Positions 1 through 64,000 of a stretch of 64,000 bases of DNA are shown one piece after another. The translations under genes were made by a program, and so were the position numbers. The DNA comes from Chloroflexota bacterium (GTDB lineage: Bacteria > Chloroflexota > Dehalococcoidia > Lucifugimonadales > UBA826), in assembly GCA_002722155.1 (NCBI GenBank), contig PBKS01000016.1:1-64000 (forward strand), in the 5' to 3' direction. The notes below the pieces were generated by a model. It searched no databases. It saw only the letters and a list, made by a program, of their open reading frames with translations, and had not been told where the DNA came from. Every line of letters starts with the position of its first letter. Positions within the stretch are counted from its first letter, which is position 1.

Positions 1-162
1 ATGGAGACTTCCATTAGGGCTTTAACAGCGCATGTATCCCAAATGGATGGTAAGTCCTATGATGAGGTATTGGAACGGATGCTGGAATGGAGAGGTGAAA
101 GGGGTAAAGGTAGAGGAATGCCCCAGGCGGACGCTTTCAAACGGATTTATTATAGGAGATAG
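1..162 (+). CDS. C-terminal end of a putative PIG-L/LmbE-type deacetylase (partial)
   Basis: An open frame runs from the first base of the window to a TAG at 160-162 and gives 53 residues. It begins with ATG, but this may be an internal Met because the gene probably starts upstream of the window. The tail reads ALTAHVSQMDGK, then LERMLEWRGERGKGRG, then ADAFKRIYYRR. A short helix with an alanine-histidine-serine-glutamine stretch followed by an EAF-type tail is what I recall from the C-termini of PIG-L (LmbE-like) zinc deacetylases. The catalytic motifs of that family would lie outside the window, so the call is tentative. The cupin gene follows 25 bases downstream on the same strand, so the two may be co-transcribed. 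Confidence 0.4.
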   Translation: METSIRALTAHVSQMDGKSYDEVLERMLEWRGERGKGRGMPQADAFKRIYYRR

Positions 163-187
163 AAAAGCAAAGAACGAAGGAATTATT

Positions 188-499
188 ATGAAACCTGTTA
201 TAAAAAACTATAGAGAACATTCAAATCCTATTTTGGGTAAGAGCGATGGAGTTCCAAATTATGTGATGCTTTATGTTCAGCATGCACCAGGTGAATCTTC
301 TCCTTTTCATACGCATCCTTGGGAACATCAGGCTTTTATAACAGAAGGTGCTGGAGTGTTGTTTTTCGGTGGTGAAGAATATCCAATAAAGCAAGGAGAC
401 TGCGTTCATGTTCCTGAGAATGTTGAACATCAGTTTAGAAACACTGGGGATGTTCCAATGAATAGGGTGACTGTAAATCCAATAGGATCAGAGGAATAG
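188..499 (+). CDS. Small single-domain cupin protein
   Basis: A 103-residue protein with one cupin barrel. Cupin motif 1 is visible as PFHTHPWEHQAFITEGAG (two His, a Glu position and a further His), and motif 2 as GDCVHVPENVEHQFRNTG (terminal His). Together they form a metal site typical of small cupins, such as sugar isomerases, oxygenases or sensor-like proteins. The start at 188 is chosen because the Met begins just before the beta-barrel and follows an AAGG ribosome site about 8 bases upstream; the frame is open further upstream, but that part overlaps the preceding gene. It lies downstream of the putative deacetylase and converges with the DapA-family gene, with only two bases between the stops. 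The substrate cannot be read from the sequence. Confidence 0.85.
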   Translation: MKPVIKNYREHSNPILGKSDGVPNYVMLYVQHAPGESSPFHTHPWEHQAFITEGAGVLFFGGEEYPIKQGDCVHVPENVEHQFRNTGDVPMNRVTVNPIGSEE

Positions 500-501
500 C
501 A

Positions 502-1392
502 TTATTTTAAACCTACTCTATTTATCATCTCGAGGAGTTCTTTGAAAGTATTTTCTGCAAGTTGGCCTGCTGGATGTCTAACTGTAGGATGACTTATCAG
601 TCCTCTGTGATGAATGCCTGCCTTGCGGATGGCTAATCCTATACCTTCCTGCTGTTCAAATTGAATTAAAGGCAGATGGTCATAGAATAATTTTTCAGCG
701 ACTTCTAATTTGCCATTTTTGAACTCATCACAAATTTGGACCAATATTTCAGGGTATGCGAATCCAGTCATGGCACCTATTGAGCCTCTTCGTAGTTCAT
801 CAAGGAGGAATACCCCGCCAAGGCCTCCGAAAATTCCCATTCTATCGTGAATTTTATTGCGAATTGCACTTATTTTAGTAGGAGTTGGTGGATCTTCAAG
901 TTTTAGATATTTCACATTCGGTATCTCATTGGCTACTCTGACGATAAAATCTACAGGCATTTCTACTCCAGATGTTTGTGGGTAGTCTTGCAACACGATA
1001 GGAATAGTCAATTGTTCTGCTAATTGGTGATAGTATCCGAAAAGGGCGTCTAGATTGGATTTAGGCATTGATGGTGCAGAGACCATTACAGCAGCAGCAC
1101 CAATTTGTTCTGCTTCTTTGCTTCTCTCTATCATTGCCTTGGTTCCATTGGCTGTGGTACCTAGAGTTACAGGTAAATTTCCGGACGATTTTATAATTGT
1201 CTCTGCAATTTTCGTCCGTTCCCTATCTGTTAGACGAGCAGCTTCGCCCATTACTCCAAGCCCAACCACGCCTGTACATTCGGAAGATATGGCCTGTTGC
1301 ACTAAGTTAGGAATGGAATCATAGTCGACCTCTTCATTTTGGTGAAAAGGGGTTGCAAGCATCCAATGCATTCCATAGAAGGAATCGACCAT
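502..1392 (-). CDS. DapA/dihydrodipicolinate synthase family aldolase
   Basis: A 296-residue class I (Schiff-base) aldolase or lyase of the DHDPS/N-acetylneuraminate lyase superfamily. The pyruvate-binding loop appears as GLGVMGEAARL (Glu50), the catalytic Tyr as LQDYPQTSG (Tyr137) and the Schiff-base Lys as KYLKLEDPP (Lys164). The usual GTTGE loop is altered to GVMGE and the residues after the Lys are acidic (LEDPP). This argues against true DapA and for a side branch of the family acting on other 2-oxo acids. The start has a good AGGAGA site 6 bases upstream. The gene lies 9 bases after the NHL propeller gene on the same strand, probably one transcript. A second family member at 39166-40104 is only distantly similar. 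The exact substrate is unknown. Confidence 0.85.
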   Translation of the reverse strand: MVDSFYGMHWMLATPFHQNEEVDYDSIPNLVQQAISSECTGVVGLGVMGEAARLTDRERTKIAETIIKSSGNLPVTLGTTANGTKAMIERSKEAEQIGAAAVMVSAPSMPKSNLDALFGYYHQLAEQLTIPIVLQDYPQTSGVEMPVDFIVRVANEIPNVKYLKLEDPPTPTKISAIRNKIHDRMGIFGGLGGVFLLDELRRGSIGAMTGFAYPEILVQICDEFKNGKLEVAEKLFYDHLPLIQFEQQEGIGLAIRKAGIHHRGLISHPTVRHPAGQLAENTFKELLEMINRVGLK

Positions 1393-1401
1393 TTGGTTCT
1401 C

Positions 1402-2430
1402 CTATTGTGGATTCACAGTTCTTACTCGATGGTTCTCACTATCAGCTATGTATATTGTGCCAGAGTGGTCAGTTACTACACCGTGAGGTCGAGCCAGACC
1501 TGCCTGAGTAGGTAACCCTCCGTCTCCGCCAGGCCCCTCCGTTCCACCAGCGATAGTGGTAATGATATTACTGTTTTTATCGATAATTCGGAGTGCATGA
1601 TTTTCAGTGTCTACAACCAGGACATTTCCCTCATTGTCACATCTTATAGCTTTGGGCCCGTTAAATAAGGCATATCTAGCATCTTCACCATCGCCACTAT
1701 AACCTTGCTCCCCTGTTCCTGCTATTGTGGTTATTATGCCTTTTTTGTCTATTTTCCGGATGGTATTACCTTCTCGCTCACAAATGTAGGTATTTCCTTC
1801 CTTGTCAGTGCAAACGGCCCTTGCCCCATAGATTCCTGCTTTATCAGCGGGACCCCCATCTCCAGTATGTTCTTTTTCACCAGTGCCTGCTAGTGTAGTT
1901 ATTAATCCGGTTATTGGATCATATTTTCTAATTCTCTGATCTTGAATATCAGCAACCAGTACATTCCCGTCATTATCTATTGCGCAGTCATTGGGTTCGA
2001 TCATTGCTGACTGTACCCCAGGTATACCGTCCTTTCCTGAGCCTTCACTACCAGTGCCTGCTACTGTTTTTATCTTATTAGTTGATATTTCAATCATCCT
2101 AATTGATGGATTGAATCTTTGGCATATATATACATTACCGTTTTTATCTACTTGTACCGCGTATATTTCGTCTATTGAGGCCTCGTTGGCATTTCCTCCA
2201 TCACCGGAATGCCCTTGCTTACCATTACCTGCAAAATTTGTAATAATTCCAGTTCCTAGGTCTAAACGCCTCACTCTAAAATTAAAACAATCCGCGATGT
2301 ACAGATATCTCCCAGACGGATCTATTTCTACATGGAATGGATTATCCATTGTAGCTTCTTTGGCTGGGCCGCCGTCACCGCTGTATCCTTGGTCTCCGGT
2401 ACCGACTATGCTCTGAATTACCGAACTCAA
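1402..2430 (-). CDS. Six-repeat NHL beta-propeller protein
   Basis: A 342-residue protein made almost entirely of six repeats of about 56 residues. Each opens with a variant of AGTGxxGxSGDGGxAxxA, followed by a blade with a GNVYIAD-type strand and an R[VI]R[KR][IL] strand. This is the NHL repeat pattern and would close into a six-bladed propeller. No signal peptide is visible: the first repeat begins at residue 8, so the protein is probably cytoplasmic unless the start is wrong. The start codon is TTG with AAGGAG 6 bases upstream. It precedes the DapA-family gene by 9 bases, so the pair is likely an operon. NHL and SMP-30-type propellers can be lactonases or binding scaffolds; I see no motif that decides between these. 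Confidence 0.85.
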   Translation of the reverse strand: MSSVIQSIVGTGDQGYSGDGGPAKEATMDNPFHVEIDPSGRYLYIADCFNFRVRRLDLGTGIITNFAGNGKQGHSGDGGNANEASIDEIYAVQVDKNGNVYICQRFNPSIRMIEISTNKIKTVAGTGSEGSGKDGIPGVQSAMIEPNDCAIDNDGNVLVADIQDQRIRKYDPITGLITTLAGTGEKEHTGDGGPADKAGIYGARAVCTDKEGNTYICEREGNTIRKIDKKGIITTIAGTGEQGYSGDGEDARYALFNGPKAIRCDNEGNVLVVDTENHALRIIDKNSNIITTIAGGTEGPGGDGGLPTQAGLARPHGVVTDHSGTIYIADSENHRVRTVNPQ

Positions 2431-2545
2431 ATTGCACTCCTTGAATAATGATTACTTTTTGCCACAAAATATTTTATATCACGAGTAGAATATTATAGAA
2501 GGAATCATTAAATTTCCAAAATCTTAGGAGAGAAATCCCAAGCGT

Positions 2546-4087
2546 ATGAAAAAAATGTTCATTTCTTTAGGCTTTTCAACTGCTTTGTTGCTAGGAGCAT
2601 GTGGTTCATCCCAAGATGTCGACTCCTCCTCAATAATTGAACCGTATAATACCCCTGCAATTATCGTTACCCCTACTGAGATCTACGAAATTTCCCCATC
2701 TGCCTCCAACGCTCAACTTACAGAGTTACTTGAGACGCCAACTGCGGTTGCCCAATCTTTAGCAAACACCCAGATTCTCGAGTTGCCTGTAACACCAATC
2801 GCTGTTGTTCAGCCGAATCCTTCAGTCCTCGACAGTAGTTCTGATTCAGTGCCGGGAGATTTGAAGACGGTATTTGAAGTTGTTTCAGGTATGAAAGATG
2901 CTTTGGGCAAAGGATATTCACATCACTCAATTCTGAAAATGAATATGACGATTTCATTTGATGATTATTTGGAAGACATGCCATTGATGATGGAGGGTGA
3001 TGTTCAAAATTCGCGCAATTACAAGGGGTTTACTTCCTTTGAAGAAGATAGTCAGATCAAAATCATTGATCTAGTCGTTATTGATCAAGAGATTTTTGCT
3101 AGGTATCCCAGTGCCAGGTACTGGGTTCAATTTCCAGAAGACCAGTTCCTTATTACCCCCATATCTATTAGTGACCTGGTAAAGCAAGATTTAACTGAGT
3201 TTGAACTTATTGGTATTGAAAATTCCGGAGGCTTATTGTCGGATCATATAAGTGCCAAATTTGAATCAAGCATTTTGGGTGGACTGTTGCCGGTATTGAA
3301 AAATTCTACTGGTACACTGAATTTGGATATATGGGTTGAATCTGACAGCTCATACATAAGTCGAATTCTAATTGAGGGACTTGCGGTCGGTGGCCCCGGT
3401 GTCAAAGGACCTAATGGAGAGGATATATCGATAAAAGTTGATATAGAGATGTCCTCATGGGATTTTGGGAAACTGGTCAAATTATCTAAGCCAGATTTAC
3501 CAGGTACTCCAGAAGCAATGATTTGGGATACGGCACCCAAAATTACGCTAAAGGAAGGTAGAGATTATTTTGCCACTATTGAGATATTTGAAGGAGGTGA
3601 AATGAAGATTGATCTTCTGGAAGAACTAGCTCCAGTAACGGTGAACAATTTTATTTTTCTCTCTGAGCAGGGATATTACGATTGGGTTACCTTCCATAGA
3701 GTAATTCCAGATTTTATGGCCCAAGGTGGTGATCCTTCTGGTACCGGTAGAGGGGGCCCTGGATATTATATCGATAATGAATTTCACCCTGATGCCAGAC
3801 ATGATTCCGCAGGGGTAGTGTCGATGGCGAATGCAGGTCTTCTGCCAGATGGACAAGGAACGAATGGAAGTCAATTCTTTATCACGTTCATAGAGACGCC
3901 CGTTTTGGATGGAATGAATCCGGATGGAACTATGAAGGACTGTAGTCAAGGTTCGTGCCATTCAGTATTTGGAAAAGTCGTGGAAGGCATGGATGTGTTA
4001 GGTAGCATAGTTCCCCGAGATCCTGCTACTGCCAATTTACCTGGTGATGTAATACGTACGATTAGAATAACATCCGTTCCGAAATAA
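2546..4087 (+). CDS. Lipoprotein with C-terminal cyclophilin-type peptidyl-prolyl isomerase domain
   Basis: A 513-residue exported protein. The N-terminus is a lipoprotein signal (MKKMFISLGFSTALLLGAC, lipidated Cys19). A Thr/Pro/Ser-rich low-complexity linker follows to about residue 105. Residues of about 110-320 look like an LppX/LolA-like lipid-binding fold (for example MNMTISFDDY and YKGFTSFEED), which is a tentative reading. Residues of about 337-513 form a cyclophilin domain with TFHRVIPDFMAQGGDPSGTG, then GTNGSQFFIT and VFGKVVEGMDV, keeping the catalytic Arg and the FFIT strand. It probably acts outside the membrane as a folding isomerase. The gene stands alone and converges with the acetyltransferase, with two bases between the stops. 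Confidence 0.85.
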   Translation: MKKMFISLGFSTALLLGACGSSQDVDSSSIIEPYNTPAIIVTPTEIYEISPSASNAQLTELLETPTAVAQSLANTQILELPVTPIAVVQPNPSVLDSSSDSVPGDLKTVFEVVSGMKDALGKGYSHHSILKMNMTISFDDYLEDMPLMMEGDVQNSRNYKGFTSFEEDSQIKIIDLVVIDQEIFARYPSARYWVQFPEDQFLITPISISDLVKQDLTEFELIGIENSGGLLSDHISAKFESSILGGLLPVLKNSTGTLNLDIWVESDSSYISRILIEGLAVGGPGVKGPNGEDISIKVDIEMSSWDFGKLVKLSKPDLPGTPEAMIWDTAPKITLKEGRDYFATIEIFEGGEMKIDLLEELAPVTVNNFIFLSEQGYYDWVTFHRVIPDFMAQGGDPSGTGRGGPGYYIDNEFHPDARHDSAGVVSMANAGLLPDGQGTNGSQFFITFIETPVLDGMNPDGTMKDCSQGSCHSVFGKVVEGMDVLGSIVPRDPATANLPGDVIRTIRITSVPK

Positions 4088-4089
4088 AT

Positions 4090-4689
4090 TTAGGAAAGTT
4101 TTAGGAATTGTTCGCCAAAGACAACTGAATTCTTGAAGCACCTCTTACTTTTTAATTCATCAATGGATTTTATTGGCAATATATTTTCTGAGGCGTCACT
4201 CAGTTTGAGTCTCCAAAACCCAACGTCATACCAGTGTCCATCTTTGTAACCAGCATTGGTCATTAAATAGTCCTCAGTAAAACCAAAATTTTCGTGTAGT
4301 GAAACACTCGGATCGTTTGGTAAGGCAATAACCCCAAAAGCTGAAGTGAATCCTTGTAGTCTTAAACATTCCAGCAAGGAAGCGTAAAGAGCTTTTCCAA
4401 CTCCTAAACCATGAGCCGCTTCTCTAACATATACCGTTGTTTCGACTATCCAGTCATAAGCACTTCTGTCTCGAAACCTGCTTCCATAGGAATAACCCAT
4501 TACTTCATTTTCATGTTCACAAACTATCCACGGGTACATATTCGACACTTTTTTCATTCGTCCGTACATTTCGGTGCCGTCTGGGGGGGAGGTTTCGAAG
4601 GTAATGGGTGTATTTAACACATAAGGAAGGTAAATGGCCGCCACTTGACGAGCATCTCTTTTGGGATCTGCTAGTCGTATGACGGCCAT
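4090..4689 (-). CDS. GNAT-family N-acetyltransferase (phosphinothricin acetyltransferase type)
   Basis: A 199-residue protein starting MAVIRLADPKRDARQVAAIY. The order of elements matches the Pat/YncA group of GNAT enzymes: an N-terminal YLPYVLNTPITFET segment, then WIVCEHENEVMGYSYG, then the acetyl-CoA loop VYVREAAHGLGVGKALY, then HENFGF near the end of the domain. About 30 residues follow the usual end of the domain. Family members acetylate amino groups of amino-acid-like toxins or methionine sulfoximine; the true substrate here is not known. The start codon is ATG. The gene lies 28 bases downstream of the first SDR gene on the same strand and may be co-transcribed with it. Confidence 0.85.
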   Translation of the reverse strand: MAVIRLADPKRDARQVAAIYLPYVLNTPITFETSPPDGTEMYGRMKKVSNMYPWIVCEHENEVMGYSYGSRFRDRSAYDWIVETTVYVREAAHGLGVGKALYASLLECLRLQGFTSAFGVIALPNDPSVSLHENFGFTEDYLMTNAGYKDGHWYDVGFWRLKLSDASENILPIKSIDELKSKRCFKNSVVFGEQFLKLS

Positions 4690-4717
4690 TTACTACTATT
4701 ATCCTAATGCGGGGGAA

Positions 4718-5647
4718 TTATTCCTTGGGTGTTTGTGGGGGGGCTGGATTGGCCATATCCATCCCAAGGGTTCCAGCAAACATGGCGTCGATTTCCTCGA
4801 CTGTCCACCTGCCATTCTTCCTTAACGTTCGTTCCTCTGTTGGATTGCTCATCAAGGAAATTTGACCTCCTTGGCAATGGAAAACATGACCATTCACATC
4901 CTTGGCTTCATCAGAGGCTAACCACGCTACCATAGGTGCGACGTCTTCAGGGGCTCTGTTTAATTCCAAGGGTGCCACGGCAGATTGGGCTGTGATCCCA
5001 CTTGCAGCCCTAATATCTCTTGCTGATTGAGGAACGGTTTGAGTCATTCTTGAATCTGCACCCGGAGAAATGGCGTTTACAGTAACTCCGTATCTTCCTA
5101 GGTCCCGTGCGACAGCTCTTGTAAATCCTGCTATGCCGTCCTTCGCTGCCCCATAGTTAGCTTGACCAGAGTTTCCGTACAGTCCGGAAGTGGAAGAAAA
5201 ATTAATTATCCTTCCGCTCCGTTGCTGCCGGAAAACTATTGACGCTGCTTTCGCTACAGTAAAGGTGCCTTTCAGGTGCACAGCAATAACTGCGTCCCAT
5301 TCTTCCTCTGTCATGTTGAACAGCATTCTGTCTCTTAGTATTCCAGCTACAGCTACAACAATGTCTAATTTGCCAAAGTTATCCAAGGCAGTTTTCACAA
5401 TGTTTTCTCCCCCGTCCATTGTTGCCACAGAATCGTAATTAGCAACGGCTTCCCCCCCTGCGGCTTTAATTTCATTTACGACTTCGTCCGCTGGCGTTGA
5501 TGAATCTCCGCTGCCATCTACCGCGCCTCCCAGATCGTTTACCACAACCTTTGCACCCTCTTCCGCAAGCAAAAGAGCGATGCCACGCCCTATACCACGA
5601 CCAGAACCGGTTACTAATGCTACTTTATCCTTAAGAAGCGTTCCCAT
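4718..5647 (-). CDS. Short-chain dehydrogenase/reductase (first of a tandem pair)
   Basis: A 309-residue classical SDR. The nucleotide-binding motif is TGSGRGIGRGIA near residue 15 and the catalytic set is present as INFSSTSGLYGNSGQANYGAAK (split here: INFSSTSG with Ser, then ANYGAAK with Tyr and Lys). The C-terminus carries an extra tail of about 40 residues after the usual SDR end, with NGRWTVEEIDAMFAG and a Pro-rich end. The neighbouring paralogue has the same tail. The fold and tail recall the (3R)-hydroxyacyl-CoA dehydrogenase unit of multifunctional beta-oxidation enzymes, but the substrate is not proven. The ATG has an AGGAG site upstream. It follows the second SDR by 49 bases. Confidence 0.9.
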   Translation of the reverse strand: MGTLLKDKVALVTGSGRGIGRGIALLLAEEGAKVVVNDLGGAVDGSGDSSTPADEVVNEIKAAGGEAVANYDSVATMDGGENIVKTALDNFGKLDIVVAVAGILRDRMLFNMTEEEWDAVIAVHLKGTFTVAKAASIVFRQQRSGRIINFSSTSGLYGNSGQANYGAAKDGIAGFTRAVARDLGRYGVTVNAISPGADSRMTQTVPQSARDIRAASGITAQSAVAPLELNRAPEDVAPMVAWLASDEAKDVNGHVFHCQGGQISLMSNPTEERTLRKNGRWTVEEIDAMFAGTLGMDMANPAPPQTPKE

Positions 5648-5696
5648 CTTTCTTACTCCTGACTTTTTATACTCTTAAAACGTATGATGCTTAACA

Positions 5697-6617
5697 TTAC
5701 TTAGCTGTTTGTGGAGGTGAGGGGTTAACTAAGCCTTGAGTCAGATGCTGTGGAGCTAACTCCCTTAGTTCCTCTACTTCCCATCTTCCTTGTTTGAAAA
5801 TTGTTCTAGTTCGTCGAGGCAGAGATAGTTTGGTGATCGCTCCACCATACACGAGGAAAGTTTGACCATTAACGCTAGCTGCTTGATCAGAAGCTAGATA
5901 CGCTACGAATGGTGCTACATCTTCTGCTTCCATCTGTGTGGTTGGTGGTGCTGCTTCCCTATCTTCCGGCCTATCTTCCCGTAATTGTCTAGCAGCATCA
6001 GGTACCGATTGAGTCATTCTTGTATTAGCTCTAGGGCAGATAGAATTTGCAGTGACCCCATATCGACCTAGGTCCTTTGCTGCCACCTTGGTAAAACCTG
6101 CGATCCCAGATTTAGCTGCGGCGTAATTACCCTGTCCAGTGTTTCCTATCAAGCCGGATTCTGAGGCAAATGTTATTATCCGTCCACTTCTTTGCTGACG
6201 ATACAAGATAGAAGCGTACTTACATATTGTAAAAGTACCTTTCAAATGCACCCTGATTACGTCATCCCATTCTTGCTCAGTCATATTAAAAATCATTCTA
6301 TCTCGCAATATTCCTGCGACTGTTACTACAATATCTAACTTGTCGTAGTTATCCAGAGCCGATTTAACGATGCTTTCTCCCCCTTCCATTGTTGATATAT
6401 CGGTATAGTTGGGAGTAGCTTCTCCCCCGGCTGATTTAATCTCTTCAACCACTTGTTCTGCTGGGGTATTAGAATTGCCCTCTCCGTCCAAGGCGGCACC
6501 GATATCATTCACGATGACCTTAGCTCCTTCCGAAGCCAGCTGTTTTGCTACACCTGCACCAATGCCTCTGCCAGCTCCTGTGACTATCGCTACTTTACCG
6601 TCTAGGTAATTCGCCAT
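5697..6617 (-). CDS. Short-chain dehydrogenase/reductase (second of a tandem pair)
   Basis: A 306-residue SDR that clearly duplicates its downstream neighbour. It shares TGAGRGIGAGVA, the GGEATPNYTDISTMEGGE region, RDRMIFNMTEQEWDDVI and the catalytic GNYAAAK. The start at 6617 is preferred over a frame that is open upstream, because MANYLDGKVAIVTG aligns with the family start and AGGAGG lies 6 bases upstream. The tail QGRWEVEELRELAP matches the C-terminal extension of the paralogue. Differences in the substrate loop (RPEDREAAPP against SGITAQSAVA) suggest the pair use different acyl or alcohol substrates. Likely same transcript as 4718-5647. Confidence 0.9.
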   Translation of the reverse strand: MANYLDGKVAIVTGAGRGIGAGVAKQLASEGAKVIVNDIGAALDGEGNSNTPAEQVVEEIKSAGGEATPNYTDISTMEGGESIVKSALDNYDKLDIVVTVAGILRDRMIFNMTEQEWDDVIRVHLKGTFTICKYASILYRQQRSGRIITFASESGLIGNTGQGNYAAAKSGIAGFTKVAAKDLGRYGVTANSICPRANTRMTQSVPDAARQLREDRPEDREAAPPTTQMEAEDVAPFVAYLASDQAASVNGQTFLVYGGAITKLSLPRRTRTIFKQGRWEVEELRELAPQHLTQGLVNPSPPQTAK

Positions 6618-6774
6618 TTTTTTCCTCCTGAATTTCGTTCGCGAGACAAGAATAGTACTTGCCATTAAAGCGTAACGTCCATTGTGCCACAATTGAACAT
6701 GTCTTGTCATAGTTGGTTTGTTTAAAGGTTTCTAGACTAGAATTAGTAAAAAATGTGGGGTAGCTGTTAACACA

Positions 6775-7257
6775 ATGCACATCGTTTTATATAAACCTGA
6801 AATACCATACAACACGGGCAACATAATACGGCTCTGCGCAAATGTTGGTGCGGAGCTGCATCTTATTCACCCTTTAGGATTTGAGCTTACGGAGGCCAAA
6901 CTAAGGAGGGCATCTCTTGATTATTCTGATTTGACCGTGGTTACAGAGCATCAGAATTTGGAAGATTATCGGATTATGTATCCCGAACGGATGCTCTATG
7001 CGACTTCTGCCAAATCGCATAGATATTACACTGAGATAGAGTTTGGAGATAATGACTCTTATATGTTTGGACCTGAATCCTCTGGTATCCCGGCCTGCGT
7101 TTTAAATACTATTCCAAAAGAGCGACGCTTACTGATTCCCATGAAACCCGGAAACCGGAGTCTGAACATAGCAAATGCGGTTTCTATCATTGCTTATGAA
7201 GCTTGGAGGCAAAATGATTTTTATCATGCTGGACCGCCAAGGGTAGTGCCAAATTAG
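6775..7257 (+). CDS. trmL: tRNA (cytidine/uridine-2'-O)-methyltransferase TrmL
   Basis: A 160-residue SPOUT methyltransferase that methylates the ribose at the wobble base (position 34) of certain leucine tRNAs. It starts MHIVLYKPEIPYNTGNIIRL, where the family has an N-terminal strand and an NTGNI/R motif. The knot region shows FGPESSGIPACVL, then IPMKPGNRSLN and LNIANAVSIIAYEAWRQ, which build the S-adenosylmethionine pocket. The length matches the family (about 155-160). The gene is divergent from the SDR pair, whose start lies 158 bases away. The 47-residue Cys-rich protein and the JAMM protease follow on the same strand. Confidence 0.93.
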   Translation: MHIVLYKPEIPYNTGNIIRLCANVGAELHLIHPLGFELTEAKLRRASLDYSDLTVVTEHQNLEDYRIMYPERMLYATSAKSHRYYTEIEFGDNDSYMFGPESSGIPACVLNTIPKERRLLIPMKPGNRSLNIANAVSIIAYEAWRQNDFYHAGPPRVVPN

Positions 7258-7283
7258 GAAATTACTAGGAGGAAGGTAAATTT

Positions 7284-7427
7284 ATGGGACGCTCTAACTG
7301 GCATTATGAACACCCACCGGCCTGTACTTGTGTTAGTTGTGTAGAAAAAAGGCATGCTAATAGACCAGAGGGGATTTTGCAGATGTTTAAAAGGTTGATG
7401 TTTTTCATGAAAAGGAGAAAAAGTTGA
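7284..7427 (+). CDS. Small Cys-rich protein (47 residues, CxCxxC)
   Basis: A short frame begins with ATG at 7284, eight bases after a strong AGGAGGA site, and ends with TGA at 7425-7427. The product opens MGRSNWHYEHPPACTCVSC and ends with a basic, hydrophobic tail (MFKRLMFFMKRRKS). The three Cys of CTCVSC with nearby His residues could bind a metal such as zinc, though a fourth ligand would have to be one of the His residues. Its stop overlaps the TTG start of the JAMM protease (TTGA), which suggests coupled translation. I do not recognise a family. The good ribosome site, position between two genes on the same strand and overlap argue that it is real. Confidence 0.65.
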   Translation: MGRSNWHYEHPPACTCVSCVEKRHANRPEGILQMFKRLMFFMKRRKS

Positions 7428-7834
7428 AGCAAATATTACAAACTCACATCGATCAAATGATTATGCATGCGAAGGAACATGATCCCAATGAATGCTGTGG
7501 AATATTGGCCGGAAAGGGTGAATCTGTTACCCGTTTATACAGAGTGAAAAATTCAACTCCAAGCCCGTTCAGATATGTTATGGATCCAAAAGAACAACTT
7601 GAAGTCATGAGAGATGCCGACGAGAATGGTTTGGAACTGATGTATTTTTATCATTCTCATACACATAGTCCTGCTTTCCCATCTGATACAGATGTCAGAA
7701 TGGCAGTGGAATCAGGTTGGGTTGATTTTGGCTATGTTCTCGTTTCTTTAGAAGATAAGGATTCGCCGATTGTGAATTTTTTTGTAATAGATTCGGAAGG
7801 AATCGTTACTAGCGAAGACTATACCGTTGTCTAG
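7424..7834 (+). CDS. JAMM/MPN-domain metalloprotease
   Basis: A 136-residue protein that is a single MPN domain. The zinc and catalytic motif is complete: an N-terminal Glu (NECCGILAG), then HSHTHSPAFPSDTD, which fits HxH-x7-S-x2-D. Bacterial proteins of this size include Mec-type enzymes that free a sulfur-carrier protein from cysteine adducts and others that process ubiquitin-like proteins. No ThiF/MoeB or ThiS/MoaD gene lies next to it here; a cysteine synthase family gene lies about 13 kb away. The TTG start overlaps the stop of the small Cys-rich protein and is preceded by an AAGGAG-like site inside that gene. Its stop overlaps that of the convergent phosphoesterase gene by 4 bases. Confidence 0.88.
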   Translation: MKQILQTHIDQMIMHAKEHDPNECCGILAGKGESVTRLYRVKNSTPSPFRYVMDPKEQLEVMRDADENGLELMYFYHSHTHSPAFPSDTDVRMAVESGWVDFGYVLVSLEDKDSPIVNFFVIDSEGIVTSEDYTVV

Positions 7835-8442
7835 ATTTGAGACTCATCGGCGGATAACAGCACAGGACCTTCACTGTGAACGACAGTTCCTTCTACAATT
7901 TCCATTGACATTCGGACCCCTGGGTTTGGGCTGCCCGGAGTTTCACCAAGGGGAAATAATTCCACTTTAGCTTTGCCTGGGTGTAGTTCCAAGGTCCCCA
8001 CCGTTCCTAATCGGAGTTCTTTATGCTGTGGGAATGTAATACTTCCTGAATTTATCAAAAGTATGCCATCTCTGAATTCCAAACGTTCCTGATGAGTATG
8101 TCCAGAAATCATGATCTGAACCGGTTTTGGAAACAATTTTTGAAGGTCATCAATGGGCCTAAATTGACCTTCTAGACTGTGGATCATACCTATCGACCAC
8201 CCTTCGAGTTCGACTACTTGAACTTCCTTCATTCTAGGATCGGGGATGGGATCATTGTTTCCTGTTGAACAAATCACGGGGGCAAATTGCTCGCACCAAT
8301 CGAGAACTATAGGGGAAGTCAGGTCACCACCATGAAAAATCAAATCTACTTCTGAGAGAAATTTACCGGGAAGATCACCTAATTCGTCCAGTGTTCTGAT
8401 TCTTCCCGGGAGATGAGTGTCAGTTATTAATCCAATTAGCAT
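7831..8442 (-). CDS. YfcE/MJ0936-type metallophosphoesterase
   Basis: A 203-residue protein from the preferred start at 8442, MLIGLITDTHLPGR. The calcineurin-like metal motifs are seen in order: D-x-H in ITDTHLPG, GD in IFHGGDLTS, GNND in CSTGNNDPIPD, and GHTH in MISGHTHQE. This set marks the small YfcE-like phosphodiesterases. The frame is open another 31 codons upstream into the CPBP protease gene, but that part lacks similarity to the family and overlaps. No clear ribosome site is seen before 8442, so the start is uncertain by a few codons. It is convergent with the JAMM gene and lies downstream of the CPBP gene. Confidence 0.85.
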   Translation of the reverse strand: MLIGLITDTHLPGRIRTLDELGDLPGKFLSEVDLIFHGGDLTSPIVLDWCEQFAPVICSTGNNDPIPDPRMKEVQVVELEGWSIGMIHSLEGQFRPIDDLQKLFPKPVQIMISGHTHQERLEFRDGILLINSGSITFPQHKELRLGTVGTLELHPGKAKVELFPLGETPGSPNPGVRMSMEIVEGTVVHSEGPVLLSADESQI

Positions 8443-8482
8443 TCGAAGAACTATAGTTTTGAATGAGTCAGTAATCAATAGG

Positions 8483-9517
8483 TTAAGAGCTAGGATACTG
8501 CCCAACTTTACCGAACCATTTATATTTGATGGCAAATATGGAGGTCAACAAAGCATATTGAATTAGTGAAGGGATTATAGTTGAAATAAAATCTAGATCT
8601 TGATTCAAGGCAATGAACAAAGAGGAACTAGGAATAACGGAATCTTCTAAACCGAGTATTAGGTGGACCCATAAGTTGTTGGCAATATGTATGCCGACAG
8701 CCAGTTCAATCCCACCGTCCATTAGAGTGATTAGCCCCATAAACATTCCAACGGAAAAAACGGCGAATAGGTAAGGTAAGAGACCGTAAGACCAAGGTTC
8801 AGGATTAAACAGATGCAACGAAGCAAATATCATGGAAGTTAAAATCAAGATCGCTGTCCGAGATTTAATTAGTAGTGAAAACCCTTGGAGTAGATAACCC
8901 CGGAAAAAGGCTTCTTCTAACCCTGATTGTATGGGCACAAATATTAGAGCGATTAGGGCAATTACCAATAAATCTGACCCGTCTCCCCGAAATTTTAGTC
9001 CTGAGGGATCAGTAATTATATTGGCTAGTAGAGATAATCCTGCCAGTATGAAAAAAATACTTAAAGCAAAAAAGCTTCTTTTGTAATCAAATTGAATTCT
9101 TTCAGTTAAAACTTGCAGTATGTTTTTGTGATGCAAAGCTTTCAGTAAAATATAAAAACCGCCAGCTCCGATGACAAACGAAAAATGCATAAGAAGAAAA
9201 TTCGGTACCTTGGAATTGCCAGTAACTATGAATGTTTCCATATCGCAGGTGTAACTTCCGAGTTCAACGACGTTGAGAATTCCACAGAACCCTACCAATG
9301 GAAGCGACCCAATTATTTGCCATATGACTACGAACGTAGCGGTGAATACTACCCATATCCACCAATTGTTTCTTCCAAGAGAGGAGTTATCTAAAAAAGA
9401 GTTAACCTTGTGCCCTAAATATAGTCCACAAGTTTGACAGTAGGAAGCATTGGGAGAAAATACAATTCCATTACACCTGGTACAGGAAGGGATATTTTCC
9501 ATATTTTCTGCATTCAT
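8483..9517 (-). CDS. CPBP-family intramembrane metalloprotease with N-terminal zinc ribbon
   Basis: A 344-residue membrane protein. Residues of about 8-32 form a zinc ribbon (CTRCNG then CQTCGLYLG). About eight hydrophobic segments follow. The CPBP (Abi/Rce1-like) motifs are present as SGLEEAFFRGYLLQG (EExxxR), with FASLHLFNP supplying a His and VGIHIANNLW supplying the last His/Asn. These proteins sit in the membrane and cleave prenylated or signal-type peptides in some members; many have no known substrate. The fused zinc ribbon is the less common part. The phosphoesterase gene follows on the same strand. The start is ATG without a strong ribosome site. Confidence 0.87.
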   Translation of the reverse strand: MNAENMENIPSCTRCNGIVFSPNASYCQTCGLYLGHKVNSFLDNSSLGRNNWWIWVVFTATFVVIWQIIGSLPLVGFCGILNVVELGSYTCDMETFIVTGNSKVPNFLLMHFSFVIGAGGFYILLKALHHKNILQVLTERIQFDYKRSFFALSIFFILAGLSLLANIITDPSGLKFRGDGSDLLVIALIALIFVPIQSGLEEAFFRGYLLQGFSLLIKSRTAILILTSMIFASLHLFNPEPWSYGLLPYLFAVFSVGMFMGLITLMDGGIELAVGIHIANNLWVHLILGLEDSVIPSSSLFIALNQDLDFISTIIPSLIQYALLTSIFAIKYKWFGKVGQYPSS

Positions 9518-9643
9518 CGTATGAGGGTATCGGACAAATATATTTAGAACAATAAATCAATCTCATAAGTATCGGATTGACTGCTTAAAGGCCTTGTGCT
9601 AACTTCAGTCCGATTAATAACACGATTCTTTGGGGAATAACTT

Positions 9644-10834
9644 ATGGCACAGACTAGGGAAGCTGCAATTGTTGGAATACATGAATATCCTCTGAGGGTA
9701 GCGCCAGGTGTCAGTGCCTTGCAAATCAAGGCCGCTTCCGCCTCTAAGGCGCTTGAAGATGCCGGACTATCTTGGCAGGACGTTGATGCGGTTTATGACA
9801 ACGGGTCTCATCAGAACATAGGTGGACTCGGGATTTCGGAATACTTGGGTCTAAACCCACGGTTGATTGATAATACTAGCGTTGGTGGAACTTCCTATGA
9901 GTTCCAGGCCCATCACGCGGCTACCATGATAGCTGCCGGCAAAGCGAATGTGGCTTTATTGACCTACGGATCAACGTCTCATTCTGATCGCAGGGCAATT
10001 GGCACCGCAGGGGCAACCGGTCAAGGTTCTCCCACTCCATTTAACAATATGGAGGATCCGTGGGGGATGACGTTGATATCAGGATACGGAATGGTTAAGG
10101 CTCGCCATATGCATCAATACGGTACCACCAACGAACAATTTGCCGAGATCTCTGTGGCCACTCGCTATCATGCGATGAGGAATCCTGAGGCAGTTAAAGC
10201 AATGACGGATCTTGAGTTCGTAGGTGTTAATGAGATTACAACACAAGATGTTCTGGATTCTAGAATGATCGCTTGGCCTCTACATTTGCTTGAGTGCTGC
10301 ATGGTTTCAGATGGTGGTGGGGCAGTAATCATAGCCTCTAAAGAAGTCGCGAGAAATTGTAAAAAACCACCAGTATGGATCATTGGCGGGGCGGAAGCTA
10401 CAAAATATAGAGAAAATGGCGGTGATATAACTGTTAGCGCTGGTGGACAGTCTGGCCCTAGGGCTTTTGAGGATGCTGGGGTAACTCCAGATGAAATAGA
10501 TGTCCTTATGGCATACGATTCCTTTTCGATAACTGTCATGTGTATGATCGAAGATTTGGGATTTTGCAAAAAGGGGGAAGGTGGAGATTATGTCAGTCAA
10601 GGAATACTGAAATTTGATCAAAAGGGAGGACCTGCTCTTAATACCGATGGTGGAGGCCTTTCCTCCAATCACCCAGGTGAAAGAGGTATTTTTCTATTGT
10701 TGGAAGCCGCCCGGCAGTTGAGAGGGGAGTCAAATTCCCAGGTGGAAAATGCCAAACTTGCTGTAGCGGTAGGCAACGGTGGCCAATTGGGAGCTAGGCA
10801 CGCCACTTCGCCGACCATTCTTGCAGCCGACTAG
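9644..10834 (+). CDS. Thiolase-like protein (SCPx/Ltp2 group) lacking the nucleophilic Cys
   Basis: A 396-residue thiolase-fold protein of the SCP-x/lipid-transfer-protein group. The start MAQTREAAIVGIHEYP, the motif NTDGGGLSSNHPGERG (with the conserved His) and the C-terminal VGNGGQLGARHATSP are all in place. Where true thiolases carry the acylated Cys it reads TSVGGTSYEFQAHHAA, with no Cys. Members of this type, such as Ltp2 in steroid side-chain breakdown, act as retro-aldolases together with a DUF35 partner. The next gene, 19 bases downstream, is exactly such a DUF35 protein. The ATG has a GGGGA site upstream. The function is inferred to be acyl-CoA aldol cleavage or a related step, not Claisen thiolysis. 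Confidence 0.85.
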   Translation: MAQTREAAIVGIHEYPLRVAPGVSALQIKAASASKALEDAGLSWQDVDAVYDNGSHQNIGGLGISEYLGLNPRLIDNTSVGGTSYEFQAHHAATMIAAGKANVALLTYGSTSHSDRRAIGTAGATGQGSPTPFNNMEDPWGMTLISGYGMVKARHMHQYGTTNEQFAEISVATRYHAMRNPEAVKAMTDLEFVGVNEITTQDVLDSRMIAWPLHLLECCMVSDGGGAVIIASKEVARNCKKPPVWIIGGAEATKYRENGGDITVSAGGQSGPRAFEDAGVTPDEIDVLMAYDSFSITVMCMIEDLGFCKKGEGGDYVSQGILKFDQKGGPALNTDGGGLSSNHPGERGIFLLLEAARQLRGESNSQVENAKLAVAVGNGGQLGARHATSPTILAAD

Positions 10835-10853
10835 TAGATTAGGAGAATCACAG

Positions 10854-11276
10854 ATGACATTGAGACCTCAACCAAGATTTCCAGAACCTGACACAGAACC
10901 CTTCTGGGAAGCAACAAAGCAAAGAAATCTCGTTTATCAGACTTGTGATAAGGCTGATTGTACCGATAGAGTTATTTTTTACCCAAGAGCGCACTGCGAC
11001 ACATGTGGTAGCTTGGAGACATCCTGGAACACCTCCAAGGGTGAGGGTGTTGTTTACACCTACAGTGTTATCATGCAAAGTCGCCACCCAGCTTTCAAAG
11101 ATTTGGGACCATATGCCGTGGCATATGTGGACCTTGATGAAGGCTTTAGAATGATGACCAATATTGTAAATGTGGAAAACCCTATTACCGATATTGAAAT
11201 TGGTATGAGAGTGAAATTGGTTTGGCAGGACCAAGGTGACGGAGAGATAGCCCTTCCCATGTTTGAACCAGCATAG
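10854..11276 (+). CDS. DUF35 (zinc ribbon/OB-fold) partner of the thiolase-like protein
   Basis: A 140-residue protein with the DUF35 layout: an N-terminal helix EPFWEATKQRNLVYQTC, a zinc ribbon, then an OB-fold (VVYTYSVIMQSRHPAFKD, YAVAYVDLDEG). The ribbon reads CDKADC...HCDTC. The first knuckle is C-x4-C instead of the usual C-x2-C, a small departure from the family and from the second copy at 36092-36508. The start at 10854 is chosen over an open upstream frame because AGGAGA lies 8 bases before it and the family begins here. It follows the thiolase-like gene directly, so the two probably form one enzyme. Confidence 0.88.
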   Translation: MTLRPQPRFPEPDTEPFWEATKQRNLVYQTCDKADCTDRVIFYPRAHCDTCGSLETSWNTSKGEGVVYTYSVIMQSRHPAFKDLGPYAVAYVDLDEGFRMMTNIVNVENPITDIEIGMRVKLVWQDQGDGEIALPMFEPA

Positions 11277-11360
11277 ATAGCATCGATACTATAAAAAATT
11301 TAGCGACCCATATTTTTGGAATTTAAGATTAGTGCAGGCTAAATTTAGTTGGGGTATTTT

Positions 11361-12770
11361 ATGCAATATCACCCGGTGCCTCTTGAAGCGACTCTAGAGT
11401 CTTTACCTCCAGTTTGGACAGAAGACTTAATTCCGGAAATTAAATTAATCCTGGAAAATGCTCCCTCAATGGTATTCGTTCTAGATGATGATCCCACGGG
11501 GGCACAAACAGTACACAATGCATCCTTTCTGACAGAATGGTCTCTTGACGTACTTATTTCTGAAAGATACCAACCTGAAGAGGTGACTTTCCTCCAGATA
11601 AATACAAGAGCCAAAACTGAGGAACAAGCGGTAAAAATAAACGCTGATTTGGGAATTGTATTTAGTCAACTTTCTAGACTGTTAAAAATACCGATATCAG
11701 TAATTTCTAGATCTGATTCAACTCTCCGTGGACATTTTCCAGCGGAGGTTGATGCTTTGGCAAAAGGAATGGAAAATTCCCACGATGGAATCATATTTAT
11801 CCCGTTTTTTATCCAGGGAGGGCGTTACACCATTGACGATGTTCAATATGTTTCTGATGGAAGTATGCTTGCTCCAGTGGCCCAAACTCCGTTTGCTAAA
11901 GACTCTGCCTTTGGATATGAGTCCTCTAACCTTTGTGACTGGATAGAAGAGAAAACGCGAGGTCGAGTTTCCTCTGAAGAGGTAATATCCGTTTCTATAG
12001 ATGAAATTAGAATTGGTGGCCCTGATGTCGTAGAAGAGAAGCTAAGGCAAATGAACCGAAGTGATATGTGCATAATTAATTCGGCGGACATGAGAGATTT
12101 GGATGTAGTTGCTTTGGCAATTTTGCGACTTCAGTATAAATACGGGAAAAATTATTTGATACGCTCTTCGGCTTCTTTTGTGCGGTCGCGTCTTGGTCAA
12201 AGGGAAAAACCGATCTTGAACAAAGAAGAAATGGGATATGCCGATAAGGGTGGAGGATTAATACTAGTAGGCTCCCACGTACCTGGTAGCACATCGCAAT
12301 TGGAGAGTCTTTTGGATCTACCTAATGTGTACGGTTTGGAGTTGGAAGTAGAAAAGGTGCTGGGAAGGGATAAAGAACACACAGCTAGTGTAATTGAAAG
12401 AGCTAATATGCTTTTGAATGAATCTAAGGACACTGTGATATACACAAGTAGAAATGTCATAACAGGTTCTTCACCTGAGGAGTATTTGGAGATTGGAGCG
12501 ATAATTGCGAATGCAATGACAGCAGTTGTTGCCGGAATCTCAGCCAAGCCGAGATATGTGATATCAAAAGGGGGCATGACGTCTTCAAATATTATCTTAA
12601 ATGCATTGAATATTAAGAGAGCTACAGTTCCGGGGCAAATTTCTCCCGGAGTTTTGGTTTTACAAATGGGTTCTGAATCAAAATACCCGGGATCAAAATT
12701 GATTCTTTTTCCTGGTAATGTAGGTGGGTCTACGGCAATCTCAGAGGTGATCTTGAGGATGAGAAAATAA
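11361..12770 (+). CDS. Four-carbon acid sugar kinase family protein (DUF1537)
   Basis: A 469-residue kinase from the ATG at 11361. The N-terminal domain shows VFVLDDDPTGAQTVHNAS and SVISRSDSTLRGHFPAEV, the substrate-binding signature of the OtnK/DtnK family that phosphorylates erythronate, threonate and related acids. The C-terminal nucleotide domain shows ISKGGMTSSNIIL and LILFPGNVGGSTAISEV. A TTG four codons upstream (11349) is an alternative start. The class II aldolase gene follows 8 bases downstream. This kinase-aldolase order is typical of acid-sugar breakdown, where the phosphorylated acid is oxidised and cleaved or decarboxylated. The exact sugar acid is unknown. Confidence 0.88.
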   Translation: MQYHPVPLEATLESLPPVWTEDLIPEIKLILENAPSMVFVLDDDPTGAQTVHNASFLTEWSLDVLISERYQPEEVTFLQINTRAKTEEQAVKINADLGIVFSQLSRLLKIPISVISRSDSTLRGHFPAEVDALAKGMENSHDGIIFIPFFIQGGRYTIDDVQYVSDGSMLAPVAQTPFAKDSAFGYESSNLCDWIEEKTRGRVSSEEVISVSIDEIRIGGPDVVEEKLRQMNRSDMCIINSADMRDLDVVALAILRLQYKYGKNYLIRSSASFVRSRLGQREKPILNKEEMGYADKGGGLILVGSHVPGSTSQLESLLDLPNVYGLELEVEKVLGRDKEHTASVIERANMLLNESKDTVIYTSRNVITGSSPEEYLEIGAIIANAMTAVVAGISAKPRYVISKGGMTSSNIILNALNIKRATVPGQISPGVLVLQMGSESKYPGSKLILFPGNVGGSTAISEVILRMRK

Positions 12771-12778
12771 AGTATTAA

Positions 12779-13612
12779 ATGATCACATCCTCCTTTGATA
12801 TTTTGAAATGGGCCAACTCAAGTAATATTGCTATTGGTGCCTTCAATGTATACAACTTTGAAGGTGTTAAAGCTGTTGTAGAAGGTGCTGAACAAGAGGG
12901 AGTTCCTGTAATTATCCAGATGCATCCGGCTTCGCTTGAAAGGGGAAGTAGATCCCTTATTGCAATGGCATTGGAAGCAGCTCGCTTATCAACAGTGTCA
13001 ATTTCTGTTCATCTCGATCATATCGATAGAATCGCATCTGTTAGCGAAGGTATCGATGCTGGTATTACTTCCTTCATGCCAGATGGATCGAGGTATGACT
13101 ATGATGAGAACATAGAATTTACCAAACTATGTGCCCAGGAAATAAGAAGCATAGGAGGATTTGTCGAGGGAGAGTTAGGACGTCTTTCTGGTAGTGAAGA
13201 TAATGTGACGATTTCGGATTACCAAGCATTTTTGACAGATCCCTTATTGGTAGACGACTACGTGTCTAAAGCCAGGATTAATGCTCTAGCAATTTGTATT
13301 GGTAATATACATGGGAAATATGAATCAGAACCTAATTTAGATTTTCCGAGACTCTATAAAATCCGTGAAACAACAGAGTTGCCATTGGTGATGCATGGAG
13401 CGTCAGGATTATCGGATGAAATGGTTTCACAGTGTGTACGGGCCGGTATATCGAAATTTAATGTCAATACTGAATTAAGACAAGCATATATCTCTGGTAT
13501 CACTGAGGCAGTCAATCACAATATTACTGATTTGTTGTCAATTATGAATTTATGCGTCAGTAAAATGAGAGATATGGTCGTTCTCAAAATACGCCAGTAT
13601 TCGCTCCAATAA
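12779..13612 (+). CDS. Class II fructose/tagatose-bisphosphate-type aldolase
   Basis: A 277-residue zinc-dependent aldolase. The motifs in order are SVHLDHIDRI (catalytic Asp and zinc His), VEGELGRLSGSED (zinc Glu region), IGNIHGKY (zinc His) and MHGASGLSDEMV with ISKFNVNTELR, which bind the phosphate. The length is close to that of KbaY/GatY. It begins 8 bases after the acid-sugar kinase, so the two are probably translated from one message and act in sequence on a phosphorylated sugar or sugar acid. The terminal 25 residues are less conserved. Downstream lies the convergent membrane protein gene, with 28 bases between. Confidence 0.88.
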   Translation: MITSSFDILKWANSSNIAIGAFNVYNFEGVKAVVEGAEQEGVPVIIQMHPASLERGSRSLIAMALEAARLSTVSISVHLDHIDRIASVSEGIDAGITSFMPDGSRYDYDENIEFTKLCAQEIRSIGGFVEGELGRLSGSEDNVTISDYQAFLTDPLLVDDYVSKARINALAICIGNIHGKYESEPNLDFPRLYKIRETTELPLVMHGASGLSDEMVSQCVRAGISKFNVNTELRQAYISGITEAVNHNITDLLSIMNLCVSKMRDMVVLKIRQYSLQ

Positions 13613-13640
13613 CAATTTTGTTGTATTTCAATCTATTTTA

Positions 13641-14054
13641 TTATCGATTGTAGAAAGCAGACGCCAAGGCAAGTAAACCTGATGGTATATAAAATTTTCC
13701 TATTGAGGATGCGCTGAGTACTATAAATACTATAAATATGGCTGACATTGCCCACGAATAGGACTTCCACCTGAGAAGCAGTGTTTTTTGACTGCTACTA
13801 GTTGATTTTGCCATGATCGAAGATAGAAGACATATTCCTGATAGCATCCAAGGCAATATTATTACGAAAAGACCCTGTGACCCCAATGCTTCAAATATTG
13901 TTTTATTAACTTGATATTGCTGAGTGAAATTACTCGAATTTGCTATCTGATCTATGTCGCTCACCAGAGGGAAAAATATCAACAAAATCCCTGCGCACAT
14001 GGCAGTGATATGAGCTCCGCCAGCTAAAATTGTCGATTTATTAAACAGTGTCAT
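13641..14054 (-). CDS. Small membrane protein of unknown function
   Basis: A 137-residue protein with hydrophobic stretches near residues 7-30 (GGAHITAMCAGILLIFFPLV), 60-80 (LFVIILPWMLSGICLLSS) and 98-133 (AMSAIFIVFIVL and IPSGLLALASAF), so three or four membrane segments. The loop after the first segment is polar. I do not recognise the family. Its start overlaps the end of the sirtuin gene by 14 bases, which suggests the two are translated together. That link does not by itself indicate a function. Confidence 0.65.
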   Translation of the reverse strand: MTLFNKSTILAGGAHITAMCAGILLIFFPLVSDIDQIANSSNFTQQYQVNKTIFEALGSQGLFVIILPWMLSGICLLSSIMAKSTSSSQKTLLLRWKSYSWAMSAIFIVFIVLSASSIGKFYIPSGLLALASAFYNR

Positions 14055-14856
14055 TAGTAATAAGTCTTTTTATTTCTTTGACTAATTTTGGTAAGGAGTT
14101 TTCAGTTGGCCCTTTAACCGAACTAGCTGCAAATACAGAAAGCGGAGTTTCCTCCGGGTTGACCTCTATTATGTTCCCTCCGGATGACAACACTTCCTGT
14201 GGGAAACCTGCGGCGGGATAGACTGTTGCGGAAGTTCCAATTACCAAAATGCAATCGGCTAAATTGGTTTCATTTATGCAGCTATTCAAAAATGATAGAG
14301 GTATGGGTTCACCAAACATAACAGTGTCAGGTTTTATAATTCCTGAACATGTCTGGCATTTTGGCGGTAACACGTCTTGCCAGAGTGGGAATGTCCTATC
14401 GAATTCTTCACGATTCCATCTTGATTCACATGTAGTGCATCTTAATTTAGTTCTATTGCCATGAATTTCGGTAACTCTATTTGAACCAGCCGCATAGTGT
14501 AGATTGTCAATATTTTGGGTAATTTGGTGTTTCAAAATATTTATATTTTCTAGTTCAACTAAAGCAAAGTGGCCAGAATTGGGTTGTGCCTTTTCAATGG
14601 CGTTTCTAAATTTTGTTCTTTCAGGGTCTATTTTAGAGTTCAGATTTTGATTCCACCATGTTGTGGGATTGTTAAGAAAACTTTCGTATGCGTTTCCGGA
14701 CGGTTCTCCTAATTTTGTCCAAAGGCCTCCTGCTCCTCTGAAGGTTGGTATTCCACTCCCTACAGACAGTCCGGCTCCAATTAAAGCTATTGTGTAGTTT
14801 GATTTCAATATTATTTGGGCTGCGGTCAATATTGATTTCGGCGTTTTATTTTCCAT
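14041..14856 (-). CDS. Sir2-family NAD-dependent protein deacylase
   Basis: A 271-residue sirtuin. The NAD site is seen as GAGLSVGSGIPTFRGAGGLW near residue 30, then TQNIDNLHYAAGS and the catalytic His in TEIHGN. The zinc module has two Cys pairs, CTTC and CQTC. DTVMFGEPIP and VIGTSATVYPAAGFP complete the cofactor pocket. It would remove acyl groups from lysines with NAD as co-substrate. The typical CobB residues for desuccinylation (Tyr and Arg after the GAG loop) are not evident, so a deacetylase is the simpler guess. RecF lies 15 bases upstream on the same strand and the small membrane protein overlaps its end. Confidence 0.9.
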   Translation of the reverse strand: MENKTPKSILTAAQIILKSNYTIALIGAGLSVGSGIPTFRGAGGLWTKLGEPSGNAYESFLNNPTTWWNQNLNSKIDPERTKFRNAIEKAQPNSGHFALVELENINILKHQITQNIDNLHYAAGSNRVTEIHGNRTKLRCTTCESRWNREEFDRTFPLWQDVLPPKCQTCSGIIKPDTVMFGEPIPLSFLNSCINETNLADCILVIGTSATVYPAAGFPQEVLSSGGNIIEVNPEETPLSVFAASSVKGPTENSLPKLVKEIKRLITNDTV

Positions 14857-14871
14857 GTTAACTAGTTTAAT

Positions 14872-16044
14872 CTAATTCATTTTTATGGAACCATTTGTTA
14901 TTTCTAATCTATTGGAATCATTTGTGAATGACCTCGGAATGTTACTCGGTTCCGCAGTCGTAACAATAACTTGGTCAGGATGTTTTATGTGATCTACTAT
15001 TTGTTCCCTACGGGTTTGGTCTAATTCAGACATGACATCGTCAAGAAGCAGAACCGGTTTCGTCTTTCTGTGTCGATATAAAAATTCAGATTCAGCCATT
15101 TTTAAAGCTAAAATTGCTGTTCTTGATTGCCCTCTGGAGGCGTATTTGGAAGCGTCCATTTCATTAATTTTAAAAAGGAGATCATCTCTATGGGGTCCGA
15201 TATTTGTAGATCCTTGTGCTATGTCTTTTTTCCTGGACCCTTCTAATTCATATATGAATTTGTCTATGCTGATGTTTTTTGCAAAATCAGCTGGACTCAG
15301 ATAGTGCATGGTCAATGTTTCAGAGTCACTAGCCATGGAACTATGAAACGGTAACGATGATTCCTCAAGAGTTTTAATTGCCGTTCGCCGTTTGGTTGTG
15401 AGAATAACAGCATTTTTTGCTAAAAGCTCATCCCAGTATTTCAATTCTTCGGTAGAGGCTGCTCTGTCTCTTATAAGTTTTAATAGGTGGTTTCTTTGTG
15501 TATTTGCCTTTTGATATTGTTGTATAGATGTTAGGTATTCTCGATCGATTTGCGAAAGTAAAATGTCGAGGTATCTTCGTCGGATTGATGGACTGCCATA
15601 TATCAGGTCAAGATCACTCACACTAAATAGAACAGCGTTCACAATACCGACTAGATCTGAGGGTTTTTTAGGAGTGCCGTTAATCCTAATAAACTTTTGA
15701 GCGGTAAACCCATGTGGGTTTCCTGATGACTGGCATCTATAATGAATTTCAAGATTTTCAGAACCTTTTTGATCTTCAGCTACACACGCGATTTTCGAGT
15801 AAGTCAATTTTTCTAGGGGAAGTTGCATAACTGATAGGTTGTTTATTAATTCTCTGTCCGTCGAGACCTTTGTGGATTTGGCAATTGACATCATATAGAT
15901 AGCTTCTAGGAGGTTACTTTTTCCGTGTCCGTTTGCTCCTTGAATTAACGTCGTGCCTAAAGGCAACGCCAGTTCCAAATCCTTGTAATTGCGAAAATTG
16001 AGGAGGCTTAAATGGGAGATGCGAATGAGAGTTCTCCAAGGCAA
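14872..16044 (-). CDS. recF: DNA replication and repair protein RecF
   Basis: A 390-residue SMC-like ATPase that binds gapped DNA and helps load RecA. The N-terminus IRISHLSLLNFRNYKDLEL is typical, followed by the Walker A loop LIQGANGHGKSNLLEAIYM. Further on are the LYGSPSIRRRYLDILLSQ region, the signature SRGQSRTAILALK, and Walker B with the D-loop PVLLLDDVMSELDQTRR. The only start ahead of the conserved N-terminus is a TTG at 16044, without a strong ribosome site; this gives five residues more than the usual MRI start. The sirtuin follows 15 bases downstream. gyrB lies about 6 kb away, so the common dnaN-recF-gyrB cluster is broken here. Confidence 0.92.
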   Translation of the reverse strand: MPWRTLIRISHLSLLNFRNYKDLELALPLGTTLIQGANGHGKSNLLEAIYMMSIAKSTKVSTDRELINNLSVMQLPLEKLTYSKIACVAEDQKGSENLEIHYRCQSSGNPHGFTAQKFIRINGTPKKPSDLVGIVNAVLFSVSDLDLIYGSPSIRRRYLDILLSQIDREYLTSIQQYQKANTQRNHLLKLIRDRAASTEELKYWDELLAKNAVILTTKRRTAIKTLEESSLPFHSSMASDSETLTMHYLSPADFAKNISIDKFIYELEGSRKKDIAQGSTNIGPHRDDLLFKINEMDASKYASRGQSRTAILALKMAESEFLYRHRKTKPVLLLDDVMSELDQTRREQIVDHIKHPDQVIVTTAEPSNIPRSFTNDSNRLEITNGSIKMN

Positions 16045-16069
16045 TGAAGTGAGCTTTTATCCACCGTTA

Positions 16070-16099
16070 TTGAAAGGATTTTAGCATGTTGGGTATATT
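16070..16099 (+). promoter_or_regulatory. Putative sigma-70 promoter of the cofD operon
   Basis: TTGAAA at 16070-16075 and TATATT at 16094-16099 are separated by 18 bases and lie 57 bases before the cofD start. Each hexamer matches the consensus at five of six positions. No other candidate in this gap is as good. Confidence 0.5.
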
Positions 16100-16155
16100 G
16101 TGTAAGTTAGATATATATTATTAAAAATTATGTAATCTCGAGGAGATGAGAACTG

Positions 16156-17085
16156 ATGAGATCGGTAGTTGCTTTGGCAGGAGGAGTTGGAGGCGCAAAA
16201 TTGGCCCTTGGCTTTTCTCAAATATTATGTCCGGACGAGCTCACAGTAATAGTAAACACGGCAGATGATGATCGGTTTTATGGATTACATGTATCTCCTG
16301 ACCTTGATACCGTGATGTATACCTTAGCAGGAGTATCAAATGTGGAAATGGGATGGGGGCTTAAAGATGAGTCGTTTAGGACTTTAGGAAAACTAAAGGA
16401 GTATGGCTTGGACGCCTGGTTTAATCTAGGTGATTTGGACCTCGCTACCCATCTTTTTCGTACCCAAATGATTGATGAAGGGAGAACATTGTCGGAGGTT
16501 TGCGCCAAATTGACCGACGCTTTGGGTGTGCGCCACAGATTATTACCAGTTACTGATGATCCCATAAGGACTATGATCGAAACAGATGATGGCATGATGT
16601 CATTTCAAGAATATTTTGTAAAAAATCGGTGTGATCCTGTTGTTAGATCTATAAGTTTTGCGGGATCTGAAAATTGTCGGATTACTGATGATACGAAAGA
16701 ATCTCTAGTAAACATGGATCTTTTAGTATTTTGTCCCTCCAATCCTTTTTTGAGTCTGGCTCCTATCTTATCCGTGCCTGGATTTAGAGAGATGCTTGGG
16801 TCATATTCTGGGAAATCGATTGCCGTCAGTCCGATAGTAGGAGGTAAAGCTATTAAAGGACCTGCAGCAAAGATTCTGCAGGAACTGGGACATGATGTAT
16901 CCTCTTTAGGAGTAGCCCGTCAATATGTTGGTCTTTGCGACATATTCATCATTGATGAGATAGATGTGTCTATGAAAGAGAGCATAGAGTCATTAGGTAT
17001 GGAGGTTTTTGTCACCAAAACAGTTATGCAAACTAACCAAGAAAAACAACAACTAGCGGAATTTATTCTAGACATAAGCACATAG
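16156..17085 (+). CDS. cofD: 2-phospho-L-lactate (or phosphoenolpyruvate) transferase of F420 biosynthesis
   Basis: A 309-residue CofD/FbiA protein that joins the phospho-lactyl (or phosphoenolpyruvyl) guanosine unit to the deazaflavin Fo to make F420-0. The start MRSVVALAGGVGGAKLALGF carries the family's glycine loop, followed by IVNTADDDRFYGLHVSPDLD and VSPIVGGKAIKGPAAKI. The length matches. GAGGAGA lies 6 bases before the ATG. cofC begins 4 bases after its stop, and a luciferase-like oxidoreductase follows. The Fo synthase and the F420 glutamate ligase are not in this window. Confidence 0.93.
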   Translation: MRSVVALAGGVGGAKLALGFSQILCPDELTVIVNTADDDRFYGLHVSPDLDTVMYTLAGVSNVEMGWGLKDESFRTLGKLKEYGLDAWFNLGDLDLATHLFRTQMIDEGRTLSEVCAKLTDALGVRHRLLPVTDDPIRTMIETDDGMMSFQEYFVKNRCDPVVRSISFAGSENCRITDDTKESLVNMDLLVFCPSNPFLSLAPILSVPGFREMLGSYSGKSIAVSPIVGGKAIKGPAAKILQELGHDVSSLGVARQYVGLCDIFIIDEIDVSMKESIESLGMEVFVTKTVMQTNQEKQQLAEFILDIST

Positions 17086-17089
17086 CTAA

Positions 17090-17710
17090 GTGAGTCAATT
17101 TTCTATCCTTATACCAATGAAACTTCCATCGGAAGGTAAATCTAGACTTGTTGATGTACTAGCCGGACCTAGTCGAGAACGATTAACCATATCTCTTTTA
17201 AGAAGAGTGGTGAAAGCATCCACTGACTCTTCTGCTGATTCAGTTTACGTAGTTGGAGGTGGCTCGCAAGTGGCTCAAATTTGTCAGCAGATGGGGGTAA
17301 ATTGGATTGACTCAAATTCGGGAAATTTGAATTTAGATGTTTCAATTGGAATGACTGAAATTAGCCAGATTGGAAACGGAACAGTTTACCTTCCAGGAGA
17401 TCTTCCGTTTGTTACCCCTGGAGATATAGACGCAGTGATTAAATATTCTGAAAATGGTCATTTCGCTATTTTGGTTTCTTCGGAATCGGATGGCGGTACC
17501 AACTGTGCCCTTTTCCCATATCAAACTGATTTGATTCCTTTGTTAGGACCAGACAGTTACAGAAAACATTGTGAATATGCGAAAAATCGGGGAATTCTTT
17601 TTGAAACAGTCCGACCAACAGGATTACTTATAGATCTTGATACTCCAGAGGATTTACAAAAATGTGAAGAAATAGAAAAAGGATTTTTAAAGAATGTTGG
17701 AATCATTTAG
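17090..17710 (+). CDS. cofC: 2-phospho-L-lactate/phosphoenolpyruvate guanylyltransferase
   Basis: A 206-residue nucleotidyltransferase that activates phospholactate or phosphoenolpyruvate with GTP for CofD. The start SQFSILIPMKLPSEGKSRL matches the family's LIPVK...KSRL opening, followed by LNLDVSIGM and the metal-binding LPGDLPFVTPGDIDAV. The end GLLIDLDTPEDLQ is also typical. The start is GTG, 4 bases after the cofD stop, so translation is probably coupled. The next gene starts 26 bases downstream. Confidence 0.9.
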   Translation: MSQFSILIPMKLPSEGKSRLVDVLAGPSRERLTISLLRRVVKASTDSSADSVYVVGGGSQVAQICQQMGVNWIDSNSGNLNLDVSIGMTEISQIGNGTVYLPGDLPFVTPGDIDAVIKYSENGHFAILVSSESDGGTNCALFPYQTDLIPLLGPDSYRKHCEYAKNRGILFETVRPTGLLIDLDTPEDLQKCEEIEKGFLKNVGII

Positions 17711-17736
17711 ATCTATTTTTAGAGATCGGTGCACAT

Positions 17737-18684
17737 ATGACTAAATTAGGGGTACTGTTGCCGACTAGAGGGTTGTTGATGACTGAAAATCCTCCATCTA
17801 ATATCGATGAGATTATTAGAATGGCGGAAAAGGTGGAGGCAGCTGGTATTGATTCTGTTTGGGTTGGAGATAGCCTAACCGCAAAACCTAGATTGGAACC
17901 ATTTACAGTCTTATCTGCCATAGCTGCCAGGACTAACAACATACGTCTTGGTACAGCAGTGCTGCTTGCTTCCTTGAGGCATCCTGTCCAACTGGCCCAC
18001 ATATCGTCTACCTTAGATTTGATTTCGGGTGGAAGGCTTGTCCTAGGGATGGGGGTAGGCGGAGCTTTCAACGATGCTCAAAGGCAGGAGTGGCATAACG
18101 TAGGTGTTGATCCAAGAGATAGGGCAGGAAGATTTGAAGAGGCGATGAAAATTTTTAAACCATTAACTAGAGGAGAGAAAGTTACTTTTGACGGGAATCA
18201 TTTCCGAGTAAAAGATGTTGCGATCAAACCAGTTTCTCCACAATCTAACGGTGTGCCGGTCCTTGTCGCGGCACATGGCCGTTCCAATTTAGATAGACAG
18301 TACAGACGGGTACTTCTTGGGGATGGGTTAATTTCTATTTCTGATTTTCCGGATGAATATGAAATGGTTCTTGATAAAGTTGCTGAATATTGTGCTCCGC
18401 GCAACGAACGTTTCACAAATATGGAAAAAAGTTTCTATATGACGGTTAACATGGGAGAGAACGAGGAACGGTTAACAGAAGAATCTGATAAGTTTTTGAA
18501 AGAATATTATGGTGTAAATATATGGCAGGAAAGATGGGGTCCGTGGGGTACTCCTGAGCAAGTTATTGCCCGTGTAAAAAGTTACGAGAATGTTGGTGCG
18601 GAAACAATAATTGTAAGGTTTGCTTCTTACAACCAAACTAAACAACTTGATCTGTTGTTGAATGAAGTTATTCCCTATTTATAA
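17737..18684 (+). CDS. LLM-class (luciferase-like) oxidoreductase, probably F420-dependent
   Basis: A 315-residue TIM-barrel flavin/F420 enzyme. It starts MTKLGVLLPTRGLLM and contains AAGIDSVWVGDSLTAKPR, RLGTAVLLASLRHPVQLA and GGRLVLGMGVGG, the common LLM framework. The position directly after cofD and cofC favours F420 as cofactor instead of FMN, which is an inference from context. The substrate is unknown. It ends 14 bases before the convergent ligA gene. Confidence 0.87.
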   Translation: MTKLGVLLPTRGLLMTENPPSNIDEIIRMAEKVEAAGIDSVWVGDSLTAKPRLEPFTVLSAIAARTNNIRLGTAVLLASLRHPVQLAHISSTLDLISGGRLVLGMGVGGAFNDAQRQEWHNVGVDPRDRAGRFEEAMKIFKPLTRGEKVTFDGNHFRVKDVAIKPVSPQSNGVPVLVAAHGRSNLDRQYRRVLLGDGLISISDFPDEYEMVLDKVAEYCAPRNERFTNMEKSFYMTVNMGENEERLTEESDKFLKEYYGVNIWQERWGPWGTPEQVIARVKSYENVGAETIIVRFASYNQTKQLDLLLNEVIPYL

Positions 18685-18698
18685 GAAGTAAAATTGGT

Positions 18699-20764
<2,066 letters not shown>

Positions 20765-20890
20765 AAAGTACTCAAGGTTCCTGGATGGTAGGTCCAAAAT
20801 TTCACTTCCCTAGACTCCAAAATTGTCAGAAGATATACTCATTATGGAGATGGGTTTTCCTGTCTCATGTCATTTTGTCGAAAATAGGGG

Positions 20891-21823
20891 TTGATAAACC
20901 ACTTGCCGTACGCTCAAAAAATACAAGATTTTGTAGATCAGTATCCCGTTCTTAAGGCTATAGGCAATACACCATTGGTTGAGTTGGATCTTCCATGGGA
21001 TATAGGTGATTCATCTATACATGCCAAGTTTGAACAACTGAATCCTGGTGGTTCTATCAAGGATAGACCGGTGTTAAGGATGTTGTCTGAGGCCGTTATC
21101 TCCGGAAAATTGAAAAAGGGCAAAACGATTCTTGATGCTACTTCGGGAAATGCTGGAATTGCTTATGCAATGGTAGGAGCAATTCTCGGGTTTCCTGTGG
21201 AATTGGTGATGCCGGAGAATGCCAGTGAGGAAAGAAAAAAAAGATTACAGGCGCATGGAGCTAACCTCATATTTACTGACGCTCAATTAGGATATGATGA
21301 AGCATTATATGAGGTGAAAAGGAGATATGAAAAAGACCCGGGTAAGTATTTTTACTGTGATCAATATAGTAATATCAACAATCCATTAGCCCATTACGAG
21401 ACCACAGCTGTAGAGGTATTAGAACAGGCACCATTCATCACTCACTTTGTAGGAGGGGTTGGTACAGGGGGTACTATTAGTGGGATTGGTCGTAGATTGA
21501 AAGAAAAAAATCCCTCTATTGAGGTCATTTGTATAGATTTTGATGAATGGCCTGGAGTGGAAGGTCTTAAGCCGTTGAGTGAAGGGCACATTATTCCTGA
21601 TACATTTGATAGATCCGTGGTGGATCGCATGATCCAAGTAGATGTTGTTAAGGGTTATGATGTGTCTAACGAATTGGCAAAAAACGGGATCTTTGTAGGC
21701 CAGTCATCTGGGGCTTATTTACTTGGAGCAAAACAAGTAGCGGAGGAAATTAAATCTGGCCAGGTCGTTACTATCTTCAATGACATAGGTGAAAGGTATT
21801 TTTCTACTTCCATGTGGGGATAA
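20891..21823 (+). CDS. Cysteine synthase family PLP enzyme
   Basis: A 310-residue member of the O-acetylserine sulfhydrylase/cystathionine beta-synthase fold. PLP Lys lies in NPGGSIKDRPVLRM, the substrate loop in DATSGNAGIAYAM and the phosphate loop in GGVGTGGTISGIGRRL. No regulatory C-terminal domain is present, and the C-terminus ends GERYFSTSMWG, like CysK/CysM. The acceptor could be sulfide or a thiocarboxylated carrier as in mycobacterial CysM; the JAMM protease at 7424-7834 would suit the latter but is far away. The start is TTG after AGGGG; a second TTG lies four codons downstream. Confidence 0.88.
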   Translation: MINHLPYAQKIQDFVDQYPVLKAIGNTPLVELDLPWDIGDSSIHAKFEQLNPGGSIKDRPVLRMLSEAVISGKLKKGKTILDATSGNAGIAYAMVGAILGFPVELVMPENASEERKKRLQAHGANLIFTDAQLGYDEALYEVKRRYEKDPGKYFYCDQYSNINNPLAHYETTAVEVLEQAPFITHFVGGVGTGGTISGIGRRLKEKNPSIEVICIDFDEWPGVEGLKPLSEGHIIPDTFDRSVVDRMIQVDVVKGYDVSNELAKNGIFVGQSSGAYLLGAKQVAEEIKSGQVVTIFNDIGERYFSTSMWG

Positions 21824-21961
21824 TTGCGGAAGCCCCAAGGTATCAGAAGATACAAAATCATTAGTATTGGAGTATTGGCCAATTCGTTTCCCGTATTAGA
21901 GCCAGGCCAAATATGAAAAATAGGAGGTTTCGAGAATCTGGTCTTCCCAGTACGCAGAATT

Positions 21962-24332
<2,371 letters not shown>

Positions 24333-25313
24333 TTGACAAAAAATATTCGAAATGGAATTACAGATGTTCCGGGTATCAAGGTTGGGCATTGGACTAATCT
24401 TGAAGCCATAACGGGATGCACGGCTGTCTTGTGTCCGAAAGGATCTTTGGGAGGTGTATCGGTTAGAGGTGCATCACCTGGAACTAGAGAAACTGATGTC
24501 TTACACCCTTTAAATCGTATAGATGAAGTAAATGCTATTATGCTTTCAGGTGGCAGTGCCTACGGATTGGCAGCGGCTGATGGAGCAATGACGTACTTGG
24601 AGGAACAAGGCATTGGGGTAAAAGTAGGTGAAGGGGTAGTCCCTATAGTACCTGCAGCCATTCTATATGATCTGGGAATTGGTGACGGTACAATCCGACC
24701 AATCTCTGACAATGGGTATTCTGCTTGTAAACTTGCCTCGAGTGATCCTGTAGAGCAAGGATGTGTCGGGGCAGGGACTGGTGCGACGGTTGCCAAGACC
24801 CTAGGGCATCAAAAGGCAATAAAGGGTGGATTAGGTTCTGCTAGTGTTGATTTGGGTGGTGGGTTAGTTGTGGGAGCATTGGTCGTAGTGAACGCCATTG
24901 GCAGCGTATATGATCCTGAAAATGGATCATTGATAGCCGGGCCAAGGGTCGGTGAAATTATGTCTGACTCGATGTCGGATCTAATTTCTGGAAATTTATT
25001 TAACCTCCCTGAAATTAACGGGAATACGACTATAGGAGTTGTCGCCACTAACGCCACTTTGACTAAGGCACAGGCCGGTAGAGTAGCTTCAAGTTCGCAT
25101 GATGGATTAGCTTTGGCGATAAGACCATCCCATTTAATTGGTGACGGCGACACGATGTTCTCTATTTCTACTTCGGAGCTGGGTGGAATCGATGAGTACA
25201 TTGATATGAATCGTATCATCGCAGGCAGTGTTCGTGCGGTGTCAGAAGCAATACAAAATGCTGTCAATTATGCTGAAATGCTCGGTGGAATTCCTTCTGT
25301 TAATGATTTGTAA
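24333..25313 (+). CDS. P1-family (DmpA/S58) aminopeptidase or esterase
   Basis: A 326-residue N-terminal-nucleophile hydrolase of the DmpA type. It opens NGITDVPGIKVGHWTNLEA, the family's start, and contains RGASPGTRETDVLHPLN and IMLSGGSAYGLAAADG. The self-cleavage site is the region NGNTTIGVVATNATLTKAQ, with Thr after Gly-Asn in place of the Gly-Ser of DmpA. Family members cut N-terminal residues from peptides or hydrolyse D-amino acid amides and esters; the substrate is unknown. The start is TTG. panB follows 38 bases downstream, so it may be the first gene of the pantothenate operon. Confidence 0.88.
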   Translation: MTKNIRNGITDVPGIKVGHWTNLEAITGCTAVLCPKGSLGGVSVRGASPGTRETDVLHPLNRIDEVNAIMLSGGSAYGLAAADGAMTYLEEQGIGVKVGEGVVPIVPAAILYDLGIGDGTIRPISDNGYSACKLASSDPVEQGCVGAGTGATVAKTLGHQKAIKGGLGSASVDLGGGLVVGALVVVNAIGSVYDPENGSLIAGPRVGEIMSDSMSDLISGNLFNLPEINGNTTIGVVATNATLTKAQAGRVASSSHDGLALAIRPSHLIGDGDTMFSISTSELGGIDEYIDMNRIIAGSVRAVSEAIQNAVNYAEMLGGIPSVNDL

Positions 25314-25351
25314 TTCTTGATGTTGTAAAACCGAATAAAGGATATAGGTAA

Positions 25352-26188
25352 ATGAATCTTCGAAAATCGATTTTAGATATTCAACAGCTCAAAAGTGATG
25401 GCAAAAAAATATCCATGATAACGGCATATGATTACACTTCCAGTTATTTAGCTGAGGAAGCGGGGGTAGAGATAATTTTGGTGGGTGATAGCATGGGTCA
25501 AGTCGTGCTTGGCTATGACACTACACTCCCTGTTTCGATGGAAGACATAATACGTCACACCCAAATGGTTATTAGGGGATCTGAAAGTGCCCATATAGTG
25601 AGCGACTTACCCTTTATGAGCTATCAGGTTAGTGTTGAGCAGGCAGTGTCAAATGCTGGTAGGTTGGTGAAGGAAGGTGGCTGTCAGTCAGTGAAATTGG
25701 AAGGGGGAGAGAAGGTGTGCAACCAAATCAGAGCCATAGTGGATGCGGGTATACCGGTTATGGGTCACCTCGGTCTTGTTCCCCAATCTGTAAATCAACT
25801 AGGTGGGTATAAGGTGCAATCCCGATCGCAGGATGGGGTTCGTAGGATTTTCAGGGATATTTTGGAATTGGAAAAAGCGGGTGCTTATGGCGTGGTTTTA
25901 GAGTCTGTACCCAGGGAAGTTGCTCATGTACTTTCCCAAAAGGTAAAAATCCCAGTAATAGGAATTGGAGCCGGGCCAGATTGTGATGGACAGGTACAAG
26001 TATTTCATGATCTTTTAGGGTTGTATAAAGATTTTAATCCGAAACATTCCCGTATTTATGCCAATATCGGAGATGATATTACAAACGCCTTGAGTAACTA
26101 TGTATCTGACGTATCTTCCGGCGATTTTCCAAATGATGAAGAAAGTTTTCACATTTCGGCCACGGTTATATCGAAAGTGTTTGGATAA
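25352..26188 (+). CDS. panB: 3-methyl-2-oxobutanoate hydroxymethyltransferase
   Basis: A 278-residue PanB, which makes ketopantoate in the pantothenate and CoA pathway. The start MNLRKSILDIQQLKSDGKKI leads into MITAYDYTSSYLAEEAG, with the metal site in LVGDSMGQVVLGYDTTLPV. The later motifs GGCQSVKLEGG, VMGHLGLVPQSVNQLGG and PVIGIGAGPDCDGQVQVFHD are all present. The length is normal. panC starts 8 bases after the stop, so both are on one message. No panE or panD gene is seen here. Confidence 0.95.
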   Translation: MNLRKSILDIQQLKSDGKKISMITAYDYTSSYLAEEAGVEIILVGDSMGQVVLGYDTTLPVSMEDIIRHTQMVIRGSESAHIVSDLPFMSYQVSVEQAVSNAGRLVKEGGCQSVKLEGGEKVCNQIRAIVDAGIPVMGHLGLVPQSVNQLGGYKVQSRSQDGVRRIFRDILELEKAGAYGVVLESVPREVAHVLSQKVKIPVIGIGAGPDCDGQVQVFHDLLGLYKDFNPKHSRIYANIGDDITNALSNYVSDVSSGDFPNDEESFHISATVISKVFG

Positions 26189-26196
26189 GCTCACAA

Positions 26197-27030
26197 ATGG
26201 AAATATTTCAAAATATATCAGAGTTAAGAAAGGAGATATCTGGTGGCAAATTCACGTTAGGATTAGTACCTACAATGGGGTATCTGCATGACGGTCATAT
26301 TTCTCTGATACGTCGTTCGAAAGGGCAGAATATAAAAACTGCTGTCTCAATTTTCGTAAATCCGACACAGTTTAATCGAGCCGAAGATTTAGATAATTAT
26401 CCAAGTGATTTGAGCTCTGACATAACCATTCTTGAAAGAGAGGGTGTAGATTATTTATTTACACCTGATCTTTTCCATATCTATCCTGAACACTTTGAAA
26501 CCGAAATAAATGTTGGTTCCGTTTCGTTACCTTTGGAGGGGGCTAGTAGGCCGGGACATTTTAATGGAGTGGCAACAGTGGTTTGCAAATTACTCAATAT
26601 ATTTCGTCCCGATACAGTGTATTTCGGTCAGAAGGATGCCCAGCAATGTTCTGTTGTCCAAACTATGGTTAAGGATCTAAATATTGATGTAAGAGTCGTA
26701 GTGTGTCCCACGATTAGGGATTCCGATGGAGTGGCTTTGAGTAGTCGCAATATAAATTTGTCCAAATGTGAAAGGGAATCCGCCATTTTAATAAACAAAG
26801 GTCTTTTTCAGGCTTTGGCAGAGTGGGAAAAAGGACAAAAGAAGGCCTCGATACTAAAAAATATAGTTAGACAAAAAATATCTTCTAGCCCCCTGAATCA
26901 TCTTGAATACGTTAGTCTAGCCAGGCAAAATGACTTTATCGAACAGAATTGTGCTGAACGGGAATCGATAATCTCAGTGGCCGTGATGGTAGGATCCACT
27001 AGGCTTATCGACAACGTGGTTTTGAAATAG
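26197..27030 (+). CDS. panC: Pantothenate synthetase
   Basis: A 277-residue ligase joining pantoate and beta-alanine with ATP. The adenylate-forming motifs are in order: VPTMGYLHDGHISLIRRS (HxGH), SIFVNPTQFN, YFGQKDAQQCSVVQ and the KMSKS-like region DSDGVALSSRNINLS. The C-terminal dimer domain is present. It begins 8 bases after panB and overlaps nothing. surE follows after 82 bases with its own strong ribosome site. Confidence 0.95.
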   Translation: MEIFQNISELRKEISGGKFTLGLVPTMGYLHDGHISLIRRSKGQNIKTAVSIFVNPTQFNRAEDLDNYPSDLSSDITILEREGVDYLFTPDLFHIYPEHFETEINVGSVSLPLEGASRPGHFNGVATVVCKLLNIFRPDTVYFGQKDAQQCSVVQTMVKDLNIDVRVVVCPTIRDSDGVALSSRNINLSKCERESAILINKGLFQALAEWEKGQKKASILKNIVRQKISSSPLNHLEYVSLARQNDFIEQNCAERESIISVAVMVGSTRLIDNVVLK

Positions 27031-27112
27031 GGGGATATCCTTTTCCTTTCGTACCAGCCTTATAATGGTCGTTATATTAGAAAATCGAGATATTTTGGGA
27101 GGATAGATTCTT

Positions 27113-27904
27113 GTGCGGGTGCTGTTAACAAACGATGACGGAATACACTCTCCTGGTCTTTGGGCGATAGCGAAAAGTTTGGAAGAAATAGCAGATTTAA
27201 CTGTGGTGGTTCCTGATAGAGACCAGAGTGGAAAAGGAGCCTCCATGACTTTATTAAGTCCTTTGACTGTCGAGGAAGTCCCAACTCCTTATGGCATGTC
27301 ATGCCCTACATTTACGGTTGATGGAACTCCCGGAGATTGTGTAATTATGGCATGTGAGTCATTATGTAAGGATCCTATTGATGTCGTCGTCTCAGGAATA
27401 AATCAGGGTGCGAATATGGGATTAGATGTTTTTAATTCCGGCACCTTTGGTGCAGCCCTACATGGATATTTCAGAGGAATCAATTCTATTGCCGTATCTG
27501 TGTTTTATAGGCAAGATGTGATATATTCCCCGGCCGCATTAATAGGTGCTGAAATGACCCAGATAGTGTGTGGTCAGAAACTTTCCTCCCCCACCCTTCT
27601 AAATGTTAATCTGCCTGCCTGTGACTTCAAGGATATCAAAGGTGTAGATCTCACAGAGTTGGGTCCTAAGGCATATCTAGAGAATGTAGAAACTGTTAAG
27701 AGCGGTAGAAGAACCTTTCATTGGCTACGTCATAACAAACCGTTGGAAGCCGTCTATAGGGAAGGCACGGATGTATGGTCTATAAATAATGATAGGGTCT
27801 CCATCACAATCGTTAATCCGTATCTCACTGCTGATAACGATACTACACTAAGTACTTTTTTGTTGAAAAAATCCCTTGATAGCCTGGGTTTGATATCGGA
27901 TTAA
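27113..27904 (+). CDS. surE: 5'/3'-nucleotidase SurE
   Basis: A 263-residue metal-dependent nucleoside monophosphatase. The start RVLLTNDDGIHSPGLWAIAK carries the Asp-Asp metal pair, and VSGINQGANMGLDVFNSGTF carries the Asn and Ser ligands. DRDQSGKGASMTL and FTVDGTPGDCVIM complete the typical core. The start is GTG with GGGAGGA 9 bases upstream. It follows panC in the same direction. Family members are linked to stationary-phase survival and nucleotide clean-up. Confidence 0.94.
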   Translation: MRVLLTNDDGIHSPGLWAIAKSLEEIADLTVVVPDRDQSGKGASMTLLSPLTVEEVPTPYGMSCPTFTVDGTPGDCVIMACESLCKDPIDVVVSGINQGANMGLDVFNSGTFGAALHGYFRGINSIAVSVFYRQDVIYSPAALIGAEMTQIVCGQKLSSPTLLNVNLPACDFKDIKGVDLTELGPKAYLENVETVKSGRRTFHWLRHNKPLEAVYREGTDVWSINNDRVSITIVNPYLTADNDTTLSTFLLKKSLDSLGLISD

Positions 27905-28262
27905 ATAAATTGGGGCCGGTACTCTGGGATAGTGGATTCCGCCAAGACTTCTTCGTCTAAATCTAAAGAGGTATCGGATGCTTATACGAAATCTCATCGA
28001 TACTAACAACACATTCATTAAATTTAACCCCTTTTTTATGCCTGCAACTTTTATACAGGATGGACTCTCCAGGAAAAATTCTAAGGGGGAATGATCTCTG
28101 GTAAAGAACTTCAGTATCAGTGAACTTGTTCAACAGATTCTGAGAAAATACTGCTAAAAGAATAGGAGGTAAATCATTTGATGATTTATCCTGTAATTCC
28201 AGTTTTGTGACACTCTGAAATTTATCTTCTGAATTAAACTAACTTTCTCTGGTCATCTGAAA
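27905..28262. other. Intergenic region after surE with an orphan ribosome-binding site
   Basis: This 358-base gap lies between the convergent surE and nudC genes. It contains a strong AGGAGG at 28164-28169 in front of TTG-ATG at 28178-28183, but the frame closes at a TGA after nine codons from the ATG (product MIYPVIPVL). Short open stretches earlier in the gap are interrupted in all frames. It may be the decayed remains of a small gene or chance. No tRNA or clear terminator hairpin was recognised. Confidence 0.4.
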
Positions 28263-29195
28263 TCAGATTTCATTAAGAGCCCACGATTTAACTAGGTGAT
28301 GGGCAATAGCTATTTGCATGGGCACTTTTAATACATCACTGTTGTTTTCAAGGGCGGATAAAACATCTTTTCTGTCGAACCATTTGACATCGGTCATTTC
28401 ATCTTTGTCCATGTTAATTTCTGTTGTGGCTGCCTCCGCGTGGCAACCAATCATTAAAGAATATGGAAGTGGCCAAGGTTGAGATGAGTGGTATTTTACA
28501 TTTTTGACCTGAATTCCTGCCTCTTCCATAACTTCTCTAGCCACGGCCTCTTCAATTGATTCACCTTGATCTACAAACCCAGCTAATGCAGAATAAGTGT
28601 TGGTTCTCTGAAGCCTTCCTCTTGATTGTCCTAAAAGGCATTTATCGCCGTCATGTACTACCACAATTACTACGGGATCTGTCCTCGGAAAGTGGTCGGT
28701 GCCACATCCAGTACATTTTCGTACCTGTCCCGCCCTTTTCATTTCTGTTTTTGAGCCACAAGCTGAGCAGAATTTGTACCGTTGATGCCAGTATGTCTGT
28801 ATTCTTGCTTGGGCAGCAATTCCAGCGTCTTCTGGACTCAAAAACTCGCCACATGATCTGACATCTACAAATCTAAGTGTAGGGCCTATCTTCCTGATAG
28901 CAGAATCCGAAAAATGGTCCACTGACACTTCAACAGCAAAATAGTATGCCTGGTCTCTTATTCCCAAAAAAATTGGTTCCGATTCGTATCCCAGATCGGC
29001 CAACTGATCATGCGTGAGCCAAGATAGATTTGACTGGGACCCTGTATTTACCAGCAGGTTAAGTTCTCTTAACGGCAGAAACCTACTTTGTGGGTCCGGT
29101 ATCTTTTTTCTGATTTCAGAATCTTCTCTTCTTTCGGTTTCTCCCCTGTCTAGAGGATTCCTCGAAAATACGTGTCCGTAGCCTTGTATGGTCAT
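28263..29195 (-). CDS. nudC: NAD+ diphosphatase (NudC-type Nudix hydrolase)
   Basis: A 310-residue Nudix enzyme that splits NAD(H), and in some bacteria removes NAD caps from RNA. After an N-terminal domain comes a four-Cys zinc ribbon (FCSACGSKTEMKR and KCTGCGTDHFPRTDP). The Nudix box is GFVDQGESIEEAVAREVMEEAG, split as GFVDQGES and REVMEEAG, and the NudC marker SQPWPLPYSLM follows. The start has an AGGAGA site 5 bases upstream. It is convergent with surE and divergent from the NIPSNAP gene. Confidence 0.93.
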   Translation of the reverse strand: MTIQGYGHVFSRNPLDRGETERREDSEIRKKIPDPQSRFLPLRELNLLVNTGSQSNLSWLTHDQLADLGYESEPIFLGIRDQAYYFAVEVSVDHFSDSAIRKIGPTLRFVDVRSCGEFLSPEDAGIAAQARIQTYWHQRYKFCSACGSKTEMKRAGQVRKCTGCGTDHFPRTDPVVIVVVHDGDKCLLGQSRGRLQRTNTYSALAGFVDQGESIEEAVAREVMEEAGIQVKNVKYHSSQPWPLPYSLMIGCHAEAATTEINMDKDEMTDVKWFDRKDVLSALENNSDVLKVPMQIAIAHHLVKSWALNEI

Positions 29196-29302
29196 AAAAT
29201 CTCCTCATGCCGGATATTAGAACACATCTTTTGTGCTCAAAGGGTTTTGGTGGGTTTCACCTTAAGGTATGAATGTTGTTCCATGCTTATCCATCATTCT
29301 AA

Positions 29303-29332
29303 TTGACACCCTTTGCGATATGTACTCAGAAT
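29303..29332 (+). promoter_or_regulatory. Putative promoter of the NIPSNAP-MFS pair
   Basis: A perfect TTGACA at 29303-29308 is followed after 18 bases by CAGAAT at 29327-29332 (four of six to consensus). It lies 42 bases ahead of the NIPSNAP start codon. Confidence 0.4.
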
Positions 29333-29374
29333 AAAGTCATAATACGGGAATTTATGATAAAGGGAGACCATTCG

Positions 29375-29701
29375 ATGATATATGAGACGCGGATATATGA
29401 GACTCATCCGGGTAAATTACCCGATTTGAATGCTAGATTTAGGAACCACACGATAAAAATTTTTGAGAAACATGGAATAAAAAATATAGGGTATTGGACC
29501 TCCAATGTTGGAGAATTTAGCGATAGATTAACCTACATAATTGCTTTTGAAGATCAATCTCATAGAGAGAAGGCTTGGAATGCTTTTTCAAATGATCCTG
29601 AATGGATTAAAGTTAGGTCTGAATCTGAATTAAATGGTCCCATAGTAAAGAGGGTATTTAATAATTTACTTAACCCCACAGATTATTCACCGCTACAATA
29701 A
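29375..29701 (+). CDS. NIPSNAP-family protein
   Basis: A 108-residue dimeric alpha/beta-barrel protein. It starts MIYETRIYETHPGKLPDLNA and continues with IFEKHGIKNIGYWTSNVGEF and LTYIIAFEDQSHREKAWNAF, the usual NIPSNAP pattern. The start at 29375 is chosen because GGGAGA lies 9 bases upstream and the family begins there; upstream in-frame sequence overlaps the promoter. Small proteins of this kind are common in catabolic bacteria, but their biochemical role is not settled. The MFS gene starts 14 bases after its stop. Confidence 0.88.
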   Translation: MIYETRIYETHPGKLPDLNARFRNHTIKIFEKHGIKNIGYWTSNVGEFSDRLTYIIAFEDQSHREKAWNAFSNDPEWIKVRSESELNGPIVKRVFNNLLNPTDYSPLQ

Positions 29702-29715
29702 ATAGCAAATCGATA

Positions 29716-30945
29716 TTGATATCAGACAAAAACATTAGACCCCAACAGTGGTGGGAATCCTTCCTATTCCGAGATTTTAAATTTTTGTGGGTCTCTACTT
29801 TTTTCCAATCTATTGGATTTGGAATGGATAATGTGGCTCTTGGTTGGATTGTCTTTGAAAAAACGGATTCTGCATTTATGGTGGGATTGGCTGCAGCCCT
29901 ACGGATGGTGCCACTGTTTCTACTCGGTATTTTTTCTGGTTTGATTGCTGATAATGTTGAGAGGAGAATTTTCCTTCGTATTTTTACTATCGTTGGTGGG
30001 GGCCTTATGGGTCTGCTTGGTGTTCTCCTAATTATTGGTTACGACCAAATATGGATCATCCTTGCAATTGCCACTATTACCGGAGCCACATTTGCATTTG
30101 TTCTTACTTTGAGGCAGGCATATACCTTTGATATCGTAGGGGCCCCGCTTTCGCTAAATGGTTTGTCTATGTTGCAAATAGCTTCTCAAACGGGAGGAGT
30201 TTTTGGGGCTTTGATCTCCGGAATATTGATATCTAAGTTGGGGGCTGGGCCACAATTTGTGGTAATAGGTCTGATGTACCTAATTTCATTTTTAGTTCTT
30301 TTTGGAGCATCTGAGTCAGGCCAAGCTGCCTCTAGAAGGAGGGAGAGTCTTAATTCCAATTTCAAGGGATACATTGATCTCATAAAAGAATATCCAGTTC
30401 TACTTATATTAATGTGTTTGGCCTCAATCACCGAAATATTTGGGTTCACTCATATGAGTTTAATTCCAGTTTTTGCTAAGGAGGTTTTGTTTGTTGGACC
30501 GATAGGGTTGGGAATTTTGACTGCTGTTCGCCAAGTTGGTGGGTTTTTGGGTCTTTTTTCGCTTACTTTATTAGGCAATTACAATCAAAAAGGGAAATTG
30601 ATGTTCTATATCGTCGCATTTTTTGGTATTGGCCAGATTTTTCTGGGATTCTCGTCGAACCTATTCCTTTTCGCATTTTTTCTGCTTGTTGTTAATGCCT
30701 GTGCTATGTCTGTTGACACTTTGTACAAAACGTTGATGCAGCAAAATGTCCCCAATGAGCAACGAGGCAGGGCTATGGGATCATGGGTTTTAAGTATTGG
30801 AACAGCCCCTATAGGGCATCTTGGAATTGGAGGCATTGCAGCAGCTTTTGGAGCCCCAATGGCTGTTTTGTTTAACGGCGTTATGCTTACTGCCGCAGGG
30901 ATTTCGACCTTTATCTGTCTACCCAAAATTAGGAAACTGCCTTAA
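29716..30945 (+). CDS. MFS transporter
   Basis: A 409-residue membrane carrier with about 12 hydrophobic segments. Residues 20-70 (STFFQSIGFGMDNVALGWIV) and the loop LIADNVERRIFLRIF match the major facilitator pattern between segments 2 and 3. NVPNEQRGRAMGSW near the end resembles the MFS_3 (drug or siderophore exporter-like) group. The start is TTG without a strong ribosome site; it follows the NIPSNAP gene closely, so the two may be coupled. The cargo is unknown. Confidence 0.88.
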   Translation: MISDKNIRPQQWWESFLFRDFKFLWVSTFFQSIGFGMDNVALGWIVFEKTDSAFMVGLAAALRMVPLFLLGIFSGLIADNVERRIFLRIFTIVGGGLMGLLGVLLIIGYDQIWIILAIATITGATFAFVLTLRQAYTFDIVGAPLSLNGLSMLQIASQTGGVFGALISGILISKLGAGPQFVVIGLMYLISFLVLFGASESGQAASRRRESLNSNFKGYIDLIKEYPVLLILMCLASITEIFGFTHMSLIPVFAKEVLFVGPIGLGILTAVRQVGGFLGLFSLTLLGNYNQKGKLMFYIVAFFGIGQIFLGFSSNLFLFAFFLLVVNACAMSVDTLYKTLMQQNVPNEQRGRAMGSWVLSIGTAPIGHLGIGGIAAAFGAPMAVLFNGVMLTAAGISTFICLPKIRKLP

Positions 30946-30964
30946 ATGCCAAGTAAATTTTCAG

Positions 30965-32254
30965 CTATACCATTAAGGAGGTAGGGCTTTGTAATAGGCG
31001 TTTTACTTCTATTAAAAATTGTGCCCCTTCAGCTCCATCTACGATTCTATGGTCAGCGGAAATAGTAGCCGTCATAACCTGGCCAACTGTTATTTCTCCG
31101 TCAACGACTATCGGTTTTTCCGATACAGTCCCCACCGCCAAAACTGCACTTTGAGGTGGATGTATTATGGCAACAAAGCTACTGACATCGAACATTCCCA
31201 GATTGCTAATTGCAAAAGTACCACCGGTATATTCTTGAGGGCTTAAGGTGCCGTTTGATGATCTTTCGGCTAAATCTTTGATCATCTGGGATACTTGTCG
31301 CAGGGATTTTTCGCCGCAATCTAGAATGGCCGGCACGATCAATCCTTCTTCATCTGCTATTGCCACGGCAATATTTATTTCGTTGTTAAACTGAATTCCA
31401 TCATTTTCATAATAGGCGTTGAATTTGGGGTATTTCTGCAAGGTTTGAATGCATGCTTTAACAATTAGGTCATTTACTGTGAGTCTGATGCCATCATCTT
31501 TCAACTGGTCATTAATCTGTTTTCGAAGCGACATGGCATTCGTCATATTTATTTCAGCCGAAACGTAAAAATGAGGTTTTTCCGTTTTACTTTTGACAGT
31601 CACTCTTGCTATTTGTTGACGCATTCTGCTAAGAGGTTGTTTCTCTCCTAGTGTGGATGGGATAGCTAGTGGTTCTACTTTAGAAGTAACTGTTTCCTTA
31701 GAAATTTGCGGCTCGGATGGGATTGGTACGGTTGATTGGGAAGAGAGATTTGGTTCAAATTCTTCGACATCTTTTTTTGTGATTCTGCCACCTGGCCCGG
31801 ATCCTGATATGTTAGAAATGTTTATGCCAAGTTCCTCGGCAATGCGGCGTGCAATTGGTGTTGCTAATATTCGTCCCCCAGAAGGTGCACTATTAACCTC
31901 CGCTGGTTCATGAAATTGTTCCGGCTCCTGGTCAATGGCAGGTTCTTCCGGACTAGAATTAATGGTGGTGGTTGTTTGTTCATCCAATATATTTGAACTG
32001 GTGTCCACCTCTTCTCCTGCGTTGCCAACTACAGCTATGGTCTGCCCTACAGGTACAATGGTTCCTTCAGGTGCTACTATTTTGAGTAGAACCCCTTCAG
32101 AATCGGATTCAAATTCTACGACTGCTTTGTCAGTCTCTATTTCTGCAACTGGTTCGTTCTTGTTTACTGCTGCACCCTCATCTTTCAGCCAACGAACGAC
32201 AGTTCCTTCTTCCATGTCGTATCCCATCTGGGGCATTTTTAATTCAGTGGCCAT
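30965..32254 (-). CDS. Dihydrolipoamide acyltransferase (E2) of a 2-oxoacid dehydrogenase
   Basis: A 429-residue E2 subunit. Domains in order: one lipoyl domain (residues 1-75, lipoyl Lys in EIETDKAVVEFES), an acidic/Pro/Ser-rich linker, a peripheral subunit-binding domain near residues 128-165 (ATPIARRIAEELGINISNI then GPGGRITKKDVEEF), a second linker, and the catalytic acyltransferase domain from about 205 ending in the active-site motif ADHRIVDGAEGAQFL (HxxxDG). It is the last of four genes and starts 16 bases after E1 beta. The acyl group (acetyl or branched-chain) cannot be fixed by eye, but the E1 sequences favour pyruvate. Confidence 0.92.
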   Translation of the reverse strand: MATELKMPQMGYDMEEGTVVRWLKDEGAAVNKNEPVAEIETDKAVVEFESDSEGVLLKIVAPEGTIVPVGQTIAVVGNAGEEVDTSSNILDEQTTTTINSSPEEPAIDQEPEQFHEPAEVNSAPSGGRILATPIARRIAEELGINISNISGSGPGGRITKKDVEEFEPNLSSQSTVPIPSEPQISKETVTSKVEPLAIPSTLGEKQPLSRMRQQIARVTVKSKTEKPHFYVSAEINMTNAMSLRKQINDQLKDDGIRLTVNDLIVKACIQTLQKYPKFNAYYENDGIQFNNEINIAVAIADEEGLIVPAILDCGEKSLRQVSQMIKDLAERSSNGTLSPQEYTGGTFAISNLGMFDVSSFVAIIHPPQSAVLAVGTVSEKPIVVDGEITVGQVMTATISADHRIVDGAEGAQFLIEVKRLLQSPTSLMV

Positions 32255-32270
32255 TTATGACTCATCTCCA

Positions 32271-33248
32271 TTAAAGACCGAAGTTGTATTTAACTGATTT
32301 TACCACCCAGTCACTATTAGGTATCATCAATTGTTCTATATTTCTGGCATATGGTGCTGGTACATCTGGTCCGTTTATTCTTACAACTGGACCATCCAAG
32401 TCGTCGAAGGCAGCCTCTTGTATGTCACTAGCAATCGTGCCTGAGAACCCCCCAGTTTTCCATGTTTCTTCAACCACAGCGACTCTGTTAGTCTTTTTGA
32501 CCGATTCGATGACAGTGTCTAAATCTAGCGGTGAAAGACACCTTAAATCTATTACTTCTGATGATATGTTGTCTTCTTCGAGTTTGGCTGCCGCTTCTTC
32601 AGCTACCCTGACCATCCCGGAATATGCAACTAAAGTCACGTCATTTCCTGGCCTAGCTATTCTGGCTTTTCCTAAAGGAACTTCATAATACTCTTCTGGT
32701 ACTTCCCCTCTGACTCTGTATAACAGGGCATGTTCGGCAAAAATGACAGGATTGTTATCTTTACGACTTGCTCGGAACATTCCTAGAGCATCATAAGGGG
32801 TTGCCGGTACCACGACTCGAAGTCCAGGCACTGAGGCATACCAGTTTTCAAAACTTTGAGAATGAGTAGCTGCAAGTTGACCGCCACCGCCAGTTACTGT
32901 CCTTATAATTAAGGGCACGGTTAATTGACCATTTGACATGTAACTTAGTTTTGCGGCGTGGTTTATTATCTGATCCATCGCCACCAGGGTGAAATTTATG
33001 GTCATCACTTCAACAATTGGTCTCATACCGATCATCGCTGACCCTACACCGGCTCCCACAAATACTGATTCTGAAATTGGAGTATCTCTAACTCTTTCTT
33101 CGCCATATTTTTCCAAAAAGCCTCGGGTTACGGCGTAAGCTCCTCCGTAGGCTCCTATGTCTTCTCCCATAAGAAAGCATCGATTGTCTTCATCGAGTGC
33201 CTCACTAAGGGCTTTGGACACCGCTTCTCTCAATAGCATCTCCGCCAT
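32271..33248 (-). CDS. 2-oxoacid (pyruvate-type) dehydrogenase E1 beta subunit
   Basis: A 325-residue transketolase-like subunit. It starts MAEMLLREAVSKALSEALDE at 33248, one base after the stop of E1 alpha, with AGAGGGA upstream. A longer frame reaching 33323 overlaps E1 alpha and is not supported. The motifs FLMGEDIGAYGGAYAVTRG (thiamine pyrophosphate-activating Glu region), ISESVFVGAGVGSAMIG and GGGGQLAATHSQSFENWYAS are typical of pyruvate or acetoin E1 beta. It forms the alpha2beta2 E1 with the preceding gene product. Confidence 0.93.
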   Translation of the reverse strand: MAEMLLREAVSKALSEALDEDNRCFLMGEDIGAYGGAYAVTRGFLEKYGEERVRDTPISESVFVGAGVGSAMIGMRPIVEVMTINFTLVAMDQIINHAAKLSYMSNGQLTVPLIIRTVTGGGGQLAATHSQSFENWYASVPGLRVVVPATPYDALGMFRASRKDNNPVIFAEHALLYRVRGEVPEEYYEVPLGKARIARPGNDVTLVAYSGMVRVAEEAAAKLEEDNISSEVIDLRCLSPLDLDTVIESVKKTNRVAVVEETWKTGGFSGTIASDIQEAAFDDLDGPVVRINGPDVPAPYARNIEQLMIPNSDWVVKSVKYNFGL

Positions 33249-33249
33249 T

Positions 33250-34248
33250 CTAATTTCCCTCTGGATCCGCATAAATGTGAGTGTAAAGTTCTTCTGGAGC
33301 TGGTTCAGGGCTTTGTTCAGCAAATTCCCTTGCCTCTTGAACTATGAGGTCAACTTTTTCAGCGGCGAGTTCCAGATCCTGAGGTTCAATTTTCCCCGCC
33401 TCGAGGCAATCTTCCCTAAACTTATCAATTGGGTCTCTGGACCTGTTTTCTTGAACTTCTTCATTATCCCTATAATTAGATGGATCTGCCATAGAGTGTC
33501 CATGAAATCTGTACGCCATGGATTCTATGAAAACGGGGCCAGTACCTTCGCGAACTTTGGCGATACCCTCACTTACTGTTTCTTTTACAGCCATAACATC
33601 CATACCGTCTATCTGCACGGCTGGGATCATGTATGGCTCTGCAGCACCGTAGATGCTGGCACCACCGGCTCTGGACCGATTGACATCAGTACCCATTCCG
33701 TAGAGGTTGTTTTCCAACATGAAGACAACGGGCAATTTCCACAAGGAGGCCATATTCATTGCTTCATGGAATTCGCCTTCATTAACCGCGCCATCTCCAA
33801 AAAAGCACATTACTACGCTATCAAGTTTCTTTAACTTCACGCCCAGTGCTATTCCTATAGCTAACGGAAGTTGACCGCCCACTATCGCGTGCCCGCCCAT
33901 GAAGTGTTTCTCAGCATCAAACAGATGCATGGAGCCGCCCTTTCCACCACTACACCCTGTAGCTTTTCCACATAATTCTGCCATTGCCGCTTTGGGATCA
34001 ACGCCTCTAGCTAGAGCGTGACCGTGGTCCCTATAGTGACCGATAACATAGTCATCATCCCGTAGATTTGGTATCGCCCCGACAGCTATAGCTTCTTCAC
34101 CAATATAAGTATGGAGAAATCCTCGAACTAACCCCCTTCTGTACAGGCGTTCTGCCTCTTCTTCAAAACGTCTTATCAGAAGCATCTGGGTGAAAATTTC
34201 TAATGCCTCTTCTTTGGCGAGTGTTTCTATGTTTAAGGTAGTTGCCAC
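33250..34248 (-). CDS. 2-oxoacid (pyruvate-type) dehydrogenase E1 alpha subunit
   Basis: A 332-residue thiamine pyrophosphate-binding subunit. The cofactor motif is CFFGDGAVNEGEFHEAMNMA (GDG...N), preceded by GGKGGSMHLFDAEKHFMGGH, which is typical for pyruvate/acetoin E1 alpha. The phosphorylation-loop-like region YRFHGHSMADPSNYRDNEEV is also present. The length is normal. It begins 12 bases after the lipoamide dehydrogenase gene and ends one base before E1 beta, in a four-gene operon that holds every part of the complex. Confidence 0.94.
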   Translation of the reverse strand: MATTLNIETLAKEEALEIFTQMLLIRRFEEEAERLYRRGLVRGFLHTYIGEEAIAVGAIPNLRDDDYVIGHYRDHGHALARGVDPKAAMAELCGKATGCSGGKGGSMHLFDAEKHFMGGHAIVGGQLPLAIGIALGVKLKKLDSVVMCFFGDGAVNEGEFHEAMNMASLWKLPVVFMLENNLYGMGTDVNRSRAGGASIYGAAEPYMIPAVQIDGMDVMAVKETVSEGIAKVREGTGPVFIESMAYRFHGHSMADPSNYRDNEEVQENRSRDPIDKFREDCLEAGKIEPQDLELAAEKVDLIVQEAREFAEQSPEPAPEELYTHIYADPEGN

Positions 34249-34260
34249 AATTAAGCTTCT

Positions 34261-35643
34261 TTATATATGGATGGCTTCACTGGTGGAATCCAGCGCCGCC
34301 TCTTTTAAAGTTTCTGAAATTGTTGGATGAGGGTGGATTAACCAACCAAGTTCCGTTGTGGTACCTTCTAGGAGTTTAGTCATTGATAGTTCCGCCAGTA
34401 GCTCTGTGACTTCTGACCCAATCATATGTGCGCCAAGTATCTCCCCGATTTCCGGGTCTGTGATCAGTTTCACCAATCCCTCTGTATGCCCCAACGCGAT
34501 TGCTTTCCCACTGGCAGAAAAAGGGAATTTACCTATTTGGAATTCAACTCCTTCGTTAGTAGCTTGATCCTCGGTTATCCCAAAACTGGCAACTTGTGGC
34601 TCACAATATATTGCTTTGGGCATTAAACGATAATCAAGCGGAGCTGGATTTAAACCAGCTATGTACTCTACGGCAGTAACTGCCTGAGCTGAAGCCACAT
34701 GAGCTAACAACATCTTTCCCGTTACATCCCCGATTGCATAAACACCCGTTACATTAGTTTCCATGTTGTCGCTGACCGAAACGAAGCCATTTTCGGTGGT
34801 TACTCCGACATCTTCCAAACCTATCCCATCAGTGTTAGCTTGTACTCCGACGGCGACCAGTACCTTATCTGCAGAGATTACTTCTTCTGCGGCATTTTCC
34901 AGGATTTTGATGACGGCTGTTTTGTCTTGAATCTCTATTGAACTTACAGAAACTCCGGTTCTAATATTTATGCCTCTTGTCTGAAATGATTTTGTGAGTA
35001 TTTCACTAATTTCATGGTCTTCATTGGGGATTATCCTATCCAGCATTTCTACCATAGTTACATTTGCTCCGTAGCTTTTGTAAATATGTGCAAATTCTGC
35101 TCCAGTTGCACCTGCCCCTATTATGGCGATATCTTTCGGTACTTCTGTCATAGATAATGCGTCGCGACTATTGATCACTATTTCATGGTCAATCGGCATT
35201 GATTCAATGTGTCGCTGTCTCGCACCAGTAGCAATGATTATGTTTTCGGAAGTAATGGTTTGATTTGTTTCCACAATCTCTAGTTCGTGGGCAGCTATAA
35301 ACTTCGCCGAGCCCTCGATTAGCGTTACTCCATTTTTGTTTAACAAATATTGCACGCCAGAGGTCAGCTTTCCTACTACCTCCCGACTACGATTAATAGC
35401 TTTTGAAAAATCGTAGGTCAGATTGTCGAATGCAATACCGAATTCATCAGCATTATTAACCAAATTTAATACTTCAGCGTTCCTGAGCAGAGATTTACTG
35501 GGTATACATCCCCAATTGAGGCACACTCCTCCTACGGATTCTTTTTCTATTATTGCCGTGTTCAAGCCCAACTGGGCTGCTCGAATAGCAGCTACGTAAC
35601 CTCCAGGGCCTGCACCTACAACAACTACATCAAAATCAGCCAA
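34261..35643 (-). CDS. lpdA: Dihydrolipoyl dehydrogenase (E3)
   Basis: A 460-residue flavoprotein that reoxidises the lipoyl arm. The FAD motif VVGAGPGGYVAAIRAAQLG and the redox disulfide GGVCLNWGCIPSKSLLRNAE are near the N-terminus. The NAD motif IIGAGATGAEFAHIYKSYG lies near residue 175, the second FAD motif GVYAIGDVTGKMLLAHVAS near 300, and the catalytic His-Glu pair in HPHPTISETLKEAA at the end. It is the first gene of the operon with E1 alpha, E1 beta and E2. Confidence 0.95.
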   Translation of the reverse strand: MADFDVVVVGAGPGGYVAAIRAAQLGLNTAIIEKESVGGVCLNWGCIPSKSLLRNAEVLNLVNNADEFGIAFDNLTYDFSKAINRSREVVGKLTSGVQYLLNKNGVTLIEGSAKFIAAHELEIVETNQTITSENIIIATGARQRHIESMPIDHEIVINSRDALSMTEVPKDIAIIGAGATGAEFAHIYKSYGANVTMVEMLDRIIPNEDHEISEILTKSFQTRGINIRTGVSVSSIEIQDKTAVIKILENAAEEVISADKVLVAVGVQANTDGIGLEDVGVTTENGFVSVSDNMETNVTGVYAIGDVTGKMLLAHVASAQAVTAVEYIAGLNPAPLDYRLMPKAIYCEPQVASFGITEDQATNEGVEFQIGKFPFSASGKAIALGHTEGLVKLITDPEIGEILGAHMIGSEVTELLAELSMTKLLEGTTTELGWLIHPHPTISETLKEAALDSTSEAIHI

Positions 35644-35835
35644 TGGATCACCTTTCGCGGTTTCAGATTTTTATGCTTTCATTTTAGGCCTAAATTTCCA
35701 AAAGCGCTGCCTTAATTAAGCGATAATTGTACACCATCGGATAGTCACTCGGATTGAAAAACTATCAGGTACCATCCTTCCTAAATTTGTTAGAACTATA
35801 GTGGTTAAATGTATTTTCCCCTTCAACTCCATTCC

Positions 35836-35864
35836 TTGACACTACCAATTAGCGGCAATAGGAT
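35836..35864 (+). promoter_or_regulatory. Promoter of the tRNA-Phe/tRNA-Gly unit
   Basis: TTGACA at 35836-35841 (perfect) and TAGGAT at 35859-35864 are separated by exactly 17 bases, and tRNA-Phe begins 21 bases after the second hexamer. The spacing and position are what a tRNA promoter should have. Confidence 0.7.
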
Positions 35865-35884
35865 GTAATCTCGGCTTGAAATGG

Positions 35885-35957
<73 letters not shown>

Positions 35958-36006
35958 CACCTCTTGGGTTGGGATACTGTAGTTTTGTGGGTTATTGATT
36001 TAACTA

Positions 36007-36078
36007 GCGGAAGTGGCTCAGTGGTAGAGCATCTCCTTGCCAAGGAGAAGGTCGCGGGTTCGAATCCCGTCTTCCGCT
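36007..36078 (+). tRNA. tRNA-Gly (anticodon GCC)
   Basis: A complete 72-base cloverleaf. The acceptor stem pairs GCGGAAG with CTTCCGC, the anticodon stem is TCTCC/GGAGA with loop TTGCCAA (anticodon GCC), and the T arm is GCGGG-TTCGAAT-CCCGT. The discriminator is T. CCA is not fully encoded (TCCAT follows the stem). It probably shares the promoter at 35836 with tRNA-Phe. Confidence 0.97.
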
Positions 36079-36091
36079 CCATACACCGCAG

Positions 36092-36508
36092 CTATGCTTT
36101 TTGGAATATAACTAGTGTAACTTCCTCTGTTACTTCATCAAAAGCGACAAACACCGGCATATCCACATAGACATCTTCAGGTTTGCACCCTACTATTCCA
36201 GAAGGGATCTTTGGCCCTTCATCTAATTCTACAATCGCATATATGTGACCATGCGATGACTGAAAGGATGGATGAACCGATTGGCGAACATGTGTGTATG
36301 AATACACCCTGCCGTTTCCAGACATTTTCTTCCATGTCAGGTCTTTAGAAAAGCAATTTGGGCAGACTTCCCTGGGATAGAAAAACAGGTTTGAACATGA
36401 GTTGCAGTACGGAATGATCAATTCTTTTCGTTTTGCGGCTTCCCAAAACGGCTTAGTTAATTGCTCATTAGCTGGTATAGGAATTGGTTTGTCATATGCT
36501 GAAGTCAT
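36092..36508 (-). CDS. DUF35 (zinc ribbon/OB-fold) partner of the second thiolase-like protein
   Basis: A 138-residue DUF35 protein with an N-terminal helix [17 protein letters not shown], a normal zinc ribbon ([18 protein letters not shown]) and an OB-fold ([34 protein letters not shown]). It resembles the copy at 10854-11276 but keeps the standard C-x2-C knuckles. It starts 26 bases after the TAG that would end the read-through form of the thiolase-like gene, a normal operon spacing. It should form a complex with that protein. Confidence 0.88.
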
Positions 36509-36534
36509 CTCAAAGCCTCAGTTCTTGCTTTTGT

Positions 36535-36591
36535 CTAAAGTGTGTTCTCGGACCCGAGAACCAGCGAGCACATTTCACTCGCTGTGCCCCC
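36535..36591 (-). other. Family-like 3' continuation of the thiolase-like gene after an in-frame TGA
   Basis: Directly after the TGA at 36592-36594 the same frame continues for 18 sense codons to a TAG at 36535-36537 and would encode GGTASEMCSLVLGSENTL. Together with the residues before the stop this reads LVNG-stop-GGTASEM, which is the usual NGxGG C-terminal motif of this thiolase group, as seen in VGNGGQLG of the intact copy. The full product would have about 389 residues, like the 396 of the paralogue. The next gene's spacing also fits the TAG as the original end. Confidence 0.75.
36544..36584 (-). repeat. Two adjacent perfect hairpins just after the TGA
   Basis: Two stem-loops lie back to back. 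In message sense the first has stem CAGCGAG/CTCGCTG with a 9-base loop (36584-36562), and the second has stem GTTCTCGG/CCGAGAAC with a 2-base loop (36561-36544). The first begins 7 bases after the TGA. No T run follows, so they do not look like a terminator. Structures placed just after a stop codon can promote read-through or recoding; whether these do is unknown. Confidence 0.7.
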
Positions 36592-37704
36592 TCAACCGTT
36601 CACCAGGCACAAATCACTTTTTTCTACTTGTCTTGAGCCCGCTTTTCCCATGATTTGCCGTGCCCCTTCGATAACGTGTCTAAACCCTCCTGCCAAGCCA
36701 GGCTGGCCTCCTGAGAGTTGACCCCCATCAGTATTTATTGGAAAAGTGCCTTTATATGTGGTGTCCGTTTCTTCATAAAAAGGACCAATTTCTCCTTTTT
36801 CTACCAAACCAGCATCTTCTATGCACATTGCCGCCAGTATTGTGTAACAGTCATAAAATTCTGCAAATTCTATGTCAGTAGGAGTATAGCCAGCCATTTC
36901 CAGCGCCCGTCTCACAGAATCCACAGCCGGGGTTTCCGTGAATTTATCTCTTTGCCAAATATTGGCTTCACCTTGCTTTAAACCTACTCCGAGTACATAT
37001 GCAGGTTTGTTTTTCATGTTTTTGGCACGTTCCGGTGTAGTGATGATTAGAGCGGCTGCTCCATCGCAAGGCATCACGGATTCAAGTAATTTTAGAGGTT
37101 CGTTTATATACCTTGAGTTTAATACGTCCTCTTTACTTATTGGTTGTCCGTTGAAAACAGCATTTTCGTTTTCCAATGCGTTATATCTTTGATCTGATGC
37201 CATTTTGGCTAGTTGTTCTTCTGTAGTGCCATATTCGTGAATATGTCTTCTATACATGAGACCATATCCGGTATTGGCCCCTGGAGCCATTCCGTGGGGT
37301 TCTTCCCATTCGGATCTTACACTCGGACCAGGAGTTCCCCGCCCAGCTGCTCGTCCTGCTCTCTCGGCATCCTGTCGAGAATTACCCATCACGACCAACA
37401 CTGTGTTACATATCCCACTGCTGACCGCAGAAGTAGCTACCATAGTAGCGGTTGCGCCGCTGGCTCCTTGCATCGATACTCCAGTTGCGAAATTTGGTTT
37501 GATGTCAAGATATTCTGCTACCGCAGGAGGGAGTGCAACTCCGTCAGTGACCAGGCCGTCGATGTCCTCTTTGGAAATACCGGCATCGGCTATAGCTAAT
37601 CCTGCCGCTTCGGCACACAAACCATACATACTTCGCCCTTCATGGATCCGCCTAGTTGGCACTTCTCCGATGCCGACGATGGCCCCTCTACCTCTAAGGC
37701 TCAT
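36592..37704 (-). CDS. Thiolase-like protein (SCPx/Ltp2 group), ended early by an in-frame TGA
   Basis: A 370-residue thiolase-fold protein that starts MSLRGRGAIVGIGEVPTRR after a strong AGGAGG. It lacks the nucleophilic Cys (the segment reads GVSMQGASGATATMVAT) and its second motif is NTDGGQLSGGQPGLAGG, with Gln where thiolases have His. This is close to the Ltp2 aldolase type. The reading frame ends with TGA inside the conserved C-terminal NGxGG motif, although matching sequence continues to a TAG at 36535. It is therefore a truncated gene, a read-through product, or a sequence error. The DUF35 partner follows downstream. The other copy of this pair (9644-11276) is intact. Confidence 0.82.
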   Translation of the reverse strand: MSLRGRGAIVGIGEVPTRRIHEGRSMYGLCAEAAGLAIADAGISKEDIDGLVTDGVALPPAVAEYLDIKPNFATGVSMQGASGATATMVATSAVSSGICNTVLVVMGNSRQDAERAGRAAGRGTPGPSVRSEWEEPHGMAPGANTGYGLMYRRHIHEYGTTEEQLAKMASDQRYNALENENAVFNGQPISKEDVLNSRYINEPLKLLESVMPCDGAAALIITTPERAKNMKNKPAYVLGVGLKQGEANIWQRDKFTETPAVDSVRRALEMAGYTPTDIEFAEFYDCYTILAAMCIEDAGLVEKGEIGPFYEETDTTYKGTFPINTDGGQLSGGQPGLAGGFRHVIEGARQIMGKAGSRQVEKSDLCLVNG

Positions 37705-37814
37705 GAGCTATCCTCCTGAGATTATGACTGGTTCTCATGTCTATGGAGGAAGAGTATAACCTGTAAAACCGAAATATATCCAGATAGTGAGAACTCTATC
37801 GTTCCTTTCCTAAT

Positions 37815-38657
37815 TTAGTCGGATGTGATTGCAGCGATGGCGACCAAGTTTGGACCGGCGTGTGTTCCAATAACTGGTCCAACCCTGGTTAGGAATGGAG
37901 ACCGATTATCAGGAAGCAGATGTTCCACCGAGGTAGCCAAACTTTTGGCATCTAAGTCGTCAGTGCTATAAACAATCGCGATATCGTCCAATTGTCCCAA
38001 ATCCTGAACGGCTTGTTCTAATTTCATGAGCCCCATGTTTCTAGACCTTGCCTTGCTGAATTGACCTATTTCCCCATCTTCTACTCTTAATATAGGCCGA
38101 ATTTTTAAAAGACCACCTATGAGTGATCTGGCCTTACCAATTCTTCCTCCCTTCTCCAAATATTCCAATGTATCGAAAAGAGCGAAAAAATTACTTCTTT
38201 TCGCGATTGATTCCGCAATGGAAATACATTCATCAACTGATTTACCTTCCTTGGCAGCTTTTGCAGCCCCGAGAGCTGATAGCCCTACAGTCATAGATAC
38301 CTGCTGGGTATCCACAATTCGGACATCGACATTTCCTGATACTGTATTGGCTGCTTGTTGGGCGGAATTTATAGTTCCACTAAGTTTTGAGGATACATGG
38401 ATCGATATAATCACATCATTTGGTTCGCTTATTTGATTGTAAATGTCAACGAACTCACCAATGGACGGTTGAGAAGTAGAAGGAAAAACCGTCCCATTGA
38501 TGAGCTTGTCGAAAAACTCATCTGTGTTTAGATCTATCCCATCTTTAAAAACTTTTTCCCCAAAATGTACATTTAAAGGCACGACGGTTATACCGAAATC
38601 ATCAGCGAGGTTTGGATCTAGATCTGAAGTGCTGTCCGTGACTATTTTGATCGCCAT
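37815..38657 (-). CDS. DegV-family fatty-acid-binding protein
   Basis: A 280-residue protein from the start MAIKIVTDSTSDLDPNLADD. It has the DegV pattern: VTDSTSDL, VVPLNVHFGEKVFKDG, FPSTSQPSIGEFVDIY with the conserved Thr-Ser-Gln-Pro, and SSKLSGTINSAQQAA. The C-terminal domain contains GGRIGKARSLIGGLLKIRPIL and ends GTHAGPNLVAIA. DegV proteins bind a fatty acid and in Gram-positive bacteria pass it to a fatty acid kinase. No kinase gene is seen nearby. The start at 38657 has GGAGAT upstream; a longer open frame to 38687 has less support. Confidence 0.9.
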   Translation of the reverse strand: MAIKIVTDSTSDLDPNLADDFGITVVPLNVHFGEKVFKDGIDLNTDEFFDKLINGTVFPSTSQPSIGEFVDIYNQISEPNDVIISIHVSSKLSGTINSAQQAANTVSGNVDVRIVDTQQVSMTVGLSALGAAKAAKEGKSVDECISIAESIAKRSNFFALFDTLEYLEKGGRIGKARSLIGGLLKIRPILRVEDGEIGQFSKARSRNMGLMKLEQAVQDLGQLDDIAIVYSTDDLDAKSLATSVEHLLPDNRSPFLTRVGPVIGTHAGPNLVAIAAITSD

Positions 38658-38794
38658 ACGTAAATCTCCGTTAGAAATAATCGCCATTTTACGATAAATC
38701 CCGAAAGTTTTTATTTTGTCTTACCAACATGAGAAAGTGTATGTATAATCGGGCAAAATATTTTATGGTATGTACCCTAATTGGAGATAAGTCT

Positions 38795-39004
38795 ATGAAT
38801 TTTGAAGAGTTTCTCCAAAACTTCAGGTCTGACGATCTTTCATTCGCGCTCAAGTCTCTAGAGTTACCCACCACCGGGAATAAACCGGATAGGGTTTCAA
38901 GATTGGTAGACTTAGAAAAAAATGGAACTGAAATTAAACAGATACTTAGAGCTTTTAGGTTGGAGGATGTCAGAAGAGCTGCTAAAGCTGTAGATTTAAT
39001 TTGA
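38795..39004 (+). CDS. Small SAP-motif-like protein
   Basis: A 69-residue protein starting MNFEEFLQNF after GGAGATAAG. Residues of about 12-40 (SDDLSFALKSLELPTTGNK then PDRVSRLVDLE) resemble a SAP motif, a helix-turn-helix DNA-binding element of the form L...LK..GLPTSG.K..L..RL. A second helical stretch follows (ILRAFRLEDVRRAAKAVDL). The frame is open upstream but has no better start. The gene stands alone, divergent from degV. A DNA-binding role is possible but not shown. Confidence 0.65.
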   Translation: MNFEEFLQNFRSDDLSFALKSLELPTTGNKPDRVSRLVDLEKNGTEIKQILRAFRLEDVRRAAKAVDLI

Positions 39005-39024
39005 TTGAAATACGGTAAGGCCAA

Positions 39025-39054
39025 TTGACTATGCTAAGCATTTTCTCATATAAG
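39025..39054 (+). promoter_or_regulatory. Putative promoter of the second DapA-family gene
   Basis: TTGACT at 39025-39030 and TATAAG at 39049-39054 are 18 bases apart; each matches five of six consensus positions. They lie about 110 bases before the gene start at 39166. Confidence 0.4.
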
Positions 39055-39165
39055 GCTTCTACTAAAAATATTGTTTATGTCGACACAATCTTAGAGAAGT
39101 CATCTCGAAAATTTGCCGACACTATCTTAAGATTCTCAGTTTAGAAATAAAACAAGGAGAAAATA

Positions 39166-40104
39166 GTGTCAGCAAAAAAATCACTTGATGGGATACACGC
39201 CGCTACTGTTGCACCTCTGAAGAACGATTTCAGTATTGATCACACAGTCTTGAAAGATCATATTATGGATGTTTGTAGTAACCATGGCATAAAAGGATTG
39301 TTAATTAATGGCCATGCCGGAGAAAATGCACAGCTTTCTTCTTTGGAAAAGACGGATGTCGTGAGGTCCGTTAGAGAGGTGGTTTCCAATTGCATCTTTG
39401 TTACTTCTGGTCTTTATAGTGAAAATACTTTAAATGCAGTGAAGGAAGCTGGAGCTGCTGAATGCGCAGGAGCTGATGCCTTGCTTGTCTTTCCCCCCAA
39501 TGGATGGGCTTTGGGTCAGGAACGGAGGACGATTGTAGCCCACCATAAGGCCATTGCTAGTGCGACTCAACTACCAATTCTGCTATACCAGGCTCCAGTT
39601 TTTGCTGCGGGGATGGCATATGATACTGACACGCTCCTCGAACTGGCGGCTATCGACGGGGTTATTGGTGTGAAAGAAGGCAGTTGGGAAGTAGCAAGGT
39701 ACGATGCGAACCTACGTGTACTTAAAAAGCAGGATCCTGAATTTATTGTGTTGGGTTCGGGAGATGAACATTTATTAGCGTCCTACATGATGGGATCAGA
39801 CGGCAGTCAAGTGAGCATGGCTTCTGTTGTTCCGGAGATGGTGGTAGCACTATGGGAAGCAGCTAATTCGGGGACCTGGGAGAAAGCTAAATTTCTCCAC
39901 AACCTTATGTATCCACTTAGTACTGCCATTTATGGAGCGTCTCCTTCTGGCCGGGCAAATTCTCGGCTAAAAACATGCCTGAAGATTCTGGGTAAACTGC
40001 CGTCGGATCTAATGAGGCCGCCTACACAAGGTCTGCCTCAGGAGGAATATCAAGTACTTAAAAAGGCCCTTGATTTTGCTATAGAGGGGTTTGAAAGTTT
40101 CTGA
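39166..40104 (+). CDS. DapA/dihydrodipicolinate synthase family aldolase (second)
   Basis: A 312-residue class I aldolase fold. The substrate loop is GLLINGHAGENAQLS (Glu53 in GHAGE), the Tyr is in PILLYQAPVFAAG (Tyr141) and the Schiff-base Lys in VIGVKEGSWEVARYD (Lys170). The KEG-x-W segment and GHAGE loop differ from true DapA (GTTGE), so it probably acts on another 2-oxo acid. The start is GTG with AAGGAGA 7 bases upstream. No catabolic neighbour lies beside it; the downstream gene is a putative regulator 279 bases away on the same strand. Confidence 0.87.
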   Translation: MSAKKSLDGIHAATVAPLKNDFSIDHTVLKDHIMDVCSNHGIKGLLINGHAGENAQLSSLEKTDVVRSVREVVSNCIFVTSGLYSENTLNAVKEAGAAECAGADALLVFPPNGWALGQERRTIVAHHKAIASATQLPILLYQAPVFAAGMAYDTDTLLELAAIDGVIGVKEGSWEVARYDANLRVLKKQDPEFIVLGSGDEHLLASYMMGSDGSQVSMASVVPEMVVALWEAANSGTWEKAKFLHNLMYPLSTAIYGASPSGRANSRLKTCLKILGKLPSDLMRPPTQGLPQEEYQVLKKALDFAIEGFESF

Positions 40105-40231
40105 TCTTCGAACTGGCTAGGGCATTAGATATCCTGTGATTAAGTTATAGAGCGTATAACGGAAATCTGCCGGTTATAAAAAACCATGAAAATCCCCTTA
40201 GGTATGTTACGGAAGTTACACACTTAGTTTG

Positions 40232-40281
40232 GGATTTTCTTCTAGGTCAGAAAAGATAAATCTTCTGGATTTCCTTCTAGG
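40232..40281 (+). repeat. Tandem direct repeat upstream of the putative HTH-ACT regulator
   Basis: A 15-base unit occurs twice: GGATTTTCTTCTAGG at 40232-40246 and GGATTTCCTTCTAGG at 40267-40281, differing at one base and spaced 35 bases start to start. The pair lies 100-150 bases before the gene at 40384 and could be a binding site for that protein or another regulator. Confidence 0.5.
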
Positions 40282-40364
40282 GGATATACGTGAATGAATA
40301 AAGCAATAAAAAAGCCAATAAGAGCAATATATAATCGAATATACTCATGAAAGGAAATAATAAT

Positions 40365-40403
40365 ATGATAAAATGCATTAATTATGGGAAGACCATTTTC
40401 TAA
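40365..40403 (+). other. Possible leader ORF overlapping the regulator start
   Basis: A 12-codon frame (MIKCINYGKTIF, then TAA) begins nine bases after an AAGGA site and runs 20 bases into the regulator gene in another frame. The regulator's own ATG at 40384 has no clear ribosome site, so its translation might depend on this leader. It could also be chance. Confidence 0.35.
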
Positions 40404-41181
40404 CATAGAGCAAATATCGTTGGGTTTTGAAATGTATGCTAGGGGTTACCAGCGTCATAGGATTATGGATGCTTTCAGCGAACAGGCGCGGCCAAGTTTA
40501 CGCACCCTGGGAAATTGGACGGCGCGATACAAAAAAATTTCGGATAGCGATCTTGCATTGGAAGATCAATTTGAATGGCCGCATATGGATTTGTTTTCGA
40601 TACCTTGGAAATATTCCGATTTAATTAGTAGATTGCGTTCTTTCGCGAACAGAAACCCTTCAATCAGACGTGTAATATGGTGGTTTCGTATTAAGCATAC
40701 GTATCCGTCTTACTCAGATACCATGGTTTCCGCTATTGCAGACAAATGCATCATTAACGAACACATGGATTTGCTAGGGATACCGGGTTCTGACTGGTCT
40801 ATATCGTTAGACGCATCATATCTGCCTGAAAAAGATCAGTTGGAATTATTACCTGGTACCTTTGCAGTTTGTTCCTTTGGGCTAAGCATGACTCTCCCAG
40901 ACTGGGTTCAAAATGGTGTATTTCTGTCGATTGTAAGGACTGAGACAGAAATCTCGGTGGTTTGTTCAGATGAGCTAATTCCGCAAACCGAAGAAATTAG
41001 TCGCGGGTGGTTCTGTTTAAGATTTGTAGGGGAAGATATATCTTGGGAAGGAATTATTTCAAGAATTATTGCCGTTGATCAAGCCTATATATTTTCGGTT
41101 TCCAACATCAACTATTTACTTTCAAAAGATCTGGAACTTTTTGAACGCTTAGGAATAGCATTAATCGAAAAAAGGTATTAG
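40384..41181 (+). CDS. Putative regulator: HTH-like N-terminus joined to an ACT (COG3603/CASTOR-like) region
   Basis: A 265-residue protein with no exact family that I can name. Residues 1-55 (MGRPFSNIEQISLGFEMYAR, then RTLGNWTARYKKI) look like a homeodomain-like helix-turn-helix of the kind found in transposases and small terminases. Residues of about 60-145 are unassigned. Residues of about 150-262 match the order of the stand-alone ACT proteins of COG3603: LLPGTFAVCSFG, LPDW, GVFLSIVRTETEISVVCSDE, ISRGWFCLRFVG and FSVSNINYLLSKDLELFERL. Some ligand-site residues of that family (an IST-x-D-T-DY type motif) are changed to VSNINY. An amino-acid-sensing regulator is inferred from this. It stands alone and is preceded by a repeat and a possible leader ORF. 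Confidence 0.6.
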   Translation: MGRPFSNIEQISLGFEMYARGYQRHRIMDAFSEQARPSLRTLGNWTARYKKISDSDLALEDQFEWPHMDLFSIPWKYSDLISRLRSFANRNPSIRRVIWWFRIKHTYPSYSDTMVSAIADKCIINEHMDLLGIPGSDWSISLDASYLPEKDQLELLPGTFAVCSFGLSMTLPDWVQNGVFLSIVRTETEISVVCSDELIPQTEEISRGWFCLRFVGEDISWEGIISRIIAVDQAYIFSVSNINYLLSKDLELFERLGIALIEKRY

Positions 41182-41216
41182 CTAAGATATAAATTTCTTG
41201 ATCATTGGCACGATGG

Positions 41217-41795
41217 TTACAGTCTCTGGTTTATATGGTCAATGAAGGACTGATACTCAGAGATATGTGAAAGCCTTGCTACTCTTTTGTCATCGAATAC
41301 TATATTTACCTCTCCATATCCTAGTGTCTTGCCGAACATTCCATGCCTGATACTTATTTGCGCTTTACCATCTTCATCATTAGCTATGGTGTTATATTTC
41401 ACACGATAAATTTTGCTTTTTTGAATTATTGGGATGCCTGCCATGGTCAGATATAAGGAATCTTCTGACAGATGATAAACCGTTTGTCGCCACCTCAAAA
41501 ACCTTGGACCTGCGATAAGAGGAGCTAGCAGGATGCCGAGTCCCCCCAAAAGTCCAATTTGTAAGTCAACAATAACCAGTGCGATTATCCATATGGATGA
41601 TGGCATCAACCAAGAAAGATGCGATTGTCTATATATAACTGAACCTTCAGGGATGCTTTCCACCTCCAAAGCATCGTTATTTCTTTTTGAATCTTCGATT
41701 GGTTCATTATTTGCAGATTCCGTTAATCCATCGTCTGAATCTAAGTCACTGTTGTCTGACTGGTCGGCATTAGGGTTTTCTTCGTTATTAATCAC
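41217..41795 (-). CDS. Membrane protein with bacterial PH-like (YdbS/bPH2) domain
   Basis: A 192-residue protein from the preferred GTG start at 41795. An acidic, Asp/Ser/Asn-rich tail of about 50 residues comes first. It is followed by two hydrophobic segments (SSIWIIALVIVDLQIGLLGG and LGILLAPLIAGP), then a PH-like domain (TVYHLSEDSLYLTMAGIPII, KSKIYRVKYNTIAND, GYGEVNIVFDDKRVARLSHI). The same frame is open further upstream, but that part is only the translation of tRNA-Asn and should not be annotated as protein. The tRNA ends 35 bases before the start, so the two may be transcribed together. The function is unknown. Confidence 0.75.
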   Translation of the reverse strand: MINNEENPNADQSDNSDLDSDDGLTESANNEPIEDSKRNNDALEVESIPEGSVIYRQSHLSWLMPSSIWIIALVIVDLQIGLLGGLGILLAPLIAGPRFLRWRQTVYHLSEDSLYLTMAGIPIIQKSKIYRVKYNTIANDEDGKAQISIRHGMFGKTLGYGEVNIVFDDKRVARLSHISEYQSFIDHINQRL

Positions 41796-41830
41796 TTGTT
41801 TACCAGCTTTATTCTTGAGATTAGTATTGT

Positions 41831-41905
41831 TGGCTCCGCAGGCTGGATTCGAACCAGCGACCGATCGGTTAACAGCCGATTGCTCTACCACTGAGCTACT
41901 GCGGA
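41831..41905 (-). tRNA. tRNA-Asn (anticodon GTT), CCA encoded
   Basis: A complete cloverleaf on the minus strand. The acceptor stem pairs TCCGCAG with CTGCGGA, the anticodon stem is ATCGG/CCGAT with loop CTGTTAA (anticodon GTT), and the T arm is GCTGG-TTCGAAT-CCAGC. The discriminator is G, followed by an encoded CCA, unlike the Phe and Gly tRNAs in this window. A TATAAA hexamer lies about 10-20 bases upstream and may be its -10 element. Confidence 0.97.
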
Positions 41906-42044
41906 ACGTTTGTAGTTTTATACAGGTACAAAATTGACCGGACGACAAACTACTTTATAAGAAAATCAGTGGTGATAATTGTCTTTTAAGCAGACTTTCT
42001 AGTCAAGAAACTTATCGATAAATAAATTAAAACATTCGTAGACC

Positions 42045-43079
42045 TCAATCTTGATGTATTTGTACCTTTATTGATCCGGAAGATTTATCATAAGCGGTTT
42101 TGAATCCAGTATCTATTTCTTGTAGCGTATATCTATGAGTGACAATGCGGTTTAAATCGCGGCCAGATCCTGACAAAATGTTTACAGCCGTTTCGAAGTC
42201 ATGTTGACCGTTCATTATCCCGTAGCAGATAGATCCTTGAAGGGTTTGTTCTTTTAAGACTGGACCGGTCCAGTCTAACGGATGTTCCCCATAAAATACG
42301 CCTAATATGACGATGCGGCCTTGTCTCCTAGTAACTTTAACAGCTTGTTTTATAGTGTCTCCTCTGCTACCACCAACTGTTTCAATGGTCAAATCAGCCC
42401 CTCGCCCGTTAGTTGAATCGAGTATCATCTCCTCAAATTCTTTTCCCTCAGGGACTGCTACGGCATCAGCGCCTAAAGCCAAAGCGGCATTTGCTTGTTG
42501 AGTATGTCTTGCTGTAGCAAAAATCTTACCCGCACCTAAAGATTTGGCGGCTGTCACTGCGGTTAACCCTATAGTCCCTGATCCTAGGATAGCTATAGTC
42601 TCGCCCCCTACCATTTTTCCTATTCGAATTCCGTGTACAGAAACCGCAAGCGGTTCTACTAGAGCTCCTTCTTCCCAGGTCATGTTATCTGCCAATGGGT
42701 AGCAGCCTTCAATCTTTCGAGTGATATATTCGGCGAATCCACCGCTTAAACCTTGAGACCTATTAGGACAATGAATGTATTGTCCTTGTCTACAATACCA
42801 ACAATTAAGACAAGCCCTTCCGCTACCAAGCACTTCTACTGCGACTCGAGACCCTATGTGCTTTTGATCCACCCCTTCCCCTGTAGCAACTATCTCTCCG
42901 GCAACTTCGTGGCCGGCCGGATCTGTATCAGGTCCTGACTTATCTAAATTCATGTTCAAATCGGATCCGCAAATTCCGGTCGCTTTAATTTTTATAAGTA
43001 CCTCTCCTCTACCGGCTATTGGTTCGGGGTATTCTTTAACAGCCATACCGCCATTACCATCGTAAAATGCTGCTTTCAT
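42045..43079 (-). CDS. Zinc-dependent alcohol dehydrogenase (medium-chain, threonine/sorbitol dehydrogenase-like)
   Basis: A 344-residue medium-chain dehydrogenase. The catalytic zinc site is ATGICGSDLNMN with DPAGHEVAGEIVATG, and the structural zinc has four Cys (CLNCWYCRQGQYIHC). The NAD motif is ILGSGTIGLTAVTAAKSLGA. The length fits L-threonine or sorbitol-type enzymes; the substrate is unknown. An AGGAGCC site lies 6 bases before the ATG. The gene stands alone, with gaps of over 130 bases on both sides. Confidence 0.9.
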   Translation of the reverse strand: MKAAFYDGNGGMAVKEYPEPIAGRGEVLIKIKATGICGSDLNMNLDKSGPDTDPAGHEVAGEIVATGEGVDQKHIGSRVAVEVLGSGRACLNCWYCRQGQYIHCPNRSQGLSGGFAEYITRKIEGCYPLADNMTWEEGALVEPLAVSVHGIRIGKMVGGETIAILGSGTIGLTAVTAAKSLGAGKIFATARHTQQANAALALGADAVAVPEGKEFEEMILDSTNGRGADLTIETVGGSRGDTIKQAVKVTRRQGRIVILGVFYGEHPLDWTGPVLKEQTLQGSICYGIMNGQHDFETAVNILSGSGRDLNRIVTHRYTLQEIDTGFKTAYDKSSGSIKVQIHQD

Positions 43080-43571
43080 CTCTAGGCTCCTTTTTTTGAC
43101 TATGACATAGTATCTGTGATTGGCTATTTAACCCAGCACGAAACTCGCTCGTATGAGGAAGAAAAAGGATAGAAAGATTATTATTGCAGGTATTAAACAA
43201 CCTAGACATCCTGATCTCCAAGTGAAGTGAATTTTTTTTGAATATTTTTTATCTGGAGATCGTTTTGAAATCTTTTGATGCATAGGAAAGGGTCCCTTTT
43301 TAAAATGACTGGGTGATAAATCTAGGGTATTGGGGACTATGAGTGATCCGAACTAAGTTCGTCACTTTAGGAATTCCTAGCGTCTTTTTATCAGTAATTG
43401 TTTTGGCATTTTCATGCATCATTCCTCAATTAACCAACATGAACCTTTCAAAATTATACAATTAAAGGATCAGTTTACGATTGAATGGTGACATTCTCGC
43501 TGGTGTATAATTTCGAACCTATAGCAGTAGTTAACTTTGAAAAATTTTCATTTTGGTGGTTGTACAGGTAT
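43080..43571. other. Intergenic region between the alcohol dehydrogenase and PAC2 genes
   Basis: A 492-base AT-rich gap between divergent genes. It holds two inverted repeats: GATCTCCA (43213-43220) with TGGAGATC (43254-43261), enclosing T-rich sequence, and AGTGA-TC-CGAAC with GTTCG-TCACT (43342-43366), a short hairpin with a TAA loop. A 25-codon Lys/Arg-rich frame at 43153-43230 has no ribosome site and is not called. Promoters of both flanking genes must lie here but cannot be placed. Confidence 0.45.
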
Positions 43572-44510
43572 ATGAAAGTTGGTGAATTTGAGCTAGTCGA
43601 CCCTGTGCCTGAGATGAACAATACTGTGGCAATTAGTATGTTACGTCCTTGGATTGATGTTGGAAGGGTCGGTACATTGTCTTTAAGGAAACTTGAACAA
43701 TATTTGGGGGCTAAAGAGCTTGGCCGACTGGCCACGCCCGGAAAATTTTTTGACTTCACCAGATATAGACCGAGAATGCGCACTGTCAATGGAGAACGTG
43801 TATTTACCAAACCTAACACCATAGTCCATCATGCAAAAGATCAATATTCCGGGAGAGATTACCTCTTTATACATATTAGAGAACCACACAATTTTGGAGA
43901 GGAATACACTGATTCAATAGTGGAATTATTTAATTATTGCAAAGTAACTGAGTACTGCCGAATAGGTGGAATGTATGACTCTGTACCCCATACCCGTCCG
44001 ATATTGGTTACCGGTTCAATGACGGATGCCCAAGAAGGAAAGGCGGGGTCGCTATTAAATCCCCGTCGTAGTAACTACCAGGGCCCTACCTCCATCATCA
44101 ACCAGGTTAATGAAGATTTGACTGCTCTGGGGGTTCAAAATACCACCTTGATGGCGCATCTTCCTCAATATGTTCAATTAGACGAGGACCATCTTGGAGC
44201 ATCAAGACTACTTGAAGTACTATGTGCTGTATACGATTTCCCTTCTGATCTTGCAGAAAAAAGTAGGGGAGACCAACAGTACAAGGAAATAGAGAAAGCG
44301 ATAGATTATGGGGGAGAGGTAGGAACGCTGATAAAGCAACTGGAGACCTATTTTGATAGGGTCTTGACCCGATCGGATGGAGGCGAAGATTCTGACGAAT
44401 CAAATCCTGATGATCCGCAGATCAATTTGTCAGCAGGTGTTCAGGATTTCCTAAATGAGATGGGTGAACGGTTTGAAGATGATAGGAGTGACCCGACCCA
44501 AAGGAATTAG
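43572..44510 (+). CDS. PAC2-family protein (proteasome assembly chaperone-like)
   Basis: A 312-residue protein from the ATG at 43572, MKVGEFELVDPVPEMNNTVA. It contains the PAC2 elements RPWIDVGRVGTLSLRKLEQY, KDQYSGRDYLFIHIREPH, then CRIGGMYDSVPHTRPILVTG and TTLMAHLPQYVQLDEDHLGA. These match the ATP-grasp-associated/PAC2 proteins of actinobacteria and Chloroflexota. The last 40 residues are acidic (GGEDSDESNPDDP). No proteasome gene is in the window. The frame is open to 43485, but that part is hydrophobic and lacks family similarity. The start lacks a strong ribosome site. Confidence 0.82.
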   Translation: MKVGEFELVDPVPEMNNTVAISMLRPWIDVGRVGTLSLRKLEQYLGAKELGRLATPGKFFDFTRYRPRMRTVNGERVFTKPNTIVHHAKDQYSGRDYLFIHIREPHNFGEEYTDSIVELFNYCKVTEYCRIGGMYDSVPHTRPILVTGSMTDAQEGKAGSLLNPRRSNYQGPTSIINQVNEDLTALGVQNTTLMAHLPQYVQLDEDHLGASRLLEVLCAVYDFPSDLAEKSRGDQQYKEIEKAIDYGGEVGTLIKQLETYFDRVLTRSDGGEDSDESNPDDPQINLSAGVQDFLNEMGERFEDDRSDPTQRN

Positions 44511-44650
44511 AAACATATTTTTTCTTCTTTTTTAATATAATTTCTTAATTCTTCAGGTAAATGTATAGCTGCGAGGGAATTCTCTTTTATCTCTATCGCA
44601 AATCCATGAATTTGCTTGGTTTCATAAAATCCATCGTTTTATTCGCCACA

Positions 44651-44998
44651 CTAATTTTTATTTTTTAGTAATACGTGTCTTCTGTTGAAGGTGTGTTGTC
44701 TAACTTCAGTCGCCCATCGACCTTTATCGACTGCTTTTGCCCATTCTGGGGATATGAGAACTTTTGGGTCCTCAATTTCGTATATTGCGGTATGTTTCGG
44801 TTGGTTTTCTATTATTATTTCCTGTTCTACTCCACCTATCACCATTTTCAATGGTTGGGTGGTGAATCTGGCAATAGCTAATACTCCAGGCACCTCGGAT
44901 AGATATGGTATATGTTCTTCGTCATAGACCTCATCAAACAGATCTTCCTTATCTTGGGGTACGTCCATAGCGGCTGAGAAATAGTATTTTCCGTTCAT
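44651..44998 (-). CDS. Small dimeric alpha/beta-barrel-type protein of unknown function
   Basis: A 115-residue protein starting MNGKYYFSAAMDVPQDKEDL after AAAGGAGC. The pattern YFSAAMDVP, then FDEVYDEEHIPYLSEVPGVL and HTAIYEIEDPKVLISPEW suggests a ferredoxin-like dimeric barrel (EthD/antibiotic-monooxygenase type): a strand, a helix with xxEHIPxL, and a central strand. The family function is unknown. It lies 47 bases downstream of the formyl-THF hydrolase-like gene on the same strand. An open but start-less frame continues past its end to 44507. Confidence 0.65.
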   Translation of the reverse strand: MNGKYYFSAAMDVPQDKEDLFDEVYDEEHIPYLSEVPGVLAIARFTTQPLKMVIGGVEQEIIIENQPKHTAIYEIEDPKVLISPEWAKAVDKGRWATEVRQHTFNRRHVLLKNKN

Positions 44999-45045
44999 TT
45001 GTAAGCTCCTTTGGCTAGATAAAAATAATAAATGTTTCTAGGTGT

Positions 45046-45966
45046 TCAAATTCCGAATCTGTCACCTACTTTCAATCCATGTGATTCAATAAAATCTGAG
45101 GCCATAATTTTAGCTTCTCGGTCTACTTTGATTCTTCCTACATTGATGGTCCCATTCGGAACAGACAAACTGAACGACGCATCAGATATTTTTGTTACGG
45201 TTCCCGGAAGTTCATCAAGCTCTGAAAGTTCAAAAGTTGTGTTGAATAGAGATATTGGCTTTTTGTTCCACAATGTATTGGCTCCAGGGCTGGGATCAGA
45301 CCCTCTGATTAAATTGTATATTTCCGTGCCGGGTTTATTCCAATCAATGATTACGTCACCCGACCTGCACCACCCTTCGTAGGTGGCTTTGCTGTGGTCT
45401 TGTTCAACCCTAGGGGCAGTACCATTTTTAACCATTTCTACTGCTTCAACCATTGCTTCTATTCCAGCAGGGTAAAGTTTGCCAAAATAAACGGACCCTA
45501 AAGTGTCAGTGTCAGTAATCTCAAATTCCTTCTGTAAAAGTATTGGACCCGTATCCAGACCTTTGTCTGGCCAAAAAATGGTAAGTCCAGTTTTTGATTT
45601 ACCTTGGATAATGGGCCAATTAATGGAGCTAGGTCCTCTATGTTCAGGAAGTAAAGATGGATGATACTGGATAGTTCCGGAACTAGGTGCTTCGAGGATT
45701 TCATCTGGGACGATATCTGTAACAAAGGCCATCACACATAGATCTATGTTAAGGGACAAAAATTCGCTGATTGCATCTTTATCACGCATTCTTTTGTATT
45801 GGAATACCTCTATTTGATGTTCTAAGGCTGCAGATTTTATAGGGTCCACAGATCTACCTGGAATGTCCGGGGGACAAAGCACTGCTACTACGTTTTCCTC
45901 ATTATTTACCAACGCATTTAATACATCCTTTCCAAAGGCGGCTTGTCCTATTACGGCGATTTTCAT
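45046..45966 (-). CDS. 10-formyltetrahydrofolate hydrolase/formyltransferase-like protein
   Basis: A 306-residue protein of the formyltransferase fold, like the N-terminal hydrolase domain of formyl-THF dehydrogenase. It begins KIAVIGQAAFGKDVLNAL. The active-site segment is IQYHPSLLPEHRGPSSINW with TGLTIFWPDKGLDTGPILLQ after it. The catalytic His and Asp are kept, but the Asn of true methionyl-tRNA formyltransferases is replaced by Gln (IQYH), much as FDH has Ile there. The protein is long enough for the hydrolase domain plus the C-terminal OB-fold, but not the aldehyde dehydrogenase part. An AGGAGAT site precedes the ATG. It probably removes or transfers a formyl group, not on initiator tRNA. 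Confidence 0.8.
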   Translation of the reverse strand: MKIAVIGQAAFGKDVLNALVNNEENVVAVLCPPDIPGRSVDPIKSAALEHQIEVFQYKRMRDKDAISEFLSLNIDLCVMAFVTDIVPDEILEAPSSGTIQYHPSLLPEHRGPSSINWPIIQGKSKTGLTIFWPDKGLDTGPILLQKEFEITDTDTLGSVYFGKLYPAGIEAMVEAVEMVKNGTAPRVEQDHSKATYEGWCRSGDVIIDWNKPGTEIYNLIRGSDPSPGANTLWNKKPISLFNTTFELSELDELPGTVTKISDASFSLSVPNGTINVGRIKVDREAKIMASDFIESHGLKVGDRFGI

Positions 45967-46027
45967 ATCAATATCTCCTATACGGTCATTTGGGAGGTAT
46001 GGTTCATGCTGGAATATAACACATCAA

Positions 46028-46056
46028 TTGACCATACCTTTCGGTGAACATAATAT
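46028..46056 (+). promoter_or_regulatory. Putative promoter of the CaiB-CitE pair
   Basis: TTGACC at 46028-46033 (five of six) and TAATAT at 46051-46056 (four of six) are 17 bases apart, 60 bases before the TTG start at 46116. Confidence 0.5.
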
Positions 46057-46115
46057 GAGAGTAGTTAATTGCAGATTCATTTGCTCATACAACTATTTTA
46101 GAGAAGAGGTTAATT

Positions 46116-47363
46116 TTGGTCGAAGTCAAAAAATCGATGTCCCCTTTATCGGGTCTTCGGGTACTTGGAGTGACTGTTTACCTGGCAGGACCGTTTACGA
46201 TGATGAATTTAGCTAGGTTGGGGGCTGAATGTGTAAAAGTAGAAATGCCGGGAGTTGGAGATCCATCCAGAGGAAATGGACCTTTTGCTTCTCCTGAAGG
46301 ATATGTGGAAACGCAGGAATCTGAAAAGCATCTTTCGACGCGGTTTCTCAAAAGAGCCCAAGGCCTGAAAAGCGTGACCTTAAATCTAAAGGACCCGAAA
46401 GGTCTGGAAATATTTATGGAGCTAGTTAAAAAGTCAGATGTACTAGTGGAAAATTTATCTCCAGGTGCGATGAAGAGATTAGGGTTGGGTTACGAGGAGG
46501 TAATAAAAGTTAATCCTGGAATTATTTACACTTCTATTTCAGGATATGGTCAATCCGGTCCGCATTCCCATAGAAAGGCCCATGATCCACAAATACAAGG
46601 TATGAGTGGTCTCATGGATATAAATGGATCAGAAAGTGAACCTCCCACAAGAGTTGGGTTTTATATTGGGGATTTGGTAACACCTCTATTTGCCTGTTAT
46701 TCGGTTCTAGCAGCGCTTAGAGAGAAGGATAAGACTGGTTTCGGTCAATATTTGGACGTCTCCATGATGGATTCGTTGACCTCCCTGATGTTTATGGAAA
46801 ATTTGGAGGAAGCCATTATGTATGGTGAACCACTCAGGCAGGGAAATAATAGCCGTGGGGGGCCGATGGGTTTATATCACACTAAAGATGGAGATATAAC
46901 CTTAACTGTGGCTAGTGATGATCAGTGGAACAGGCTGGCTAAAGCGTTGGACTCCTCGGAATTAATAGAAGACCCGAAATTTGCAACTTTTATTGAAAGA
47001 AATCGGAATGTTGCTGAGGCTAGAGAGATAGTGCAGGGCCTACTTGATCGTTACACTAGAGACGAAGCGATAAAATTATTAGAGGAAAATAACGTTCCCT
47101 GTGGGTTGGTAAGAACAGTACCTGAAATAATAGAAGACCCACATTTTTGGGATCGAGGAACCCTCCAACCGATGAAAAGTTCAGCTTATGTTGACGCTGT
47201 TCCCGGAATTGCGTCAGGATTTCCGGTTGATTTTTCAGGCGGTGAATTACCTCAATCAACAGGGGCACCAATGTTAGGTGAGCATAACCACGAAATATAT
47301 GAGGAGATCCTCGGTATTGCCCCACAAGATCTAGAGGAATTTGAACGAAAAGGAATTATTTGA
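46116..47363 (+). CDS. CaiB/BaiF-family CoA-transferase
   Basis: A 415-residue family III CoA-transferase. It opens with LSGLRVLGVTVYLAGPFTMM and LARLGAECVKVEMPGVGDPS. The catalytic Asp lies in FGQYLDVSMMDSLTSLM, and SGYGQSGPHSHRKAHDPQIQ is typical of CoA-binding loops. The end GAPMLGEHNHEIYEEILGI is the family C-terminus. The TTG start follows AGAGGTT; an ATG seven codons later is an alternative. A CitE-like lyase begins 25 bases downstream. This pairing recalls the succinyl-CoA:malate or citramalate transferase with a malyl/citramalyl-CoA lyase, as in the Chloroflexus 3-hydroxypropionate bicycle, but the substrate is not fixed. Confidence 0.9.
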   Translation: MVEVKKSMSPLSGLRVLGVTVYLAGPFTMMNLARLGAECVKVEMPGVGDPSRGNGPFASPEGYVETQESEKHLSTRFLKRAQGLKSVTLNLKDPKGLEIFMELVKKSDVLVENLSPGAMKRLGLGYEEVIKVNPGIIYTSISGYGQSGPHSHRKAHDPQIQGMSGLMDINGSESEPPTRVGFYIGDLVTPLFACYSVLAALREKDKTGFGQYLDVSMMDSLTSLMFMENLEEAIMYGEPLRQGNNSRGGPMGLYHTKDGDITLTVASDDQWNRLAKALDSSELIEDPKFATFIERNRNVAEAREIVQGLLDRYTRDEAIKLLEENNVPCGLVRTVPEIIEDPHFWDRGTLQPMKSSAYVDAVPGIASGFPVDFSGGELPQSTGAPMLGEHNHEIYEEILGIAPQDLEEFERKGII

Positions 47364-47387
47364 GATTAATCAAAAAGTGAGGGATTG

Positions 47388-48290
47388 ATGAGAGATCAAG
47401 CTAAACCATTGCGGACCATGCTTTATGTGCCTGCTAACAAAGAGGATTGGGTTAGGAAAGCTCCGAAATATGGAGCAGATGCCCTTATCTTAGATATTGA
47501 AGATTCTGTGCCTTTAGATGAGAAGCAAAACGCGCGCGAAATTGTTTCTAGGATGGTCCCAGAATTAGCTGCAGAGGGTATCACCGTATTAGTAAGAGTT
47601 AATGATCTTGATACGGGATTTACAGCAGAAGATATTTCTTACGCTGTTCAAGAAGGCCTCTACGCGATTACGCTGCCGATGGTGAAAGGAGCTTCAGATG
47701 TAAAGGAACTGGATTCTCTAATTTCTAGAGAGGAGAAGAAAAAAAATATAGATGCAGGAAAAGTATTGATAGACCCGGGTTTGGAAACAGCTACAGGGCT
47801 GCGGTTTGCTTATGAAGTAGGAACCTCATCAGATCGAGTCGCTCACATGGGTGCTGGAGGAGGTAGGGGAGGAGATATAGCTCGGGCTGTAGGATATCAA
47901 TGGACTCCTGAGGGTACAGAAACCTTATTTATCCGTTCAAAAGTGCTACTAGACTCTCGTGCAGCAGGTGTGCCCTACCCGTTGACCGGCTTGTGGCAGG
48001 ATATACATGACCATGAAGGGTTAAGGAGTTTTGCTCAACATTCAAGGGAATTAGGGTACAACGGCATGACAGTTATACATCCATCCCACGTTCCAATAGT
48101 TAACGAAATATTTTCTCCGAGTAAAGATGAGATAAGTGAGTGGCAAGGTTTAGTTCAATCAATGAAGGAAATTAGGGAGAGTGGAGGCGCTGCTGTTTCC
48201 TTCCAAGGGGGAATGGTGGATATTGCTCACGAAAAGACGGCTTTGCAAATGCTTGATATGGCTCGTGCTTTGGGATTATTAGATGATTAA
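47388..48290 (+). CDS. HpcH/HpaI aldolase/citrate lyase (CitE-like) family protein
   Basis: A 300-residue acyl-CoA lyase fold. It starts RDQAKPLRTMLYVPANKEDW and contains DALILDIEDSVPLDEKQNA (metal and substrate loop), VLVRVNDLDTGFTAEDISY, AITLPMVKGASDVKELDSL and MTVIHPSHVPIVNEIFSPS. These are typical for citryl-, citramalyl- or malyl-CoA lyases. An AGGGA site precedes the start; a TTG one codon earlier is possible. It lies in one transcript with the CaiB gene, so the two probably activate and split a dicarboxylic acid. Its stop overlaps that of the convergent FMN reductase by 4 bases. Confidence 0.88.
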   Translation: MRDQAKPLRTMLYVPANKEDWVRKAPKYGADALILDIEDSVPLDEKQNAREIVSRMVPELAAEGITVLVRVNDLDTGFTAEDISYAVQEGLYAITLPMVKGASDVKELDSLISREEKKKNIDAGKVLIDPGLETATGLRFAYEVGTSSDRVAHMGAGGGRGGDIARAVGYQWTPEGTETLFIRSKVLLDSRAAGVPYPLTGLWQDIHDHEGLRSFAQHSRELGYNGMTVIHPSHVPIVNEIFSPSKDEISEWQGLVQSMKEIRESGGAAVSFQGGMVDIAHEKTALQMLDMARALGLLDD

Positions 48291-48799
48291 CCGGATGTGC
48301 CGATAATTTCTTTCACAGATTGGTCGATTAGTCCCTCTAAATTTTTACTTGGGGTACCATCTTCATTCCAATGCTCTCCCCAGGAGTAAATTACCTTGCT
48401 AGCAACCGCAGCTCCTAGGGTTCTAACCATCGGGGACAAACCATGCTCTATCGACAAAGCGTGTTCTGCAGATCCTCCAGTTTGGATGGGTAGTACTACT
48501 TTACCTGACAGGGCATTTTCCGGAAACTGATCAAAAAAAGTTTTTATTAAACCTGTGTAGGTGGCTCTATAGGTCGGGGTGGCGGCTAGAATCACATCCG
48601 AATCAAGGATACGCTCTATAGAAGCACTCAATATATTATCTTTACTTCTGAATAACAGAGCTTCAGACGATATATCAGATAAATCTAATACTGCCGTGTT
48701 CCATTCTTCTTTGGGCAGCCTATCAATAAAAAGATTTACGATTTTTTCCGATGACGATCCTGAAAATGGACTTCCCAATACAGCCGATAATATTTTCAA
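48287..48799 (-). CDS. NAD(P)H-dependent FMN reductase (SsuE/MsuE-like)
   Basis: A 170-residue flavodoxin-like reductase. The phosphate-binding loop of FMN is SAVLGSPFSGSSSEKIVNLF and the second loop is AATPTYRATYTGLIKTFFDQ. The segment LPIQTGGSAEHALSIEHGL is typical of SsuE/MsuE enzymes that supply reduced FMN to sulfonate monooxygenases. Its start overlaps the stop of the SsuD-like gene by 4 bases (ATGA), which supports a two-component system translated from one message. It converges with the CitE-like gene. Confidence 0.9.
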   Translation of the reverse strand: MKILSAVLGSPFSGSSSEKIVNLFIDRLPKEEWNTAVLDLSDISSEALLFRSKDNILSASIERILDSDVILAATPTYRATYTGLIKTFFDQFPENALSGKVVLPIQTGGSAEHALSIEHGLSPMVRTLGAAVASKVIYSWGEHWNEDGTPSKNLEGLIDQSVKEIIGTSG

Positions 48800-49923
48800 A
48801 GCAAATGTTTTCCTGTGACTACATGCTTTTTGTGATATTTGTTGACCGATTCTTTGAGGATAGGAATTAATTCTTTACCCCAGTAAACAGCGTCATTATA
48901 TGCATCAAAACCTCTAATTAATAAGGTAGTGCAGCCTAATTGGTAATATTTCATCAGTGAATCGGATACTTGTTCAGCCGTACCTACAAGAGCAGTAGTG
49001 TTGCCCGCACCACCAGTTGCGGCCGCTATAGGAGTGTAAAGTCGGTCATCTAATATTTCCCCATCTTTTGCAAAATCTACAAGGCGTTGCGATCCAACAG
49101 ACTCTAGTCTTTCCTTTCCTGCACCATGCATAGAATTCTGCTTCGTTTTTAGAACATGTTCTAGTGTGGAATGGGCAATGTCCCAGGCTTCTGATTCAGT
49201 GTCAGCCACTATTGGTCTCGTAGAAACGGAAAATCTTACGGATTTTGGATCTCTTCCAATTGCTTTTAACCTGTTAGTGAATAATTTGATTTTTTCCCCA
49301 ACTTCTTTGAGTGGTTCTCCCCACATAGCGTATACATCACATTCTTTCGCTCCGATTTTTAAGGCTGCTTCAGAGGCTCCTCCGAAATAAAGGGGAATAT
49401 GTGGTTTCTGAAAGCATTCAAAATCGCTTTTCGCTTGCTCAAAATTATAAAACTCACCTTTATGGTCAAGAGGTGTTCTCGATGTCCATAAAGTCTTAAG
49501 GATGTTCATGAACTCTCCCGACCTTCGATATCTAGAATCATGATCCAGAAAATCACCATCTCGCTTTTGTTCTAAATCGCCGCCACCGCTTATGATATGT
49601 AAAGCAATTCTTCCCTGGGTTAATTGATCAACAGTCGCTGCTTTTCTACTCAATACTGTTGGGCTGACAAATCCAGGGCGGTGAGCGACTAAAAATCCAA
49701 GTTTTTCTGTGTTGGCTGCGCCATGCATAGCGACTATAAACCCGTCTGCAGACGAAGATGTGTAACCCACCAAAACTTTATCGAATCCGCTATCTTCATG
49801 AGCTTTAGAAAAATCGGTGATATAACCTCCATCTACTCCGCCACCAATAACGTGTACCTCTGCACCTTTGCTTCCGGTACCTTCTCTTACCGCCCCAATC
49901 ATACCGATTATTTCTAGGTTCAT
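48796..49923 (-). CDS. SsuD-like FMNH2-dependent monooxygenase
   Basis: A 375-residue LLM-class enzyme of the alkanesulfonate monooxygenase group. It contains LGFLVAHRPGFVSPTVLSRK, GRIALHIISGGGDLEQKRDG, then FLDHDSRYRRSGEFMNILKT and PLYFGGASEAALKIGAKECD, the same order as SsuD. Such enzymes use reduced FMN and oxygen to break a carbon-sulfur bond and release sulfite and an aldehyde; some relatives act on dimethyl sulfone or other organosulfur compounds. The partner reductase overlaps its end. The start is ATG. The next LLM gene lies 18 bases upstream, so a three-gene transcript is likely. Confidence 0.88.
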   Translation of the reverse strand: MNLEIIGMIGAVREGTGSKGAEVHVIGGGVDGGYITDFSKAHEDSGFDKVLVGYTSSSADGFIVAMHGAANTEKLGFLVAHRPGFVSPTVLSRKAATVDQLTQGRIALHIISGGGDLEQKRDGDFLDHDSRYRRSGEFMNILKTLWTSRTPLDHKGEFYNFEQAKSDFECFQKPHIPLYFGGASEAALKIGAKECDVYAMWGEPLKEVGEKIKLFTNRLKAIGRDPKSVRFSVSTRPIVADTESEAWDIAHSTLEHVLKTKQNSMHGAGKERLESVGSQRLVDFAKDGEILDDRLYTPIAAATGGAGNTTALVGTAEQVSDSLMKYYQLGCTTLLIRGFDAYNDAVYWGKELIPILKESVNKYHKKHVVTGKHLL

Positions 49924-49941
49924 GGATTTATCCTAATTTCT

Positions 49942-51075
49942 CTATGCATATCGAGGAAGTATATGCTCTGAAAAAAGATTAATCGAATTCATAGCAGTTT
50001 GGTGATCAATGTCCCCCCATTGGAATGAACATACAAAATAATTGGCTCCAGTTTCAATGTATTCTTCCAAGTAACGCTGTACTGATTTAGGGGATCCTGC
50101 TAGAGCGACTCCGCCCAACCTAGTAGGGTCTTTTCGTTTGGCTTGCTGGTCAAAGCGTTCAATTTCAGCTTCTATATCTTTCCTAGTTTCTCTGGATGGC
50201 AAATTTGCTGGCCTATCTCCGACAAATCCAAAGGAACCATCCTTTGATGTTTGGAATTGTGTTAACCCTCTCTTTTCCGCTTCGATTCGGCGAGGAGCGG
50301 CCAAATTCCATTTATATTTGTCCCAGGCAGGACTAGCTTTATTTATGGCTTCTTCATCCGTGTCAGCCACTACCATATGCACCACTAAGCCGATTTTAGG
50401 ATTTTGGCCTTGGGGATTTAAGGATCCTTCACCGTGAGTTTTGTTCCAAACTTGGTGAAATCTTTTAGTTTCGGTCTTAAGTCTTTCTAAAGTTCCTACT
50501 ATAACCGTATTCATTCCCTCCAAGGCCGCAGTTTCGGCGTTTCTCATATACCACATAGGAGGATAAGGTTTTTGGATTGGTTCGAGTCTCATGGGGAGGT
50601 TTTCAAATTGGTGAAATTTTCCTTTGAAAGTTAAATTTTCAGAACTGAGGCCTTTTCTAATGACTTCCAATGTTTCGAGGTACCTATGATAATTGGTATC
50701 TGAGTCACTATTTTGGCCCCAAAAAAAAGCCTCCATTACTCCTCCTCTACCAACCCCAACTTCTAACCTACCATTGCTTAAATGATCTAACATGCTGATT
50801 TCTTCAATCAGCCTTAGGGGATGATGGAGCGGTAACACATAAACACAGGGTGCCAACTTTATATGCTTTGTCCTTTGAGATGCGGCAGCCAAGAAAACGT
50901 TTTGGGATGGTGCCAAGCTGTGGACTGCTGGTGTGTGATGTTCAGCAAGATGATATGCATAAAATCCGCGTTGGTCCAAAATCTCAATTTGTTCCATCCG
51001 AAGGCGGTAAACTTCCGTGAGAATCATTTCTGAGACAGGTTCTATATGATCGAAAACACCGAATTGAAGAGCCAA
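49942..51075 (-). CDS. LLM-class flavin-dependent monooxygenase
   Basis: A 377-residue luciferase-like enzyme. It begins ALQFGVFDHIEPVSEMILTE and contains GFYAYHLAEHHTPAVHSLAP, KLAPCVYVLPLHHPLRLIEE and LSNGRLEVGVGRGGVMEAFF, the framework of bacterial luciferase-type FMN monooxygenases. The segment KPYPPMWYMRNAETAALEGM is where substrates bind in relatives. The substrate is unknown. The start is TTG after AAGGAAA. It is the first gene of the SsuD-SsuE transcript. Confidence 0.88.
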   Translation of the reverse strand: MALQFGVFDHIEPVSEMILTEVYRLRMEQIEILDQRGFYAYHLAEHHTPAVHSLAPSQNVFLAAASQRTKHIKLAPCVYVLPLHHPLRLIEEISMLDHLSNGRLEVGVGRGGVMEAFFWGQNSDSDTNYHRYLETLEVIRKGLSSENLTFKGKFHQFENLPMRLEPIQKPYPPMWYMRNAETAALEGMNTVIVGTLERLKTETKRFHQVWNKTHGEGSLNPQGQNPKIGLVVHMVVADTDEEAINKASPAWDKYKWNLAAPRRIEAEKRGLTQFQTSKDGSFGFVGDRPANLPSRETRKDIEAEIERFDQQAKRKDPTRLGGVALAGSPKSVQRYLEEYIETGANYFVCSFQWGDIDHQTAMNSINLFSEHILPRYA

Positions 51076-51125
51076 TAATTTTCCTTGATGTTGATTATAG
51101 TTAGTCTAATTAAAGATAAAGTTTC

Positions 51126-51153
51126 TTGATCAGTATAATACTCGCTATATAAT
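51126..51153 (+). promoter_or_regulatory. Putative promoter of msrB
   Basis: TTGATC at 51126-51131 and a perfect TATAAT at 51148-51153 are 16 bases apart, 58 bases before the msrB start. A second TATAAT lies at 51134-51139. Confidence 0.5.
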
Positions 51154-51211
51154 CATCTACGGTATATCAAAAAATGGTGTTAGATTACTTAAATTATGGG
51201 GATAAAGAAAT

Positions 51212-51601
51212 ATGGCTGATCAAAAAGACGATGAACAGTATCGAGATAAACTCACTCCAATGCAATTTGAAGTAACCCGAAATAAAGCTACAGAGAGACC
51301 ATTCACTGGCGAGTATTGGGATACAACAGAGGATGGAACCTACTTGTGTGTGTGCTGTGGGGAAGAACTTTTTTCCTCAGAGACCAAATATGATTCGATG
51401 TGCGGATGGCCAAGTTTTTACGAACCACTTGTAAATGATCAGATAGAAGAAGAGGAAGATACTACCTTAGGGATGGTTCGGACTGAGGTAATTTGTAAGT
51501 CTTGTGGTGCTCATCTTGGCCATGTTTTTCCAGATGGGCCTCAACCAACTGGTCTTCGTTACTGTATTAATTCTGCATCTTTAGATTTAAGAAAAGACTA
51601 A
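51212..51601 (+). CDS. msrB: Peptide-methionine (R)-S-oxide reductase MsrB
   Basis: A 129-residue MsrB that reduces methionine-R-sulfoxide in proteins. It has the opening [20 protein letters not shown], two zinc Cys pairs (CVCCGEELF and [15 protein letters not shown]), the GWPSFYEPL loop and the catalytic Cys in [11 protein letters not shown]. The length fits the single-domain form. It converges with the sulfatase gene with 14 bases between stops. Confidence 0.95.
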
Positions 51602-51615
51602 TTAGCGATCCATTA

Positions 51616-52935
51616 TTAGTTGACCATTTGAGAAAATATAGGTTGCAATCGTTTTCTAGCTGCTGATTGTGTTTCGGAATCCTCGATTTCATAAATAGGC
51701 ACATCTTCGTCTGGATCTGACTGCAAATCATGTAATTCCCCAGTTTCGTACAATTTCCACTTATGATCTCGAAGGAACCTGATTTTCTTTTGGTCGCCAG
51801 GTCCATGTCTCCTATTCATTGGCTCGAAGTGAAAGAACATCCAGTCTCTAGGATGCCCCTTTTCTCCCTTTAATTGAGAATAGAAAGATCTACCATCAAT
51901 AATGTAACCTTCAGGGAAATCTAGACCTGCGGCTTCAAAAATAGTTGGCAGAAAATCTGTTGCTTCAATTAAATCCGTCTGCACGGTTGCGGATGGTATA
52001 GTTTCTGGCATCGAACAAACTAGAGGAACATGAGTTCCACGGTCATTGGTTTTTCCTTTGCCACCACAAATCTCATTATGCTCATGCATCATCGAGCAAA
52101 CATCGTCTGGACTTCCGTTGTCACCGAGATAAATTACAAGGGTATCTTCCTCTAGTCCTTGATCCTCCAGATAGGTCATTAGTCTGCCTACAACTTTGTC
52201 GTGATATTCCACCATGTCCCTATAAAATTTGGGGTCATCTTCCCAGGAGCCATCTTCTAGTTCTGCCCAGGTTTTCGCACCTACTGAAAGATTAGAAGGA
52301 GGATCGAAAGTGTCCCATTCAGGACTGTCCGGAGTTGGTTCATGTGGTTTGTGTGTGGCTGCCATTGGCCAATAGGCAAAGAAGGGTTTGTCACCGTCTT
52401 TTTTTCTCTCTATGAAATCTATTATGTAATCGCAAAATATATCTTCCCCGTATTTCCCGTCGGTATCAGATCGGAAGCTACCATTTTCGTAGATAACTGG
52501 ATTTTTGTAACGGGAACCTTTCTCTTCTGTGTGATGAGGGTGCCAGACACAAAATTCTTCAAATCCGGAATCTTCTATTTTTTGCCCAGTGGATCTTTCC
52601 TCTGGATTTTGGTCTAGTGGATTGTATGAGAATAATTGCCATTTTCCGGCTATACAGGTGCTATATCCGGCGTCAGTGAGGAGATGGCCAAAGGTGACTT
52701 CATTTGGTTTGATTAATCCAAATCCGATATAGTTGCGAAAGTTGTATTTCCCGGTCATTAATGAAAGTCGGGTTGGTGTACAAAGTGGCATGACATGTGC
52801 GTTTTCAAAACGCATACCTTTACCTGCCAATGCATCTATACATGGAGTTTTATACGAAGTACCTCCATTGGCTCCTACTACTTCATATCCTAGATCGTCC
52901 GACATTATTAAAACTATATTAGGCTGCTTAGACAT
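51616..52935 (-). CDS. Sulfatase (formylglycine-dependent, Cys type)
   Basis: A 439-residue alkaline-phosphatase-fold sulfatase. The N-terminal metal site is NIVLIMSDDLGYEVVGANGG. The formylglycine motif is PLCTPTRLSLMTGKYNFRN (C-x-P-x-R), where Cys would be converted by a formylglycine-generating enzyme or anaerobic maturase, neither of which is in the window. CIAGKWQLFSYNPL and LGDNGSPDDVCS supply further metal and sulfate ligands. No signal peptide is visible, so it probably acts on substrates taken into the cell. The LLM gene lies 28 bases upstream on the same strand. Confidence 0.9.
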   Translation of the reverse strand: MSKQPNIVLIMSDDLGYEVVGANGGTSYKTPCIDALAGKGMRFENAHVMPLCTPTRLSLMTGKYNFRNYIGFGLIKPNEVTFGHLLTDAGYSTCIAGKWQLFSYNPLDQNPEERSTGQKIEDSGFEEFCVWHPHHTEEKGSRYKNPVIYENGSFRSDTDGKYGEDIFCDYIIDFIERKKDGDKPFFAYWPMAATHKPHEPTPDSPEWDTFDPPSNLSVGAKTWAELEDGSWEDDPKFYRDMVEYHDKVVGRLMTYLEDQGLEEDTLVIYLGDNGSPDDVCSMMHEHNEICGGKGKTNDRGTHVPLVCSMPETIPSATVQTDLIEATDFLPTIFEAAGLDFPEGYIIDGRSFYSQLKGEKGHPRDWMFFHFEPMNRRHGPGDQKKIRFLRDHKWKLYETGELHDLQSDPDEDVPIYEIEDSETQSAARKRLQPIFSQMVN

Positions 52936-52963
52936 AACAAATACACTCCATTGCTTTGTGGAT

Positions 52964-54328
52964 TTATTGTGGTCGGCCGAAATATTGACTCGTAGGTCTC
53001 TCTAGCCCTAGGCCTTCTCTCATAGTTTGGCCAGTGTACTCACTTTGAACGGTTCCCATTTCCTGAAGTTTGGGTATTACCATACGGACAAAATCTTCAT
53101 AGGCGCCAGGTACATGAGTAGCAGCAAGCATAAAACCATCGCAGCCACCTTCTGTGAACCATTCGGTCATCTCGATAGCAATATTGTTTGGTGTGCCGCA
53201 AAAAACAGGTAATTCGTGGATCGTACCTCTGTTGCTAGCATCTATGAATTCAGAAATTGTTGGTTCTTTACCTTCTTTCATAAACTGCTCCGCCATTCCT
53301 CTGGATCCTGATATGCTGTTCAGCTGTTCTGGTGTCAGCTGGTGATTCATATCGTAGGCTCCAAAGTCGAAATTAAGGAGTTCAGATAAAAGGGTTAATT
53401 TATCAGTGGTGGTTGCAAGGCTTTCAATGAATTTCATTTTTTCGGTGGCTGATTCGGTCGTAGTTCCAGGAATAGCATACGCAGCAGTTACTATTTTTAT
53501 GTCCTGCGGGTTTCTTCCATATTTAGCAGCCCTTTCACGTATATCTTCACCGATTCTTTTGCCTTCCTCTATCGTTTTGAAAACGGCGAAAATCACTTCA
53601 CCCCATTTTGCAGCGAAATCTCTTCCTCTTGAGCTTTGCCCAGCTTGCATGACAACAGGGTGGCCTTGTGGAGGCCGAGGAACGGTCAAAGGGCCTCGAG
53701 ATTTTACATATGATCCCGTATATTCTAATCTCCGGACTTTGTCAGGGTCTGCGAATATTCCCTCTTCCTTATTCGCTATTAATGCATCATCAGCCCATGT
53801 GTCCCATAGACCCTCTATAATTTCCATTACCTCATCAGCTTGATCATAACGTTGATCGTGTTTCAAGTGATTTTCCAAGCCAAAATTCTGAGCCTCTTCA
53901 TCGTTTAATGAAGTTACGACGTTCCATCCAACTCTTCCACCTGTCATATGGTCCAGGGTGGCGAATAACCTAGCTATGTGAAAAGGTCCATGATAGGTGG
54001 TGGAATATGTTGCTCCTACACCTAGGTTTTCAGTGGACATCGCCATAGCCATTACAATCGGGATTAAATCAAATTTAACGACTCTTACTCCATGTATCAA
54101 CGAATCCTCGATAGAGTCCCTATAGATACCAGGCATTGCCAAGCGATCGTCAATGAAGGCGAAGTGAAATTTTCCATCTTCAAGGGTCCGAGCTATTCTT
54201 TGGAAATACTCTGGAGTTAGGAAATCGGTCATTGTTTCAGGATGGCGCCAAGAAGCTGCGTAATTGGAACAATTTGCAGCTTGCATAAAAGCACCCAGAA
54301 TCATTTTATTGTTCTTGTCACCGGACAT
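52964..54328 (-). CDS. NtaA/SnaA/DszA-type flavin monooxygenase
   Basis: A 454-residue member of the large LLM branch that includes nitrilotriacetate monooxygenase and DszA (dibenzothiophene sulfone monooxygenase). Seen motifs are LGAFMQAANCSNYAASWRHP, then FHFAFIDDRLAMPG, NLGVGATYSTTYHGPFHIAR and GGRVGWNVVTSLNDEEAQNF. The section RPPQGHPVVMQAGQSSRGRD is strongly typical of this branch. A separate FMN reductase is needed; the one at 48287-48799 might serve. The sulfatase follows 28 bases downstream, hinting at one organosulfur transcript. Confidence 0.9.
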   Translation of the reverse strand: MSGDKNNKMILGAFMQAANCSNYAASWRHPETMTDFLTPEYFQRIARTLEDGKFHFAFIDDRLAMPGIYRDSIEDSLIHGVRVVKFDLIPIVMAMAMSTENLGVGATYSTTYHGPFHIARLFATLDHMTGGRVGWNVVTSLNDEEAQNFGLENHLKHDQRYDQADEVMEIIEGLWDTWADDALIANKEEGIFADPDKVRRLEYTGSYVKSRGPLTVPRPPQGHPVVMQAGQSSRGRDFAAKWGEVIFAVFKTIEEGKRIGEDIRERAAKYGRNPQDIKIVTAAYAIPGTTTESATEKMKFIESLATTTDKLTLLSELLNFDFGAYDMNHQLTPEQLNSISGSRGMAEQFMKEGKEPTISEFIDASNRGTIHELPVFCGTPNNIAIEMTEWFTEGGCDGFMLAATHVPGAYEDFVRMVIPKLQEMGTVQSEYTGQTMREGLGLERPTSQYFGRPQ

Positions 54329-54431
54329 GGTTAACCCAACTCTTATAGTTCAGATATTTGCTGATTTGGAAAATACGTGCAAAACGTTTATGTTAACCTG
54401 TTTTCATCGACTTATCGAATTTCCTTTAGGA

Positions 54432-55841
54432 CTATTTTATTGGCTGATCCTCTATAACTCTCATCGTTTCCCATTTGCCGGATTTAAATCGAAGGGCATA
54501 AATAAATCCAAGACAAATGATGTAGGCGAGACCCGAACACCATGCCGCGTTCAGACCTAAATCGAAGATCTCAATTATTAAAAAAGTAGGGGCGATCAAT
54601 ACTAGCGATGCTGTCACACATATAGTGATCATGATAAAAGCTGTATCTCCCGCTCCTTTGAGAGCAGAGGAAAATATTATTGCTAAGGAATCAAATATTG
54701 ACCAAAGAGCTATAAATCTCAAAGCAACTAAAGCAAGGCTTTTTATAGCTTCGAACTCGTTAGGGTCAGCTTTTGCAGAAAAAGGGTAGATAAACACTGT
54801 AGGTATTAGTAGGTAAAGTAAAGCAAGGATGATCATGTAAGTAAATGACATTTGAATGGCAGAAAAAGTGGCCATTTTTGCTTTGGCGGGTTTATTAGCA
54901 CCTAACGATTGCCCTACCAAAATAGAAACTGTTATTCCTAAACCGATCATAGGCATAAATGCCAGCATACTTATGTTAAATGCTATGTTTGATGCAGCCA
55001 ATTCAGTGTCTCCAAGTCTACCAATAAGTAATATGAAGGCTGAAAAGGCTGCTATATCGAGGAAAAATTGGACTCCATTGGGCAATCCATATCTGATTAG
55101 TCTCTTAAAGAGATTCAGTTCAAAATTCCAGCCAGATATAGTTTTGTATTTTGAGTTGTTTTCCTTGGAAAAAGCTAAATAAGCTAGTATGAGAAAATTG
55201 ATCATTCCAGATATAAATGTTGACAGTCCTGCTCCTCTTATTCCCATTTCAGGCATTCCTAGATTCCCAAAAATAAGTAGATAATTGAGCACAATATTCA
55301 CTGCAGTTGCCGCAAAACTTGCCCACATAACTGGGTATGTTTTGCCAAGACCACTGAAAAAACCCGCCACTGTTGCTTGGGCTATAGGAAATATTCCTCC
55401 CAAAGTAAGAAATATCCAGTACTCTGACTCTAAAATTTGTACTTCTGGACTGTGTCCTATAAAAGAAAATATTGGTTTTGAAAACAATGCGGTGCATGCG
55501 AGTAAGAGTCCACCAATAAGGGCAAAATACATTCCTTGCCACATTGCTGGCCCCACTCTTTCGGGCCGTGAGGCTCCTATATATTGGGCTATGAAAGTAC
55601 TTACGTAACCTGATGTACCCATAAATAGACTAATCAAAGTGAAACTTAGGATTCCAGTGGGTAAGGCTGCCGCTAGAGCTTCTGGTGAATACCAAGACAA
55701 AAACATTCGGTCTATGAATTGTTGTACGGACCAGGACCCGGTGCTCAAAATCAAGGGGAATGCGATATTAAGGACATGGAAATATCCGTTTTCCTGGTGC
55801 CACCGTTGTGAAAAAGCGGATTTAAGGTCAGTTAAAGTCAG
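54432..55841 (-). CDS. MATE-family efflux transporter with non-standard start
   Basis: A 12-segment MATE (NorM-like) transporter. From the first TTG at 55754 it would begin LILSTGSWSVQQFIDRMFLS, which is already inside the first membrane helix of this family. The same frame upstream encodes a fitting N-terminus (NGYFHVLNIAFPLILSTG) but contains no ATG, GTG or TTG before a TAG at about 55850. The likely start is CTG at 55841 or ATC at 55847, after GGGAG. Using CTG gives 469 residues, a normal MATE length. A mutated start codon or sequence error is possible. Cargo is unknown. Confidence 0.8.
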   Translation of the reverse strand: MTLTDLKSAFSQRWHQENGYFHVLNIAFPLILSTGSWSVQQFIDRMFLSWYSPEALAAALPTGILSFTLISLFMGTSGYVSTFIAQYIGASRPERVGPAMWQGMYFALIGGLLLACTALFSKPIFSFIGHSPEVQILESEYWIFLTLGGIFPIAQATVAGFFSGLGKTYPVMWASFAATAVNIVLNYLLIFGNLGMPEMGIRGAGLSTFISGMINFLILAYLAFSKENNSKYKTISGWNFELNLFKRLIRYGLPNGVQFFLDIAAFSAFILLIGRLGDTELAASNIAFNISMLAFMPMIGLGITVSILVGQSLGANKPAKAKMATFSAIQMSFTYMIILALLYLLIPTVFIYPFSAKADPNEFEAIKSLALVALRFIALWSIFDSLAIIFSSALKGAGDTAFIMITICVTASLVLIAPTFLIIEIFDLGLNAAWCSGLAYIICLGFIYALRFKSGKWETMRVIEDQPIK

Positions 55842-56023
55842 GTTGATCTACTCCCAAAGCTGAAATATCGAAAACGGTAGCCAAATAAGTTTATCTTCAA
55901 GGTGGTCGGAATGTGAACTATCAATTTTTACATTAAAGTGGGCACTATATCGAACTGGGCAACGATTTATAGGTGCTGATAAACTAATTATCTGGCACTA
56001 ACTCAACATTTAAGGAGATACCA

Positions 56024-57037
56024 TTGAGGCAAATTTTGTACGTTTCTTTGGCGGGAGAAAATCGAATTAGTTGTTGGTCGATTAATAGCAACGATGGAAA
56101 ATTAGAACATCTTGCGGACACAAAAGTAAGTGAAAGACCTGCTCCATTGGCTGCTGATATTCAAAATTCGATCCTCTATGTAGGGAGAAGAGATCTTCCA
56201 TGTGTGTCATCTTATAAATTTGATAGTTCGAGTGGTGAGCTAATTCATTTATCAGATGGACCTACGCTTGAAGGAGATCCTTGCTATATTTCACTTGATA
56301 AAACTAATAACTATATTCTGTCGGCCTATTATGAAGCCGGAGCTGTTTCTGTGCATTCAGTTGACAATGGTGTTTTTGGTGACGAGAAAGTATGGAAGAC
56401 GACTGGAAACGGAGCTCATTGCGTTTTAACCGATGCAGATAATTCATATGCACTTGTCCCACATATTGCAGGGGAAAAGGGTATTAACAAAATTCTTAAG
56501 TATTCGTTTAATCAGACTACGGGAAATCTCGACCCTATGGATATCCCTTCCTTATCTCAGCCGGACAACAGAGGGCCAAGGCACTATACCTTTCACCCCA
56601 ATGGAAATTATGTGTTTTTTTCAAATGAGCAAGAGAGTAGTGTAACTGCGTATGGATATCAGAAAGGTAATTTGGATGAGTTGGAGACATTATCTACCTT
56701 GCCTGCTCAATACGGAGGTGTGAACACTTGTGCCCAGATAAAAATCACCCCTGATGGTAAATATATATATGCCCCAAATAGAGGACACAATTCGATAGCT
56801 GGATTTTCAGTTGATTCTAATACCGGTGAGCTAAATATGAATGGCAGAACCCAAACAGAAGCCATGCCAAGAGTTTTGGATATCGATAAAAATGGAAATT
56901 TCTTATACTCTGCGGGACTTGATACTGGTTATATATCTGTGTTCAAAATAAAAAATGACGGGTCTTTGGAGTTTATAGATAGATTTGAGGTCGGGGAAGA
57001 GCCGATGTGGATTCTCATCTTACCAGTGACAGAGTAG
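56024..57037 (+). CDS. Lactonase-family beta-propeller protein (6-phosphogluconolactonase-like)
   Basis: A 337-residue seven-bladed propeller of the lactonase_7-blade (Pgl/YbhE) group. It starts RQILYVSLAGENRISCWSIN and contains the repeated blade pattern, for example NYALVPHIAG-like strands, GPRHYTFHPNGNYVFFSNEQ and ITPDGKYIYAPNRGHNSIAG. The start is TTG with AAGGAGA 6 bases upstream. The molybdenum hydroxylase small subunit begins 2 bases after its stop, so it is probably the first gene of that operon. It may open a lactone formed by oxidation in the same pathway. Confidence 0.87.
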   Translation: MRQILYVSLAGENRISCWSINSNDGKLEHLADTKVSERPAPLAADIQNSILYVGRRDLPCVSSYKFDSSSGELIHLSDGPTLEGDPCYISLDKTNNYILSAYYEAGAVSVHSVDNGVFGDEKVWKTTGNGAHCVLTDADNSYALVPHIAGEKGINKILKYSFNQTTGNLDPMDIPSLSQPDNRGPRHYTFHPNGNYVFFSNEQESSVTAYGYQKGNLDELETLSTLPAQYGGVNTCAQIKITPDGKYIYAPNRGHNSIAGFSVDSNTGELNMNGRTQTEAMPRVLDIDKNGNFLYSAGLDTGYISVFKIKNDGSLEFIDRFEVGEEPMWILILPVTE

Positions 57038-57039
57038 AT

Positions 57040-57522
57040 ATGGACGATAACGAGACAACCACAAAGTTTATTGTCAACGGACGAGAATATAGCCTGAAAA
57101 TAGATAACAGATACACTCTGTTGGATATATTACGAGATCATCTTAGACTAACTGGTGCCAAAAAAGGGTGCGATTTAGGTGAGTGTGGGGCTTGTACGGT
57201 TCTCCTTGACGGCAAGGTTGTTAATTCTTGCCAGATTCTCGCGGCCAGAATCAAAGATAAAGATATCAGGACTGTTGAAGGATTGTCTCAAAGCGAAACA
57301 TTACATCCTCTACAGCTTGCATTTATTGAAAATGACGGAGGTCAATGTGGTTACTGTACGCCTGGTTTTATCATGGCGGCATACCCGCTTTTTGAGTCAG
57401 AGGAAGAGCTATCTACAGAAGAAATAAAATTGTCTTTAGCTGGAAATCTGTGTAGATGTAATGCTTACGGTTCAATAATTGATTCAGTTGCCTATGCTTT
57501 GGAAATAAAAACTAATGAGTGA
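57040..57522 (+). CDS. Molybdenum hydroxylase small subunit, 2Fe-2S protein
   Basis: A 160-residue protein with two [2Fe-2S] clusters. The N-terminal plant-type cluster is GCDLGECGACTVLLDGKVVN with a further Cys in NSCQ, and the C-terminal cluster is GQCGYCTPGFIM and LAGNLCRCNAYGSI. The start at 57040 directly follows the lactonase stop; a frame open to 57007 overlaps that gene. The large subunit overlaps its end by 8 bases. Together with the next two genes it forms a xanthine dehydrogenase/aldehyde oxidase-type enzyme. Confidence 0.93.
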   Translation: MDDNETTTKFIVNGREYSLKIDNRYTLLDILRDHLRLTGAKKGCDLGECGACTVLLDGKVVNSCQILAARIKDKDIRTVEGLSQSETLHPLQLAFIENDGGQCGYCTPGFIMAAYPLFESEEELSTEEIKLSLAGNLCRCNAYGSIIDSVAYALEIKTNE

Positions 57523-59776
57523 ACAAAGCACCCATACTCCAGCAGTTGGCACGTCTTACGTTCGTACTGATTTGGAAGGTAAAGTTCTAGGCACGGCTGA
57601 GTATACGGCGGATATAGCTTTGCCTAATATGTTGCATGCTCGCGTTCTCAGAAGTCCTCATCCCCACGCAAACATTTTGGGTATCGAAATAGGCAGCGCT
57701 ACGAAATTGGATGGTGTTTTCGATGTGTTGACCCCTTTCAATGTACCTGAAGGAAAAGTCGCTCCTGACGTTCCGATTTTAGATAGCAGGGTTCGTTTTG
57801 TAGGGGACGAAGTCGCAGTGGTAGCAGCAGTTGATATTGATCAAGCCAAGGCAGCCATTGACCTGATTGATGTTTGCTATGAGGTCTTACCGTTTTCTAC
57901 GAATGTTCACGATTCTTTGAATTCTGCGAGTTTTCCAATCCATTCGGAAGGCAATTTGGTTAATGGTGGCCCGCTAATAGAAACGCGTGGAAGTATAAAA
58001 GAAGGATTTGATCAAGCAGATTATGTTGTTGAAGATTCATTTACTACTCCAGATCATCATCCAGCATCTTTAGAACCACGTGCAGCACTCGCTTCATGGG
58101 ACGGTACTAGGTTAACAGTATGGAAACCTAGTAGAGGTATCCATGCAGATAAGAATATTTTAGCTTCTGCATTGGGTTTGAGCCCCAATAACATCGCAGT
58201 GGTGGGACCTGCTATGGGTGCTGGTTATGGCAGTAAAGACGAAACTCGAACCTCCGTAATGGCAGCTTTACTTTCCATTAGAACGGGTAGACCTGTGAAA
58301 CTTGAATTGGATAGAGAAGAAGAATTTTTAGCTGGAAGAAGGAGGCACTCCACTTATACAGAAATAAAGATGGGTCTTAAAAAAGATGGCACGATAACCG
58401 CGGTGCATGCGAAGACGATTATGGATACAGGTGCATATCTTTCCTCGGGTCCTGGTGTAGTAAGAAGAGCTGGTCAAGGTATCCTCTACCTTTATAAATG
58501 TGCAAATGTGAAATATGAAGGTCAGCTGGTATATACAAATACCCCAACAGCTGGCTCCTATCGGGCTCTAGGTGCACCCCAAGGACATTTTGCTCTTGAA
58601 TCTTTATCAGATAAGGCCTCAGAGATATTAAATATGGACCCATTGGAATTTCGTTTTAAAAATCATGTTGGCCCTGAAGGACAACCTGGTGAACGCACAA
58701 CACCGAGAAACCAGATAATTGATACGCAGCCAGTAGAAGGTGGGGTTCCTTTTTCCAGTAATGAATTGCGCCAGTGTCTAAAGCTTGGTGCCGAGGCTAT
58801 TGGATGGGATAGAAGGGATTATATTGAAAATGCGGCCGGACCTATCAGAAGAGGAATAGGCATGAGTATGTTTATTTACCGAGGAGGACCCGGGGGGCAA
58901 TCAAATGCCGAAATATCTCTGGATCAGGATGGACTTTTTACTTTAAATGTAGGGTTTATGGATGTTGGAGAAGGTAGTTCGACAGTAGTCATACAAATGG
59001 CAGCAGACACTTTAGGCATACCCCCTGCAATGGTTAGAATCAATGGTGGGCACACCGATAAAACACCAGAATCTCCGATGACCGCAGGTTCGACTCTCAC
59101 TTTTTCAGCTGGTCATGCAGCCATGCAAGCTGCTAAAGACCTAAAGGACGCTATCATCAATGCTAGCTTGAAGTTAATTGGTTTAGGTGATTCGGAAGGT
59201 CTGTATCTAACACCAAATGGGGTGAAGTCGAAATGTGGAGAAAGTATTAGTTTCTTGGATATAGTCCATAATGCAGGCCCTATTAAAACTCTGGCTTCCG
59301 TAACTCCTGGTAGCAAAGATTACATTGTTAATTCGTTCGGGGCCCATTTTGCAGAAATTGAGGTAGATACAGAGACTGGGCATATAGAAATAATTAAATA
59401 TATTGCGGTGCACGATTCAGGCAGGATAATAAACCCAAGACTGGCCGAAGGGCAGGTTCGTGGTGGTGTTTCTCAGATGATGGGGTTTACATTTCTTGAA
59501 GATATGGAAATTGATCCTCATAGTGGCGTTGCTTTGAATGCTAGTTTTTTAGAGCATAAAAGTCCGACAATAATGGAGTATCCTGAGATTGAGGTTATTT
59601 TTGCTGATTCGATCGACCCTATTGGACCATTCGGGGCGAAGTCCCTTGGTGAACCACCTTGTATTGCCCCAGCACCAACCATCGCCAATGCCTTGTATCA
59701 CGCTACTGGGGTAAGAATAAATGATTTGCCGCTTACACCAGATAGTGTGTTATTAGCGATGAAAAATTTACTATGA
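57515..59776 (+). CDS. Molybdenum hydroxylase large subunit (molybdopterin-binding)
   Basis: A 753-residue subunit of the xanthine dehydrogenase family. It begins VGTSYVRTDLEGKVLGTAEY and ADIALPNMLHARVLRSPHPH. Cofactor motifs are GPAMGAGYGSKDETRTSV, AGSYRALGAPQGHFALESL and the catalytic Glu in GAKSLGEPPCIAPAPT. It lacks the AYxCSFR loop of form I CO dehydrogenase, so it is more likely an aldehyde, purine or aromatic hydroxylase. The start overlaps the small subunit by 8 bases and the FAD subunit overlaps its end by 4 bases, so all three are translated together. The substrate is unknown. Confidence 0.93.
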   Translation: MSEQSTHTPAVGTSYVRTDLEGKVLGTAEYTADIALPNMLHARVLRSPHPHANILGIEIGSATKLDGVFDVLTPFNVPEGKVAPDVPILDSRVRFVGDEVAVVAAVDIDQAKAAIDLIDVCYEVLPFSTNVHDSLNSASFPIHSEGNLVNGGPLIETRGSIKEGFDQADYVVEDSFTTPDHHPASLEPRAALASWDGTRLTVWKPSRGIHADKNILASALGLSPNNIAVVGPAMGAGYGSKDETRTSVMAALLSIRTGRPVKLELDREEEFLAGRRRHSTYTEIKMGLKKDGTITAVHAKTIMDTGAYLSSGPGVVRRAGQGILYLYKCANVKYEGQLVYTNTPTAGSYRALGAPQGHFALESLSDKASEILNMDPLEFRFKNHVGPEGQPGERTTPRNQIIDTQPVEGGVPFSSNELRQCLKLGAEAIGWDRRDYIENAAGPIRRGIGMSMFIYRGGPGGQSNAEISLDQDGLFTLNVGFMDVGEGSSTVVIQMAADTLGIPPAMVRINGGHTDKTPESPMTAGSTLTFSAGHAAMQAAKDLKDAIINASLKLIGLGDSEGLYLTPNGVKSKCGESISFLDIVHNAGPIKTLASVTPGSKDYIVNSFGAHFAEIEVDTETGHIEIIKYIAVHDSGRIINPRLAEGQVRGGVSQMMGFTFLEDMEIDPHSGVALNASFLEHKSPTIMEYPEIEVIFADSIDPIGPFGAKSLGEPPCIAPAPTIANALYHATGVRINDLPLTPDSVLLAMKNLL

Positions 59777-60756
59777 AAGGCTTTACATTTAAGGAACCAT
59801 CTGAATTAGAGCAGGCATCTGACTTTTTAAGAGATGGCTCTGGAGGTTATATTCTGGCAGGTGGTACAGATCTCGTAACAGAGATGAAGCAAGGGATCAT
59901 TGAACCGCATTTGCTGGTTAGTACTTCCCAGATTAAAGAGATGTGCAACATAGAGTGGAATCAGTCTGGGGTGAAGATTGGCTCTATGGTTACCCTCAGC
60001 GATATTGCGAACAGTGAAAGTATGAAAATCAAGCTCAAGAGTCTGGTTCAGGCAACTGGCTCCATTGCTACCCCGCAGATACGAAATATTGCCACATTGG
60101 GAGGAAATTTATGCCAGAGACCGCGGTGTTGGTACTATAGAAATTCAAGATTTGATTGTTTGAAGAAGGGTGGTGCAAAGTGTTTTGCGGTGGGGGGATC
60201 CGACAAATATCATGCAATATTAGGGGGTCATTCTTGCTATATTGTTCATCCTTCCGATTCTGGAACTGCCCTAGTGGCTTTGAATGCTAAAGTAGAAATT
60301 TACAGGAAATCTCAAAGAATCATCATCCCGATAGTTGATTTTTTCACTGGCCCAGAAATAGATGTAACTCGGGAGAACATTCTGGAACCAGGAGATATTT
60401 TGATTTCTATTCACATACCAAATGAATCTATGGCAGGTAGCAGTGTTTTTTTGAAAGCAAAAGAGCGGAAATCTATGGATTTTGCTATCGTGAGTGTTGC
60501 TTCCATGGTCAAGATTGAAAATGAAATAATCAGTCAAGTTGGTTTAGCTGTTGGCGGTGTTGCACCTGTACCCTGGAAGCTGAATACTCTGGAAAGTAAA
60601 TTAGTGGGGATGAAAAAAGAGGATGTGGATATTGAGTCGCTCTGTTCAGGTGTCTTTAATGATGCAAAGGTTATGGGGCAAAATGGATATAAATTGCACC
60701 TGGCCCAGACATATTTAGAAAGGGCCTTAAATTTGGTTTTGGCAAATTCCAATTAA
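59773..60756 (+). CDS. Molybdenum hydroxylase FAD subunit, with a Cys-rich loop
   Basis: A 327-residue FAD-binding subunit. It contains YILAGGTDLVTEMKQGIIEP (FAD pyrophosphate loop) and ATPQIRNIATLGGNLCQRPR. A Cys-rich insert follows, CWYYRNSRFDCLKKGGAKCF, close to the [4Fe-4S]-binding loop of PaoB-type aldehyde oxidases. GGHSCYIVHPSDSGTALVAL and the C-terminal CO-dehydrogenase flavoprotein domain complete the protein. The gene overlaps the large subunit by 4 bases. An enoyl-CoA hydratase follows after 72 bases. Confidence 0.92.
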   Translation: MKGFTFKEPSELEQASDFLRDGSGGYILAGGTDLVTEMKQGIIEPHLLVSTSQIKEMCNIEWNQSGVKIGSMVTLSDIANSESMKIKLKSLVQATGSIATPQIRNIATLGGNLCQRPRCWYYRNSRFDCLKKGGAKCFAVGGSDKYHAILGGHSCYIVHPSDSGTALVALNAKVEIYRKSQRIIIPIVDFFTGPEIDVTRENILEPGDILISIHIPNESMAGSSVFLKAKERKSMDFAIVSVASMVKIENEIISQVGLAVGGVAPVPWKLNTLESKLVGMKKEDVDIESLCSGVFNDAKVMGQNGYKLHLAQTYLERALNLVLANSN

Positions 60757-60828
60757 CGATGTTGAAATTCAGGCATCAGATGTGGATTGGATTTACCTGA
60801 TTCACCCTGGTAGCGAAAGGAGACTTTG

Positions 60829-61629
60829 ATGAAAAATTATAAAAATCTATCTTTTCGCGTAGATGATCATATTGGATTATTAACTCTTGATAGGCCAGAG
60901 GTGATGAATGCCTTAAATCGAGAATTGACGCTGGAATTTCATGAACTTCTGGATGAGTTGCCAGGAAAATTTCCGGAAATTAGAGTCCTAGTTATTACTG
61001 GTAATGGAAAGGCATTTTGTTCAGGTGCTGATTTATCAAGGATGGGTGCTTCAGGATCCGAGAATAGGAGGAATAGAGATAGATCTGATCAGAGTCGCAG
61101 ACGGATACAAGAACTTGCCCCTGCAATAAGAAATTTACCTCAGCCTGTGGTATCGGCGATAAATGGAGCCGCAGTAGGGGCAGGGTTGTCTATTGCTTTA
61201 GCTACTGACATAAGAATCGCCACCGAAAAAGCTAGATTCTCCGCTATTTTTGTTAAAAGAGGTTTAGTACCCGATACAGCTGCTTCTGCCACAATAAAAG
61301 CTATAGCAGGTCACGGAATTGCGGCAGAAATGTCATTAACTGGCAAAATATATGATGCTGAATGGGCACTGTCCAAAGGCCTTGTAAATGAGGTTGTGGG
61401 TCCGGCAAGTTTATTGGATAAGTGTATGGAAGTAGCTAGGGAAATCGCTGCTAATCCGCCGTTAGCTGTAAGGCAAACTAAACAGTTGCTTCGGGTTCGA
61501 ATGGAGGACTGGCATCAAATAATTGCTGATGAGGATTCGGCTGGAGAAATGCTTTATGACACTGAAGATCAAAAAGAAGCGGTTAGAGCTTTTTTGGAAA
61601 AAAGAAAGCCTAAATATATAGGTAAATAA
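60829..61629 (+). CDS. Enoyl-CoA hydratase/isomerase family protein
   Basis: A 266-residue crotonase-fold protein. It begins KNYKNLSFRVDDHIGLLTLD and contains LVITGNGKAFCSGADLSRMG (oxyanion loop), AINGAAVGAGLSIALATDIR and FVKRGLVPDTAASATIKAIA. The catalytic Glu pair of true hydratases is not clearly kept (one position is Lys/Arg rich: KRGLVPD), so the reaction could be isomerisation or hydrolysis. The ATG at 60829 follows AAGGAGA. The sulfatase start overlaps its stop by one base (TAATG), so the two are probably coupled. Confidence 0.88.
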   Translation: MKNYKNLSFRVDDHIGLLTLDRPEVMNALNRELTLEFHELLDELPGKFPEIRVLVITGNGKAFCSGADLSRMGASGSENRRNRDRSDQSRRRIQELAPAIRNLPQPVVSAINGAAVGAGLSIALATDIRIATEKARFSAIFVKRGLVPDTAASATIKAIAGHGIAAEMSLTGKIYDAEWALSKGLVNEVVGPASLLDKCMEVAREIAANPPLAVRQTKQLLRVRMEDWHQIIADEDSAGEMLYDTEDQKEAVRAFLEKRKPKYIGK

Positions 61630-63065
61630 TGTCAAAACCAAATATATTGGTCATATTTACTGATGATCAGCGATTCGATACTGTTCATGCGTTAGGTAAC
61701 GATAAAATATCGACTCCAAATATGGATTGGCTAGTTGAAAATGGTACCGCTCTAACCAACGCCTACATCATGGGTGGGACAAATACAGCTGTATGCATGC
61801 CTAGCAGAGCTATGTTGATGACTGGGCGAACACTTTTCCATCTTGTGGATTCTGGCGAGACCATACCCAAGGACCATGTTATGTTGGGAGAAACCCTTCG
61901 TAAATCTGGTTATCACTGTTGGGGTACCGGTAAATGGCATAACGGCACTGAATCGTACATTCGAAATTTCCAAGATGGTGCCGATATCTATTTTGGTGGA
62001 GGATATGATCATTGGATGGTACCAGTGCATTCTTACGACCCATCTCAACAATATCTAGGTCGAATATCAAGAGATATGGTTCCTTTGCATGAATATGAGC
62101 CGATAGAAACCTATAAAAGTCGGGTTCAATCATACCGAGTCCCTGCCTTACCGGAAGAAAAAATTGCTAATCATATCCATTCCGGGCGACATTCTACTAA
62201 CCTATTTGCTGACCAAGCTGCGGAATTTATTTCTAACTACGAAAAAGATGATCCGTTTTTTGCGTATGTCGCTTTTATGGCCCCTCATGACCCAAGGACT
62301 ACCCCACAAAAATTTTACGATATGTATTCTGCAGATGACTTTGATATCGAAGAAAATTTTATGACTGAGCATCCTTTCGACAACGGTGAACTTGATGCTA
62401 GAGACGAGCTTTTAGCTGCAGTTCCTAGGGAAGAATTAGAAGTAAAAAATCATATAGCAGAGTATTACGCTATGGTCTCTCATCTTGATTCGCAAGTAGG
62501 GTTGATTTTGGATGCTCTCAAAGAATCAAATCAAATTAGTAATACCATCATAGTGCTTGCTGGTGATAATGGACTTGCCTTAGGAAGACATGGTCTTTTT
62601 GGTAAACAGAATCTTTATGATCACAGTATTCATATTCCCATGATATTTTGTGGCCCCGGAATTCCCAGCCAGACTTCGAGAGATTCATTAGTTTATACAG
62701 CCGATATATACCCTACCTTATGTGAAATGGCTGGCATTGAAATTCCGGAAAGCGTCTTAGGTAAAAGTATGATGAAGATCATAAAAGAAAAAGAAATTTC
62801 AACCCGCGACTATTTGTACTATGTTTATAAGGATGTTCAAAGAGCAGTAACGTATCAGGGTTGGAAATTGATCGAATACAACGTAAATGGAGTTCGATCC
62901 ACCCAATTATTCAACATTTCTGAAGATCCAGACGAGATACATGATCTATCGGGAGACGCTGGCTTTATAGAAAGAGTGGTTGAACTGAGGAGGAAAATGC
63001 AGGAGGCTCGTGAGGCGTATGGAGATAATTTGGCCCCTTTTGAAAAATTTTGGGAAGGATTCTAA
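61629..63065 (+). CDS. Sulfatase (formylglycine-dependent, Cys type), second copy
   Basis: A 478-residue sulfatase. The metal site is NILVIFTDDQRFDTVHALGN, and the formylglycine motif is TAVCMPSRAMLMTGRTLFH (C-x-P-S-R). GTGKWHNGTESYIRNF and LAGDNGLALGRHGLFGKQNL provide the Lys, His, Asp and Asn ligands. No signal peptide is visible. It differs strongly from the sulfatase at 51616-52935, so the two probably have different substrates. Overlap with the hydratase gene links sulfate-ester cleavage to CoA-dependent breakdown in one transcript. It converges with the GMC-cluster genes after 8 bases. Confidence 0.9.
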   Translation: MSKPNILVIFTDDQRFDTVHALGNDKISTPNMDWLVENGTALTNAYIMGGTNTAVCMPSRAMLMTGRTLFHLVDSGETIPKDHVMLGETLRKSGYHCWGTGKWHNGTESYIRNFQDGADIYFGGGYDHWMVPVHSYDPSQQYLGRISRDMVPLHEYEPIETYKSRVQSYRVPALPEEKIANHIHSGRHSTNLFADQAAEFISNYEKDDPFFAYVAFMAPHDPRTTPQKFYDMYSADDFDIEENFMTEHPFDNGELDARDELLAAVPREELEVKNHIAEYYAMVSHLDSQVGLILDALKESNQISNTIIVLAGDNGLALGRHGLFGKQNLYDHSIHIPMIFCGPGIPSQTSRDSLVYTADIYPTLCEMAGIEIPESVLGKSMMKIIKEKEISTRDYLYYVYKDVQRAVTYQGWKLIEYNVNGVRSTQLFNISEDPDEIHDLSGDAGFIERVVELRRKMQEAREAYGDNLAPFEKFWEGF

Positions 63066-63073
63066 ATATTTAC

Positions 63074-63508
63074 CTAAGGATTTCTCCAAATTTGGCCCCG
63101 TTCCCTAACTTTTTCCAACAATTTGAAGTTGTTTCCTTGTTCCAAGTTATACCCTTTTGGTTGAGGGGGGTGACCTGTCATTCCGATTGCTCTGACGACT
63201 ATAGGGTTCGTGTAGTATCCGTTATAGGTATGGCGAATAAGTTCGGCAAAAAAAAGGCTGTTGGAACATTCATATTTTTGTAGTAAGTCAATTTGTTCTT
63301 TCTCTTGGAGTGACAAAAAATCTTTGTCGTTGATATCCCTGAGACCTTCCACAAACAATCTCATCAATTGGGGGGCATCAGAAATTGTATCGTCAATGTG
63401 TTCCACAACGTTAATATCGGAAGGTGAAGGAAGGCTACCTTTTTTTGGTATTAAAAGGTCTACTATGACAGTTAAAGTGTCTGAATTGCTTTTAGATAAT
63501 GTTCTCAT
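63074..63508 (-). CDS. Gluconate 2-dehydrogenase subunit 3-like protein
   Basis: A 144-residue protein. The C-terminal section FFAELIRHTYNGYYTNPIVV then GMTGHPPQPKGYNL is the signature of the gluconate 2-dehydrogenase subunit 3 family. Residues of about 15-55 form a helical region with LLIPKKGSLPSPSDINVV. It usually pairs with a GMC-type large subunit, and such a gene lies 39 bases upstream on the same strand. No Tat signal is visible here, though family members are often exported with the large subunit. The start is ATG. Confidence 0.82.
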   Translation of the reverse strand: MRTLSKSNSDTLTVIVDLLIPKKGSLPSPSDINVVEHIDDTISDAPQLMRLFVEGLRDINDKDFLSLQEKEQIDLLQKYECSNSLFFAELIRHTYNGYYTNPIVVRAIGMTGHPPQPKGYNLEQGNNFKLLEKVRERGQIWRNP

Positions 63509-63547
63509 GAGAATATTCCCAATTTAGTTCTGATTCCCAGGTAGGGG

Positions 63548-64000
63548 TCATTTTGATTTTGAGATGACATGATCTGCAACATGCAATGCTAAGGCCTGAA
63601 TGGTTGAGGTTGGATTAACCGCTCCGGCTGTGACGAATATGCTTCCGTCTATAACGAATAGATTATCTACATCATGAGTTTGACCATACTTATTTACGAC
63701 CGAATCCTTTGGATCGGCACCCATTTTTGTGGTGCCCATCAGGTGCCATCCAGCTTCTCTTTTTAGGGGATCATGTGTAACTTCTGTTGCACCTGCTGCT
63801 TTCATAACTTGAGTTGCTGTTTTCACCCCGTGTCCCAACATTTTGCGACTATTATCACTTAGTCGGTATTCAATTTTTGGGGATGGGATACCGAATGAGT
63901 CAGAAAGATTTGGATCTATAGTTACTTTATTATGTGTTTCTGGTAGGTCTTCTCCTATCACAGCGAATGTAATAGTTCGGTTAAATCGTTTTTTGAAAGC
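63548..64000 (-). CDS. GMC-family oxidoreductase, C-terminal part (runs off the window)
   Basis: An open frame enters from the right edge and ends at 63548 after about 150 residues. The C-terminal GMC domain is seen in GWHLMGTTKMGADPKDSVVN, NLFVIDGSIFVTAGAVNPTS and IQALALHVADHVI. The His in GWHLMG and the Asn in NPTS are the catalytic pair. The FAD domain lies outside the window. With the preceding subunit-3-like protein it should form a membrane-linked sugar or alcohol dehydrogenase that passes electrons to cytochromes. Confidence 0.9.
   Translation of the reverse strand, partial: AFKKRFNRTITFAVIGEDLPETHNKVTIDPNLSDSFGIPSPKIEYRLSDNSRKMLGHGVKTATQVMKAAGATEVTHDPLKREAGWHLMGTTKMGADPKDSVVNKYGQTHDVDNLFVIDGSIFVTAGAVNPTSTIQALALHVADHVISKSK

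Follow-up and report, generated by a model that had tools for sequence, protein, structure and literature searches.

Gene locus and reading frame

The window, the whole 64,000-nt stretch of DNA analysed here, carries on its minus strand a gene for a thiolase-fold protein whose frame extends for 370 codons before a TGA interrupts an NG-x-GG motif. The coordinates of this and the neighbouring features are collected in Table 1. Past the TGA the same frame encodes GGTASEMCSLVLGSENTL, a family-like extension of 18 codons, and closes at a TAG ahead of a DUF35 gene. Two adjoining hairpins lie in this extension. The first, CAGCGAGU-GAAAUGU-GCUCGCUG, has 8 base pairs, one of them G-U, and the second, GUUCUCG-GGUC-CGAGAAC, has 7; no T run follows the two hairpins at the locus. 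The first-pass annotation had described the position of the TGA within its motif, the 18 codons leading to the TAG before the DUF35 gene, the placement of both stem-loops and the lack of a T run, and all of these descriptions were confirmed. Its remark that TGA is a normal stop elsewhere was also borne out, since TGA ends 9 of the 53 long ORFs in the window.

The DUF35 neighbour is of the ChsH2 type by Pfam and was found directly downstream in 61 of the 73 loci with room to see it among those carrying UGA at codon 371 (termed Sec371 genes, after the predicted residue). Beyond DUF35, the flanking genes of a few loci (MFS transporters, a Na/H antiporter, a CoA-transferase and others) displayed no shared pathway. 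At window positions 36007-36092, a tRNA-Gly gene (plus strand) faces the DUF35 gene and ends 11 nt from its stop codon, with a tRNA-Phe gene beyond. A second thiolase-like paralog, at 9659-10765 on the plus strand of the window, has Asn at the position of residue 371 (VGNGG) and Ser at that of residue 286 (YDSF).

Table 1. Features of the thiolase-like gene and its DUF35 neighbour (window coordinates).
Feature	Position	Strand	Basis
Thiolase-fold protein, residues 1-370, upstream of the putatively recoded UGA	36595..37704	-	ORF; Pfam; AlphaFold2 model; structure match
UGA codon, residue 371, predicted to be read as selenocysteine	36592..36594	-	Clade conservation; Sec machinery in genome
C-terminal tail, translated, 18 codons, residues 372-389	36538..36591	-	dN/dS, synonymous differences
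Terminal stop TAG	36535..36537	-	Sequence
SECIS-type hairpin 1, 8 bp, begins 7 nt past UGA	36562..36584	-	Folding, conservation tests
Hairpin 2, 7 bp, loop GGUC; possible extension of SECIS region	36544..36561	-	Pairing counts, fold
Cys286 codon TGT in YDCY motif; equivalent to catalytic Cys304 of CtSal	36847..36849	-	Alignment
Tyr284, equivalent to catalytic Tyr302 of CtSal; kept in 81/81	36853..36855	-	Alignment
Gln329, equivalent to Gln347 of CtSal	36718..36720	-	Alignment
Gln334, equivalent to Gln352 of CtSal; thiolase GHP-motif His missing	36703..36705	-	Alignment
Gly373, equivalent to oxyanion-hole Gly391 of CtSal and to Gly of CxG motif	36586..36588	-	Alignment
Gly80 at thiolase nucleophile Cys position; Gly89 in CtSal	37465..37467	-	Alignment
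DUF35 partner protein (zf-ChsH2 + OB_ChsH2_C)	36092..36508	-	Pfam

Conservation of the two UGA codons

A search over 60 related genomes retrieved orthologs presenting 82-96% identity within the genus and family and 53-74% farther out which, when translated past the TGA, displayed the same codon and a matching tail wherever codon 371 was reached. A broader set of 148 distinct homologs, which includes distant paralogs, was assembled from a one-genome-per-species scan, a class-level search and added loci. Residue 371 is encoded by TGA in 81 of these and is Asn in 34 and Ser, Thr, His or others in the remainder, while seven fall short of the codon. All 81 distinct clade genes that reach the codon, from many independently assembled SAR202/Dehalococcoidia genomes, have TGA there, and neither TAA nor TAG was found at codon 371 in any of them. 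The seven other genomes of the genus, originating from different assembly projects, and further families present the same TGA, tail and hairpin; the comparison with related genomes that the first-pass annotation had recommended thus revealed all three to be kept across the clade. The named records with TGA371 belong to the SAR202 cluster, Dehalococcoidia or Chloroflexi, and the terminal stops of the clade genes are TAA (43), TAG (36) and TGA (2).

The nearest homologs outside the clade have Asn, Ser or Thr at position 371. No Cys variant was identified at this residue among near homologs, its one Cys counterpart being the CxG Cys of the distantly related classical thiolase, and Asn is found where Sec would be absent, in contrast to most selenoproteins. 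In a tree built without sites 286 and 371, the clade contains at least two exchanges between Sec371 and Asn371. Among genes of the genus, the tail displays a dN/dS of 0.02 and a synonymous difference of 0.23, compared with 0.61 in the body of the gene, which indicates purifying selection on a translated tail whose RNA is also constrained. Two divergent members (L220 and L231) have NT-U-RG in place of NG-U-GG, with a strong hairpin past the UGA. One record (L147, 6001-7185) titled Bordetella parapertussis (MAG) holds a Cys286/Asn371 member that is nested among Chloroflexota sequences, and its label is probably wrong.

A second in-frame TGA was observed at codon 286, within a YD-x-YT motif, in 36 relatives, where it is followed by a hairpin of its own; in the genus of the window this codon is TGT or TGC. 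Every UGA286 gene with a readable codon 371 also carries UGA371. In the same tree, the Sec371 genes show at least 10 switches between Sec and Cys at residue 286. Repeated exchange between UGA and Cys codons is the classical sign of selenocysteine. At four loci (L104, L105, L107 and L108) the Sec gene occurs as a tandem pair, and that of L107 comprises one Sec286/Sec371 copy and one Cys286/Sec371 copy.

Hairpins downstream of the UGA codons

The 60-nt fold at this locus has -22.9 kcal/mol (z of -2.8 against dinucleotide shuffles). When the 54 nt from UGA371 were compared with synonymous-codon randomisations of the same gene, Sec371 genes had a mean z of -2.0, as opposed to 0.07 for Asn371 genes, and values below -2 were obtained for 47% of Sec371 genes against 4-7% of control windows. 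Measured in one fixed register, the 371 stem is 72% paired in Sec371 genes and 67% in Asn371 genes, which does not separate the groups; as the register varies between lineages, a register-free hairpin score, with the loop placed about 14-23 nt downstream, was used. UGA371 and UGA286 scored 18.8 and 19.3, respectively, whereas Asn371 scored 14.6, Cys286 10.4 and the controls about 10.7. Part of the 371 hairpin persists in Asn371 genes. In hairpin 2, 67.5% of positions are paired in Sec371 genes and 43.3% in Asn371 genes. Compensatory AU/UA and GC/CG swaps were identified in the 371 stem (codon pairs such as GAG-TCG, GTG-ACG and GAC-TCG); the alignment illustrating them is a chosen subset of rows, and the stem-pairing percentages derive from unselected counts.

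At codon 286 the synonymous-codon comparison of the following 54 nt gave only a weak signal (z of -0.32), a consequence of the small size of the hairpin and of the constraint that the peptide places on part of it. The informative test at this site is stem pairing in comparison with Cys286 genes, and the stem is 88% paired in UGA genes against 51% in Cys genes. The loop starts about 17-18 nt past the UGA at both sites (15 nt in the pairing preferred by the window's sequence), and the gene for a UGSC-family protein in the same genome has a hairpin at about 18 nt past its UGA, a spacing similar to those at UGA371 and UGA286. An Rfam search with the hairpin returned no SECIS family, only a chance match (E of 3.9); the case for a SECIS element therefore rests on the synonymous-codon and covariation tests. 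By these sequence-based tests, the conserved RNA hairpin just past UGA371 behaves as a SECIS element. The earlier suggestion that it sits where a bacterial SECIS would is upheld by its stability, its covariation and its weakening in relatives with a sense codon.

Selenocysteine machinery of the genome

The genome from which the window derives encodes a tRNA-Sec with anticodon UCA (64.2 bits, ARAGORN), SelA (539.8 bits), SelB (331.9 bits) and SelD. A genome-wide search for selA, selB, selC and selD had been advised at first pass, and all four components were located outside the window. SelD is itself the Sec form, with an in-frame TGA in SCAG-U-ASKL, and the UGSC-family protein likewise displays GD-U-GSC through an in-frame TGA. 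A standard gene call for SelD (G000:C25, locus L004, minus strand) would begin too far downstream, and the UGSC-family gene (G000:C21, locus L075 about 6210-6749, minus strand) adjoins a 340-aa ORF. In the class sample, selA was found in 250 of 393 genomes; among those bearing a Sec371 gene it was found in 25 of 29, and the remaining four all have tRNA-Sec, as judged by comparing the two lists. The selB gene (G000:C6:61128-67183) is flanked by a divergently oriented classical thiolase gene and by a thiolase-like gene, and a thiolase-like gene close to selB recurs in several relatives.

Fold and active-site residues

The protein matches Pfam Thiolase_C_1 (2e-44) and its AlphaFold2 model has a pLDDT of 90.7. 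The closest solved structure is the CtSal aldolase (PDB code 9myr, chain A; Z of 56.7 and 37% identity), followed by the Ltp2-ChsH2 complex (PDB code 6ok1; Z of 52.4) and archaeal thiolases. CtSal requires Tyr302 and Cys304, the latter proposed to be supported by Gln347 and Gln352; its Gly391 lies in the proposed oxyanion hole, and a Gly occupies the thiolase nucleophile position (PMC12329534). Each of these residues has a counterpart here (Table 1). Across the 81 Sec371 genes Tyr284, Gln329, Gln334, Gly373 and Gly80 are invariant, and residue 286 swaps only Cys for Sec. The set of Sal-type aldolase residues, consisting of the Tyr and Cys of YDCY and two Gln, is thus complete (Y284, C286 or Sec, Q329 and Q334). 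Thr389 of CtSal aligns with Sec371. The oxyanion Gln161 of CtSal corresponds to Ala143, with Gln at this position in only 2 of the 81 clade genes, suggesting that the reaction may differ from that of CtSal.

In thiolases, the Cys of the CxG motif acts as acid/base and the amide of its Gly is part of an oxyanion hole (PMC6790690); according to a paper cited there, SCP2-thiolases require the Cys of HDCF. When the genome's own classical thiolase is aligned by profile, its CxG Cys matches residue 371 and the Ala of its NEAF motif matches residue 286; in HMMER alignments with an archaeal thiolase, residue 371 falls one position off the CxG equivalent. Sites 371 and 286 thus both lie where members of the thiolase superfamily have an acid/base Cys. 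The nucleophilic Cys of the thiolase CxS loop is missing, with Gly80 in all clade genes read there, and the His of the GHP motif is replaced by Gln334. Thiolase acyl-enzyme chemistry is therefore not expected, and with Gly at the nucleophile position the enzyme probably breaks or forms a C-C bond in a beta-hydroxyacyl-CoA.

Proposed decoding and function

Taken together, the sequence comparisons make it very probable that the UGA inserts selenocysteine and that the gene is intact rather than a pseudogene. SelB, together with Sec-tRNA(UCA), would read the UGA as selenocysteine, directed by the SECIS hairpin located within the coding sequence just downstream, and translation would end at the TAG to yield a 389-residue selenoprotein. 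This protein would be a thiolase-superfamily enzyme of the Sal/Ltp2 aldolase type, working with the adjacently encoded DUF35 protein. Sec371 would stand where the thiolase CxG loop has its acid/base Cys, and residue 286, Cys here and Sec in many relatives, where the HDCF loop of SCP2-thiolases and the YDCY loop of CtSal have theirs. In the pocket geometry that we infer, residues 286 and 371 probably face the same pocket, forming a Se-S or Se-Se pair. The likeliest function, which we hold with roughly even confidence, is that of a Sal/Ltp2-like C-C lyase acting on acyl-CoA thioesters, a reaction and substrate that we infer from the active-site residues.

Selenium could contribute as an acid/base, through its low pKa, or as a redox-sensitive pair. 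In one reading, which we hold at a little under even odds, Sec would be a general acid/base, not redox, residue in the C-C bond chemistry of a SAR202 thiolase-fold lyase, with Sec at both acid/base-Cys positions of the superfamily (371 always, 286 often) and with 371 exchanging Sec for Asn rather than Cys. The competing view, which concerns function and leaves Sec insertion itself unaffected, is that the protein carries out redox catalysis, or is a lyase under redox control, through a catalytic selenenylsulfide or diselenide between Sec371 and either Cys/Sec286 or Cys379. Redox catalysis is the presumed role of most selenoproteins (PMC13188914), two chalcogen residues occupy the acid/base-Cys positions, and Cys379 is present in 63 of 81 Sec371 genes compared with 5 of 34 Asn371 genes, and it could be a partner. 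Its codon, however, is part of the hairpin loop, and its conservation may serve the RNA; the catalytic Tyr and both Gln of CtSal are invariant and point to acid/base chemistry, and a purely redox role would not tolerate the replacement of Sec371 by Asn at least twice within the clade. A redox role is possible but, on this balance, somewhat doubtful.

Alternatives to selenocysteine insertion fare far less well. Programmed readthrough, stimulated by the hairpin, could insert an ordinary amino acid such as Trp and yield two protein forms, which would be consistent with a conserved stem-loop, a translated tail and the lack of Cys alternates at 371 among near homologs. Against this, all 81 genes have TGA at the codon, with no instance of TAA or TAG, Cys codons alternate with UGA at the second site, Trp in the thiolase-like gene is TGG, UGA already serves as a Sec codon for SelD and the UGSC protein of this genome, and the hairpins past both UGAs and that of the UGSC gene are similarly spaced; readthrough is therefore very unlikely. 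General reassignment of UGA in the organism (of the code 4 or 25 type) would explain in-frame UGAs in more than one gene but was rejected from the stop usage in the window, and the internal UGAs were seen only at known Sec sites or at codons 371 and 286 in a genome with tRNA-Sec, leaving it with scarcely any probability. A nonsense mutation or sequencing error in one genome, compatible with the interrupted frame when that genome is viewed singly, was rejected as practically negligible given the TGA, tail and hairpin common to the other genomes of the genus and further families and the dN/dS of the tail. Having placed mutation or error first, readthrough second and selenocysteine, as speculative, last, the first-pass annotation had an order that is reversed by the conservation of the TGA, the Sec machinery, the SECIS-like behaviour of the hairpin and the UGA/Cys exchange.

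Novelty and comparison with known systems

The expectation that Sec at this site would be new was borne out, as no thiolase-like family is listed among the 119 prokaryotic selenoprotein families and subfamilies of a 2026 inventory (PMC13188914). Thiolase is not mentioned in the older selenoprotein surveys or in the deep-Sep paper, no NCBIfam model for the present family scored above its cut-off, and titles and abstracts of the open-licence literature revealed nothing relevant on selenocysteine with thiolase or SAR202. As far as searched, the gene would thus represent a new selenoprotein family and the first thiolase-superfamily enzyme with encoded selenocysteine, in which many members are predicted to present two Sec sites in the active-site region. 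SAR202 bacteria are abundant in the deep ocean, and the gene, being widespread in SAR202, would tie their carbon metabolism to the supply of selenium. Annotations of these genes probably stop 19 or 104 residues short, because the usual search for Sec/Cys pairs would miss residue 371. Since residue 286 alternates between Sec and Cys and residue 371 between Sec and Asn, the contribution of selenium to a lyase is directly testable.

The proposed selenoprotein shares a UGA codon and a SECIS element with the known bacterial selenoprotein families, which include no thiolase-fold family, and differs in that Sec371 has no near Cys homolog (PMC13188914). The UGSC-family and SelD selenoproteins of the same genome also have an in-frame UGA and would use the same machinery, although they are unrelated to the thiolase-like protein and contain a single Sec. 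SCP2-thiolase and the biosynthetic thiolases adopt the same fold, and their CxG and HDCF acid/base Cys positions correspond to 371 and 286, but they retain the nucleophile Cys and the GHP His where Gly and Gln are found here. The TcLtp2-ChsH2 aldolase (PDB code 6ok1) belongs to the same superfamily branch and has a DUF35 partner, while differing in its YDHF motif, its second catalytic Tyr and its lack of Sec. The bile-acid aldolase CtSal of Comamonas testosteroni (PDB code 9myr; PMC12329534) shares the thiolase fold, the YDCY Tyr and Cys, the two Gln residues and a Gly in the nucleophile position. CtSal likewise works with a DUF35 domain, which is fused to the MaoC hydratase in CtShy, in contrast to the separate gene observed here; it contains no selenocysteine, presenting Thr389 at the position of Sec371, Cys304 at that of residue 286 and the oxyanion Gln161 in place of Ala.
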